38,527 bases of DNA from an uncultured Gemmiger sp. (lineage in GTDB: Bacteria > Bacillota > Clostridia > Oscillospirales > Ruminococcaceae), in the NCBI GenBank assembly GCA_944388245.1, contig CALXIA010000021.1, positions 1-38,527 of the forward strand. The letters run 5' to 3'. Below the pieces are notes generated by a model. It ran no database searches, was not told the origin of the DNA, and saw only the letters and a list, made by a program, of their open reading frames with translations. Shown here one piece after another: positions 1-38,527 of the stretch. The stretch's first letter is position 1. Each line of letters starts with the position of its first letter. The position numbers and the translations under genes were made by a program.

Positions 1-1203
1 GCGGTTTTCCTGGTTGACGCGGGTGGCGCTGGGGTCGTAGTCGATGGGGGTGATGTTGGCCTGGGGATGCAGCGCCCGGATCTTGCCCACCATCCCCTTG
101 CCGCAGATGTGGTTGGGCAGGCAGCCGAAGGGCTGGGCGCAGACGATGTTTTCGTAGCCGCTCTGGACCAGTTCGATCATCTCGGCGGTGAGCAGCCAGC
201 CCTCCCCCATCTTGTTGCCCATGCCGATGATGCCGTCGGGCAGGGTGCGCAGCACGCTGAAGGGGGCCGGGGCGTGGTAGCCCGCCGCCTTGAGGGCGTC
301 GCACAGGGCCTTTTCCAGCCCGTCCAGCCAGCGCAGCAGCAGTTCGGGGGCCAGTTCCCCCAGCTTGCTGCCGCCGTACAGCCGCACCGTTTCGCTCATG
401 TTGAAGCAGCAGTACTGCACAAAGCCCAGCAGCCCCGGCAGGTTGACCTCGCAGTCCTGGGAGGCCAGGAACTCCTCCAGATTGTTGTTGCCCAGGGGGG
501 AGTATTTCACATAGATCTCCCCCACCACCCCCACCTTGACCTTGGGGGTATGGGTCTTGGGGATGGCGGCGAACTCCTTGGCGATCACCGGGAAGGTGCG
601 CTTCATCTCGGGAGCGGAGTAGCCCTTGCCCGCGTGGATCTGTTTGGTCAGGGCGGCGATCCACCTGTCGGTCAGAGCGGCGGCGGCCCCCTTCTCGTTC
701 TCGTAGGGGGCGGTCTGGTTGCGCAGGGTCATGAGCAGATCGCCGTAGAGCACCGCGGCGATCAGCATCCGGGCCAGCGGCAGGGTCATCTGGAAGCCGC
801 TGTCCTTCTCCAGGCCCGAGAAGTTCAGGCTGGCCACCGGCACCTGCTGGTAGCCGGCCTTGTACAGGGCCTTGCGCAGCAGGTGGATGTAGTTGGAGGC
901 CCGGCAGCCGCCGCCGGTCTGGGTGATCAGCAAAGCGGTGTGGTCCAGGTCGTACCGGCCGCTGTTCAGCGCGTCCAGGAACTGGCCGATGACCAGCAGA
1001 GCCGGGTAACAGGTGTCGTTATGGACATATTTCAGCCCCAGCTGGGCCACCTGCTCGCCGCAGTTGCCCAGCAGTTCCACCCGGTAGCCCTCCCGCTCCA
1101 TGGCCGCCTTCATGAGTTTGAACTGCAGCGGGGCCATGTTGGGCACCAGGATGGTGTGGGTGCGCTTCATGTCCTTGGTGAATTTTGCGGTGGTGTATTC
1201 CAT
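1..1203 (-). CDS. 2-hydroxyacyl-CoA dehydratase-like protein (activase partner), 3' end outside window
   Basis: The minus-strand frame opens at the ATG at 1203-1201 and runs off the left edge without a stop, so only the first 401 residues are visible. A GAGG ribosome site lies 7 nt before the ATG. Visible motifs are HNDTCYPALL (Cys65), TGGGCRASNY (Cys100) and, near the edge, CLPNHICGKGM followed by PIDYDPSATRVNQ. These match the C-terminal dehydratase-like part of large CoA-substrate-specific enzyme activase proteins (DUF2229/HgdB-like). The gene starts 9 nt after the stop of the activase ORF, so the two are surely co-transcribed. In many Firmicutes these parts form one polypeptide of roughly 1,400 residues; here they are two ORFs. 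The conserved cysteines suggest an iron-sulfur protein, but the substrate is unknown. Confidence 0.85.
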   Translation of the reverse strand, partial: MEYTTAKFTKDMKRTHTILVPNMAPLQFKLMKAAMEREGYRVELLGNCGEQVAQLGLKYVHNDTCYPALLVIGQFLDALNSGRYDLDHTALLITQTGGGCRASNYIHLLRKALYKAGYQQVPVASLNFSGLEKDSGFQMTLPLARMLIAAVLYGDLLMTLRNQTAPYENEKGAAAALTDRWIAALTKQIHAGKGYSAPEMKRTFPVIAKEFAAIPKTHTPKVKVGVVGEIYVKYSPLGNNNLEEFLASQDCEVNLPGLLGFVQYCCFNMSETVRLYGGSKLGELAPELLLRWLDGLEKALCDALKAAGYHAPAPFSVLRTLPDGIIGMGNKMGEGWLLTAEMIELVQSGYENIVCAQPFGCLPNHICGKGMVGKIRALHPQANITPIDYDPSATRVNQENR

Positions 1204-1212
1204 GGTCGTACC

Positions 1213-4140
1213 TCACTGTGCGCTCGCGCGGGCGCGCTGCTTTTCATCCAGCGCCGCGAACAGGCTGCGCAGCCGGATGTTCACCGCGCCCAGGTTGGTG
1301 ATCTCGTCGATCTTCAGCTGGGTGTACAGCTTGCCGCCGTCGTGCAAAATCTCCCGGGTCTCGTCGGTGGTGATGGCGTCCAGGCCGCAGCCGAAGCTCA
1401 CCAGCTGCACCAGTTCCATGTCGGGCTGGGTGGTGCAGTATTTGGCGGCGGCGTACAGCCGGCTGTGGTAGGTCCACTGGTTGAGCACGGTGGTGGCGAA
1501 TTTCTGCTCCAGCCAGCTCACGCTGTCCTCGGTGACCACGGCGGCCCCGTGGCGGCAGATCAGCTTGTCGATGCCGTGGTTGACCTCCGGGTCCACATGG
1601 TAGGGCCGGCCCGCCAGCACCACGATCCGCTTGCCCTCGGCCCGGGCCTGCTGGATGATCTCCGCGCCCCTGGCCCGCACCTGGGCCATGTGCCGCTCGT
1701 ACTCGGCCCAGGCCGCGTCGGTGGCGGCGGCCACCTCCTGTTTGGAGATGCCCGCGAAGTACTTGGCCAGGATGGCGGTCATGTGCACCACAAAGTCCTT
1801 GCGCCGGTGGATGCCCAGATAGTCGTAGATGAATTTGGTGCCCTCCAGTTCGGGGCAGTTGCCGGCGATGACCTCCGGATAGTAGGCCACCACCGGGCAG
1901 TTGTAGTGGTTGTCGCCCAGGCCCTCGTCCACGTTGTAGGTCATGCAGGGGTAGAAGATGGCGTCCAGCCCCATCTGGGACAGCGCATGGATATGCCCGT
2001 GGGCCATCTTGGCGGGGAAACAGGCGGTGTCGCTGGGGATGGTGCCCTGGCCGGACTGGTACAGTTCCCGGCTGGAGACCGGGCTGGTGACGACCGCAAA
2101 GCCCAGGCTGGTGAAGAAGGCGTGCCAGAAGGGCAGCAGTTCGTACATGTTCAGCACCAGGGGGATGCCGATGCGGCCCCGCACCCCGCTTCCCGGCTTG
2201 TAGGAGGCCAGCAGCTGCTGTTTGTACTCGTACAGGTTCAGGCTGTCGCCGGCGGCGCGGCCGGTGACCGGCCGCTCGCACCGGTTGCCGCTGATGAGCT
2301 TCTTGCCGCCGGAGAACAGGTTCACCGTCAGCTGGCAGTGGTTGCCGCACAGCCCGCACTGCACGTTCTTGACCTCCTGGGTGAAGTGTTCCAGTTCGTC
2401 GGGCCCCAGAAGGGTGCTGACATGGTCCGCCCCGGCCAGGCTCTTGCCGTGGAGCGCCGCGCCGAAAGCGCCCATCAGGCCGGCAATGTCCGGGCGGATG
2501 ACCTCCACCCCCATCTCCTGCTCAAAGGCGCGCAGCACCGCCTCGTTGTAGAAGGTGCCGCCCTGCACCACGATGTTGCGGCCCAGTTCCTCCGGCCGGG
2601 AGGCGCGGATGACCTTGTACAGGGCGTTCTTGACCACGCTGATGGACAGGCCGGCGGAGATGTTCTCCACGCTGGCGCCGTCCTTCTGGGCCTGCTTGAC
2701 GCTGGAGTTCATAAAGACGGTGCAGCGGCTGCCCAGGTCCACCGGCCGGTCGGCAAACAGGCCCAGGGCCGCGAATTCCTTCACGTCGTAGCCCAGCGCC
2801 TGGGCGAAGGTCTGCAGAAAGCTGCCGCAGCCGGAGGAGCAGGCCTCGTTCAGGAAGATGTCGCTGATGGCCCCGTCCGCGATCTTGAAGCACTTCATGT
2901 CCTGGCCGCCGATGTCGATGATGAAGTCCACGTTGGGCATGAAGTGGCGGGCGGCGGTGAAGTGGGCCACCGTCTCCACCACCCCCCAGTCGGCCCCGAA
3001 AGCCTGCTTGACCAGTTCCTCGCCGTAGCCGGTGGCGGTGGCGCTGGCCACCCGCAGGCCGGGATGGTCGGCGTAGAGTTTTTGCAGCACGTCCCGGATC
3101 AGCGGCACCGGGTTGCCCAGATTGGGCTGGTAGCTGGTGAAGAGCAGGTTGGCCTCGTCGTCGATCACCACCAGCTTGACGGTGGTGCTGCCGGAGTCGA
3201 TGCCGATATGTACCGGCCCCACCTCCGGGCCGAAGGGCCGGTGAGGCACGCAGGCCTTCAGATGCCGGGCGTGGAACTCGTCGTACTCCTGCCGGTTTTT
3301 GAACAGCGGCGGCTGGCTGGCATAGTCGGCCTGGGCGCTGTACTGCTCCAGCCGGTCCGCGATCTGGGGCAGGTTGAACTCCTGGTCGGCGTAGAAGGCC
3401 GCGCCCAGCGCCACAAAGAGCAGGCTGTTCTCCGGGCAGGTGCCGGTGACCTTCAGGGTGCGGTCAAAGCTCTGGCGCAGCACCTTGCTGAAGGTGAGCG
3501 GCCCGCCCAGATACAGCACCCTGCCCTGGATGGGCCGGCCCTGGGCCAGGCCGGCGATGGTCTGGTTGACCACCGCCTGGTAGATGCTGGCGGAGATGTT
3601 CTCGGCGCGGGCGCCCTGGTTGATTAGCGGCTGGATGTCGCTCTTGGCGAACACGCCGCAGCGGCTGGCGATGGTGTAGGTCTTTTCCGCCTTCTGGGCG
3701 GCGGCGTCCATCTGATCCGGCTCCATCTTGAGCAGGGTGGCCATCTGGTCGATAAAGGCGCCGGTGCCGCCGGCGCAGCTGCCGTTCATCCGCACCTCGG
3801 TGCCGCCGGACAAAAACAGGATCTTGGCGTCCTCGCCGCCCAGTTCGACGATCACGTCGGTGTCGGGGCACAGGCGGGTGGCGGCCACCCGGGTGGAGAA
3901 CACCTCCTGCACGAAGGGCACCCCGCAGCTTTGCGCCAGGCCCATGCCGGCGCTGCCGGAGATCGCCAGCCGGGCGGTGGCGGAGGGAATGGCCTCCCGC
4001 ACCACCCGCAGCAGCAGTTCCCGGGCTTTTTCCACAATGTGGCTGTAATGGCGTTCATAGGTATGGAACACCAGCTTGTCTTGGTCGTCCAATACGGCGC
4101 ACTTGATGGTGGTGCTGCCGATGTCCAGGCCAACTCTCAT
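1213..4140 (-). CDS. acyl-CoA dehydratase activase with two tandem ASKHA ATPase domains
   Basis: This 975-residue protein belongs to the BadF/BadG/BcrA/BcrD-HgdC ATPase family, which uses ATP to drive an electron into 2-hydroxyacyl-CoA dehydratases. The first ASKHA domain starts at residue 1 (VGLDIGSTTIK) and carries the cluster cysteines Cys122 (GSCAGGTG) and Cys161 (SRCGVFAKSD). A second domain starts near residue 311 (HIGIDSGSTTVK) with Cys434 (NEACSSGCGS) and Cys473. A C-terminal DUF2229-type region follows, opening with a four-cysteine group (Cys595, Cys598, Cys602, Cys621). In HgdC the two equivalent cysteines per subunit hold a bridging [4Fe-4S] cluster; two domains in one chain could form it internally (inference). 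The ATG at 4140 follows a GGGAGG site. It heads an operon with the gene at 1-1203, behind a structured leader of about 220 nt. The true substrate cannot be told from sequence. Confidence 0.9.
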   Translation of the reverse strand: MRVGLDIGSTTIKCAVLDDQDKLVFHTYERHYSHIVEKARELLLRVVREAIPSATARLAISGSAGMGLAQSCGVPFVQEVFSTRVAATRLCPDTDVIVELGGEDAKILFLSGGTEVRMNGSCAGGTGAFIDQMATLLKMEPDQMDAAAQKAEKTYTIASRCGVFAKSDIQPLINQGARAENISASIYQAVVNQTIAGLAQGRPIQGRVLYLGGPLTFSKVLRQSFDRTLKVTGTCPENSLLFVALGAAFYADQEFNLPQIADRLEQYSAQADYASQPPLFKNRQEYDEFHARHLKACVPHRPFGPEVGPVHIGIDSGSTTVKLVVIDDEANLLFTSYQPNLGNPVPLIRDVLQKLYADHPGLRVASATATGYGEELVKQAFGADWGVVETVAHFTAARHFMPNVDFIIDIGGQDMKCFKIADGAISDIFLNEACSSGCGSFLQTFAQALGYDVKEFAALGLFADRPVDLGSRCTVFMNSSVKQAQKDGASVENISAGLSISVVKNALYKVIRASRPEELGRNIVVQGGTFYNEAVLRAFEQEMGVEVIRPDIAGLMGAFGAALHGKSLAGADHVSTLLGPDELEHFTQEVKNVQCGLCGNHCQLTVNLFSGGKKLISGNRCERPVTGRAAGDSLNLYEYKQQLLASYKPGSGVRGRIGIPLVLNMYELLPFWHAFFTSLGFAVVTSPVSSRELYQSGQGTIPSDTACFPAKMAHGHIHALSQMGLDAIFYPCMTYNVDEGLGDNHYNCPVVAYYPEVIAGNCPELEGTKFIYDYLGIHRRKDFVVHMTAILAKYFAGISKQEVAAATDAAWAEYERHMAQVRARGAEIIQQARAEGKRIVVLAGRPYHVDPEVNHGIDKLICRHGAAVVTEDSVSWLEQKFATTVLNQWTYHSRLYAAAKYCTTQPDMELVQLVSFGCGLDAITTDETREILHDGGKLYTQLKIDEITNLGAVNIRLRSLFAALDEKQRARASAQ

Positions 4141-4367
4141 ATTGTACCTCCCTGGCAGGCGCCGTCCCCCCCGACGGCGCGAAACAAAATAGAACGAACC
4201 AACCGCGCGGGCCCGGCCGGGCCGGACAGGCCCGCGGACACGCGCGGCGGATCAACGGAACGCTGCCCGGCCCCGGCGCGGGCACCTGCCGGGGAACCCT
4301 TCTCCCCGGCAAACGGCACCGCGGCGCGGATTGGCGGCCATACGGCAGGAATTTCGTACACGTTCCT
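4141..4367 (-). other. structured 5' leader of the activase operon
   Basis: The 419-nt gap between the activase gene and the FMN-binding gene holds two promoters facing away from each other and this GC-rich transcribed leader. On the minus strand it can fold several strong hairpins: arms 4288-4295/4303-4310, a long GC-rich stem around 4200-4245 followed by a U-rich stretch (about 4180-4198), and arms 4159-4166/4173-4180 just upstream of the ribosome site. The order of strong stem, U-rich run and stem near the ribosome site is compatible with attenuation or translational control. No known riboswitch class was recognised, and GC-rich DNA folds easily, so this is tentative. Confidence 0.4.
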
Positions 4368-4397
4368 ATTAAAACACTCCTCTCGACAAAATGTCAA
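4368..4397 (-). promoter_or_regulatory. promoter of activase operon
   Basis: On the minus strand TTGACA (4397-4392) and TTTAAT (4373-4368) are separated by 18 bp. It points toward the activase gene and gives a leader of about 220 nt. Confidence 0.65.
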
Positions 4398-4468
4398 GGG
4401 GTTTGCCCGGGCAGGGGCGGCAAAGGCAGATTTTGGCGGCAAAAACCTCCACCGCGGCCGGCATCCTC

Positions 4469-4497
4469 TTGCACACCGGGGCCGGGTATGGTATAGT
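4469..4497 (+). promoter_or_regulatory. promoter of FMN-binding lipoprotein gene
   Basis: TTGCAC (4469-4474) and TATAGT (4492-4497) are separated by 17 bp, about 60 bp before the ATG at 4560. This is a good sigma-A type match. Confidence 0.7.
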
Positions 4498-4559
4498 TGT
4501 GCAGGGAAAAGGGCACACTATTGCCGCCCTTACCTATTATAGAGAAGGAGAGATCATTT

Positions 4560-4922
4560 ATGAAACGTTCTGCGATTCGCGTAGCTGTTCTGGTACTGGT
4601 GCTGGCCCTGGCGGCCGGCCTGCTGACCGCCTGCGGCGGCGGCGACAAGGCTGCCTACACCGCCGGCACCTACACCGGCACCGCCCAGGGTTACGGCGGC
4701 ACCGTCACCGTGACCATCACCGTGGACGCCAGCAGCATCACCGACGTGACGGTGGAAGGCGCCGACGAGACCCCCGAGTTGGGCGGCGCGGCTCTGGACA
4801 CCCTGGCTGAGTCCATCAAGACCGCCGGCAGCGCCGAGATCGACGGCGTGGCGGGCGCTACCGTCACCAGCGACGCGGTCAAGGCCGCCGCTGCGGACGC
4901 CCTGTCTCAGGCTCAGGCCTGA
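4560..4922 (+). CDS. small FMN-binding-domain lipoprotein
   Basis: This 120-residue protein has a lipoprotein signal: basic KRSAIR, a hydrophobic stretch, and lipobox LLTAC with Cys25 as the lipidated residue. The rest is one FMN_bind domain, from about YTAGTYTG through the motif DGVAGATVTSDAV. In this family the last threonine of the GATxT motif is covalently flavinylated by ApbE, so the product is probably a surface-anchored flavoprotein acting as an electron carrier (inference from family). No apbE is visible here. The ATG at 4560 is preferred over the upstream ATG at 4497 because it follows GAAGGAG at normal spacing and because 4497 lies within the -10 element. The gene is monocistronic between its own promoter and a strong terminator. 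The first position of the usual S/T-G-A motif is alanine. Confidence 0.88.
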   Translation: MKRSAIRVAVLVLVLALAAGLLTACGGGDKAAYTAGTYTGTAQGYGGTVTVTITVDASSITDVTVEGADETPELGGAALDTLAESIKTAGSAEIDGVAGATVTSDAVKAAAADALSQAQA

Positions 4923-4934
4923 TCCTTCCCCACG

Positions 4935-4976
4935 AAAAAACTCCGGAGAGCAGCCGCTCTCCGGAGTTTTTGTTTT
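4935..4976. terminator. bidirectional intrinsic terminator
   Basis: A perfect 10-bp stem (4941-4950 with 4957-4966, 6-nt loop) is flanked by AAAAAA on the left and TTTTTGTTTT on the right. It can stop the FMN-binding gene on the plus strand and secA on the minus strand. Confidence 0.9.
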
Positions 4977-4981
4977 GTCCT

Positions 4982-5029
4982 CGTTTACTGCAGGTCGGGG
5001 TGATACTCCTTGCAGGTGCACTTTTTCCA
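4982..5029 (-). repeat. displaced copy of the secA 3' end (direct repeat B)
   Basis: These 48 bases are identical to 5221-5268, the end of secA including its stop, in the same orientation and 239 bp further downstream. Similarity continues to about 5050. The next codons still spell Gly-Leu-Lys but with different codons (GGA TTA AAG against GGC CTG AAA), so differences there are synonymous. Read in its own frame the copy encodes [20 protein letters not shown] and a stop. The offset of 239 puts it out of frame with secA. There is no start codon or ribosome site in a sensible place, so it is not a gene. Confidence 0.85.
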
Positions 5030-5220
5030 CTTTAATCCGCTGCCACACGCGGTTTTCCCCGGCAAGGCCGAGCCGCAGGCGACGGCCGCGCCGCGGGGGA
5101 AAACCCGGTCGCCCGCGCAGGAAGGCTCCGGACCGGGGGCCGGCCCGCCCGCAGGGCGGCCGCTTTGCCGCGCAAAGAGCACCGCAGCCCCCGGCCGGAT
5201 GCCGCCCGGAGCGGGCAGCC

Positions 5221-5268
5221 CGTTTACTGCAGGTCGGGGTGATACTCCTTGCAGGTGCACTTTTTCCA
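5221..5268 (-). repeat. secA 3' end (direct repeat A)
   Basis: This is the functional copy of the 48-bp direct repeat, covering the last codons and stop of secA. Copy B lies at 4982-5029. The 190 bp between the copies are GC-rich and hold no recognisable gene. Confidence 0.85.
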
Positions 5269-7992
5269 TTTCAGGCCGCTGCCACACGGGCAGGGATCGT
5301 TGCGGCCCACCTTGACCGCCCGGCGGACCGGGCCGGTGGCGGCGCTGGCCTGCCGGGTGCCCCGGGCGGGCACCGCCGCGTCGCCGGTGGGCTTGGCCAC
5401 CTGTTCCCGCTGGGGCGCCTGCTGGGTGCGGATCTCGATGGTCAGCAGCATGTGCACCGCATCCTCCCGGATGCTCTCGATCATGGCGTCGAACATCTCG
5501 AAGCCCTCCAGCCGGTACTCCACCACCGGGTCCCGCTGGCCGTAGCTGCGCAGGTAGATGCCCTGGCGCAGCTGGTCCATGGCGTCGATGTGGTCCATCC
5601 ACTTCACGTCCACGTTGCGCAGCAGGCAGATGCGCTCCAGTTCCCGCATCAGCTCGCTGCCGTACTTCTTCTCCTTGGCGTCCAGGATGGTGTTGCCCCG
5701 CTGGATCAGGAAGTCCGCCACCTGTTCCCGGGTCAGATCGTTCAGCTGCTCGGTGGTGTAGTGGAAGTCCGCCGGGGTGCACAGCCAGCCCAGATAATGG
5801 CGGCGCAGGGCGGCGAAATCCCAGTCGTCGGCGGCGTCCCCCGCCAGGAAGGTGTTCACGCTGGCCTGGATGCTCTCGGTGAGCATGGTGCGCAGCTGGC
5901 CGCTCAGATCCTCCCCGTCCACCACCGGGCGCCGCTGGCCGTAGATGATCTCCCGCTGCTGGTTCATCACATCGTCGAACTGCAGCACGTTTTTGCGGAT
6001 GGAGAAGTTGCGGGCCTCCAGCTTTTTCTGGGCGCCCTCGATGGTGCTGGTGATCATCCGGTTCTCGATGGGCACGTCCTCTTCCAGGCCCAGGGTGTTC
6101 ATCAGGCTCTGCACCCGCTCGCCGCCGAAGATCCGCATCAGGTCGTCTTCCAAACTCAGGAAGAACCGGCTGGCGCCCGGGTCGCCCTGACGGCCGGCAC
6201 GGCCCCGCAGCTGGTTGTCGATCCGGCGGCTCTCGTGCCGCTCGGTGCCGATGATGAACAGCCCGCCGGCCTCCTTGACCGCCTGGGCTTCCCGGTCGGT
6301 CTCCTGCCGGTACTGGGCGGTAAGCTCGGCAAACCGGGCCCGGGCCGCCAGGATGGCCTCGTCGGCGGTGTCGCCGTGGCCGTCCGCCTCCGCGATGACC
6401 TCCTCGGGCACCTCCTCCTTGCGCAGCTGGGCCTTGGCCATGAACTCCGCGTTGCCGCCCAGCACGATGTCGGTGCCGCGGCCGGCCATGTTGGTGGCGA
6501 TGGTCACCGCCCCCTGCTTGCCGGCCTGGGCCACGATCTCGGCCTCCCGCTCGTGGTTCTTGGCGTTCAGCACGTTGTGCTTGACCCCCCGGCGGGAGAG
6601 CATCTTGCTCAGGGTCTCGCTCTTTTCAATGCTCACGGTGCCCACCAGCACCGGCTGGCCCTTGGCGTGACATTCCAGCACCTGCTCGATCACCGCGTTG
6701 TACTTGCCGTTCATGGTCTTGTAGACGCTGTCCGGCATGTCCTTGCGGGCGCAGGGCTTGTTGGTGGGCACGGTGACGATGTTCAGCCCGTAGATCTCGT
6801 TGAACTCGGCGGCCTCGGTGCTGGCGGTACCGGTCATGCCGGCCAGCTTGCCGTACATGCGGAAGTAGTTCTGGAAGGTGATGGTGGCCAGGGTCTTGCT
6901 CTCGGCGGCCACCTTGACCCCCTCTTTGGCCTCGATGGCCTGGTGCAGGCCCTCGTTGTACCGCCGGCCGATCATCAGGCGGCCGGTGAACTCGTCCACG
7001 ATGATGACCTCGCCGTCCCGCACCACATAGTCGATGTCCCGGCGCATCACGCCCCGGGCCTTGATGGCCTGGTTGATGTGATGGGCCAGGGTCATGTTCT
7101 CCGCGTCGGCCAGGTTGTCCACATGGAACCAGGCCTCCGCCTTCTTGACGCCGGAGGCGGTCAGGGTGGCGCTCTTGTGCTTCTCGTCCACCACATAGTC
7201 CCCGTCCACCTGGTCGTCCTGCTGTTCCTTGGTGTCCAGCTCCACCACCTTGGCCATCTTCAGGGTGCGGGCGAAGGCGTCGGCCTGCTGGTACAGGTCG
7301 CTGGAATCGTCCCCCTTGCCGCTGATGATCAGGGGGGTGCGGGCCTCGTCGATCAGGATGCTGTCCACCTCGTCCACGATGGCGTAGGCATGGCCCCGCT
7401 GCACCATGTTCTTTTTATAGGTGACCATATTGTCCCGCAGGTAGTCGAAGCCGAATTCGTTGTTGGTGCCGTAGGTCACGTCGGCGGCGTAGGCGGCCTG
7501 CCGGGCGGCAAAGTCGATGCCCGGCACGATCAGCCCCACGTTCAGCCCCAGAAAACGGTACACCTTGCCCATCCACTCGCTGTCGCGGCGGGCCAGGTAG
7601 TCGTTGACCGTGACCACATGCACCCCCTTGCCGGGCAGGGCGTTCAGGTAGGCGGGCAGGGTGGCCACCAGGGTCTTGCCCTCGCCGGTCTGCATCTCGG
7701 CAATGCAGCCCCGGTGCAGAGCGATGCCGCCGATGATCTGCACCGGAAAGTGCTTCATGCCCAGCACCCGCCAGCTGGCCTCCCGGCAGACCGCGAAGGC
7801 CTCCGGCAGCAGATCGTCCAGCTTGGCGCCGTCGGCCAGGCGCTGGCGCAGCGCCGGGGTCTGGGCCTGCAGTTCGGCGTCGGTCATGGCCTGGTAGGTG
7901 GGCTCCAGCGCCAGGACCTTGTCCGCCAGCGGGCGTATCTTTTTCAGCTCTTTGTCCGAGAAAGAGCCAAAGATCTTGTCGATCAGGGACAT
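5224..7992 (-). CDS. secA: preprotein translocase ATPase SecA
   Basis: This 922-residue motor drives secreted proteins through SecYEG at the membrane. Diagnostic segments are the Walker A MQTGEGKT, the DEAD-type [15 protein letters not shown], the motif V/VI region [14 protein letters not shown] and [11 protein letters not shown], and the C-terminal metal site [17 protein letters not shown]. The ATG at 7992 ([11 protein letters not shown]) follows AGAGGGGG and fits the family start; an ATG 22 codons upstream has no ribosome site. The C-terminal CxCx8CxC site normally binds zinc and SecB or phospholipid. A second, out-of-frame copy of this tail lies just downstream. The gene has its own promoter and shares the terminator at 4935-4976. 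Confidence 0.98.
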
Positions 7993-8073
7993 TGTGGTTT
8001 CCCCCTCTGTATTTTTCCGATCTGGCCGCGCCCGGCTTTCCGCTTGGCAAAAGGGCATACGGCTGACCCTATC

Positions 8074-8103
8074 ATATTACTACGAACCGCCAAACCCTGT
8101 CAA
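8074..8103 (-). promoter_or_regulatory. secA promoter
   Basis: On the minus strand TTGACA (8103-8098) and TAATAT (8079-8074) are separated by 18 bp, about 80 bp before the secA ATG. Confidence 0.65.
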
Positions 8104-8143
8104 ATCCAGGCTGTGACAAAACTGTTAATTTTGCGGCGATCGG

Positions 8144-8172
8144 TTGACTTGGGCGCATAAACGCGGTATGAT
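8144..8172 (+). promoter_or_regulatory. promoter of hemolysin III-family gene
   Basis: TTGACT (8144-8149) and TATGAT (8167-8172) are separated by 17 bp. It diverges from the secA promoter, about 40 bp away. Confidence 0.75.
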
Positions 8173-8231
8173 AAACGCATGATATAGTATTTGATACCAT
8201 GTCATCTGTTTTATAGAGGGAGGTCTTGGCG

Positions 8232-8882
8232 ATGAGCCGGTATTTTACACATGCACGGGAACCTGTGAACAGCTACACCCATTTCTGGGGCGCGGTGTTG
8301 AGCGGCGTGGGCATCCTGGCGCTGCTGGGCCGGGGGCTGGCCCGGGACGCGGCGGGGCCGGTGCTGGCGGGGGCGCTGCTGTTCGGGGCGTCGCTGGTGG
8401 CCTTGTACTCGGCCAGCAGCATCTACCACTACGCCCTCTGCGCGGGGCGGCGGCTGCTGCGGCTGCGCAAGCTGGACCACGCGATGATCTATGTGCTGAT
8501 CGCGGGCAGCTACACCCCGCTGTGCGCCAAATATCTGGCGCCGGGCACCCGGGGGATGTTTCTGGCCTGCATCTGGGCGGCCGCGGCGGCGGGCATCCTG
8601 CTGAAGCTGCTGTGGCTGGACGCGCCCCGGTGGGTCTGCACCGGGCTGTATCTGGCGCTGGGCTGGTCGATCATGGTGGACCTGCCGGCCTTCGCGGCCG
8701 TGCCCGCCGGGTGCCTGGCGCTGGTGGCCGCGGGCGGGGTGTCCTACTCGGCGGGCGCGGTGATCTACTGGCTGAAAAAGCCCAATCTGAGCGCCCGGTG
8801 GGGCTTTCATGAACTGTTCCACCTGTTCATTCTGGCGGGCAGCGCCTGCCATTTCGCGGCGGTATTCTTCTTTGTTCTGTGA
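8232..8882 (+). CDS. hemolysin III / PAQR-family membrane protein
   Basis: This 216-residue integral membrane protein has seven predicted hydrophobic segments and the family's conserved polar positions: NSYTHFWGA near the N-terminus, the ASSIYHYAL segment, LRKLDHAMIYVLIAGSYTP in the middle, and FHELFHLFILAGSACHF at the end. The histidines and aspartate in these segments form the metal site of the PAQR/hemolysin III superfamily. The family name is historical: Bacillus members lyse cells in assays, but the native role is probably membrane homeostasis. The ATG at 8232 follows GAGGGAGGT at 7 nt; the TTG at 8226 is too close to that site. It is a single gene with its own promoter, divergent from secA. 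Confidence 0.9.
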   Translation: MSRYFTHAREPVNSYTHFWGAVLSGVGILALLGRGLARDAAGPVLAGALLFGASLVALYSASSIYHYALCAGRRLLRLRKLDHAMIYVLIAGSYTPLCAKYLAPGTRGMFLACIWAAAAAGILLKLLWLDAPRWVCTGLYLALGWSIMVDLPAFAAVPAGCLALVAAGGVSYSAGAVIYWLKKPNLSARWGFHELFHLFILAGSACHFAAVFFFVL

Positions 8883-8889
8883 GGGCAAA

Positions 8890-8927
8890 CAGCGGGGGCC
8901 GGGTCCTGATGGACCCGGCCCCCGCTG
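8890..8927. terminator. hairpin between convergent genes
   Basis: A perfect 17-bp GC-rich stem (8890-8906 with 8911-8927, loop TGAT) lies between the hemolysin III-family gene and the HAD gene. The U-tract is weak on both sides, so termination is likely rather than certain. Confidence 0.65.
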
Positions 8928-8941
8928 TGGATTTCAGAAAT

Positions 8942-9577
8942 TTATACCAGCCCCGGCAGTTCGGCCAGGGTGTCGATGACCGGCACGCCGGCGCTCTCCA
9001 GCACGGCGCGGGGCTGATGCCCGGCGGCGCAGAGCACGCAGCGCACCCCCAGTTCCCGGGCCACCTCCGCGTCGTGGAGGGTATCCCCCACCAGCAGCGC
9101 CCGGGCGGGGTCCTGGCGGTCGCGGGCGATCCAGTCCCGGCCCAGCTGCACCTTGCTGCGGGCGTAGATGTCCCCTAGGCCCAGCAGTTCGTCGAACCAG
9201 CCGCCAACCCCCAGATTCTCCACCTGGCGGCGCAGGGTGGTGACGGGCGAGGCGGACAGGATCACCTGCCGGCAGCCCGCCGCCCGCAGGGCGGCCAGCG
9301 CCCCGGGGGCCTCGGCGGCCAGCGGGCAGGCCATGCTGTGGGGAATGTAGAACTGCATATACCGCTCGGCCAGAGCGGCAAAGGAATCTTGGGAAAAATC
9401 AAAGCCCGCCCGGCGGTAGTAGTCCTCGATGGGAAAGCCGAAGATGGCCTGATACGCCGCCCGGTCATACCGCTGGGGATAGCCGAACTGGGCCAGCAGC
9501 CAGTTGAGGCCCTCCACGCACAGCTCCACATCGTCCAGCAGGGTACCGTTCCAGTCCCAGATCACACAGTCGGTCAC
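8942..9577 (-). CDS. HAD-family hydrolase (phosphoglycolate phosphatase-like)
   Basis: This 211-residue HAD phosphatase has motif I VIWDWNGTLLDD, motif II VILSASP, motif III near the lysine of RSKVQLG, and motif IV LLVGDTLHDAE. The catalytic nucleophile is Asp8. The second motif-I position, usually the acid/base Asp, is Asn10, as in a known WDWNGT subgroup, so activity may differ from classic phosphatases. Start choice: the ATG at 9586 touches the AAAGGAG site with no spacing, whereas the GTG at 9577 sits 9 nt from it; GTG is preferred. It follows queT by 31 nt and is likely co-transcribed, which raises the possibility of a role in queuosine-precursor or nucleotide salvage (inference). Confidence 0.85.
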   Translation of the reverse strand: MTDCVIWDWNGTLLDDVELCVEGLNWLLAQFGYPQRYDRAAYQAIFGFPIEDYYRRAGFDFSQDSFAALAERYMQFYIPHSMACPLAAEAPGALAALRAAGCRQVILSASPVTTLRRQVENLGVGGWFDELLGLGDIYARSKVQLGRDWIARDRQDPARALLVGDTLHDAEVARELGVRCVLCAAGHQPRAVLESAGVPVIDTLAELPGLV

Positions 9578-9608
9578 AGCGGGCATCTCCTTTCCGGGCG
9601 GCGGCGGT

Positions 9609-10124
9609 TCAGCGGAACAGCCGGTTCAGCGCGGGGTTTGTCTCGATCAGTTTCACCAGAGCCACGCCCAGAACGCTGCAGCAGATGATCTCGCCAATGC
9701 CCACGGTCAGGGCGTTGAAGGCGGCGGCGGGCAGGGTGGCGGCGGCGTCCGGCACAAAGAAGGTCAGTTCCAGCGCGCCCACGATCACCGCGTTGACCAG
9801 CACCGGGGGCAGGCTGGCCGGGATGACCAGGCCGCGGATGCGCACGTTCCGCAGCAGCCAGGTGCCCACGCAGGCCACCAGGGTGGCGGCGGTGCCGAAG
9901 ACCACGTCCACAGGGGTGCTGCCCAGCAGGTTGGCCAGGAAGCAGCCCAGCACCGAGGAGACGATGTACTCCGGCCCGAACACCGGCAGCATCACCAGGG
10001 CCTCGGCAACGCGGAACTGCACCGGCCCGAAGGCGGCGTAGCCCAGCACCAGGCAGAGCACGGTGTAGACGGCCGCCAGCAGCGCGCAGCGGACAAGACG
10101 ACGGGTACGGTTGGTTTTTTGCAT
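9609..10124 (-). CDS. queT: QueT family transporter (queuosine precursor ECF S-component)
   Basis: This 171-residue membrane protein has about six hydrophobic helices and the family-typical segment FGPVQFRVAEALVMLPVF near residue 40. QueT proteins are the substrate-binding S-components that work with the shared ECF energy module (EcfAA'T, not in this window) to take up queuosine precursors for tRNA modification. The start is the ATG at 10124 (MQKTNRTRR); an in-frame start at 10196 would lie inside the structured leader. No strong ribosome site is seen, only a weak CCGGAG about 10 nt upstream, which could be an expression platform. Its own promoter and a 126-nt leader lie upstream, and the HAD gene downstream. 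Confidence 0.88.
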   Translation of the reverse strand: MQKTNRTRRLVRCALLAAVYTVLCLVLGYAAFGPVQFRVAEALVMLPVFGPEYIVSSVLGCFLANLLGSTPVDVVFGTAATLVACVGTWLLRNVRIRGLVIPASLPPVLVNAVIVGALELTFFVPDAAATLPAAAFNALTVGIGEIICCSVLGVALVKLIETNPALNRLFR

Positions 10125-10250
10125 AGCAATACACTCCGGCGGAAAGATTTTGCCCGCCGCGGCACCGCCAGTTCCGCGGGGGTGGTCCGCGCTCAACGGC
10201 GCGGCGGGCCTAAAATCCTAAGTTGCCCGGCACGGCCCGCAGGCCGCACG
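10125..10250 (-). promoter_or_regulatory. structured queT leader, candidate riboswitch
   Basis: From the predicted start site near 10250 the minus-strand leader runs about 126 nt to queT. It contains AACUUAGGAUUUUAGG, then a perfect 10-bp stem (10200-10209 with 10152-10161) enclosing a smaller CGCGG/CCGCG hairpin, then AAAAUCUUU and the weak ribosome site. preQ1 riboswitches of several classes control queT-type genes in Firmicutes, and class III is known from Ruminococcaceae. I could not match a class by eye, so the assignment is inference from gene, length and fold. Confidence 0.45.
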
Positions 10251-10256
10251 AATGGT

Positions 10257-10285
10257 ATTATACCGCGCTTTCCCGCCCGGCGCAA
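10257..10285 (-). promoter_or_regulatory. queT promoter
   Basis: On the minus strand TTGCGC (10285-10280) and a perfect TATAAT (10262-10257) are separated by 17 bp. It lies immediately after the degV terminator. Confidence 0.8.
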
Positions 10286-10287
10286 GC

Positions 10288-10323
10288 AAAAAATGAGCCG
10301 GGGGAGATACCCTCTCCCCCGGC
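10288..10323 (-). terminator. terminator of the pdxK-like/trmL/degV operon
   Basis: On the minus strand an 11-bp stem (10323-10313 with 10307-10297, 5-nt loop) is followed, after CTCA, by TTTTTT at 10293-10288. Confidence 0.85.
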
Positions 10324-10349
10324 CGGCTTTGCGATTATGTACTGGCAGC

Positions 10350-11222
10350 TTACCGCCGGGCCTCGCCCAGGTAGACCAGGGCGATGGCGTCGGGGCCGGT
10401 GTTGCTGGAGACGGCGGCGCCCAGGTGGAACACCTGCATGGGCGGATGGCCGAACTCCTTTTTGCACTGGCGCACCAGATCGTCCACACAGGCCACGTCG
10501 GTGTAGCCGATCATATAGCCCTCGTTTTTGATGTCGGTGGCGCGGGCGGCGGCCAGCTTGACCATGGCGGGCAGCACGGCGGCGTCCCCCCGCACCTTGT
10601 TCTGCACCACGCTGACCCCGTCGATCAGGCTGATCACCGGGCGCAGGCCCAGCAGCTCGCCGGCGAAGGCCGCGGCGGCGCTGATCCGGCCGCTCTTCTT
10701 CATCTGTTTCAGGCTGAAGGCCGCCAGGATCGCCTCGCTGCGGGCGTAGGTGCGCTCCAGTTCGGCCACCGCCATCCGCACCTCGCCGCCGTTGCGGATC
10801 TTGCGGGCGGCCTCGCAGATGGGCCAGCCCTGCACCATCGAGTAGGTATGGCTGTCCACCAGATGGATCTTCAGCTTGTGGCCGGGGCGCTCCTCCTCCA
10901 GCATGTCCAGCGCCATGCGGGCGGCGTCGTAGGTGGCGCTGCCGGTGGAGTTCAGGGTCACGTGCAGCACCTCGGTGTACTCCTCGTCCACATACTTGCA
11001 GTACTGCTCACAGAAGCGGATCGCGGTGATGTGGGCGGTGCTGGGCACCCCCTTGGCGTTGCGCAGCATGTCGTAGAACTGCTCCATGGTGAAGTCCTGC
11101 CGCTCGGTATAACTGACGCCGTCCAGCGTGATGGTAAAGGGCAGGATGTCGATGCCGTACCGCGCTTCCAGCTCAGCGGGGATATCGCAGGCGGAGTCGG
11201 TGAGGATGGCGATCTTGCTCAT
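10350..11222 (-). CDS. DegV family fatty-acid-binding protein
   Basis: This 290-residue protein matches DegV/FakB along its length. It opens with MSKIAILTDSACDIPAEL, contains the PSTAHIT lipid-contacting loop near residue 60 and the LNSTGSATYDAA segment, and ends in a domain with HLGAAVSSNTGPDAIALVYLG. FakB-type proteins hold a fatty acid for phosphorylation by the kinase FakA, which feeds exogenous fatty acids into phospholipid synthesis. No FakA is in this window. The ATG at 11222 has a moderate GGAAGCGAGG site upstream. It is the last gene of an operon with the pyridoxal-kinase-like gene and trmL, 26 nt after trmL, and is followed by a clear terminator. Confidence 0.92.
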   Translation of the reverse strand: MSKIAILTDSACDIPAELEARYGIDILPFTITLDGVSYTERQDFTMEQFYDMLRNAKGVPSTAHITAIRFCEQYCKYVDEEYTEVLHVTLNSTGSATYDAARMALDMLEEERPGHKLKIHLVDSHTYSMVQGWPICEAARKIRNGGEVRMAVAELERTYARSEAILAAFSLKQMKKSGRISAAAAFAGELLGLRPVISLIDGVSVVQNKVRGDAAVLPAMVKLAAARATDIKNEGYMIGYTDVACVDDLVRQCKKEFGHPPMQVFHLGAAVSSNTGPDAIALVYLGEARR

Positions 11223-11248
11223 CGGTAAAACCTCGCTTCCTAAAAAGT

Positions 11249-11746
11249 TCAGGCCCAGTCATACTCCCGCAGGCGGCCGGCGTTCTGCAGCGCGGGGAAA
11301 TCCCACTGGCGCAGCACCTCGTACACCCCCACCGCCACGGTGTTGGACAGGTTCAAGCTGCGCGCCTCGCCCCGCATGGGCAGCCGCACGCAGTTGGGCT
11401 GGTTCTTCACCAGCAGCGATTCCGGCAAGCCGGCGTCCTCCCGGCCGAAGACCAGGTACGCCCCGTCCGGATAGCGCAGGTCGGTATACCGGCCGGGCGC
11501 CTTGGTGGTGAAGTAATAGTACGGGCCGCTGTTGCGGGCAAAGAAATCCGCCAGCCCTTTGTAATATGTTATATCCAACAGGTGCCAGTAGTCAAGCCCC
11601 GCCCGCTTGAGTTTCCGGTCATCCACCGTGAAGCCCATCGGCCCCACCAGATGCAGCCGGGCGCCGGTGGCGGCGCAGGTGCGGGCAATGTTGCCGGTAT
11701 TCTGGGGGATCTGCGGCTCCACCAGCACGATGTTCAGCTGCGGCAT
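11249..11746 (-). CDS. trmL: tRNA (cytidine/uridine-34-2'-O)-methyltransferase TrmL
   Basis: This 165-residue SPOUT methyltransferase uses S-adenosylmethionine to methylate the wobble ribose of tRNA-Leu isoacceptors. Visible family features are LVEPQIPQNTGNIARTC at the N-terminus, the YLVFGREDAGLPE loop and the knot-forming C-terminus RLPMRGEARSLNLSNTVAVG. The length is that of a minimal SPOUT enzyme, as in Escherichia coli TrmL. The ATG at 11746 lies 3 nt after the stop of the upstream kinase gene, and the ribosome site GGAGGAGTGAG falls within that gene's last codons, so translation is probably coupled. Confidence 0.93.
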   Translation of the reverse strand: MPQLNIVLVEPQIPQNTGNIARTCAATGARLHLVGPMGFTVDDRKLKRAGLDYWHLLDITYYKGLADFFARNSGPYYYFTTKAPGRYTDLRYPDGAYLVFGREDAGLPESLLVKNQPNCVRLPMRGEARSLNLSNTVAVGVYEVLRQWDFPALQNAGRLREYDWA

Positions 11747-11749
11747 GGC

Positions 11750-12580
11750 TCACTCCTCCCGCACCGGCGCCAGCCGGGCCAGCAGCGGCTCATACCACAC
11801 GCCCAGCCGGGTGTCCGAGGTGGGGGCGGTGTGGCTGATGGCCTGCCAGACGAACTCGGCGGCCATATCGGCGGCGGCGCTGAGCGCGTTGCCCCGCATG
11901 AGCGAGCCCGCCAGCACCGCGGCGAACAGGTCCCCGGTGCCGGGGAAGCTGCGGGCCAGCCGGGGCTTCTGCACCAGGAAGGCGGTGCGCCCGGCGGCGC
12001 ACACCCCGATGTTCTTGCCCATGGGCAGCCCGGTGACGATGGCCCCGGTGCCCAGCCGCTCCCGCAGACGCTCCGCCAAAGCGAAGGCCCAGTCCGGGGT
12101 GACCGGGCCCTCGGGCACCGGCTCGTCCAGCAGCAGGCAGGCCTCGGTCAGGTTGGGCAGCACCAGGTCGGCCCGGGCGGCCAGTTCCCGGACGGGTTCC
12201 ACCGCCCCCTCCATGCCCCGGTACAGCTTGCCGTTGTCGGCCATGGCCGGATCCAGCAGCTTGAGGGCCGCGGGCCACTGGGAAAACGCCTGGGCGGCGG
12301 CGTCGCGGGCCGCGGCGTCCGGCAGATAGCTGGCCAGCACACAGCTGACCTCCAGCCCCAGTTCCTTGTAGCTGGTCAAGGCCCGGGCGGCATAGTCGCC
12401 CACATTCATCCGCACCGGCTCGCCCAGCCCGCCGGTGTGGCAGGAGAGCACTGCGGTGGGCACCGGCAGCGGCTCAAAGCCCATGGTCGCCAGGACCGGG
12501 GCCACCGACCCCATCCCCGCCCGGCCCAGGCAGGCCAGGTCATGTACGCACAAAACAACAGGTGGCGCGATCGTTTTCAC
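11750..12580 (-). CDS. pyridoxamine/pyridoxal kinase-like protein (PfkB/ribokinase fold)
   Basis: This 276-residue kinase matches the clostridial pyridoxamine kinase group. The N-terminus VVLCVHDLACLGRAGMGSVAPVL is followed by PTAVLSCHTGG, a substrate-lid segment; DLVLPNLTEACLLL is the central nucleotide-fold strand; SFPGTGDLFAAVLAG holds the anion-hole GTGD with its catalytic Asp. The reaction is ATP-dependent phosphorylation of a B6 vitamer in salvage. The GTG at 12580 is chosen because it follows GAGGG at 7 nt and matches the family N-terminus; the upstream in-frame start at 12793 lies beyond the promoter. It is first gene of the operon with trmL and the DegV-family gene. Exact vitamer preference cannot be read from sequence. 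Confidence 0.88.
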   Translation of the reverse strand: MKTIAPPVVLCVHDLACLGRAGMGSVAPVLATMGFEPLPVPTAVLSCHTGGLGEPVRMNVGDYAARALTSYKELGLEVSCVLASYLPDAAARDAAAQAFSQWPAALKLLDPAMADNGKLYRGMEGAVEPVRELAARADLVLPNLTEACLLLDEPVPEGPVTPDWAFALAERLRERLGTGAIVTGLPMGKNIGVCAAGRTAFLVQKPRLARSFPGTGDLFAAVLAGSLMRGNALSAAADMAAEFVWQAISHTAPTSDTRLGVWYEPLLARLAPVREE

Positions 12581-12683
12581 TGTTTTTCCCTCTTTTCCGC
12601 AAAGCGGCCTCCCCGGCCGGTCCACAGGGCCGGGCGCTCTTTCCCGCCTTGCCCGGCGGGACAGCGAAAGGCCTATGCGGTTT

Positions 12684-12689
12684 ATTATA
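12684..12689 (-). promoter_or_regulatory. extended -10 promoter of the pdxK-like operon
   Basis: On the minus strand TGG precedes a perfect TATAAT (12689-12684), which fits an extended -10 element; the -35 region is poor. It gives a leader of about 95 nt. Confidence 0.6.
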
Positions 12690-12843
12690 CCACACAAGCC
12701 GGACAAAAAACAGCGGTTTGTGCCCACAGCCCCCGGAATCCGCGGCAAAAACGCACCGCCGGGCCGGGTATGGAATCCGCCGGGCCGGGGCACACTAGTT
12801 TTGCGCCGCCCCAGGGGGCGGACCGAAAAGGAGGATACGCAGA

Positions 12844-13038
12844 ATGGACAAGAACACTTCCGCCATGATCAGCGCCGCCGCCCCGGCCATGCTGGGCATC
12901 GCGGCCGTGGCCGCGGTGGGCGCGGCCGGCGCGGCCATGGCCCGCAACCGCAAACCCGCCCGCAAGATGGCCCGCAAGGTGGCCAAAGGCGCCGAAAAGG
13001 CTGTCATGAAGATGGACAAGGTGCTGCGCCAGTTCTGA
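12844..13038 (+). CDS. small membrane protein, unknown function
   Basis: A 64-residue ORF starts with ATG after a strong AAAAGGAGG site (9 nt spacing). Residues about 8-32 are an Ala/Gly-rich hydrophobic helix (ISAAAPAMLGIAAVAAVG) followed by a strongly basic tail with repeated Arg/Lys (ARNRKPARKMARKVAKGAEK). This is the shape of small clostridial proteins with one membrane helix and a cationic amphipathic end. The ribosome site and the terminator 16 nt after the stop support a real gene. A convincing promoter was not found, though a small hairpin lies at about 12806-12821. No function can be assigned; a membrane-stress peptide or toxin-like role is only a guess. Confidence 0.7.
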   Translation: MDKNTSAMISAAAPAMLGIAAVAAVGAAGAAMARNRKPARKMARKVAKGAEKAVMKMDKVLRQF

Positions 13039-13054
13039 GCGGCGGCCACCGCAG

Positions 13055-13091
13055 ACCACACGCCCCGGACCTGTCGGCCCGGGCGTGTGGT
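13055..13091 (+). terminator. terminator after the small membrane protein gene
   Basis: An 11-bp stem (13055-13065 with 13081-13091) encloses a loop with a further short stem and is followed by TTATACATTT. Confidence 0.75.
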
Positions 13092-13127
13092 TTATACATT
13101 TAGTATATTTTTATCAGTTTGTACCCA

Positions 13128-13703
13128 TCACGCGGTGGCGCGGGCGTTCTCACAGCTCTTGGTCAGGGCGGTGAGGATATCGCCGTGGGCGTCCCACAGG
13201 CTCATGGTGGCGCTGGCGGTCAGATCGGCCAGCGCGGTCTGCTCATCGGGGGTCAGGGCGTCAAACTTGGCCTTGTCCTCGTCGCTGGACTTGTCGGTGA
13301 TCTTCAGCGGGCGGCCGTTGGAATCGGAGCAGCTGGCGGCGAACCAGGCCTCCACCTCGTCGATGGTCTTGCCGGCGAAGAAGGCCTCAAAGGCGTTCAT
13401 CTCGTCGGTCCAGGTGCCGCTGCCCAGCTGGTAGCCGTCGCCGCGCTGGCGCTTGGTCTGCCAGGAAGCGACCTCCTCCAAAAAGCTCTCGTCGGTGGGC
13501 TCGATGGTGCCGTCCATCACCGCGTCGTGGTTTTCATCGTAGTTGTAGCCGCCCTTGCCGGGATACCCGGAGAAATGGGGCATACCGTCCCCATCGTAGT
13601 TGGGGGTGGCCACCTCCACCTGGTCCACGTTCAGGGCCACGATCTTGCCGTCGCCGTCAAACAGCGCCTGCACCGCCACGGTGTTGAAGTTGTAGACCGG
13701 CAC
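13128..13703 (-). pseudogene. 5'-truncated secreted protein of a clostridial FMN-binding-like family
   Basis: The visible 191 residues match the C-terminal part of a family of clostridial secreted proteins or lipoproteins whose layout is a GSSKD-like start, a strand with (D)GDGKIVALNVDQ, a central TDEMNAFEAFFAGKTIDEVEAWF segment and a final ADLTASATMSLWDAHGDILTALTKS. Identification is from memory of the family pattern. The N-terminus with signal peptide is missing. The frame stays family-like a little beyond the GTG at 13703 (GSDDKDVPVYN) and then enters sequence belonging to a kinase gene on the other strand. No ribosome site or promoter is present. It is most likely a deletion remnant, or one half of a misjoined contig. 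Confidence 0.7.
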
Positions 13704-13707
13704 ATCC

Positions 13708-14283
13708 TTGTCATCGGAACCGGGGCCCTGCCGGCCGGTGGCGCTGACCCGCCGGGCCGCCGAGATCCTGTGGACCCTGGCCCGGATGCAGGCTCCCGGC
13801 TACACGGTAGAGCGGAAGGTGTACAGCCTGCGGGCGATCGTGCAGGACGCGGGCCGGTCGCTGGCGCAGCTGGCCCGGCGGCAGGGGGTGACCTTCGCGC
13901 TGGAATTGCCCGAGCCGGACGCGGAAAAGGACCGGGTGCTGACCCATTACGACCGAATGCGCCAGCTGGTGATGATCCTGAGCGAGAACGGGATCAAGTA
14001 CACCCGGCCGGGCGGCCGGGCCGGGATGCGGCTGGAATATGGTCCCGCCGGGCCGCTGGTGCTGGCGTGGGACCAGGGCGTGGGCATCCCGCCGGAGGAA
14101 CAGGGCCGGGTGTTCGACCGGTTCTACCGGGGCGTGAACCGGACCGCCGCGGCCGGCGAGGGGCTTGGGCTGGCCATCGCCCGGCAGCTGAGCCAGCTGC
14201 TGGACGCGCCGATCCGTCTGGAACGCACCGGGCCGGAGGGCAGCCTGTTCAGCCTTCATCCTCCCGCCGCGCGGGAGGGATGA
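13708..14283 (+). pseudogene. 5'-truncated sensor histidine kinase (HATPase_c half only)
   Basis: These 191 residues are the catalytic end of a histidine kinase: a partial X-region helix (ILWTLARMQAPGY), an N-box-like MILSENGIKYTRPGG, the G1 box DQGVGIPPEEQ, the F-box VFDRFYRG and the G2 box GEGLGLAIARQL. The sensor, HAMP and H-box with the phosphorylated His are absent. The nominal start is a TTG without ribosome site at the junction with the truncated gene on the other strand. The stop is followed directly by a strong terminator, so the 3' end is intact. No response regulator is adjacent. Expression and function are unlikely without the upstream part. Confidence 0.8.
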
Positions 14284-14287
14284 ATCC

Positions 14288-14333
14288 AAAACACCGGGGC
14301 GCAGGCCGCAAAGCGGTCTGCGCCCCGGTGTTT
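14288..14333. terminator. bidirectional terminator between kinase fragment and mtgA
   Basis: A perfect 16-bp stem (14288-14303 with 14318-14333) starts with AAA and ends with TTT. Its right arm touches the mtgA stop codon. Confidence 0.8.
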
Positions 14334-14995
14334 CATTCCGCCGCCAGCGCGTGGGGGTTGCGGGTAGCGGGGCTTTTCAGGGTGTCCACCAGGGCCTGGC
14401 ACTGGGCCGGGGTCAGGGCCATCGGCGCGCAGCCGTAGTAGTGCTCGGCCGCGGCCCGCAGGCCGGTGCAGCCCTCCCCGAACCAGACCACGTTGATGTA
14501 CAGTTCCAGGATCTCGTCCTTGGTGAGCAGGCTCTCCAGCCGCCAGGCGGCAAACACCTCCGCGATCTTGCGGGTAAACCGCTTTTCAAAGCTGAACCAC
14601 AGGTTTTTGGCCAGCTGCTGGGTGATGGTGCTGCCCCCCTGGGCCAGCCGGCCCTGGCGCAGGTTTTCCGCCGCCGCCCGCAGGATGGCCAGCGGGTCCA
14701 CCCCGCCGTGGGTGTAAAAGCGGTGGTCCTCCGAGGAGAGCAGCATCTGCCGGAAGGCCGCTGGGGTCTCGTCCAGCGGCAGAAAATCCTCCCGCTGGCG
14801 CACCCGGGCGATGGCCGCTTCGGGCGGGTCGGCGGCCAGGGCCTGCCGGTACATGTCCCGGCCCGCGTCGATCAGCACCGCCGCGCCGGCCCCTGCGGCC
14901 AGCACCGCCAGCGCCAGCACCCCCGCCAGCAGCCGGCCCAGCGCCCGCAGCGCCCGGCGCAGGCCGGGCCGGGCGATTGATGTTGTGGCTTGCAT
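14333..14995 (-). CDS. mtgA: monofunctional peptidoglycan glycosyltransferase (GT51)
   Basis: This 220-residue protein has a basic N-terminus, one membrane helix (about residues 20-43) and a GT51 domain without a transpeptidase domain. The motifs appear in order: SSEDHRFYTHGGVD with catalytic Glu89, GGSTITQQLAKN (120-131), RKIAEVFAAWRLE (142-154) and KDEILELYINVVWFG. It polymerises lipid II into glycan strands on the outer membrane face and releases undecaprenyl pyrophosphate. The ATG at 14995 follows GAGGAGGGA at about 6 nt. Its upstream neighbour popT recycles the same lipid carrier, although a terminator separates the two. Length is typical for monofunctional enzymes. Confidence 0.93.
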   Translation of the reverse strand: MQATTSIARPGLRRALRALGRLLAGVLALAVLAAGAGAAVLIDAGRDMYRQALAADPPEAAIARVRQREDFLPLDETPAAFRQMLLSSEDHRFYTHGGVDPLAILRAAAENLRQGRLAQGGSTITQQLAKNLWFSFEKRFTRKIAEVFAAWRLESLLTKDEILELYINVVWFGEGCTGLRAAAEHYYGCAPMALTPAQCQALVDTLKSPATRNPHALAAE

Positions 14996-15088
14996 GGAAC
15001 TTCCCTCCTCTTACGGCTATCCTACCACCAGGGAGGGCCCGCCGCCATCGAATCACCTTACGGATGGCGAACAGTTTTGTCACAAACC

Positions 15089-15120
15089 AAAAACCCGCCG
15101 CCCCCAAAGGGAGCAGCGGG
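15089..15120 (-). terminator. popT terminator
   Basis: On the minus strand a 12-bp stem with two G-U pairs (15120-15109 with 15105-15094, 3-nt loop) is followed by TTTTT. Confidence 0.8.
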
Positions 15121-15134
15121 CCGGGAGACCGGGT

Positions 15135-16019
15135 TTATTCCTTTTCGCCCATGAGCAGGGTGACCCAGGCGCCGGCGGCGCCCAGCACGATGCCCACCAC
15201 CAGCTCGATCCAGTTGATGCCGCCGGCCAGCGCGCCGGAGGCGTAGAGGATGGCGAAGGGAGAGGACACCACCAGCCCGATGATGGCGGCGTAGGTCTGG
15301 CTGGGGAACCGGTCAAACAGCCAGTCGATGAGTTTGGCGATCAGCAGGATGCCCAGCAGCACCCCGATGCCGAAGGGGGCCAGCAGCAGCACGCCCTGGA
15401 ATACCCCGCCAAAATCCAGCGCCTTGAGCGCCGAGATGGTGCCGGTGACCGCGTTGATGATGCCGTAGTAGTAGCCCAGGATCATCAGCACCATGCTGCC
15501 GGACACCCCCGGGATCACCATGGTGGCGCTGGCGATCAGCCCCAGCACCACCAGCAGCAGGGCCATGCCCACGCTGGGGGTCAGGCTCTGCACCCCGTCG
15601 CTGCCGCTCTGCAGCAGGGGCATGCCCACCCCCACCGCCAGCAGCACCAGGAAGGCCAGCGCCTCGGAGATGCCCGCCTTGCCGCCGGGCTTTTTGGCCG
15701 CGCTTTTTTTCAGGGAGGGCCACAGCACCGGCAGCCCGCCCAGGATCAGCCCCACAAAGGTCAGGCAGGTGGCCAGGGTGTGCTGAGCCAGCAGGTATTC
15801 GATCAGGTAGCTGAAGCCCACCACGCCGATGGCCATACCCACCAGCAGAGGGGCCAGGATGCGCACGCTGCGCATAAAGTTCTTGGTCAGGCCGTTGACC
15901 GCCCCGATGAGCTTGTCGTAGATGCCCATAGAGACCGCCATCGTGCCGCCGGATACGCCGGGGATCACGTTGGCGATGCCGATCACGATACCCCGCACAA
16001 TGTCCAGGATGGTTTTCAT
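15135..16019 (-). CDS. popT: DUF368 family undecaprenyl-phosphate translocase PopT
   Basis: This 294-residue polytopic membrane protein has the inverted-repeat signature of DUF368: PGVSGGT at residues 20-26 and PGVSGSM at 170-176, each beside a hydrophobic helix. DUF368/PopT proteins were shown to return undecaprenyl phosphate to the inner membrane face for reuse in wall synthesis. The ATG at 16019 follows AAAGGAG at about 10 nt. The gene has its own promoter (16090-16118) and terminator (15089-15120). It stands directly upstream of mtgA, which consumes lipid II and regenerates the carrier on the outside, a meaningful neighbourhood. Confidence 0.88.
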   Translation of the reverse strand: MKTILDIVRGIVIGIANVIPGVSGGTMAVSMGIYDKLIGAVNGLTKNFMRSVRILAPLLVGMAIGVVGFSYLIEYLLAQHTLATCLTFVGLILGGLPVLWPSLKKSAAKKPGGKAGISEALAFLVLLAVGVGMPLLQSGSDGVQSLTPSVGMALLLVVLGLIASATMVIPGVSGSMVLMILGYYYGIINAVTGTISALKALDFGGVFQGVLLLAPFGIGVLLGILLIAKLIDWLFDRFPSQTYAAIIGLVVSSPFAILYASGALAGGINWIELVVGIVLGAAGAWVTLLMGEKE

Positions 16020-16089
16020 TTTGTGGTTACTCCTTTACCGTTTCGTCGTTTCCCAGGGAAAAAGCGCGCCGCAAAGGCACACTGCCTAT

Positions 16090-16118
16090 ACTATATACGA
16101 AAGCGGCGCCGGTTGCAA
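16090..16118 (-). promoter_or_regulatory. popT promoter
   Basis: On the minus strand TTGCAA (16118-16113) and TATAGT (16095-16090) are separated by 17 bp. Confidence 0.8.
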
Positions 16119-16144
16119 TGCATCCGACGCCGATTTTTGCGATT

Positions 16145-16903
16145 TTACATTCCGCCCAGTTCCAGCAGCACCGGGCAGTGGTCGCTGCCCAGCACCTGCG
16201 GCAGGATCTCGGCCTTCTCGATCCGGTCGGCCAGCCGCCGGGAGACGATGAAGTAGTCGATGCGCCACCCCGCGTTGTTCTTGCGGGCGTTGAACCGGTA
16301 GCTCCACCAGCTGTAGGCCCCGGTGGCGTCCGGGTGCAGATGGCGGAAGCTGTCCACAAAGCCGGCCTCCAGCAGCTGGGTCATCTTGGCCCGCTCCTGG
16401 TCCGAGAAGCCCGCGCTGCCCCGGTTGGGGCCGGGGTTTTTCAGGTCGATCTCGTTGTGGGCCACGTTCAGATCCCCGCACAGCACCACCGGTTTGTGCG
16501 CGTCCAGTTCCAGCAGGTAGGCCCGCAGATCGTCCTCCCACTGCATCCGGTAGTCGATCCGGGCCAGCCCCTCCTGGGAGTTGGGGGTGTAGACGTTGAC
16601 CAGGAAGAATTCCGGAAATTCCAGGGTGATGGCCCGGCCCTCGTGGCTGTGGATCTCGGGGCCGATGCCGTACCGCGCCGACAGCGGGGCCACCCGGGTC
16701 CAGCAGGCGGTGCCGGAGTAGCCCTTCTTCTCGGCGCTGCTCAGGTATTCGGTGTAGCCCGCCGGGGCGAAATCCGCCTGGCCGGGCTGCATCTTGGTCT
16801 CCTGCACGCAGAACACGTCCGCGTCCAGGGCGGCAAAGGTCTCGGCAAAGCCCTTGTTCAAACAGGCCCGCAGGCCGTTCACGTTCCAGCTGATCAGTCG
16901 CAT
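16145..16903 (-). CDS. xth: exodeoxyribonuclease III (AP endonuclease)
   Basis: This 252-residue enzyme of the EEP superfamily cleaves DNA at abasic sites and has 3'-5' exonuclease activity in base excision repair. The metal and catalytic motifs are all present: ISWNVNGLRA with Asn7, VQETKMQ with Glu35, the NVYTPNSQ loop, GDLNVAHNEIDL, and the terminal GSDHCPV with catalytic Asp and His. The WWSYRFNARKNNAGWRIDYFIVS segment is typical of the ExoA branch. The ATG at 16903 overlaps the end of the MATE gene by 10 nt, so it depends on the MATE promoter and probably on coupled translation. No clear terminator follows; the popT promoter begins right after it. Confidence 0.96.
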   Translation of the reverse strand: MRLISWNVNGLRACLNKGFAETFAALDADVFCVQETKMQPGQADFAPAGYTEYLSSAEKKGYSGTACWTRVAPLSARYGIGPEIHSHEGRAITLEFPEFFLVNVYTPNSQEGLARIDYRMQWEDDLRAYLLELDAHKPVVLCGDLNVAHNEIDLKNPGPNRGSAGFSDQERAKMTQLLEAGFVDSFRHLHPDATGAYSWWSYRFNARKNNAGWRIDYFIVSRRLADRIEKAEILPQVLGSDHCPVLLELGGM

Positions 16904-18282
16904 ACGGTCTCCTTTTCGGTGTCGTCCTTATAGAAATGTTCCCACCGGCCGCTGGCCCAGCGGCCCACAAAGCAGATGGTGCGGCAGATCCAGTCCACCA
17001 CCATGGCGATCCAGACGCCCACCGCGCCCCAGCCCAGCCGCACGGCCAGCAGATAGCTGAAGCCCAGCCGCCAGATGGCCATGGACAGAATGCTCACCCA
17101 CATGGGGAACTTCACGTCGTTGGCGGCCCGCAGCGCGCAGGGCAGCACGAAGCTGGCGGGCCAGATCAGGATGCCCATGGTCAGATGGATGACCACCAGC
17201 AGCCAGGACAGCTGCCAGGTGGCGTCCGAGATCTCGTACAGCCCCAGCAGCAGCGGCAGCCCCGCCAGCATGGCCAGGCTCACCCCGCCCACGCTCAGGT
17301 AGCTGCCCTTCATCATGCGGCGGGTGTAGTACCGGGCCTGGGGGATGTCCCGGGCGCCGATGCACCGGCCCACCACCGCGATCATGGCCAGCTCGTAGGC
17401 CTGGCCGGGGATGATGGCCAGACCGTCCAGGTTGTTGGCCACCGCGTTGGCGGCGATCTGCACCGTGCCGAACAGCGAGATCATGCTGACCACCACGATC
17501 CGGCCCAGCTGGAACACGCTGTTCTCCATGGCGCTGGGCACCCCGATGCGCAGGATGCTGCCGGCCATATCCCGCCGCAGCCGGACGGTGAAGGCCACCG
17601 GCAGGGGCATATCCGGGCTGCGCAGCAGCCAGATCATCAGCGCGGCGCCCAGGATGTAGCTGACCAGGCTGGGGATGGCCACGCCGGCCACCCCCATGCC
17701 CAGCCCGAACACGCAGACCGCGTTGCCGATCACGTTGAGCACGTTGATGATGACGCTGACCTGCATGGACACCTTGCTGTTGCCCATGCTGCGGAAGAGC
17801 GCCGCCCCCGCGTTGTACAGCGCCAGGAAGGGATAGCTCAGGGCCACGATCCGCAGATAGAGCAGGCCGGCGTCCATCACGTCGTCGGTGATCTGGCCGA
17901 AGAACAGCCGCATCATCGGCCGGGAAAAGACCAGGGCAAACAGCATGATGGCGGCCCCGGCCACAGCGCTGAGCAGCACCAGCTGCCCGGCGGAATCGGA
18001 GGCCTTGTGCCGGGCCTTGGCCCCCAGGAACTGGCTGGTGACCACCGCGCCGCCGGTGGCCAGGGCCGCCAGCAGCTGGAAGATCAGCTTGTTGATCATG
18101 TCCACCAGGCTCACGCCGGAGATAGCGGCCTCCCCGGCCCGGGAGACCATCATGGTGTCGGCCATGCCCACGGCGGCGGCCAGGAACTGTTCGATGATCA
18201 GCGGGACCATCAGGGCCATCAGGGCCTCGCTGGAAAACAGGTACCCCTCGGGCACGGGTTTTCTTGCGGGCAGACGCAGCAT
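16894..18282 (-). CDS. MATE family efflux transporter
   Basis: This 462-residue transporter has twelve hydrophobic segments in two halves. Typical MATE segments include VPLIIEQFLAAAVGMADTMMVSRAGEAAISGVSL at the N-terminus, QFLGAKARHKA after helix 2, and the matching second-half segment FQLGRIVVVSMISLFGTVQIAANAVANN. MATE proteins export cationic or other small molecules using a proton or sodium gradient. The ATG at 18282 (MLRLPARKP) follows AAGGAGG at 11 nt; the longer frame upstream runs through the promoter. It is transcribed from the promoter at 18326-18354 with xth downstream, overlapping by 10 nt. The substrate is unknown. Confidence 0.93.
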   Translation of the reverse strand: MLRLPARKPVPEGYLFSSEALMALMVPLIIEQFLAAAVGMADTMMVSRAGEAAISGVSLVDMINKLIFQLLAALATGGAVVTSQFLGAKARHKASDSAGQLVLLSAVAGAAIMLFALVFSRPMMRLFFGQITDDVMDAGLLYLRIVALSYPFLALYNAGAALFRSMGNSKVSMQVSVIINVLNVIGNAVCVFGLGMGVAGVAIPSLVSYILGAALMIWLLRSPDMPLPVAFTVRLRRDMAGSILRIGVPSAMENSVFQLGRIVVVSMISLFGTVQIAANAVANNLDGLAIIPGQAYELAMIAVVGRCIGARDIPQARYYTRRMMKGSYLSVGGVSLAMLAGLPLLLGLYEISDATWQLSWLLVVIHLTMGILIWPASFVLPCALRAANDVKFPMWVSILSMAIWRLGFSYLLAVRLGWGAVGVWIAMVVDWICRTICFVGRWASGRWEHFYKDDTEKETVCD

Positions 18283-18325
18283 AACGCGGGCCGCCTCCTT
18301 TTTTACACAGGTTTTACAATCCTTT

Positions 18326-18354
18326 ATGATAGACCAACCCCGCGGGAAATGCAA
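18326..18354 (-). promoter_or_regulatory. MATE/xth operon promoter
   Basis: On the minus strand TTGCAT (18354-18349) and TATCAT (18331-18326) are separated by 17 bp. Confidence 0.7.
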
Positions 18355-18384
18355 GGCCGTTTTTCTGCTTTGTTCGCGGCAGGC

Positions 18385-18421
18385 GGAAGGGCGCGCCCGC
18401 AAACGCAGGGCGCGCCCTTCC
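18385..18421. terminator. strong hairpin after the HlyD-FtsX chimera
   Basis: A perfect 14-bp stem (18385-18398 with 18408-18421, 9-nt loop) lies 70 nt after the chimera stop. There is no good U-tract, so it may be a terminator or a processing structure. Confidence 0.5.
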
Positions 18422-18494
18422 AAGAAGAAAAAGAAGAAAAGGAGCCGATACCGCGCGCCGGCGCAACACCGCCGCGCGGACCGATTCGGGGATA

Positions 18495-18878
18495 TCATTC
18501 GTAGCGCAGCGCCTCGATGGGGTCCATGCGGGCGGCCTTGCCCGCCGGGTAGTACCCGAAAAAGACCCCGATCGCCATCGAGAAGCCCACCGCCAGCAGC
18601 ACCTGCTGCACGGTGTATTTCAACTCGGTGGTCACGGTGGACACGTCGGCGCTCTCCACCGTGCCGGTGGCGCTGACCACGTCGTCCAGGCTGCCCCGGC
18701 TCAAGGTCACGGTGCGCACATACTCCACCGTCTGCCCCGGGGCGGCGCTGCGGGCGCGGGCCTTCCAGGCAAAGGCCCCCGCGGCCAGCACCAGCACCAC
18801 CGCCAGCGCGATCCCGATTTTTTTGTGACGGCCCGCCCAGTGCCCCAGGCGGCCCAGGCCGGTTTTTACGGTCTGCAT
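18495..18878 (-). pseudogene. in-frame deletion chimera: HlyD/MacA-type N-terminus joined to MacB/FtsX-type C-terminus
   Basis: The 127-residue ORF starts at the ATG at 18878 with GAGGGGG 7 nt upstream. Residues 1 to about 92 are the start of a membrane-fusion protein: basic region, one membrane helix (about 20-40), then [20 protein letters not shown] and [11 protein letters not shown], the usual first strands of HlyD/MacA adaptors. From about residue 93 the sequence becomes [20 protein letters not shown] and [10 protein letters not shown], the canonical last helix and end of MacB/FtsX-type ABC permeases. Normal operons run adaptor, ATPase, permease on one strand, so this is what an internal deletion of roughly 3 kb would leave. 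The missing parts include the whole ATPase, so no transport function is expected. Confidence 0.82.
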
Positions 18879-18934
18879 GATCAAACCCCCTCGTCTTCCC
18901 TCATTTTCGCGGTTGTAACGCGTTCGACCCTGTT

Positions 18935-18940
18935 ACTATA
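18935..18940 (-). promoter_or_regulatory. possible -10 of the chimera gene
   Basis: TATAGT on the minus strand (18940-18935), about 57 bp before the start. No acceptable -35 was found. Confidence 0.35.
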
Positions 18941-19017
18941 CGCCGCGTTTGTGAAATCCGGCGGGGAGAGATGTGAGGTTTTTGTGCAAACCGCGGTTTT
19001 CTCCCCACCGCCGCCGG

Positions 19018-19046
19018 TTGCGGCCGGCGCAAAAGAATGGTACTAT
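19018..19046 (+). promoter_or_regulatory. promoter of the ABC/zinc-ribbon operon
   Basis: TTGCGG (19018-19023) and TACTAT (19041-19046) are separated by 17 bp. Transcription would start near 19053, which rules out the ATG at 19037 as start of the ATPase. Confidence 0.7.
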
Positions 19047-19078
19047 TACTGTGTAATACAAAAACGGGGGTGTGTACG

Positions 19079-19702
19079 GTGCTGCAGGCGGTGGAACTGA
19101 CAAAGCGGTACGGCCGGCGCACCGTGCTGGACCGGGTGAGTTTTGCCCTGCCGCCCGGGGAGTGCCTGGGGCTGTGCGGGCCCAACGGCTCGGGCAAGAG
19201 CACCCTGCTGCGGCTGCTGGCCCAGACCGAGCGGCCGGACAGCGGGCGGGTGCTCTGGCAGGGCCGGGATCTGCGGGGGGACCGGGCGCTTTTGCGCCGC
19301 GCCCTGGGCTACGCCCCCCAGCGGGACGCGCTGCCCGCCGACGCCACGGTGGACCAGGTGCTGCGGCTGTGGCGGGGGCTGTGCGGGCTGCGCGGGCCGA
19401 TGGACGAGGAGCTGCGCCGGCTGCTGGCGCTGGACGAGCTGCGGGGGATGCGCTGCGGGGCTTTGAGCGGCGGGATGAGCCGCCGGGTGAGCCTGGCGAT
19501 GGCCCTGTGCGCCCGGCCCGCCTGCCTGCTGCTGGACGAGAGTTTCGCCCCGCTGGACGCGCACACCCGCGCCCGGCTGACCGGCTGGCTGCAAGCCTAT
19601 CTGGCCGGGGGCGGCTGCCTGGTGCTGTGCAGCCACGACGAGGCGGATCTGGCCGGGCTGTGCGGCGCGCGGCTGCGGCTGGAAGCCGGCCGCCCGGTAT
19701 AG
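19079..19702 (+). CDS. ABC transporter ATP-binding protein (ABC-2 type exporter)
   Basis: This short 207-residue ATPase has Walker A GPNGSGKS (34-41), Q-loop near Gln81, signature LSGGM (129-133), Walker B LLLDE (150-154) and the switch His186. The signature has Met in place of Gln, and Walker B is followed by SFAPLD rather than the usual PxxgLD, within the range for ABC-2 exporters. The GTG at 19079 is chosen: it follows GGGGG at 8 nt and lies about 26 nt after the predicted transcription start. It leads a four-gene plus-strand operon with a zinc-ribbon membrane protein and two permeases. It should energise the two permeases downstream as a 2+1+1 exporter (inference). Confidence 0.9.
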   Translation: MLQAVELTKRYGRRTVLDRVSFALPPGECLGLCGPNGSGKSTLLRLLAQTERPDSGRVLWQGRDLRGDRALLRRALGYAPQRDALPADATVDQVLRLWRGLCGLRGPMDEELRRLLALDELRGMRCGALSGGMSRRVSLAMALCARPACLLLDESFAPLDAHTRARLTGWLQAYLAGGGCLVLCSHDEADLAGLCGARLRLEAGRPV

Positions 19703-19763
19703 ACGGACAGGCGCCGCGCGCGCCTTGCCTATAAGATAAAGAAGAAGAAGGAGGCATGATCCT

Positions 19764-21398
19764 ATGATCTGCAAACAATGCGGCGCAGCGATGGCGGAGG
19801 GGCAGCGGTTCTGCACAAAGTGCGGCGCGCCCGTCGCCGCGGCCGACCCCGCCGCGGCGGACACGGTGCCGATGCCCGGCATCCGGGGGGCCGCCCCCGC
19901 ACCGCCGGCCCCGCAGGCCCCGATCCCGCCCGCCGCGCCCGCGCCCTCCCCCAAGCGGCGCACCGGCCTGTGGGCGGGGATCGCGGCGGCGGTGGTGGTG
20001 ATCCTGCTGCTGGCGCTGGGGGTGCCCGCGCTGCTGCGGGCGATGAACCCGGCGGCCTATCTGTTTGACAGCCTGGTGAACACCGGCGCGGCCCTGGCCA
20101 AGGAGCAACAGACCCTGCAAAAGAACCTGGGGCTGGATCTGCCGGTGGAAAAAAGCGCCACCACCCTGCGCTTGCAGCTGGATCAGCTGCCCGTTTCCGG
20201 GCCGGAGGCCCAGCTGCTGCAGGGGCTGGCGCTGACCCTGCGCACCGAGAGCGATCTCAAAGCCCGGCAGATGCAGTACACCTGGAGCCTGGGCATGGGC
20301 GAGATGAGCCTGCTGTCCGCCGACGCCTGGATCGACGACCAGCAGCTGGCGCTCTCCTCGCCGGAGTTGACCGACGGGGCCTGGTACGCCCTGCCTGCCC
20401 AGGGGTTCGGCGCGCAGGTGAACCGGCTGGCCGGGTACGAGGCGATGGACCCGGCGATGAACCTGGATCTTTTTGACGCGGCCCAGAGCGCGGTCCAGAG
20501 CGGCTCGGTCCTGCAAAAGGAGACCACCGACGCTTTGTGGGAGGCCACCCGCGCGCTGCTGGACCAGGTGGAGCTGGAGCGGGAAAACGGGGTGACGGTG
20601 AACGCCCAGGGCCAGGACCGGAAGCTGGACCGGGTGACGGTGTCCGCCACCCGGCAGGCACTGACCGACTGGCTGAACGCCTGCGCCGACGCGCTGCTGG
20701 CCGACCCGTACATGGCCAGCGCCCTCGAGGCCGGCGGCCAGGACCTGGCGGAGTTCCGCCAGGCCCTGAACGACGTCTTTGCCGATCTGCCGGACACGGT
20801 GCAGCTGGTCTTTCTGGTGCAGGATAAGCGGGTGGTGCGCCTTTCCCTGCCGGACGCCAGCGGGGCCGAGATCCAGCTGGAGCTGGGCATGGGCGGGGTG
20901 TTGAGCGACACGCTGGCGCTGCGGGTGCTGGATGCGGGCGGCGGCGAGGCGATGGCCTTTGTGATGAGCGGGGCCCACACCGCCCCGGCCGGCCACCTGA
21001 CCAGCAGCGGCCGGCTGACCTACTACGGCCAGGCCCCGCTGACCTTCATGCTGGACCTGGACGCGGCCCAGACTTCTGACAACCTGACCGCCGAACTGCA
21101 GATGACCGACAGCTGGGGTTCCACCACCGCGCTGCGGGCGCAGGGCGGCTGGGCCTCCGATCCCGGCGCCCAGACCCTGTCGATCGATCTGGCAACGCTG
21201 GAACTGAGCGCGGACGGCACGGCGCTGGGCCTGAGCGGTTCGCTGTCGGTGAGCCCCGACGCGGAACTGGCCGGCCCGGACACGACCCCGGTGCTGCTGA
21301 GCGATATGACCGACGCGCAGGTGAGCGATCTGCTGATGACGCTGGAGACCAACCTGCAATTTGTTCTCTATCAGGCCCTGCTGGGCATGACCCTGTAA
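19764..21398 (+). CDS. zinc-ribbon membrane protein with large extracytoplasmic domain
   Basis: This 544-residue protein begins with a zinc ribbon (Cys3, Cys6, Cys17, Cys20; CKQC and CTKC), followed by an Ala/Pro-rich linker (about 25-62), a basic KRR stop and one membrane helix (about 69-91). A roughly 450-residue outside domain follows, rich in alternating strand-like segments such as LTYYGQAPLTFMLDL and LSIDLATLELSADG. The ATG at 19764 has AAGGAGG at 9 nt; the ATG at 19756 is too close. The topology is N-in/C-out. It sits 61 nt after the ATPase and 7 nt before the first permease, so it belongs to the exporter operon. Proteins with this zinc-ribbon, helix, outside-domain plan are common in Oscillospiraceae and mostly uncharacterised. 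A role as adaptor, sensor or substrate receptor is inference. Confidence 0.75.
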   Translation: MICKQCGAAMAEGQRFCTKCGAPVAAADPAAADTVPMPGIRGAAPAPPAPQAPIPPAAPAPSPKRRTGLWAGIAAAVVVILLLALGVPALLRAMNPAAYLFDSLVNTGAALAKEQQTLQKNLGLDLPVEKSATTLRLQLDQLPVSGPEAQLLQGLALTLRTESDLKARQMQYTWSLGMGEMSLLSADAWIDDQQLALSSPELTDGAWYALPAQGFGAQVNRLAGYEAMDPAMNLDLFDAAQSAVQSGSVLQKETTDALWEATRALLDQVELERENGVTVNAQGQDRKLDRVTVSATRQALTDWLNACADALLADPYMASALEAGGQDLAEFRQALNDVFADLPDTVQLVFLVQDKRVVRLSLPDASGAEIQLELGMGGVLSDTLALRVLDAGGGEAMAFVMSGAHTAPAGHLTSSGRLTYYGQAPLTFMLDLDAAQTSDNLTAELQMTDSWGSTTALRAQGGWASDPGAQTLSIDLATLELSADGTALGLSGSLSVSPDAELAGPDTTPVLLSDMTDAQVSDLLMTLETNLQFVLYQALLGMTL

Positions 21399-21405
21399 AC
21401 AGACG

Positions 21406-22590
21406 ATGCGCGGATTTTGGGCACTGCTGCGCTGGATGATGGAACGGCAGCGCCGCCTGGGGGCGGCGCTGTTTGTGTTGTGCCTGCTGGCCTGGGCGCT
21501 GGCCGCCGGGGCCGGGGCCGCCGCCCGCCAGACTGACGGGGCCCCGGTGCTGACCATCCTGCTCACCGGCAAGAGCGAGGAGGCCCAGGATGAGGCGCGG
21601 CAGCTGGCGGCGGCGCTGGGCCGGATGGGCGAACTGGCCCGCTGGTGCCGGTTTTCCGCCGCCAGGCCGGAGGAGGCCCGCCGGGCCCTGGCCGGCGGCG
21701 AGGCGGCGGGGGCGGTGTGGCTGCCGGAAGGGTTCCTGGCCGGGGTGCTGGCCGGGGAGAATCCGGCCCCGGTGCTGTACACCGCGCCGGGCCTGCCGCT
21801 GGAAGGGGCGCTGACCGCCTGGATGGGCCGCACCGCCGCGGCCCTGCTCACCGACAGCCAGGCGGGCATCTACGCCGCCCTGGCGGTGTATGACCAGACC
21901 GCCGACCCGCCCCTGACCCGGGCGGAAGCGGTGGCCGGGGTGAACCTGGCCTTTGCCCGGGCGGTGCTGGACCGGGGCGGGCTGTTCCGCACCCAGCTGC
22001 TGGCCGCCGCGGCGCTGCCCCCGGCGGAACACTACGCCCTGGGCACCCTGGCCTGCCTGCTGCTGTTGACCGGGCCGCTGTGCTGGCCCTGCCTGGGCGG
22101 CGGCGCGCCCACGGCCCTGTGGCAGCGGGCCCGGGCGGTGGGGCTGCCCGGGGCGGCGCCGGCGCTGGCCGGGCTGGGCTGCGCTTTCGGGCTGTATTTT
22201 GTTCTGTTCTGGCTGCCGCTGGCGGTATACAGCCGCACCCCGCTGGCCTGCCTGGTCCCGGCGGCGCTGGCCGCGCTGGCCGCGTCCGGCTTTGCGGGGC
22301 TGGTCTGCGGCCTGGCCAAGGACCGGGCCCGGGCCGGGGCGCTGGCGCTGGGGCTGGCCGGGGCCATGGCGGTGGCGGCGGGCTGCGCGCTGCCGCCGGT
22401 GCTGCTGCCCGCCGGGCTGTGGGCCGCGGGCCGCTGGACCCTTCCCGCCCTGCTGCGGGCGGTGCTGGCCGCGCCGCTGGGCTATGCCGCGCCGGCAGCC
22501 GAATGGGTCGCGCTGGCCGGCTGGGGGCTGGCGCTCTGGGCCGGGGCGGTGCTGGCCGCCCGGCGCCGAAAGGGGGCGAGGGCATGCTGA
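21406..22590 (+). CDS. ABC-2 type permease subunit 1
   Basis: This 394-residue protein has an N-terminal helix (about 18-40), an outside domain of roughly 160 residues, then a block of five or six helices from about residue 205 to the end. This is the ABC2_membrane_3 layout, with an extracytoplasmic domain between helices 1 and 2. The outside domain holds the periplasmic-fold-like segment VLTILLTGKSEEAQDEARQL. The ATG at 21406 comes 7 nt after the stop of the zinc-ribbon gene with no good ribosome site, so translation is probably coupled. Its end overlaps the next permease by 7 nt. It likely pairs with that permease in one exporter. Codon choice is extremely GC-rich with Ala/Leu/Gly dominance. 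Confidence 0.75.
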   Translation: MRGFWALLRWMMERQRRLGAALFVLCLLAWALAAGAGAAARQTDGAPVLTILLTGKSEEAQDEARQLAAALGRMGELARWCRFSAARPEEARRALAGGEAAGAVWLPEGFLAGVLAGENPAPVLYTAPGLPLEGALTAWMGRTAAALLTDSQAGIYAALAVYDQTADPPLTRAEAVAGVNLAFARAVLDRGGLFRTQLLAAAALPPAEHYALGTLACLLLLTGPLCWPCLGGGAPTALWQRARAVGLPGAAPALAGLGCAFGLYFVLFWLPLAVYSRTPLACLVPAALAALAASGFAGLVCGLAKDRARAGALALGLAGAMAVAAGCALPPVLLPAGLWAAGRWTLPALLRAVLAAPLGYAAPAAEWVALAGWGLALWAGAVLAARRRKGARAC

Positions 22591-23690
22591 CCGGCTATCT
22601 GGTTCCGGAACTGGCCCGGCGGCTGCGCCGCTGGCTGCGGCCCGCCTCGCTGGCCGGGCTGCTGGCGGTGCCGCTGGCGCTCTGGGCGCTGGGGTTTGCC
22701 CCCACCGCGGCGGACAGCGCCCCGGTGGTGGGGCTGTGTCTGCCCGCCGACAGCGAGTTCGGGCAGGCGGTGTGGGCCCGACTGGCGGACGCGCCGGTGG
22801 ACTACCGCCCCTGCACCGAGGCCGAGGCCCGGCGGCAGGTGGCGGCCGGGCTGTGGGACTGCGCCTTTGTGCTGACCGGCACCCCGGACGACCCGCAGTT
22901 TCTCCAGCTGACCCATCCGGGCAGCCTGCTGGCCGACCCGGCCCGGGAACAGCTGGCGGCGGCGGTGCTGGCCCGGCAGGGCGGCGCCGTGGCGGCGGGC
23001 TGGCTGGCGCAGGCGGGGCTGATCCCGGCGGCGGACGAGGCCGCCTGGGCCGAACGGCTGACCGGGCAGCCGAACAACCGCGCCCCTCTGGTGCTGACGG
23101 TGGAGGGGGGCGGCAGCCTGGCGAGCCTGGGGGCCGCGGGCTGGGCCGGGGCGCTGGCCCGGCTGGCGCTGGGGGTGCTGGCGCTGGCCCGGGCGGTGCT
23201 CACCGGCGGGCGGCTGAAGGCGCTGCGGGCCGGCGGCTGGTACCGGCGGGCCCGGCCGCTGGCCGGGGCGGCGGCGCTGGAAGCCCCGCTGCTGGCCGAG
23301 AGCGCGCTGCGCAGCCTGCTGCTCTGTGCATTGGGCGTATGGGCGGCGGCCGGGCTGCCGGGCTTTGGCCCGGCGGGGCGGCAGCTGGCCGGGCTGGCCC
23401 TGCTCGGCGCGGCAGAACCGGCGCTGGCGCTGCTGTGGGCTGCCCTGCCCGCCGCGCCGGACCTGGCGGCGCTGGCGCTGCCCTGGCTGGCGGTGGGCTG
23501 CGTGCTGCTCTGCCCGGCGCTGCTGGACATCACCCGCTTTGCCCCGGCGCTGGAACCGGTGAGCCGGGCGCTGCCCCCCACCTGGTACCTGCTGTGGGCG
23601 GACGGCCGCGCCCCCGCCCTGCTGCCGCTGGGGGTCGCCGCGCTCTGGATCGCCGCGCTGGCGGCGGCCCGGCCGGGCCAAAGAGCCTGA
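22584..23690 (+). CDS. ABC-2 type permease subunit 2
   Basis: This 368-residue protein repeats the plan of its upstream neighbour: a basic N-terminus (ELARRLRRWLRP), helix 1 (about 24-42), an outside domain to about residue 170 starting with PVVGLCLPADSEFGQAVWARL, then about six helices including LGVLALARAVLTGG and TRFAPALEPVSRALPPTWYLLW. The ATG at 22584 follows GGGGGCGAGG closely and lies inside the end of permease 1 (7-nt overlap). The last segment resembles the C-terminal half of ABC-2 permeases, in which a PPTWYLLW-like stretch precedes the last helix. With permease 1 it would form a heterodimeric channel; the cargo is unknown. Confidence 0.75.
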   Translation: MLTGYLVPELARRLRRWLRPASLAGLLAVPLALWALGFAPTAADSAPVVGLCLPADSEFGQAVWARLADAPVDYRPCTEAEARRQVAAGLWDCAFVLTGTPDDPQFLQLTHPGSLLADPAREQLAAAVLARQGGAVAAGWLAQAGLIPAADEAAWAERLTGQPNNRAPLVLTVEGGGSLASLGAAGWAGALARLALGVLALARAVLTGGRLKALRAGGWYRRARPLAGAAALEAPLLAESALRSLLLCALGVWAAAGLPGFGPAGRQLAGLALLGAAEPALALLWAALPAAPDLAALALPWLAVGCVLLCPALLDITRFAPALEPVSRALPPTWYLLWADGRAPALLPLGVAALWIAALAAARPGQRA

Positions 23691-23702
23691 CACAACAAAA
23701 CC

Positions 23703-23740
23703 ACGCCCCCGGCGCGCTGTGCAGCGCGCTGGGGGCGTTT
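23703..23740. terminator. terminator between the exporter operon and fmdE-like gene
   Basis: A 17-bp stem with one G-U pair (23703-23719 with 23722-23738) ends in TTT on the plus strand. It can serve both convergent operons. Confidence 0.7.
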
Positions 23741-23755
23741 CGCGTATAGAGGGGC

Positions 23756-24292
23756 TTACAGCCCGAACCGGGTGTAGGGGTGCCAGCAGTCCAGGCAGAC
23801 CGGCTGGCCGTTCTCCAGCCGCAGCATCGACTCCATGGTCATCTCGCCGCAGACCGAACAGGGCCGGCTTTCCATGAGCCGGGCCTTTTCCGGCAGCGGG
23901 CAGGCGGGCTCCTTCACGTCAAACAATTCGGCGGGGGTGCGGGCCTGGAGCCAGGCGAAGCTCTCCTCCTTGCTCATGCCCGCCGGGCGCGGGCGCAGCA
24001 CCAGCCGCACCCCCTTGCCGTCCGACCGGCGGTAGAAGCCGAAGGCCTGCTTGCCCCGCAGCCGGAAGAGCAGGTTGCCCTTGCCGGCGCTGCAGCCCAG
24101 CACCACCTGGATGGCGTCCACCCCGCAGGCGTCGTTCTCGCTGATGCAGACCAGCTGTTCGTCCTCCGAAAAGCCGCTGTTCAGCAGTTCCCTTGCGTAG
24201 AGCGCTGCCTTGAACCCAATGGTCAGGCCGCCGCAGGCGTGGCCGTGAAAGGCCACGCATTTATCCCAAAGCTGTTGTTCCTGTTCGGTCAT
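23756..24292 (-). CDS. FmdE-like protein with C-terminal zinc ribbon
   Basis: This 178-residue protein carries the FmdE domain (formylmethanofuran dehydrogenase subunit E family). FHGHACGGLTIG provides His16, His18 and Cys20, ENDACGVDAIQVVLGC provides Cys56 and Cys67, and KGNLLFRLRGKQAFGFYRR follows. A separate zinc ribbon ends the protein with Cys145, Cys148, Cys166 and Cys169. In methanogens the family accompanies molybdenum/tungsten formylmethanofuran dehydrogenase; in bacteria its function is unsettled and it often sits beside ABC uptake genes. Here its ATG overlaps the TGA of the fused ATPase (ATGA), making it the last gene of the transport operon. A metal- or cofactor-handling role for the imported compound is inference. 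Confidence 0.88.
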   Translation of the reverse strand: MTEQEQQLWDKCVAFHGHACGGLTIGFKAALYARELLNSGFSEDEQLVCISENDACGVDAIQVVLGCSAGKGNLLFRLRGKQAFGFYRRSDGKGVRLVLRPRPAGMSKEESFAWLQARTPAELFDVKEPACPLPEKARLMESRPCSVCGEMTMESMLRLENGQPVCLDCWHPYTRFGL

Positions 24293-25920
24293 TGCGCATC
24301 CTCCAGTTCCTGTTCGATTTTGTCCGGATCCACCGGCTGCAGGCGTCCGTGTTTCAGCAGCAGCACCCGGTCCGCGATCTTGCGGGCCGCGTGGGGGTCG
24401 TGGGTCACCACCAGCAGCGCGCAGCCCTCCGCGTTCTGCATCCCTTTCAGCAGCCGCAGCAGGTTCGCCCGGCCGGAGGCGTCCAGCTGGGCGGTGGGCT
24501 CGTCCGCCACCAGCACCGCCGGGCGCAGCACCAGCGCCCGGGCCATCGCCACCCGCTGGGCCTGCCCGCCGCTCAACGCCCCGGTGGGCCGGGCCAGCAG
24601 CTGGGGCGTGGGGTCCAGCCCCACCTGCCGCAGCAGCTGCACCACCCGCTCGTGCTGCTGATCCGGGCTGGCCCACAGTTTGGCCAGCACCCCCGGCTCG
24701 GCCACCGCCCGCTCCACCGTGAAGCGGGGATTCAGGGCGGCGAAGCTGTCCTGCCACAGCAGCTGCACCCCGCCCGGGGCGCGGTGCAGCCGGGCGAAGT
24801 CGGCGGCCTCGCCGTTCACCAGCACCCGCCCGCTGTCCGGGGGCAGAAAGCCCGCCAGGATCGCCGCCAGGGTGCTCTTGCCGATCCCGCTGGGCCCCAC
24901 CAGGGCCACCGTTTCCCCGCAGTCCAGCCGCAGGTTGGCCCCGGTGAGCACCGGTTTGCCGTCAAATTGTTTGGCAATGTCCCGGGCGGTGAGGGCCGCC
25001 GCGATGCCGCCCCGCACGCAGGCCACCTGCCGGCCCGGGCCGATCTCGGCCAGTTCCGGCACGCCGGTGGCACACGCCGGCATGCACTGGGTGCACCGGC
25101 CCCGGAAGGGGCACTCCCCTTCCCGGGGCCCCGGGCCGGGGCGGATGCCCCACAGATCCCGCTGGGGGTACAGTTCCGGGAAGGACCGGATCAGCCCCCG
25201 GCTGTAGGGGTGCCGGGGGTCGGCCAGCAGCTCGGCGGTGGGGGCCAGCTCCATCACCCGCCCGCCGTAGAGCACGCAGCTGCGGGCGCAGAGGGCCCGG
25301 GCCACCGTCACGTCGTGGGTCACGAGCAAAAAGGCGGTGCCCGCCGCGGCCCGGCGGCGGATGAGTTCCAGCACCCGCCGGCGGGAGACCTCGTCCAGCG
25401 CGCCGGTGGGCTCGTCCAGCACCACGAAATCCGGGTCCAGCGCCAGGGCCAGGGCCAGCAGGGTCTTCTGCACCATGCCGCCGGAGGCCTGCCGGGGCAG
25501 CAGCCCCAGGTCGCGCACCTCCAGCCCCACCTCGCCGGCCAGCAGCGCCGCCCGGCCCGCCCGCTCGGCGCGGGGATACCGGCGGGCCAGCAGTTCTTCC
25601 AGATGCTGCCCCAGGGTCAGGCTGGGGTTCAGCCAGCCGTGGGCGTTCTGAAACCCGATCGAAAACCGGGCCATCCGCCAGTCGGCCAGTTCTTTCGGGG
25701 GCAGGGCGGTCAGGTCCTGGCCGTCCAGCCAGACCCGCCCGCCGGGGGCGGCGTCCTTGTCCAGCAGCCGCACCGCGGCCCGGGCCAGGGTGCTCTTGCC
25801 GCTGCCGCTCTCCCCCACCACGGCCAGGCACTCCCCCGCGGCCAGATCCAGGCTCACCGGGCCCAGACAAAAGCCGGGGTAGCGGGCGGTGAGCCCCTCC
25901 AAACGAACGCGCGGCGTCAT
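24289..25920 (-). CDS. fused dual-ATPase of a peptide/nickel-type ABC importer (DppD-DppF like)
   Basis: This 543-residue protein joins two ABC domains that are normally separate subunits. Domain 1: Walker A 36-43 (GESGSGKS), Gln91, degenerate signature ASGGM (145-149), Walker B 165-170. It ends with the oligopeptide-transporter C-terminal region containing cysteines 270, 276, 279, 283 and 301, as in members that bind an iron-sulfur cluster. Domain 2: Walker A 342-349 (GPSGIGKS), Gln390, canonical LSGGQ (449-453), Walker B 469-474. The first signature motif may make one ATP site less active. The ATG at 25920 overlaps the permease stop (ATGA) and the gene's own stop overlaps fmdE, so the operon is tightly coupled. 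It energises the two permeases upstream. Confidence 0.9.
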   Translation of the reverse strand: MTPRVRLEGLTARYPGFCLGPVSLDLAAGECLAVVGESGSGKSTLARAAVRLLDKDAAPGGRVWLDGQDLTALPPKELADWRMARFSIGFQNAHGWLNPSLTLGQHLEELLARRYPRAERAGRAALLAGEVGLEVRDLGLLPRQASGGMVQKTLLALALALDPDFVVLDEPTGALDEVSRRRVLELIRRRAAAGTAFLLVTHDVTVARALCARSCVLYGGRVMELAPTAELLADPRHPYSRGLIRSFPELYPQRDLWGIRPGPGPREGECPFRGRCTQCMPACATGVPELAEIGPGRQVACVRGGIAAALTARDIAKQFDGKPVLTGANLRLDCGETVALVGPSGIGKSTLAAILAGFLPPDSGRVLVNGEAADFARLHRAPGGVQLLWQDSFAALNPRFTVERAVAEPGVLAKLWASPDQQHERVVQLLRQVGLDPTPQLLARPTGALSGGQAQRVAMARALVLRPAVLVADEPTAQLDASGRANLLRLLKGMQNAEGCALLVVTHDPHAARKIADRVLLLKHGRLQPVDPDKIEQELEDAQ

Positions 25921-26747
25921 ACACTTCCCTCCAGCAGTCGCTGCTCCAGCCAGCGGGCCAGCAGCCGGGTGAACAGGATGGTCAGCATCAGCGCCGCCAC
26001 CGGCGCGGCCAGCCACCATTTCCAGTAATCGGTAAAATAGATGCCCGCAAAGCGGGAGGCCCGGTTGATCATGAGCCCCCAGCTTTTGGCGGTGGGGTCG
26101 GACAGGCCCAGGTAGGCCAGGGCGCTCTCCTGCAAAATCGCCTTGCCCACCACCGCCAGCGCCCCCACCAGCACCACCGGCAGCACGTCCGCCGCCAGGT
26201 GGTTTTTCAGGATATACCAGCTGTTTGCGCCCCAGCTTCTGGCCGCCTGCACATAGGTGCGGTGGGCGGCCGAGCGGGTCTTGGCGGCGGTTTGTTTGGC
26301 CACCGGCGCCCAGGAAAAGGCCGCGATCAGCCCGATCACCAGCCGCCGGTCCTGGCCCCAGAAGGCCCCCAGCACGATCAGCACCGGCAGCTGGGGCACC
26401 GCCAGGAACACCTGCACCGCCAGGTCCACCGCGGCCTGCACCCCGCCGCCCTTATAGCCGGCCAGCATCCCCAGCCCGCCGCCGATCAGGGCGGTGAGCG
26501 CCCCGCAGGCAAGCCCCAGGCCCATGCTGGAGAAAAATCCCCGGCTGAGCTGGGCGTAGATGTCGATGCCCAGATCGTCGGTGCCCAGCCAGTGGGCGGG
26601 GCCGGGGGCCTCCAGCGAATCGCCGCTGGGCTGGGTGGGGCTGCAGGGCCAGGCCAGCGCCCCCCAGGCGAAAAAGAGGGTCAAAATCAGCAGCCCGGCG
26701 CAGAGAAGCAGCAGCGGGCCCCAGCCCTTTCGGATCGCTTTACCCAT
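25917..26747 (-). CDS. peptide/nickel-type ABC permease (DppC/NikC family)
   Basis: This 276-residue inner-membrane subunit has an N-terminal helix (about 10-31), the extracytoplasmic HWLGTDDLGIDIYAQLSRG segment diagnostic of DppC/OppC proteins, and about five further helices. The EAA loop region is RTYVQAARSWGANSWYILKNHLAADVLP, where the ATPase couples. It forms a heterodimer with the DppB-like permease encoded upstream. Its ATG overlaps the upstream permease by 8 nt and its stop overlaps the ATPase start. Substrate choice in this family (peptides, nickel chelates, heme, opines) is set by the binding protein and cannot be read from the permease. Confidence 0.92.
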   Translation of the reverse strand: MGKAIRKGWGPLLLLCAGLLILTLFFAWGALAWPCSPTQPSGDSLEAPGPAHWLGTDDLGIDIYAQLSRGFFSSMGLGLACGALTALIGGGLGMLAGYKGGGVQAAVDLAVQVFLAVPQLPVLIVLGAFWGQDRRLVIGLIAAFSWAPVAKQTAAKTRSAAHRTYVQAARSWGANSWYILKNHLAADVLPVVLVGALAVVGKAILQESALAYLGLSDPTAKSWGLMINRASRFAGIYFTDYWKWWLAAPVAALMLTILFTRLLARWLEQRLLEGSV

Positions 26748-27708
26748 CCTGCCGCACCCCCTTGTCCAGCCCGGCGCAGAGCCGGTCGCTGGCCAGCATC
26801 CCCGCCAGCACCAGCACGGTGGAGAAGAGAAATACCCCCTGGATCAGCGGGTAGTCCCGGTAGCGCACCGCCTCCCGCAGCACGGTGCCCACCCCCGGGT
26901 AGGCAAAGACGTTCTCCACCAGCAGGGTGCTGCCCATCAGCCCGCCAATGCTCAAAAACAGCTTGGCCACGATGGGGGTGGCGGCGTTGCGCAGGATGTA
27001 CCGGCGGCGCACCAGCCCCTCCTTCAGCCCGCGGGCGCGGGCGGCCAGCAGGTAGGGCTGCCGGCGCACCGAGAGGAAGCTGGCCCGGGCGGTGAAGAAG
27101 TAGCCGGGCAGGCTCACCACGCACAGGCTCACCGCCGGCAGCAGCCCGTGCAGCGCCAGGTCCCCCAGCCGCTGGGCCAGGCCGGTGTACCGGGCGAAAG
27201 CGGTCTCCCCGCCGGAGAGGGGCAGCCAGTCCACCCGGGCGGCCACGAGAAAGAGCAGCGCCAGCCCCACCAGGTAGGGCGGCAGCTGGCAGATGGCGGA
27301 AAACGCCCCGTACACCGCCTTGTCCATCCGGGGGCGGCGCACGCAGACCAGCGCCAGCGCCACCGCCAGCGGCAGGCTCAGCGCGGTGGAGAAGGCCATG
27401 AGCCCCAGCGTCCAGGGCAGGCGGCCCAGGATCACGGCGCTCACCGGCTGCTTGTAGTGGATGCTCTGGCCCAGATCCCCTTGCAGGTTGGCCGCCAGGG
27501 TGCGGGCAAACTGGGTCAGCAGCGGCTGGTCCAGGCCGTAGTAGGCCCGCAGCTGGTCCAGCTGCTCAGCGTTGTAGGGCACCGTCATGTCCTCCCCGGA
27601 CACCGAGGAGGAGTATTGCAGCGGGTCGCCGGGCATCAGGCGGGGGATGAAGAAGTTGCACAGATAGATCACCGCGAAGGTGGCCAGCAGCAGGGCGGCA
27701 CGGCGCAC
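26740..27708 (-). CDS. peptide/nickel-type ABC permease (DppB/NikB family)
   Basis: This 322-residue permease has an N-terminal helix, the DppB hallmark RLMPGDPL, an extracytoplasmic AYYGLDQPLLTQFARTLAANL region followed by GDLGQSI, then five helices with the coupling segment YLLAARARGLKEGLVRRRYILRNAATP. The near-terminal LLVENVFAYPGVG is also typical. The GTG at 27708 follows GGAGGGGG and gives the expected N-terminus. It is 29 nt after the binding-protein gene and overlaps the next permease by 8 nt. Confidence 0.93.
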   Translation of the reverse strand: MRRAALLLATFAVIYLCNFFIPRLMPGDPLQYSSSVSGEDMTVPYNAEQLDQLRAYYGLDQPLLTQFARTLAANLQGDLGQSIHYKQPVSAVILGRLPWTLGLMAFSTALSLPLAVALALVCVRRPRMDKAVYGAFSAICQLPPYLVGLALLFLVAARVDWLPLSGGETAFARYTGLAQRLGDLALHGLLPAVSLCVVSLPGYFFTARASFLSVRRQPYLLAARARGLKEGLVRRRYILRNAATPIVAKLFLSIGGLMGSTLLVENVFAYPGVGTVLREAVRYRDYPLIQGVFLFSTVLVLAGMLASDRLCAGLDKGVRQDG

Positions 27709-27737
27709 GGGGTCCCCCTCCTTTCCCGGGAAATGGT

Positions 27738-29324
27738 TCAGCGCAGCATGTAGCTGAGCCGGTTCTGTTCCGCCTGCTGATAGGCGTAGGTCTTCATCCA
27801 GCCGTCGTAGTAGTCCTTGCGGTACATGCTGTAGCTGGACTGGTTGGCGATGACGATCAGCGGGATCTCCTGGCTGATCAGCACCTGCAACTGCTGGAAC
27901 ATGGCCTTGCGGGCCTCAAAGTCGGTCTCGGTGCGCTGGCCCTCGGCCAGGGCGGTGATGGCCGCGTTTTCGTAGCCGATGGGGCCCATGCTGTGGGGGT
28001 TGCCCCCCTGGTTTTTGGAGATGTCCGAGAAGATGGTGCGCAGGTAGGTGGGCGGGTTGTTGCCCCAGCCCCCGTTGCCCACCAGGGCGAACTGGTAGTC
28101 CCCCGCGTTGACCATGCTGTCCCGGGTGGCGGAGTCGTAACTCTCCACCGTCACCTCCACCCCGGCGGCCTCCAGGTCGATCTGGATCAGCTCCGCGATG
28201 GCCACGTCGCTGCCGCTGTCGGCGGCCAGCAGGGTCACCGACAGGCCCTTGTCCGCCAGCGCGGCCCGGGCGGCGTCCGGGTCATAGGGGTACTCCACGC
28301 AGTCGGGGGAATAGTACAGGCTGGACCGGGGCACATACCCGGCGCTGCCCACCGACCCGGCGCCCCGGAACACCTTGTCCACCACCGCCTGCCGGTCCAG
28401 CGCCGCGTAGACGGCCTGGCGCAGGGCGATGTCCAGAAATTCCGGGCACTCCTCAAAGTTGATCAGCAGCTTGTAGCCCATGTCGTTGGCCTTTTCCACA
28501 AAGCCCAAGCTCTCGTCGGCCCGGTAGGTATCCAGCAGGTCGGCGGGCACGCTGGTGATGTCGATCTCCCCGTTTTCAAAGGCCAGCAGCGCGTCGCTCA
28601 CCGGCACGAACTGGATCCGCCCCGCCGCCGGGGTGCCGGCGCAGAAGTCGTCCACCGCGGTGAACTCGTAGCTGCCGGTGGGGCCGTCGTACACGGTGCA
28701 GGCGTAGGCCCCGCTGCCGGTGAGCCAGCCCTCCCCGGTGTAGGTGTAGGGGTCGTCCACCGACTCCCAGATATGGCGGGGCAGGATCTCAAAGCTGCCC
28801 AGGCTGGTCAGGGTGTCCCCGTCCGGGGCCTTGACCGTCAGGGTGATGGTGCGCTCGTCCACCACCGTGTAGCTTTCCAGGATGCAGGCGTCGGTGCCCG
28901 CCGCCAGCGGATTGCTCACCGGCGGGTGGGCGTTGTAGTAGTCGATGGTGAAGGCCGCGTCGTCGGTGGTCAAGGGCTCGCCGTCCTGGAACGCGGCCCC
29001 CTGGCGCAGGGTGAAGGTGTAGTCCTTGCCGTCCACCGTCCAGCTTTCGGCCAGCCAGCCGATGTCGCCGGTCTCGTCCTTTTCCAGCAGGCTGGCGTAG
29101 ACCAGCTCCATCTTGGCGGTGCCGGGGCCCCGGCTCTGGCACTGGAAGGGGTTGGGGGCGCCCCAGTCAGTGCCGCCCTCCAGCCGCAGGGTCTCCACCC
29201 AGCCGTCGGGGTGGGCCGCGCCGGCGGCGGCCGATGTGTCGGGGGCGGCGGAACAGCCCGCCGCCAGGCTTGCGGTCATGCACAGCGCCAGCACGGCGGC
29301 GCCGATACGGGATGCGATCTTCAT
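27738..29324 (-). CDS. extracellular solute-binding lipoprotein, family 5 (peptide/nickel type)
   Basis: This 528-residue binding protein starts with a lipoprotein signal (KIASRIGAAVLALCMTASLAAGC, Cys24 lipidated). The mature part matches SBP_bac_5: WLAESWTVDGKDYTFTLRQGAAFQDGEPLTTDD is the diagnostic first-lobe segment, followed by an ILPRHIW-type loop and, in the second lobe, LRQAVYAALDRQAVVDKVF. It captures the substrate outside the membrane and delivers it to the permeases downstream. The ATG at 29324 has AGGAGG at 5 nt. It is the first gene of a five-gene operon (binding protein, two permeases, fused ATPase, FmdE-like) behind a leader of about 255 nt with an attenuator. Ligand class is not evident; the FmdE partner hints at a metal or cofactor complex. 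Confidence 0.92.
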   Translation of the reverse strand: MKIASRIGAAVLALCMTASLAAGCSAAPDTSAAAGAAHPDGWVETLRLEGGTDWGAPNPFQCQSRGPGTAKMELVYASLLEKDETGDIGWLAESWTVDGKDYTFTLRQGAAFQDGEPLTTDDAAFTIDYYNAHPPVSNPLAAGTDACILESYTVVDERTITLTVKAPDGDTLTSLGSFEILPRHIWESVDDPYTYTGEGWLTGSGAYACTVYDGPTGSYEFTAVDDFCAGTPAAGRIQFVPVSDALLAFENGEIDITSVPADLLDTYRADESLGFVEKANDMGYKLLINFEECPEFLDIALRQAVYAALDRQAVVDKVFRGAGSVGSAGYVPRSSLYYSPDCVEYPYDPDAARAALADKGLSVTLLAADSGSDVAIAELIQIDLEAAGVEVTVESYDSATRDSMVNAGDYQFALVGNGGWGNNPPTYLRTIFSDISKNQGGNPHSMGPIGYENAAITALAEGQRTETDFEARKAMFQQLQVLISQEIPLIVIANQSSYSMYRKDYYDGWMKTYAYQQAEQNRLSYMLR

Positions 29325-29582
29325 CTTTTCCTCCTGCAACAAAACGGGGCGGGAACGAAAAAAGCGGCGGCCAGACACACCGCCCCCGCCCGGCCAAAAC
29401 GCCGTGCAAAGGGGGATACAGTCTGGTCGCCGCGCTGCTGCCGTGGGGGCCGGGGCTTCCGCCCGGCATGCGGCGGGGCCTCCCTGGCCCCTGCGCGAAC
29501 CATCGTTTCCACGCCCGAACCGGGGCGCATCTGCCCGCCGCGAAGGGGCGGGGGCCGCGCCTTCCTGGCGGGCCGTTTGCTG
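29325..29582 (-). promoter_or_regulatory. long attenuated leader of the uptake operon, candidate riboswitch
   Basis: From the predicted start near 29582 the transcript runs about 255 nt before the binding-protein gene. The 5' two thirds fold into several GC-rich hairpins (for example GGGGCC/GGCCCC with loop AGGGA and GCCGGG/CCCGGC with loop CGGAAG). They are followed by a long intrinsic terminator at 29358-29433 and then the ribosome site. Folded domain, terminator, ribosome site is the order of a transcriptional riboswitch or attenuator. I did not recognise cobalamin, TPP, FMN, THF or Moco signatures. This stretch and the two flanking promoters account for the 389-nt gap between the operon and the divergent regulator. 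Confidence 0.55.
29358..29433 (-). terminator. intrinsic terminator (attenuator) inside the leader
   Basis: On the minus strand 29433-29421 and 29376-29364 form a 13-position stem with 12 Watson-Crick pairs and one A/C mismatch. It encloses 44 nt with an inner CCCCC/GGGGG pairing and is followed at once by TTTTTT (29363-29358). It lies between the operon promoter and its first gene. Confidence 0.8.
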
Positions 29583-29588
29583 GTTACA

Positions 29589-29618
29589 AGGATACCACAC
29601 ACCGGCGCGGCCGGTCAA
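29589..29618 (-). promoter_or_regulatory. promoter of the uptake operon
   Basis: On the minus strand TTGACC (29618-29613) and TATCCT (29594-29589) are separated by 18 bp, with TG one base before the -10 (extended -10). Confidence 0.7.
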
Positions 29619-29643
29619 GCGGCGGGCAGAGCAATCGTTTGTC

Positions 29644-29673
29644 TTGCGTCGGACCGCCCTGGTGGGGTATAAT
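29644..29673 (+). promoter_or_regulatory. promoter of the Crp/Fnr-family regulator gene
   Basis: TTGCGT (29644-29649) and a perfect TATAAT (29668-29673) are separated by 18 bp. It is back to back with the uptake-operon promoter, 25 bp apart, so one regulator could act on both. Confidence 0.8.
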
Positions 29674-29713
29674 CAAGGAAAAGCCCGACCGCCGCGCAAA
29701 GGAGGCCCCTGTC

Positions 29714-30373
29714 ATGTACAGCGAACAACTCAGCCGTCTGCCCTTCTGGGCCCATCTCACCCCCGCCCAGCAGGCCGCCACGGCGGACCAGTGCCGAAGG
29801 GTGGAGTACGCCCCCCAGCAGGAGGTGCACGGCCCCGCCGGGGAGTGCCTGGGGGTGCTGCTGATCGAGAGCGGGGCGCTGCGGATCTACCTGAGCAGCC
29901 CGGAGGGCCGCCAGGCCACCATCGACCGGCTGCACGCGGGGCAGATCTGCGTGATGACCGCCGCCTGCATGATGCGGGGGGTGAGTTTCGACGTGCAGGT
30001 GGAGGCGGAGAGCGCGGTGACCGCGCTGCTGCTGCCGGCCCGGGTGTTCGCGGCCCTGATGAAGGAAAACGTCTATGTGGAGGCGTTCCTCTACCGGGCG
30101 GCCACCGAGCGGTTCGCCGCGGTGCTCACCGGGATGGAGCAGATGCTGTTCCTGACGCTGGAGCAGCGGGTGGTGAGTTTTCTGTTGGACGAGGCGGTCC
30201 GGCAGGGGGGCGACGTGGTGCGGCTGACCCAGGAACAGCTGGCCCAGGCCATCGGCAGCGCCCGGGAGGCGGTGAGCCGGGCGCTGAAGAAGCTAGAGCG
30301 GCAGGGCCTGGTGGAGGTGGAGCGGGGCGCGGTGCGGCTGTGCGACCGGCCGGCGCTCTACCGGCTGCTGTGA
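29714..30373 (+). CDS. Crp/Fnr family transcriptional regulator
   Basis: This 219-residue protein has an N-terminal cyclic-nucleotide-binding-fold domain (about 10-130, with GECLGVLLIESGALRIYLSS and ATIDRLHAGQICVM), a dimer helix, and a C-terminal winged helix with the HTH TQEQLAQAIGSAREAVSRALKKLE. The cAMP phosphate-binding motif is not conserved, and no Fnr-type cysteine cluster is evident at the N-terminus, so the signal is unknown. The ATG at 29714 follows AAAGGAGG. It is divergent from the binding-protein operon with promoters 25 bp apart, so regulation of that operon and of itself is likely. The Nudix gene follows after 10 nt. Confidence 0.9.
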   Translation: MYSEQLSRLPFWAHLTPAQQAATADQCRRVEYAPQQEVHGPAGECLGVLLIESGALRIYLSSPEGRQATIDRLHAGQICVMTAACMMRGVSFDVQVEAESAVTALLLPARVFAALMKENVYVEAFLYRAATERFAAVLTGMEQMLFLTLEQRVVSFLLDEAVRQGGDVVRLTQEQLAQAIGSAREAVSRALKKLERQGLVEVERGAVRLCDRPALYRLL

Positions 30374-30383
30374 GGAGGGCGCC

Positions 30384-30872
30384 ATGGAACTGCGGGAGAC
30401 GACCCTGTGCTATCTGGAGCGGGACGGCTGCTACCTGATGCTGCACCGGGTGAAGAAAGCCAACGACGTGAACAAGGACAAGTGGATCGGGGTGGGCGGC
30501 AAGCTGGAACCCGGCGAGACCGCCCTGGCCTGCGCGGTGCGGGAGGTGCGGGAGGAGACCGGCTACACCATGATCGCCCCCCGCTACCGGGGGATGGTGG
30601 ATTTCTACAACCCGCCCTGGCCCGCCGAGCGGATGCACCTGTACACCTGCTGTGAGTTCACCGGCCGGGAGCACCCCTGCGACGAGGGGGACCTGGCCTG
30701 GGTGGAGAAGGCGCGGGTGCCCGATCTTCCGGTGTGGCAGGGGGACCGGATCTTCCTGGCGCTGCTGGCGGAAAACGCGCCCTTTTTCCATCTGGCGCTC
30801 CACTATGCCGGGGATACGCTGCGCCAGGCGGTGCTGGACGGCAGGGAACTGCCCCTTTCCCCCCTGCTTTGA
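30384..30872 (+). CDS. Nudix hydrolase (MutT/8-oxo-dGTP diphosphatase-like)
   Basis: This 162-residue protein contains a complete Nudix box GX5EX7REUXEEXGU from the glycine of GGKLEPGETA through REVREETGY, where the glutamates bind the metal. The N-terminus TTLCYLERDGCYLMLHRVKK and the KWIGVGGKLE stretch are typical of Gram-positive 8-oxo-dGTP diphosphatase-type proteins that clean oxidised nucleotides. Substrate is inferred from the subfamily look only. The ATG at 30384 follows TGAGGAGGG, the ribosome site overlapping the stop of the regulator gene, so both are one transcript. A perfect palindromic terminator follows. Confidence 0.92.
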   Translation: MELRETTLCYLERDGCYLMLHRVKKANDVNKDKWIGVGGKLEPGETALACAVREVREETGYTMIAPRYRGMVDFYNPPWPAERMHLYTCCEFTGREHPCDEGDLAWVEKARVPDLPVWQGDRIFLALLAENAPFFHLALHYAGDTLRQAVLDGRELPLSPLL

Positions 30873-30875
30873 CAA

Positions 30876-30911
30876 AACAGGCCCCCGCGGCGCGCGCCGC
30901 GGGGGCCTGTT
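30876..30911. terminator. perfect palindrome terminator between convergent genes
   Basis: A 36-nt perfect inverted repeat without spacer starts AACAGGCCCC and ends GGGGCCTGTT, flanked by AA and TT. It serves the Nudix gene and the winged-helix gene. Confidence 0.75.
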
Positions 30912-30922
30912 CGGTTTCGGGT

Positions 30923-31294
30923 TCAGGGTTCTTCGATCTTGTAGCCCACCCCCCATATCGTGCGGATGTACCGGGGGCTGGTGACGCTGTCCCGCAGCTT
31001 GTGGCGCAGACGGCGGATGTGCACCGAGATGGTGTTGGCCGCGCCGCAGCAGCGCTCGTCGTTCCAGATGCGGCGGCAGAGTTCCTCGGCGCTGATCACC
31101 GCGCCGTTCTGTTCCAGCAAGATCCGCAGGATGGCGAATTCGGTGGGGGTCAGGGCCACCGGCCGGCCGTTCAGCAGACACTCGTGGCGGGCCACGCTCA
31201 GCCGCAGGTCCCGCACGGCGTACTCGCTCGGCGCGGCGGCAAGATCGGGCAGAACCCCGCTTTGCGGGCGCGGGGCGATCGGATCGTACAGCAT
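30923..31294 (-). CDS. receiver-less OmpR/PhoB-type winged-helix DNA-binding protein
   Basis: This 123-residue protein is essentially the effector half of an OmpR-family response regulator: LRLSVARHECLLNGRPVALTPTEFAILRILLEQ, the recognition region AANTISVHIRRLRHKLRD, and the wing ending TIWGVGYKIEE. No receiver domain with a phosphorylatable Asp is present. It could be a truncated regulator, but the ATG at 31294 has a strong AAGGAGG at 8 nt, and the 25 N-terminal residues (MLYDPIAPRPQSG) do not look like a cut receiver, so a genuine stand-alone regulator is preferred. The upstream DNA is more AT-rich (31390-31440), but no clean promoter was identified. No histidine kinase is adjacent. Confidence 0.8.
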   Translation of the reverse strand: MLYDPIAPRPQSGVLPDLAAAPSEYAVRDLRLSVARHECLLNGRPVALTPTEFAILRILLEQNGAVISAEELCRRIWNDERCCGAANTISVHIRRLRHKLRDSVTSPRYIRTIWGVGYKIEEP

Positions 31295-31456
31295 AGGGAT
31301 TTCCTCCTTGCGTACCGGCCCGCCCGCGCCGGGCAGCCGGGCGGGCAGGGACGGAAAGGCTTTTCCCGGCCGCCAGGCCGGGGCGTAATCTGTATACTAG
31401 ACGATTTTGCCCCCGGGATTATTTCTTTTTGCCCCCTTACAAATTCCCGAAACCGC

Positions 31457-31484
31457 AAAAAACGGGCTGCAGCGGCAGCCCGTT
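31457..31484 (-). terminator. terminator after the DUF2871 gene
   Basis: On the minus strand a 10-bp stem (31484-31475 with 31470-31461, loop of 4) is followed by a T-run at 31462-31457. Confidence 0.85.
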
Positions 31485-31498
31485 TTCGCGTTTTTCCG

Positions 31499-31909
31499 TT
31501 ATTTCCCGGCGCATTTGCGGATGCGCAGCAGCAGCAGGATCAGGCTGACTCCCAGCAGGATGTGGCCGATGCCCGCCACCCCGGACAGCGAGGCGTTGAG
31601 GGCGGTGGAGACCGGCGTGCCCAGCACCTGCACCACGCCCCGCGCCAGCAGGGTGACGGCGGTCACGTTCAGGCCCAGATGGAAGGCCACCAGCACCCGG
31701 CCCACGGCCTTGTCGGTGAAGGCCAGCTGTTTTTCCAGCGCCAGCAGCACCAGAAACAGCAGCATGCCCAGCGCGAAGTAGTGGGTATGTACCATCGAGA
31801 GGGTGGTGCGGCCGGTGAAACCCTGGATCTTGGTGAACTCCCGGTAAAAGACCCCGGCCACAGCGGCCAGCACGGCGTAGACAAGGGCGGTATTGGCGTA
31901 ACGTTTCAT
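31499..31909 (-). CDS. DUF2871 family membrane protein
   Basis: This 136-residue protein has four hydrophobic helices and the family hallmark FYREFTKIQGFTGRTTLSMVHTHYFALGM, including a conserved His pair (VHTH) that could bind a metal or heme. Function of DUF2871 is unknown. The ATG at 31909 follows AAAAGGAGA at 6 nt. It is 117 nt downstream of a TetR-type gene with no promoter or terminator seen between them, and ends in a strong terminator. It is therefore probably the regulated target of that repressor, expressed from its promoter. Confidence 0.88.
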   Translation of the reverse strand: MKRYANTALVYAVLAAVAGVFYREFTKIQGFTGRTTLSMVHTHYFALGMLLFLVLLALEKQLAFTDKAVGRVLVAFHLGLNVTAVTLLARGVVQVLGTPVSTALNASLSGVAGIGHILLGVSLILLLLRIRKCAGK

Positions 31910-32026
31910 AGCAATTCTCCTTTTCGATTCTTCCGGTGTGAGGGCTCCGGCGTGCAGCGCCCGCCCGTACCGCAGCGCAAAGGCCAGGCCGGCCGCCAGC
32001 AGCGCCGCCCCCAGCGGCCCGGGCGG

Positions 32027-32578
32027 TCAGTACAGGGCGCGCCGCACCGTTTCCAGCAGGGCGGCCGGATCGCCGCCTCCCTGCAGCAGCACCGCCAGCA
32101 GCTGGGAAAACAGCAGATCCGCGAAGGCCTCCGGCGTGAAGGCCGGGTTGAAGGCGTCCGGGCGGATATGGGGATCCCGGCGCAGCACCCCGCACAGGGA
32201 ATCCCGGATGTGCTGCCAGGTCCGGCCCATCAGGCGGCGGCCGTCCTCCTTGTCCAGATGCACAAACCCCAGCGCGTGCAGGCTGAAAAAGCCGGGATAC
32301 TCCCGGGCGCCCCAGGCCATCCGCTCGTACAGCCCCCGCAGGCAGGCCAGGATATCCGCCGGCTCCTCGCCGGGCTGATGGAAGATCTCGCACCACACGC
32401 TCTCCACCGCGGCGGCGGTCAGCCGGGATTTGGAGCCGTAGTAGTTGTAGATCGAGCCCACCGACACCCCGCAGGCAGCCGCCACCGACCGGATGTTCAC
32501 CGCCTGCCAGCCCTGGCTGCGGATCAGTTCCCGGCTGGCCGCCAAAATCTCCTCTTTGGATGTGACCACCGGATTCAC
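32027..32578 (-). CDS. TetR/AcrR family transcriptional regulator
   Basis: This 183-residue protein has an N-terminal HTH: TSKEEILAASRELIRSQGWQAVNIRSVAAACGVSVGSIYNYYGSKSRL covers helices 1-4, with recognition helix VSVGSIYNYY. The remainder is a helical ligand/dimer domain with no recognisable ligand motif. The GTG at 32578 is chosen because AGGAGGGG lies 7 nt upstream; the ATG at 32605 overlaps the operator and leaves no room for a ribosome site. An inverted repeat sits at the promoter start site, so autorepression is likely. The downstream DUF2871 gene is the probable co-regulated partner. Confidence 0.93.
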   Translation of the reverse strand: MNPVVTSKEEILAASRELIRSQGWQAVNIRSVAAACGVSVGSIYNYYGSKSRLTAAAVESVWCEIFHQPGEEPADILACLRGLYERMAWGAREYPGFFSLHALGFVHLDKEDGRRLMGRTWQHIRDSLCGVLRRDPHIRPDAFNPAFTPEAFADLLFSQLLAVLLQGGGDPAALLETVRRALY

Positions 32579-32598
32579 AGGCGCTCCCCTCCTCATCT

Positions 32599-32611
32599 TG
32601 AACAATGTTCA
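32599..32611. promoter_or_regulatory. inverted-repeat operator for the TetR-type regulator
   Basis: TGAAC-AAT-GTTCA forms a near-perfect dyad that begins at the edge of the -10 element and covers the expected transcription start, a classic repressor position. Confidence 0.7.
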
Positions 32612-32639
32612 TTTTACCGGACACCTCGCCATTTGTCAA
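32611..32639 (-). promoter_or_regulatory. promoter of the tetR/DUF2871 operon
   Basis: On the minus strand TTGACA (32639-32634) and TAAAAT (32616-32611) are separated by 17 bp, one of the best promoter matches in the window. Confidence 0.85.
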
Positions 32640-32649
32640 CCCCGCGGCC

Positions 32650-32675
32650 AAAAACGGGCCGATCCCCCGATCAGC
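32650..32675 (-). terminator. possible terminator after the serine hydrolase gene
   Basis: On the minus strand a 7-bp stem (32675-32669 with 32664-32658, loop GGGG) is followed by CCG and TTTTT. It overlaps the stop codon of the hydrolase gene. Confidence 0.55.
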
Positions 32676-33819
32676 TTTCCAGCAGGGCGGCCAGCAAAGC
32701 GCTGATCTGCCGGTAGTATTCCTTGCACTGGGGATCCACCTTGGCCGGGTCGCCCCAGTCGGTAAAGACCGCCACATAGTAGGGGTCCGGAGCGTAGACG
32801 ATGGCTATATCGTGCAGCGCGTCGATCCAGTTGCCGTATTTTCTGGCCATGGGCCAGTCAAAGGTCAGGTAGTTGCTTCGCGCGTTCAAAAACGCCTGCT
32901 TGAGTTCCTCCCCGTCGGCGGTGCCGCTGTCAAAAAAGGTTTGCAGCGCGGTGAGGACCCTGACCGCCTCGGCGGGCGAGAGATTGCCGGACATGCCGGT
33001 GGCCAGGCTCAAATTGGCGACGCGGCCGGTCATATCCAGCCCCAGGCTGGACAGAAAGTCCACAAAGCCGGTGGCGGCGGTGGCGGGCCAGCGGGTGTAG
33101 AGCTGCTCGGCGGCGCTGTTGTTGCTCTGGCCCACCATCAGGGCCACCGCCTCCCGGGCGGTGCGGTCCGGCACCGTGACCAGCTGGGGGGTGGGGGTGG
33201 GCAGCCCGGCAGCCTGCTCCTCCTGGGACAGGAGCACCTCCTCCAGGCGGGTCCAGCCCGGCAGGGTCTCGTTCAGATCCAGCTGCCCCTGCGCCGCCCG
33301 GCTGTAGAGCCAGAGGGCATACGGCGCCTTGAGCAGGCTGGCGGCGTAGTAGGACCGGTCCGCATCCCGGGCGTAGGTAAGCCCGTCGGAGGGCCGCACC
33401 GCCAGCACCGACACGCTGCCGGGCAACGTGTCCAGATAGGCGTCCAGGGCGGCGCGGGCGGCCGCCTGGGCGGGGGTGTCCCCCTCCGGGGCCGGGGTGG
33501 CGGTGGGGGCCGGGGTGGCGCTGTCGGCCGGGGTGGCGCTGTCGGCCGCGGGGCCCTCCTGTTGCGCCGGGGGCGTGGGGGTGGGGGCGGGCGCGGGGGT
33601 CGCCGTGGGCGCGGCGGGGGGGGCCGGGGCGCCCGCCGGGCGGGAGAGTTCGCTGCCGGCCAGCATCCAGCGCACGGCCAGCACCAGCAGGGCCAGGATC
33701 GCCAGCATCGCCCCGATCCCCGCCAGCCGCCGCGCCCGGCGGCGACGACGACGGGAAGCCCGCGCCGGGTTTTTGCGGTACACCCGGCGCGGGCTGGCCG
33801 CGGGCTGTTCCTGTTTCAT
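32671..33819 (-). CDS. membrane-anchored serine hydrolase of the beta-lactamase/penicillin-binding fold
   Basis: This 382-residue protein has a very basic cytoplasmic start (SRRRRRRARR), one membrane helix (about 33-52), an outside Pro/Ala/Thr linker with short repeats (ADSATP twice, 60-118) and a class A beta-lactamase-like domain. The catalytic SxxK is Ser161-Lys164 (AASLLKAP), the SxN equivalent is SNN at 232-234, and the KTG equivalent is probably KYG at 327-329. The clear Glu166 motif of true class A beta-lactamases was not found, so a wall-related peptidase or accessory role is more likely than antibiotic hydrolysis. The ATG at 33819 follows AAGGAGG at 9-10 nt. It is the last gene of the RR/HK/paralogue operon, 24 nt after paralogue B. 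Confidence 0.82.
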   Translation of the reverse strand: MKQEQPAASPRRVYRKNPARASRRRRRRARRLAGIGAMLAILALLVLAVRWMLAGSELSRPAGAPAPPAAPTATPAPAPTPTPPAQQEGPAADSATPADSATPAPTATPAPEGDTPAQAAARAALDAYLDTLPGSVSVLAVRPSDGLTYARDADRSYYAASLLKAPYALWLYSRAAQGQLDLNETLPGWTRLEEVLLSQEEQAAGLPTPTPQLVTVPDRTAREAVALMVGQSNNSAAEQLYTRWPATAATGFVDFLSSLGLDMTGRVANLSLATGMSGNLSPAEAVRVLTALQTFFDSGTADGEELKQAFLNARSNYLTFDWPMARKYGNWIDALHDIAIVYAPDPYYVAVFTDWGDPAKVDPQCKEYYRQISALLAALLES

Positions 33820-33843
33820 GGGTCTGTTTCCTCCTTGCATTGG

Positions 33844-34743
33844 TCAGGTCAGCTGGATCGCCACCCCGCTCACGCAGCACAGCCGCGCGTCGTAGTACAC
33901 GCAGACCATGCTGCCGCTGTACCGGTCGGTGAGGGTCAGCAGCACCTCGTTGTCCAGCCGGATGATCTGGGCGTCCAGCATCAATTCGTCGCACAGCAGC
34001 TGCAGGCGGCTCTCCCCTTCGGGCAGGGTGTAGGCATCCTGGTAGGGGCGGTCCTGCAGCCGGACCGCCAGTTCCGCGCCCACGCCGTCGGTGAGGGTAT
34101 ACCAGCTCTCGGGCGGGATGCCCAGCAGGGTATCCTGCCAGCCGGCCAGAAACCGGGTCAGGTCCTCCTGCACCATCTGCACCGCCTGGTCCAGCTGGGT
34201 GCGGTGGGCCGCCGGCTGGTCCGGGATGTACAGCCGCGCCGACAGCTGCATCCCGGACAGATCGTCCCCGATCGCCAGGTCCAGGGTCACGCCGGTCTGC
34301 TCCATCGTCCGGCCGCTGTACAGGTTGGTGAACTGCAAGGCGCCGGGCACAGCGTAGTCCTTGAGATAGTAGGCCACGCCGCCGTCGCCGGCCAGGATGC
34401 CGAAGGGCAGCGGGCCCGTGTCGTCCCCCTCCCAGACCCCGTAGATGCCCAGCAGATCGAACAAAAACGCATAGACGCCGCTCAGGCTCAGCCCCGGCTC
34501 CCCGTCCGCCGAATCAACAAGCTGGTCCGGGTCGTACCGCTGCCAGATGGGCAGCACCGGCTCATCCTCGGCGGCCAGGCTCAGGGAGGTGTAGACCGGC
34601 AGCGGATCGGCCGCCCCGCCGGCGGGCAGGGCCCGGGCCAGCGCGCCGCCGCCCAGCCCGGCCAGCAGCGCCCCCGACGCCGCGATGACCGCCGCCCACA
34701 GCGCCACCCGCAGATGGCCGGACAGCGCCCGCTGTTTTTCCAC
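33844..34743 (-). CDS. membrane-anchored extracytoplasmic protein, paralogue B, unknown family
   Basis: This 299-residue protein has a single N-terminal helix (about 12-35, LWAAVIAASGALLAGLGGGA) and an outside domain. It is a clear paralogue of the gene just upstream: both share a near-identical stretch after the helix (LPVYTSL.L.AEDEPV..IWQRYDPD) and a conserved end (LDNE.L, then S..MVC.YYD.RL.CV.G), while the middle differs. The GTG at 34743 lies 8 nt after GGGGGG. The family is not recognised. Its position behind a histidine kinase suggests a partner that senses or modulates kinase activity, as YycH and YycI do for WalK; this is analogy, not homology. Confidence 0.75.
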   Translation of the reverse strand: MEKQRALSGHLRVALWAAVIAASGALLAGLGGGALARALPAGGAADPLPVYTSLSLAAEDEPVLPIWQRYDPDQLVDSADGEPGLSLSGVYAFLFDLLGIYGVWEGDDTGPLPFGILAGDGGVAYYLKDYAVPGALQFTNLYSGRTMEQTGVTLDLAIGDDLSGMQLSARLYIPDQPAAHRTQLDQAVQMVQEDLTRFLAGWQDTLLGIPPESWYTLTDGVGAELAVRLQDRPYQDAYTLPEGESRLQLLCDELMLDAQIIRLDNEVLLTLTDRYSGSMVCVYYDARLCCVSGVAIQLT

Positions 34744-34761
34744 CGGTCTTTCCCCCCTTTG

Positions 34762-35640
34762 TCAATACTCCATCACCAGCCCGGTGACACACCGCAGCCG
34801 CACGTCGTAGTACAGGCAGACCATCCCGCCGCTGCCCCGCTCTCCGATGACCACCAGCAGTTCGTTGTCCAGCTGGATGGTCTGCAGATCGATCCACAGC
34901 GCGTCGCTGATCTGCTGCAGCTGTTCGGCCACCGAGGCGTCGGGGAACAGTATCTCCGTCATCCAGCTCCGGGCCTCCATCCAGGCGGTCATGCCGTTGG
35001 ACGCCTCATAGAGCGGGATGCCCAGCAGCAGTTCGCTGTCCCCCCGCAGGAATTCCAGCAGCCGCTGCTGCACCAGTTCCCGGGCCTCGTCGAACTGGCC
35101 GGGCTGGGCGGCGGGCAGATCCGGGAAAAAGTACCGGGCCGCCGTGCCGTTGCCCACGGCCAGGTCCGCCAGCACCCGGCCCGGGTCGTGCAGCTCGCCG
35201 GTGACCTGGTCGATCGGCCGCACCCGGCCGGCCAGTTCGTACTGGTACAGATACCAGGCGGAGCCCGGGTCGGCGGCGGGGGTCTGCCAGGGCAGCTGGA
35301 CGGCCTGGCCCTGGGGCGGGTCGTACAGGAACACCGGCAGGCACAGCCGCTCCTCCGCCCAGAGGGCGTCGGTGTCCAGCGGCAGCAGGTCGGTCAGCTG
35401 CATTCCGGGCTGGGACGCGTCGGCGGTCAGCAGGTCCAGCATCTCGTCCGGGTCGTACCGCTGCCAGATCGCCGGCACCGGCTCGTCCTCCGCCACCAGG
35501 TTCAGGGAGGTGTATACCGGCAGGGTCTCGGCCGCCCCGCCCGCGGGCAGCGCGCCGGCCAGCGCCCGGCCGCCCAGCCCGGCCAGCAGCGCCCCCGCCG
35601 CCACGATGCAGGCGGCCCACAGCCCGGTGCGCACCGCCAC
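34762..35640 (-). CDS. membrane-anchored extracytoplasmic protein, paralogue A, unknown family
   Basis: This protein of 292 residues or more has one N-terminal helix (LWAACIVAAGALLAGLGG) and an outside domain homologous to paralogue B at both ends. The GTG at 35640 is the conventional start, with AAGGAG 12 nt upstream. The frame is open further: a CTG at 35667, 8 nt after AAAGGA, would give MEHKENGGAVAVRTGLWAA, which aligns well with paralogue B (MEKQRALSGHLRVALWAA) and the same length of about 300. A CTG start overlapping the kinase gene by 11 nt is therefore possible. It follows the kinase gene and precedes paralogue B by 18 nt, so it is in the same operon. Function unknown. Confidence 0.75.
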   Translation of the reverse strand: MAVRTGLWAACIVAAGALLAGLGGRALAGALPAGGAAETLPVYTSLNLVAEDEPVPAIWQRYDPDEMLDLLTADASQPGMQLTDLLPLDTDALWAEERLCLPVFLYDPPQGQAVQLPWQTPAADPGSAWYLYQYELAGRVRPIDQVTGELHDPGRVLADLAVGNGTAARYFFPDLPAAQPGQFDEARELVQQRLLEFLRGDSELLLGIPLYEASNGMTAWMEARSWMTEILFPDASVAEQLQQISDALWIDLQTIQLDNELLVVIGERGSGGMVCLYYDVRLRCVTGLVMEY

Positions 35641-35656
35641 CGCCCCGCCGTTCTCC

Positions 35657-37117
35657 TTATGCTCCAGGGTCGGTTTCCTTTCGCTCCTCGCGGCCGGCCA
35701 GGGGCAGATACAAGGTGATCAGGGTCCCCTGCCCCACCCGGCTGTCCACCTCGTAGCGGCCGCCGTGGATGCGCACGATCTGCTCGCACAGGGCCAGACC
35801 CAGCCCCGCGCCGCCCGCCTTGCGGGCCCGGGACTTGTCCACCATGTAAAAGGGCTGGCGGATCTTGTCCAGTTCGGCGGCGGGGATGCCCCGGCCATAG
35901 TCCCGGATGCAGATCTCGGCCCAGCCGTTCTGGGGCCGGCCCGCCAGCACCAGGCGGCTGCCCGCCGGGCTGGCCTTGCGGGCGTTGTCCAGAAAGTTGT
36001 ACAGCAGGCTTTTCAGCAGTTCCCGGTCCCCGTTCACCACCATGGGCTGGCAGTACTCCTCCAGCCGCAGCCGCCCGCCCGCCAGCAGGGGCTGGATGGC
36101 GGTGGCCACTTCTTTGAACAGCCCCGGCATATCCACCGGAGTCAGCACCAGGTTGCGGTTCTCCACCGCCAGCAGTTCCATGAGCTTGCCGCTCAAACTG
36201 CGCAGCCGCCTTGTCTCCTCCACGATGATGCCCGCGTACCGCATCCGCTGCTCGTCCGGCACCTGCTTTTGCAGCTGCAACAGATCCGCGAAGCCCAGGA
36301 TGCTGGTCAGCGGCGTTTTCATCTCGTGGGCCATGTTGGCGGTAAAGGTCTTCTGGCTCTCGGCGGTGTTCTCCAGCTGGTCCACCCGCTGCTGCACCGC
36401 CCGGGCCAGCCGGTTCATGTCCTGGGCAAGGCCGGCCAGCTCGTCGCCGCTGGTCAATTCCAGCCGCTGGGCGTAGTCCCCGCCGGCGATCCGGCGGGCG
36501 GTGCGGCTCAAGGTGTGCAGCGGGCGCAGCATGGTGCGCACCACCACCACCAGCAGCCCCGCGCCGGCCAGGCTCACCGTCAGGCTCACCGCCACCAGCC
36601 GCAGGCTCTGCCCCGCCAGCCGGTCCACCCCGGCCTGCACCGAAAACCGGCACACCAGCCGATAGGCCTGCTGCTCGGCGGTGAAGGGCAGGCTGCACAC
36701 CAGCACCGCCCCCTCCTCCCCGCGGGAAAATTCATACAGGGTGCCGGGGATCTCGGCGGCGTCCTGGGCGCCGGCCATGGCGTCGGTGCAGCCGTCCACC
36801 GGCCGGTCCAGCGCCTGGCCGTCCCGGTACAGCCCCAGCTGCAGAAGAAACTCGTCGGTCAGCTGGCTGGAAGCGCTGCGCACCGCGGCCGCGTCGGCCG
36901 CGTCGGCGTCCAGCATCATCAGGCCGTTCTGCAGCCGGGTGCTCACCACCCCGGTCTTGATCAGCCGGGCCAGGTACTGCTGCTGGGTCAGCGCCCGGTC
37001 CAGCTGCTCGTCCCACACCGTCTGCCAGCTCTCCCGCACAAACAGCAGGGTCAGCAGGCTGGTACACAGCACCATCAGCGCCAGGGTGCCCAGAAAGATC
37101 TTCTGCCACAGCTTCAT
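35657..37117 (-). CDS. sensor histidine kinase with HAMP domain
   Basis: This 486-residue kinase has helix 1 (about 8-27), an outside sensor region of about 145 residues, helix 2 (about 173-193), a HAMP linker (194-246), an H-box with phospho-accepting His264 (NMAHEMKTPLTSI), an N-box with Asn378 (LLYNFLDNARKAS), G1 DYGRGIP (406-412) and G2 GGAGLGLAL (435-443). All catalytic parts are present, unlike the kinase fragment at 13.7 kb. The ATG at 37117 lies 1 nt after the regulator stop (TGAGATG), so the pair is translationally coupled. The sensor region has no recognised domain. Downstream paralogues A and B and the serine hydrolase suggest an envelope-linked signal. Confidence 0.95.
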   Translation of the reverse strand: MKLWQKIFLGTLALMVLCTSLLTLLFVRESWQTVWDEQLDRALTQQQYLARLIKTGVVSTRLQNGLMMLDADAADAAAVRSASSQLTDEFLLQLGLYRDGQALDRPVDGCTDAMAGAQDAAEIPGTLYEFSRGEEGAVLVCSLPFTAEQQAYRLVCRFSVQAGVDRLAGQSLRLVAVSLTVSLAGAGLLVVVVRTMLRPLHTLSRTARRIAGGDYAQRLELTSGDELAGLAQDMNRLARAVQQRVDQLENTAESQKTFTANMAHEMKTPLTSILGFADLLQLQKQVPDEQRMRYAGIIVEETRRLRSLSGKLMELLAVENRNLVLTPVDMPGLFKEVATAIQPLLAGGRLRLEEYCQPMVVNGDRELLKSLLYNFLDNARKASPAGSRLVLAGRPQNGWAEICIRDYGRGIPAAELDKIRQPFYMVDKSRARKAGGAGLGLALCEQIVRIHGGRYEVDSRVGQGTLITLYLPLAGREERKETDPGA

Positions 37118-37118
37118 C

Positions 37119-37793
37119 TCACTTCTCCAGCCGGTATCCCACCCGGGGCAGGGTCACCAGCTTGTCGGCCAGGCCCAGCTTCTGGCGCAGCCGCTGCACG
37201 TGGATGTCCACGGTGCGGGTCTCCCCCGCGAACTCGTACCCCCACACCAGCGCCAGCAGCTTTTCCCGGGTAAGGGCCAGGTCCTGGTGCTGCAAAAACA
37301 CCCGCAGCAGCTCAAACTCCTTGGGGCTCAGCGCCACCGGCACCCCGGCCCGGGTCACCGTGTGGCTGCCCAGGTCCTGCTGGATGTCCCGGTAGGTGAG
37401 CACCGTGTTGCCCTTGCCCCGGCGGCGCAGCGCCACCTCCACCCGGGCCAGCAGTTCCAGCGCCTCGAAGGGCTTGGCGATGTAATCCTCCGCGCCCAGC
37501 TGCAGCCCCCGCACCTTGTCGGTCACCTGCTGCATGGCGGACAGAAAGATCACCGGCACGTCCAGCCCGGCCACCCGCTCCATCACCCCGAAGCCGTCCA
37601 GCCCGGGCAGCATCACGTCCAGCAGGATCAGGTCGTAGCCGCCGGCAAAGATCTTCTCCACCGCCTCGGCGCCGTCGGCGCAGTTTTCGCAGGTATACCC
37701 GCCCAGCTGCAGGGTGGCCTCGATCATCTGGGCGATGTGCCCCTCGTCCTCCACTACCAGGATATGGGCCGATTGTTGTGCGTTTTGGTTCAT
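37119..37793 (-). CDS. OmpR/PhoB family response regulator
   Basis: This 224-residue regulator has a receiver with acidic pocket Glu15-Asp16, phospho-acceptor Asp59 (LILLDVMLPGLDG), Ser85 and Lys107, then a winged-helix effector domain (ALSPKEFELLRVF, then RTVDIHVQRLRQKLG, ending VGYRLE). It is the first gene of the five-gene operon. The ATG at 37793 follows GGAGGTG at 8 nt. Two direct repeats 21-22 bp apart in its upstream region fit the way OmpR-type dimers bind, so autoregulation is likely. With the kinase it forms a complete two-component system; targets outside the operon are unknown. Confidence 0.95.
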   Translation of the reverse strand: MNQNAQQSAHILVVEDEGHIAQMIEATLQLGGYTCENCADGAEAVEKIFAGGYDLILLDVMLPGLDGFGVMERVAGLDVPVIFLSAMQQVTDKVRGLQLGAEDYIAKPFEALELLARVEVALRRRGKGNTVLTYRDIQQDLGSHTVTRAGVPVALSPKEFELLRVFLQHQDLALTREKLLALVWGYEFAGETRTVDIHVQRLRQKLGLADKLVTLPRVGYRLEK

Positions 37794-37831
37794 GATTCGT
37801 ACACCTCCATGCCCATTATCCCATACAAAGG

Positions 37832-37865
37832 GTATCCAAAACCGCGCAAAGTTGTATCAAAACCG
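37832..37865 (-). promoter_or_regulatory. direct repeats upstream of the response regulator gene
   Basis: On the minus strand CGGTTTTGATAC (37865-37854) is repeated as CGGTTTTGGATAC (37844-37832). The repeats stand two helical turns apart, about 40-60 bp before the regulator start. This is a candidate OmpR-type binding site; a GATAAT further downstream (about 37815-37820) could be the -10. Confidence 0.55.
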
Positions 37866-37955
37866 TAAAAACGCCCCGATACTCCCCTTTACTATACCAC
37901 ATCCGGCCCGCCGGCGCAAAGCGGGGGATATTGGCAACACAAACCCGCCGGGATG

Positions 37956-37964
37956 TGGTACAAT
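37956..37964 (+). promoter_or_regulatory. extended -10 promoter of coaBC
   Basis: TGG precedes TACAAT (37959-37964), about 27 bp before the ATG; the -35 region is poor (a TTGGCA at 37931 is too far). Confidence 0.5.
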
Positions 37965-37990
37965 AGGCAAAGAGCAAGGAGGGATTTTTC

Positions 37991-38527
37991 ATGGACCTGA
38001 AGGGCAAGACCGTGGTGCTGGCCATCACCGGCGGCATCGCCGCCTACAAGATCGCCACCCTGGCCAGCATGCTGGTGAAGCAGAAGGCCACCGTGCTGGT
38101 GCTGATGACCGAGAACGCCACCCGGTTCATCGCGCCGCTGACCTTTGAGGCGCTCACCGGCACCCGCTGCATGGTGGACACCTTTGACCGGAGTTTTTCC
38201 TTTGAGATCGAGCATGTGGCGGTGGCCGACCGGGCGGACCTGGTGCTGGTGGCCCCGGCCAGCGCCAACGTGATCGCCAAGATGGCGAACGGCCTGGCGG
38301 ACGATATGCTCACCACCACCGTGCTGGCCTGCCGGTGCCCCAAGCTGGTGGCCCCGGCCATGAACACCGGCATGTACGAGAACCCGGCCACCCAGGCCAA
38401 CCTGGCCCGGCTGCGGGAGTACGGGGTGGAGGTGATCGACCCGGCCTGCGGGCGGCTGGCCTGCGGGGCGGTGGGACCGGGCAAGATGCCGGAGCCCGCC
38501 CAGCTGCTACAGCGCATCCAGCGGCAT
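37991..38527 (+). CDS. coaBC: phosphopantothenoylcysteine decarboxylase/synthetase CoaBC, N-terminal part
   Basis: The frame begins with ATG at 37991 after AAGGAGGG and runs off the right edge after 179 residues. The visible part is the flavin-dependent decarboxylase (CoaC) half: VVLAITGGIAAYKIA at the N-terminus, the loop VADRADLVLVAPASANVIAKMANGLADD, VAPAMNTGMYENPATQANL with the PAMN motif, and GRLACGAVGPGKMPEP, which carries the substrate-recognition cysteine. CoaBC makes 4'-phosphopantetheine in two steps of coenzyme A synthesis. Whether the CoaB synthetase domain follows cannot be seen here. It is divergent from the two-component operon. Confidence 0.93.
   Translation, partial: MDLKGKTVVLAITGGIAAYKIATLASMLVKQKATVLVLMTENATRFIAPLTFEALTGTRCMVDTFDRSFSFEIEHVAVADRADLVLVAPASANVIAKMANGLADDMLTTTVLACRCPKLVAPAMNTGMYENPATQANLARLREYGVEVIDPACGRLACGAVGPGKMPEPAQLLQRIQRH

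Follow-up and report, generated by a model that had tools for sequence, protein, structure and literature searches.

An apparently undescribed transcription attenuator at the head of an SBP_bac_5/FmdE-type uptake operon in Gemmiger and at orthologous operons

Transcriptional riboswitches (e.g., the NiCo, cobalamin and Moco classes of Rfam) combine a folded domain and a choice between antiterminator and terminator with a downstream transporter gene. In the targets of ANTAR proteins (the eut, nasF and amiE leaders; EutV, NasR and AmiR), small hairpins with like loops stand in tandem, and the last of them and an intrinsic terminator before the regulated gene exclude each other. Few antitermination systems are known in which a protein reads tandem hairpins. 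The leader described here shares the general plan of riboswitches; however, it stays below the gathering score of all 4227 Rfam families and is very narrow in distribution. The leaders of orthologous operons in Flavonifractor share the tandem arrangement of the ANTAR targets, but most of the operon-leader loops comprise 4-5 nt, end in GAA and are closed by Y-G, rather than being hexaloops with A1 and G4. As for the genes, nickel, cobalt and peptide importers of the NikABCDE/Opp type are also encoded by operons for an SBP_bac_5 protein, two permeases and ATPase domains, whereas the operon studied here has both ATPase domains in one protein and possesses an additional gene for an FmdE-domain protein.

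The operon is located on the minus strand of the analysed stretch of DNA (the window; 38,527 nucleotides of contig CALXIA010000021.1 from an uncultured Gemmiger sp.). According to Pfam, it encodes a solute-binding lipoprotein (SBP_bac_5, 27738..29324; SBP in the following), two permeases (BPD_transp_1, 26740..27708 and 25917..26747), an ATPase with two ABC_tran stretches in one protein (24289..25923, putative start) and a protein with an FmdE domain and a C4 zinc finger (23756..24301). The best NCBIfam matches of the transporter are the NikA, Dpp and Opp models, with the SBP, the permeases and the ATPase all below the curated cut-offs; the equivalog cut-offs of NikABCDE are not reached (88.4 bits vs 393 for nickel_nikA, 151.2 vs 447 for nickel_nikB, 107.7 vs 358.45 for nickel_nikC). 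In PMC6615313, one of the sigma54 regulons listed is an operon with fmdE. In the window, a promoter scan revealed a sigma70-type promoter, TTGACC-18-TATCCT, with an extended -10 element (TG ahead of -10; 29589..29618, minus strand). It is the sole sigma70-like site in 28800-30200 (50 shuffles give 0.0, sd 0.1), in agreement with the good promoter that the initial annotation had reported. The start site deduced from this promoter gives an operon leader of ~258 nt (29325..29582). The leader contains an intrinsic terminator, whose 5' arm GCGGCGACCAGAC (29421..29433) pairs at 12 of 13 positions with the 3' arm GTCTGGCCGCCGC (29364..29376); the T run TTTTTT (29358..29363) follows immediately, and 22 nt past it lies the ribosome site AGGAGG (29330..29335) of the SBP gene, which starts at 29324. 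The stem, T run and ribosome site noted initially are thus borne out by the sequence.

The gene upstream of the promoter is divergent and encodes a Crp/Fnr-family regulator (Pfam; 29714..30373, plus strand); a Nudix gene likewise runs opposite to the operon. Between the divergent promoters there is an inverted repeat, GCAAGACAAACGATTGC (29631..29647), a possible Crp/Fnr site that is present in the window as well as in three other Gemmiger loci (L033, L034 and L035), and at which we infer that a Crp protein would bind. Of the interval given in the initial annotation (29325..29713), the lower part is leader; the part above about 29600 lies between the genes, carries the promoter of the divergent Crp/Fnr gene and does not belong to the leader.

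Leaders that can be aligned with that of the window (window-type leaders, n=5 including the window itself) precede the operon in L034, L035 and L033 (Gemmiger) and in L055, which belongs to another genus and whose SBP is 72% identical. In the window, the first hairpin of the leader is P1, GGCC.CGCC(AGGAA)GGCG.c.GGCC, with one bulged C (29553..29575, minus strand as all following elements; the pairing was drawn by eye and is absent from the fold of the whole leader), followed by the variable hairpin P2 (29534..29552), which is mostly gone in L033 and differs in L055. Next come the 5' strand of PA (TGGTTCGCGC, 29493..29502), a predicted antiterminator strand, the hairpin P3, GGGGCC(AGGGA)GGCCCC (29475..29491), the hairpin P4 with a bulged C and a GGAA loop (29440..29474; the loop is AGCA in L055), and the 3' strand of PA, GCGCG.gc.GACCA (29424..29435), which overlaps the 5' arm of the terminator. 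The stacked GC-rich hairpins of the initial annotation are present; their energy is no better than that of shuffles, as the fold of the whole leader is ordinary (z -0.79; 44 of 200 shuffles are equally good). At such a GC content, the presence of hairpins by itself says little. When the leader was shuffled with its dinucleotides kept, a T-run hairpin as good as the terminator arose in 14 of 500 cases; a simple terminator scan reports, for this T run, a hairpin of only 6 bp (1 found vs 0.5 expected). With an ordinary fold energy and a terminator that arises at this rate in shuffles, it is the comparison of relatives, rather than folding, that carries the argument.

This comparison reveals a mosaic of conservation. 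All five window-type leaders have a terminator and T run downstream of the promoter and ahead of the gene, and the -10 element with the next bases is identical at 19 of 20 positions between the window and L034 or L035. Invariant columns amount to 19/21 in the P3 block, 13/23 in P1 and 12/19 in the 3' terminator arm with the T run, in contrast to 9/59 in the variable hairpin region and 5/44 in the terminator loop; the coding DNA is 89-93% identical to the window in the other Gemmiger copies and 75% in L055. The initial annotation had named missing conservation of the folded part in relatives as evidence against its reading, and the P3 block, so well preserved with the gene itself 75% identical to that of the farthest of the five, speaks to the contrary. 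In L055, P1 has the form GCCGGTC(AGGAA)GACCGGC, and CAGGAAG of P1 is invariant in 5/5 leaders. The pattern GGSCCAGGNAGGSCC occurs six times in the four Gemmiger genomes and G159 (five of these occurrences are at P3). We considered CsrA because P1 holds AGGA; the P3 loop of L034 and L055 (AGGCA) is without GGA, counter to this idea. The frame divergent from the operon in L055 is not Crp and resembles, by reading, an activase-type ATPase. As the neighbour differs there, the leader appears to travel with the operon.

In predicted folds of the nascent RNA that still lacks the 3' arm of the terminator, the 5' arm finds an upstream partner, and the helix so formed closes a three-way junction round P3 and P4. 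This PA helix is part of the minimum-energy fold of the domain in four of the five leaders (window, L035, L033 and L055; not L034). When the 5' strand of PA was shuffled in the transcript reaching from the start to the arm, the arm was paired at least as well in 13 of 200 shuffles for the window, 36 for L034, 11 for L035, 8 for L033 and 6 for L055. The corresponding numbers are 21, 127, 7, 6 and 12 for the domain alone, and 5, 32, 5, 52 and 6 with the terminator loop included, in which case the PA pairing of L033 is lost (observed 0.0). As the register of PA shifts between the window and L035, pairs were counted for P3, P4 and the terminator, where 97% of the cells in the five sequences are paired. 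Covariation in these leaders does not exceed that of shuffles: with only five sequences, 104 of 500 shuffles reach the score. PA is a plausible antiterminator of the window-type leaders, and the folds of these five sequences, which are related to one another, lend it moderate support. A second AAACGATTGC lies within the PA strand of the L033 and L035 leaders, so that conservation of PA could there partly reflect a DNA site.

The SBP gene is present in all four analysed genomes of the genus and sparse elsewhere (at E <= 1e-100 in 9/396 genomes of the family, 4/394 of the order and 5/350 of a second family; the sets overlap). A covariance model of the window-type leader (R1) matched 28 of 377 family genomes at E<=1, of which five are the known leaders and the rest are weaker; note that Infernal was run with stricter filters and eight first-look candidates were scored per genome, so divergent copies could escape this search. 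The next best matches, L105 (E 3.7e-5) and L106 (E 6.8e-4), were rejected, being located inside Crp-like and branched-chain-permease-like coding frames, respectively; among the weaker ones, the alignments of L107 and L128 were inspected. In L105 (1022-3152, genome G033), the Crp-like frame is followed, by reading, by a CsoR-type-repressor-like frame and a histidine-rich P-type ATPase. No relatives were found in viral contigs, and the genera of G049 and G1051 returned, as further orthologs, only duplicates of known loci. The window-type sequence thus appears very narrow in distribution, and is part of a wider attenuator pattern at these operons (see below).

The three-way junction of PA, P3 and P4 could itself be the aptamer of a true riboswitch, with a metal ion or small molecule as a ligand that blocks the terminator (an ON switch). 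This would account for the strong conservation of the P3 stem and loop and for the bulged C kept in P4, the helix closing the junction is the predicted antiterminator, and no protein would be needed. As the initial annotation supposed, no familiar class is recognizable: among the 4227 Rfam families, none matches the leader at gathering score, and matches up to E 10 are five eukaryotic, viral or unrelated families far below it; a new class would fit this result. However, only the five known leaders stand out in the 377 family genomes, the leaders of other orthologs share neither the sequence nor the junction, one would not usually expect an importer to be switched on by the metal it takes up, and covariation does not exceed that of shuffles. 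We therefore regard a riboswitch as possible and on the doubtful side; an RNA-binding factor is no less likely, as the GAA-type loops described below point at least equally to a trans-acting factor. The initial claim that the RNA itself senses the compound, and with it the label "riboswitch", goes beyond the evidence, whereas the attenuator is real and matches no Rfam class. If the leader were a riboswitch after all, its ligand would point to the substrate of the importer. In the whole window, Rfam yields only a PreQ1-III riboswitch elsewhere (10134-10228, minus strand; 81.7 bits, gathering score 63). It lies where a frame for a small membrane protein starts (9609-10196); this frame presumably resembles QueT. 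The 22 ortholog loci gave a single match at gathering score: L038 has a lysine riboswitch, at a large distance from its SBP gene.

The attenuator plan is kept in place across orthologous operons. Using an SBP identity of 59% or more as the ortholog criterion, we obtained 20 distinct loci, 19 of them assessable (L044 has 22 nt upstream and was not; L059, with 42% identity, and relatives with 23-32% were kept outside the count). Duplicate loci, recognised by contigs of equal length or by upstream sequences that are identical, had been dropped before counting (L004=L034, L005=L035, L006=L033, L007=L046, L057=L042, L058=L043, L060=L039, L061=L036, L130=L037, L131=L040). An attenuator is present at the operon head in 14/19 loci, i.e., five of the window type, six of a Flavonifractor type and three before fmdE (the fmdE-first operons L042, L043 and L056, with a like plan directly before this gene). 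L038, L041, L045, L050 and L063 are without one. Among these, L041 has an extended inverted repeat near -150/-70, shortly followed by a T run, and L050 an A/T-rich hairpin well upstream; both were scored attenuator-free, the repeat of L041 being read as operator elements.

The six Flavonifractor-type leaders (L036, L062, L037, L039, L040 and L046, from Flavonifractor/Pseudoflavonifractor groups) are unrelated in sequence to the window type. In these leaders, a -10 element ~120-200 nt before the gene is followed by small hairpins and then by an overlapping antiterminator and terminator: the 3' arm of a 7-bp hairpin doubles as the 5' arm of the 18-bp terminator, and the T run (interrupted in L037) lies 10-70 nt before the start. 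The evidence is stronger in these leaders than in the window type. In the antiterminator, 42/42 cells are paired and one pair is doubly changed; 31 of 500 shuffles attain the covariation score of this helix. In the terminator, 97.2% of the cells are paired and the covariation score is reached by 0/500 shuffles; its four doubly changed pairs are a number that 72/500 shuffles reach. Furthermore, columns 2, 18 and 43 change together from A/U/A to G/C/G, which preserves both helices; such a joint change of a shared column with both of its alternative partners is as competing helices predict. Mutually exclusive antiterminator and terminator with compensatory changes are thus found in the Flavonifractor type, and the two structures exclude each other by prediction in 4/5 leaders of the window type. 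It is position and plan that suggest homology of the two types, whose sequences are unrelated, and we infer that they belong to one system. In two of the leaders (L040 4541-4616 and L046 5896-5938), an in-frame upstream start with a ribosome-site-like AGGAGG lies inside the terminator hairpin, which possibly adds translation control there.

These competing helices also bear on the question of whether the terminator is regulated at all. It might be a partly leaky element setting a low basal level, with the control exerted at the promoter by the Crp/Fnr regulator of the divergent gene; the inverted repeat kept in the window and in the three other Gemmiger loci, as well as the unremarkable fold energy of the whole leader, would agree with that. 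Yet the orthologs keep both helices through compensatory changes, the conservation of P1 and P3 would be needless, L055 keeps its leader despite a different neighbour gene, and with the upstream gene being divergent there is no transcript from which the operon would have to be shielded. We thus consider an unregulated terminator unlikely. Still less can be said for leader-peptide attenuation, in which the position of a ribosome on a short frame picks the hairpin. By eye, a 13-codon frame, ATGAAY...TCTTGA, can be read across the antiterminator and terminator of L037, L039, L040 and L046, but numerous positions differ in their codons, and conservation of the hairpins would by itself preserve the frame; no ribosome site precedes its start in L039, L040 and L046, the site-like AGGA in L037 serves an ATG in another frame, and the ATG of the window and L034 (ACGATGG) is ATT in L033 and L035. 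This explanation appears the most improbable of all.

A recurrent feature of the Flavonifractor-type leaders are hairpins with loops of the form Y(N1-2 GAA)G. There are 14 of them in the six leaders, two or three each in five and one in L037 (where the loop of the 5' hairpin is AAATAA), compared with 55 of 12,307 hairpins in a 400-kb background from three of these genomes, where three never occur within 130 nt; the motif was chosen after viewing the data. In a smaller count of the form with a four-base loop, 13 of 1,114 were found, the loci counted including the leaders themselves. In the window type, contiguous stems with a GAA loop number 0 in the four Gemmiger leaders and 1 in L055; the loops of P1 (AGGAA) and P4 (GGAA, AGCA in L055) fit the motif only in interrupted stems, and that of P3 is AGGNA. 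The fmdE-first leaders, which were met after the motif had been noticed, possess GCCGCTGAAGCGGC and, at the terminator, a TGAA loop; the TGAA hairpin is part of the nascent minimum-energy fold only in L056 among the three. We scanned 1.16 Mb with a descriptor that requires two GAA-loop hairpins, the downstream one overlapping a terminator. It picked up five of the six Flavonifractor-type orthologs and the duplicates of these, plus L016, an SBP_bac_5 gene with 29% identity; within the same 1.16 Mb it did not return L037, L042, L043, L056, L013 or any window-type leader. In L013, another distant SBP_bac_5 gene (the SBP identities of L013 and L016 are 28-29%), a GAA-loop hairpin overlapping the terminator was found by reading. 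The repeated GAA-type loops are likely to be binding sites for a factor, as judged from their recurrence.

One candidate for such a factor would be the ANTAR protein of the genome, binding tandem hexaloop hairpins of which the second overlaps the terminator. The plan is the same, with tandem hairpins of like loops and the last one competing with the terminator: the overlap of second hairpin and terminator exists in the six Flavonifractor-type leaders and, through PA, by prediction in the window type. An ANTAR gene was found in 17/17 genomes searched, and in L013 the loop of the antiterminator can be read as AGAGAA, with A1 and G4. However, the gene does not discriminate, as the operon-less genomes G229, G020 and G282 carry one too, and the loops deviate from the rule. 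According to PMC3369931, ANTAR targets have a hexaloop with A1 and G4, within the 13-mer AGCAANGRRGCUY, and PMC8934654 suggests that EutV excludes tetraloops (see also PMC8164766). Two A1/G4 hexaloops on stems of 4 or more were found in 0/11 operon leaders and a single one in 1/11 (L033, stem of 4). In contrast, among the glnA leaders beside ANTAR genes (n=7), two of Gemmiger served as a positive control: these (L136 and L138, where the ANTAR gene lies just downstream of a, by reading, glutamine-synthetase-like frame) carry CAGC(AAAGGC)GCTG at the terminator, and one of Flavonifractor plautii (L135) carries the close form GGAC(AAAGGC)GTTC. In the remaining four, L134 has three A1/G4 hexaloops and L137 one, lacking the 13-mer, and L132 and L133 have none. 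As the loop rule fails in the operon leaders and holds in the Gemmiger glnA leaders, we rejected the ANTAR reading, which we consider very unlikely.

The best reading of the locus is thus a real, apparently undescribed transcription attenuator; titles and abstract openings of the literature searched contain no description of the leader element. We propose that it acts in cis and that the choice between PA and terminator is set by a trans-acting factor sensing the state of the imported metal, and give this reading a probability of about 0.45. In the nascent leader, PA would close the three-way junction round P3 and P4 by using the bases of the terminator start as its 3' strand. If PA were held in the cell, polymerase would read into the operon; if PA opened, the 12-bp terminator would form and the operon would be off. 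In the orthologs of Flavonifractor and Pseudoflavonifractor, a short local hairpin would play the role of PA. The choice would most likely be made by an RNA-binding factor that holds the hairpins with Y-N(1-2)-GAA-G loops (two or three in 5/6 Flavonifractor-type leaders), and its signal would probably be the status of the metal, or metal-bound compound, that is imported by the operon. No protein emerged as a candidate for this factor. A more far-reaching formulation is offered tentatively, as one that may well not hold: an attenuator RNA family of gut Oscillospirales, with two to three Y-N(1-2)-GAA-G hairpins, the last competing with the terminator, and a putative RNA-binding antiterminator, in front of metal or metallophore uptake genes of the SBP_bac_5/FmdE type; Gemmiger would be a divergent member, whose antiterminator has grown into a three-way junction. 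If true, this would be a second type of tandem-hairpin antitermination, with a different loop rule and located at a metal-type transporter of common gut anaerobes, and would provide a handle on both the RNA-binding regulator and the substrate of FmdE-linked importers.

The initial annotation had suggested a metal or cofactor as ligand. This part of it has gained indirect indications, and every link is indirect: the elements upstream of attenuator-free orthologs together with a PF02583 gene, cobalamin riboswitches at distant relatives and the nickel-type models matched by the transporter suggest a transition metal, Ni or Co in the first place, as the signal. Indeed, the attenuator-free loci L038, L041, L045 and L063 possess an ATCCCC..GGGG.GGCTTG-like element upstream of the SBP gene, a pattern with two matches in 400 kb of background, and L050 has a G-tract upstream. 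We take these G/C-tract inverted elements to resemble the metal-responsive operators of CsoR/RcnR, and beside the element of L045 lies a gene for a metal-sensitive repressor (family PF02583); unlike such DNA operators, the leader of the window is RNA. The comparison suggests that one operon is under RNA control in some lineages, and that in others a DNA-binding repressor responding to metal perhaps takes over this role; the signal thereby becomes accessible to testing. The cobalamin riboswitches are located upstream of the distant SBP_bac_5 relatives in L009 (3188-3419, minus strand) and L010 (2797-2981, minus strand).
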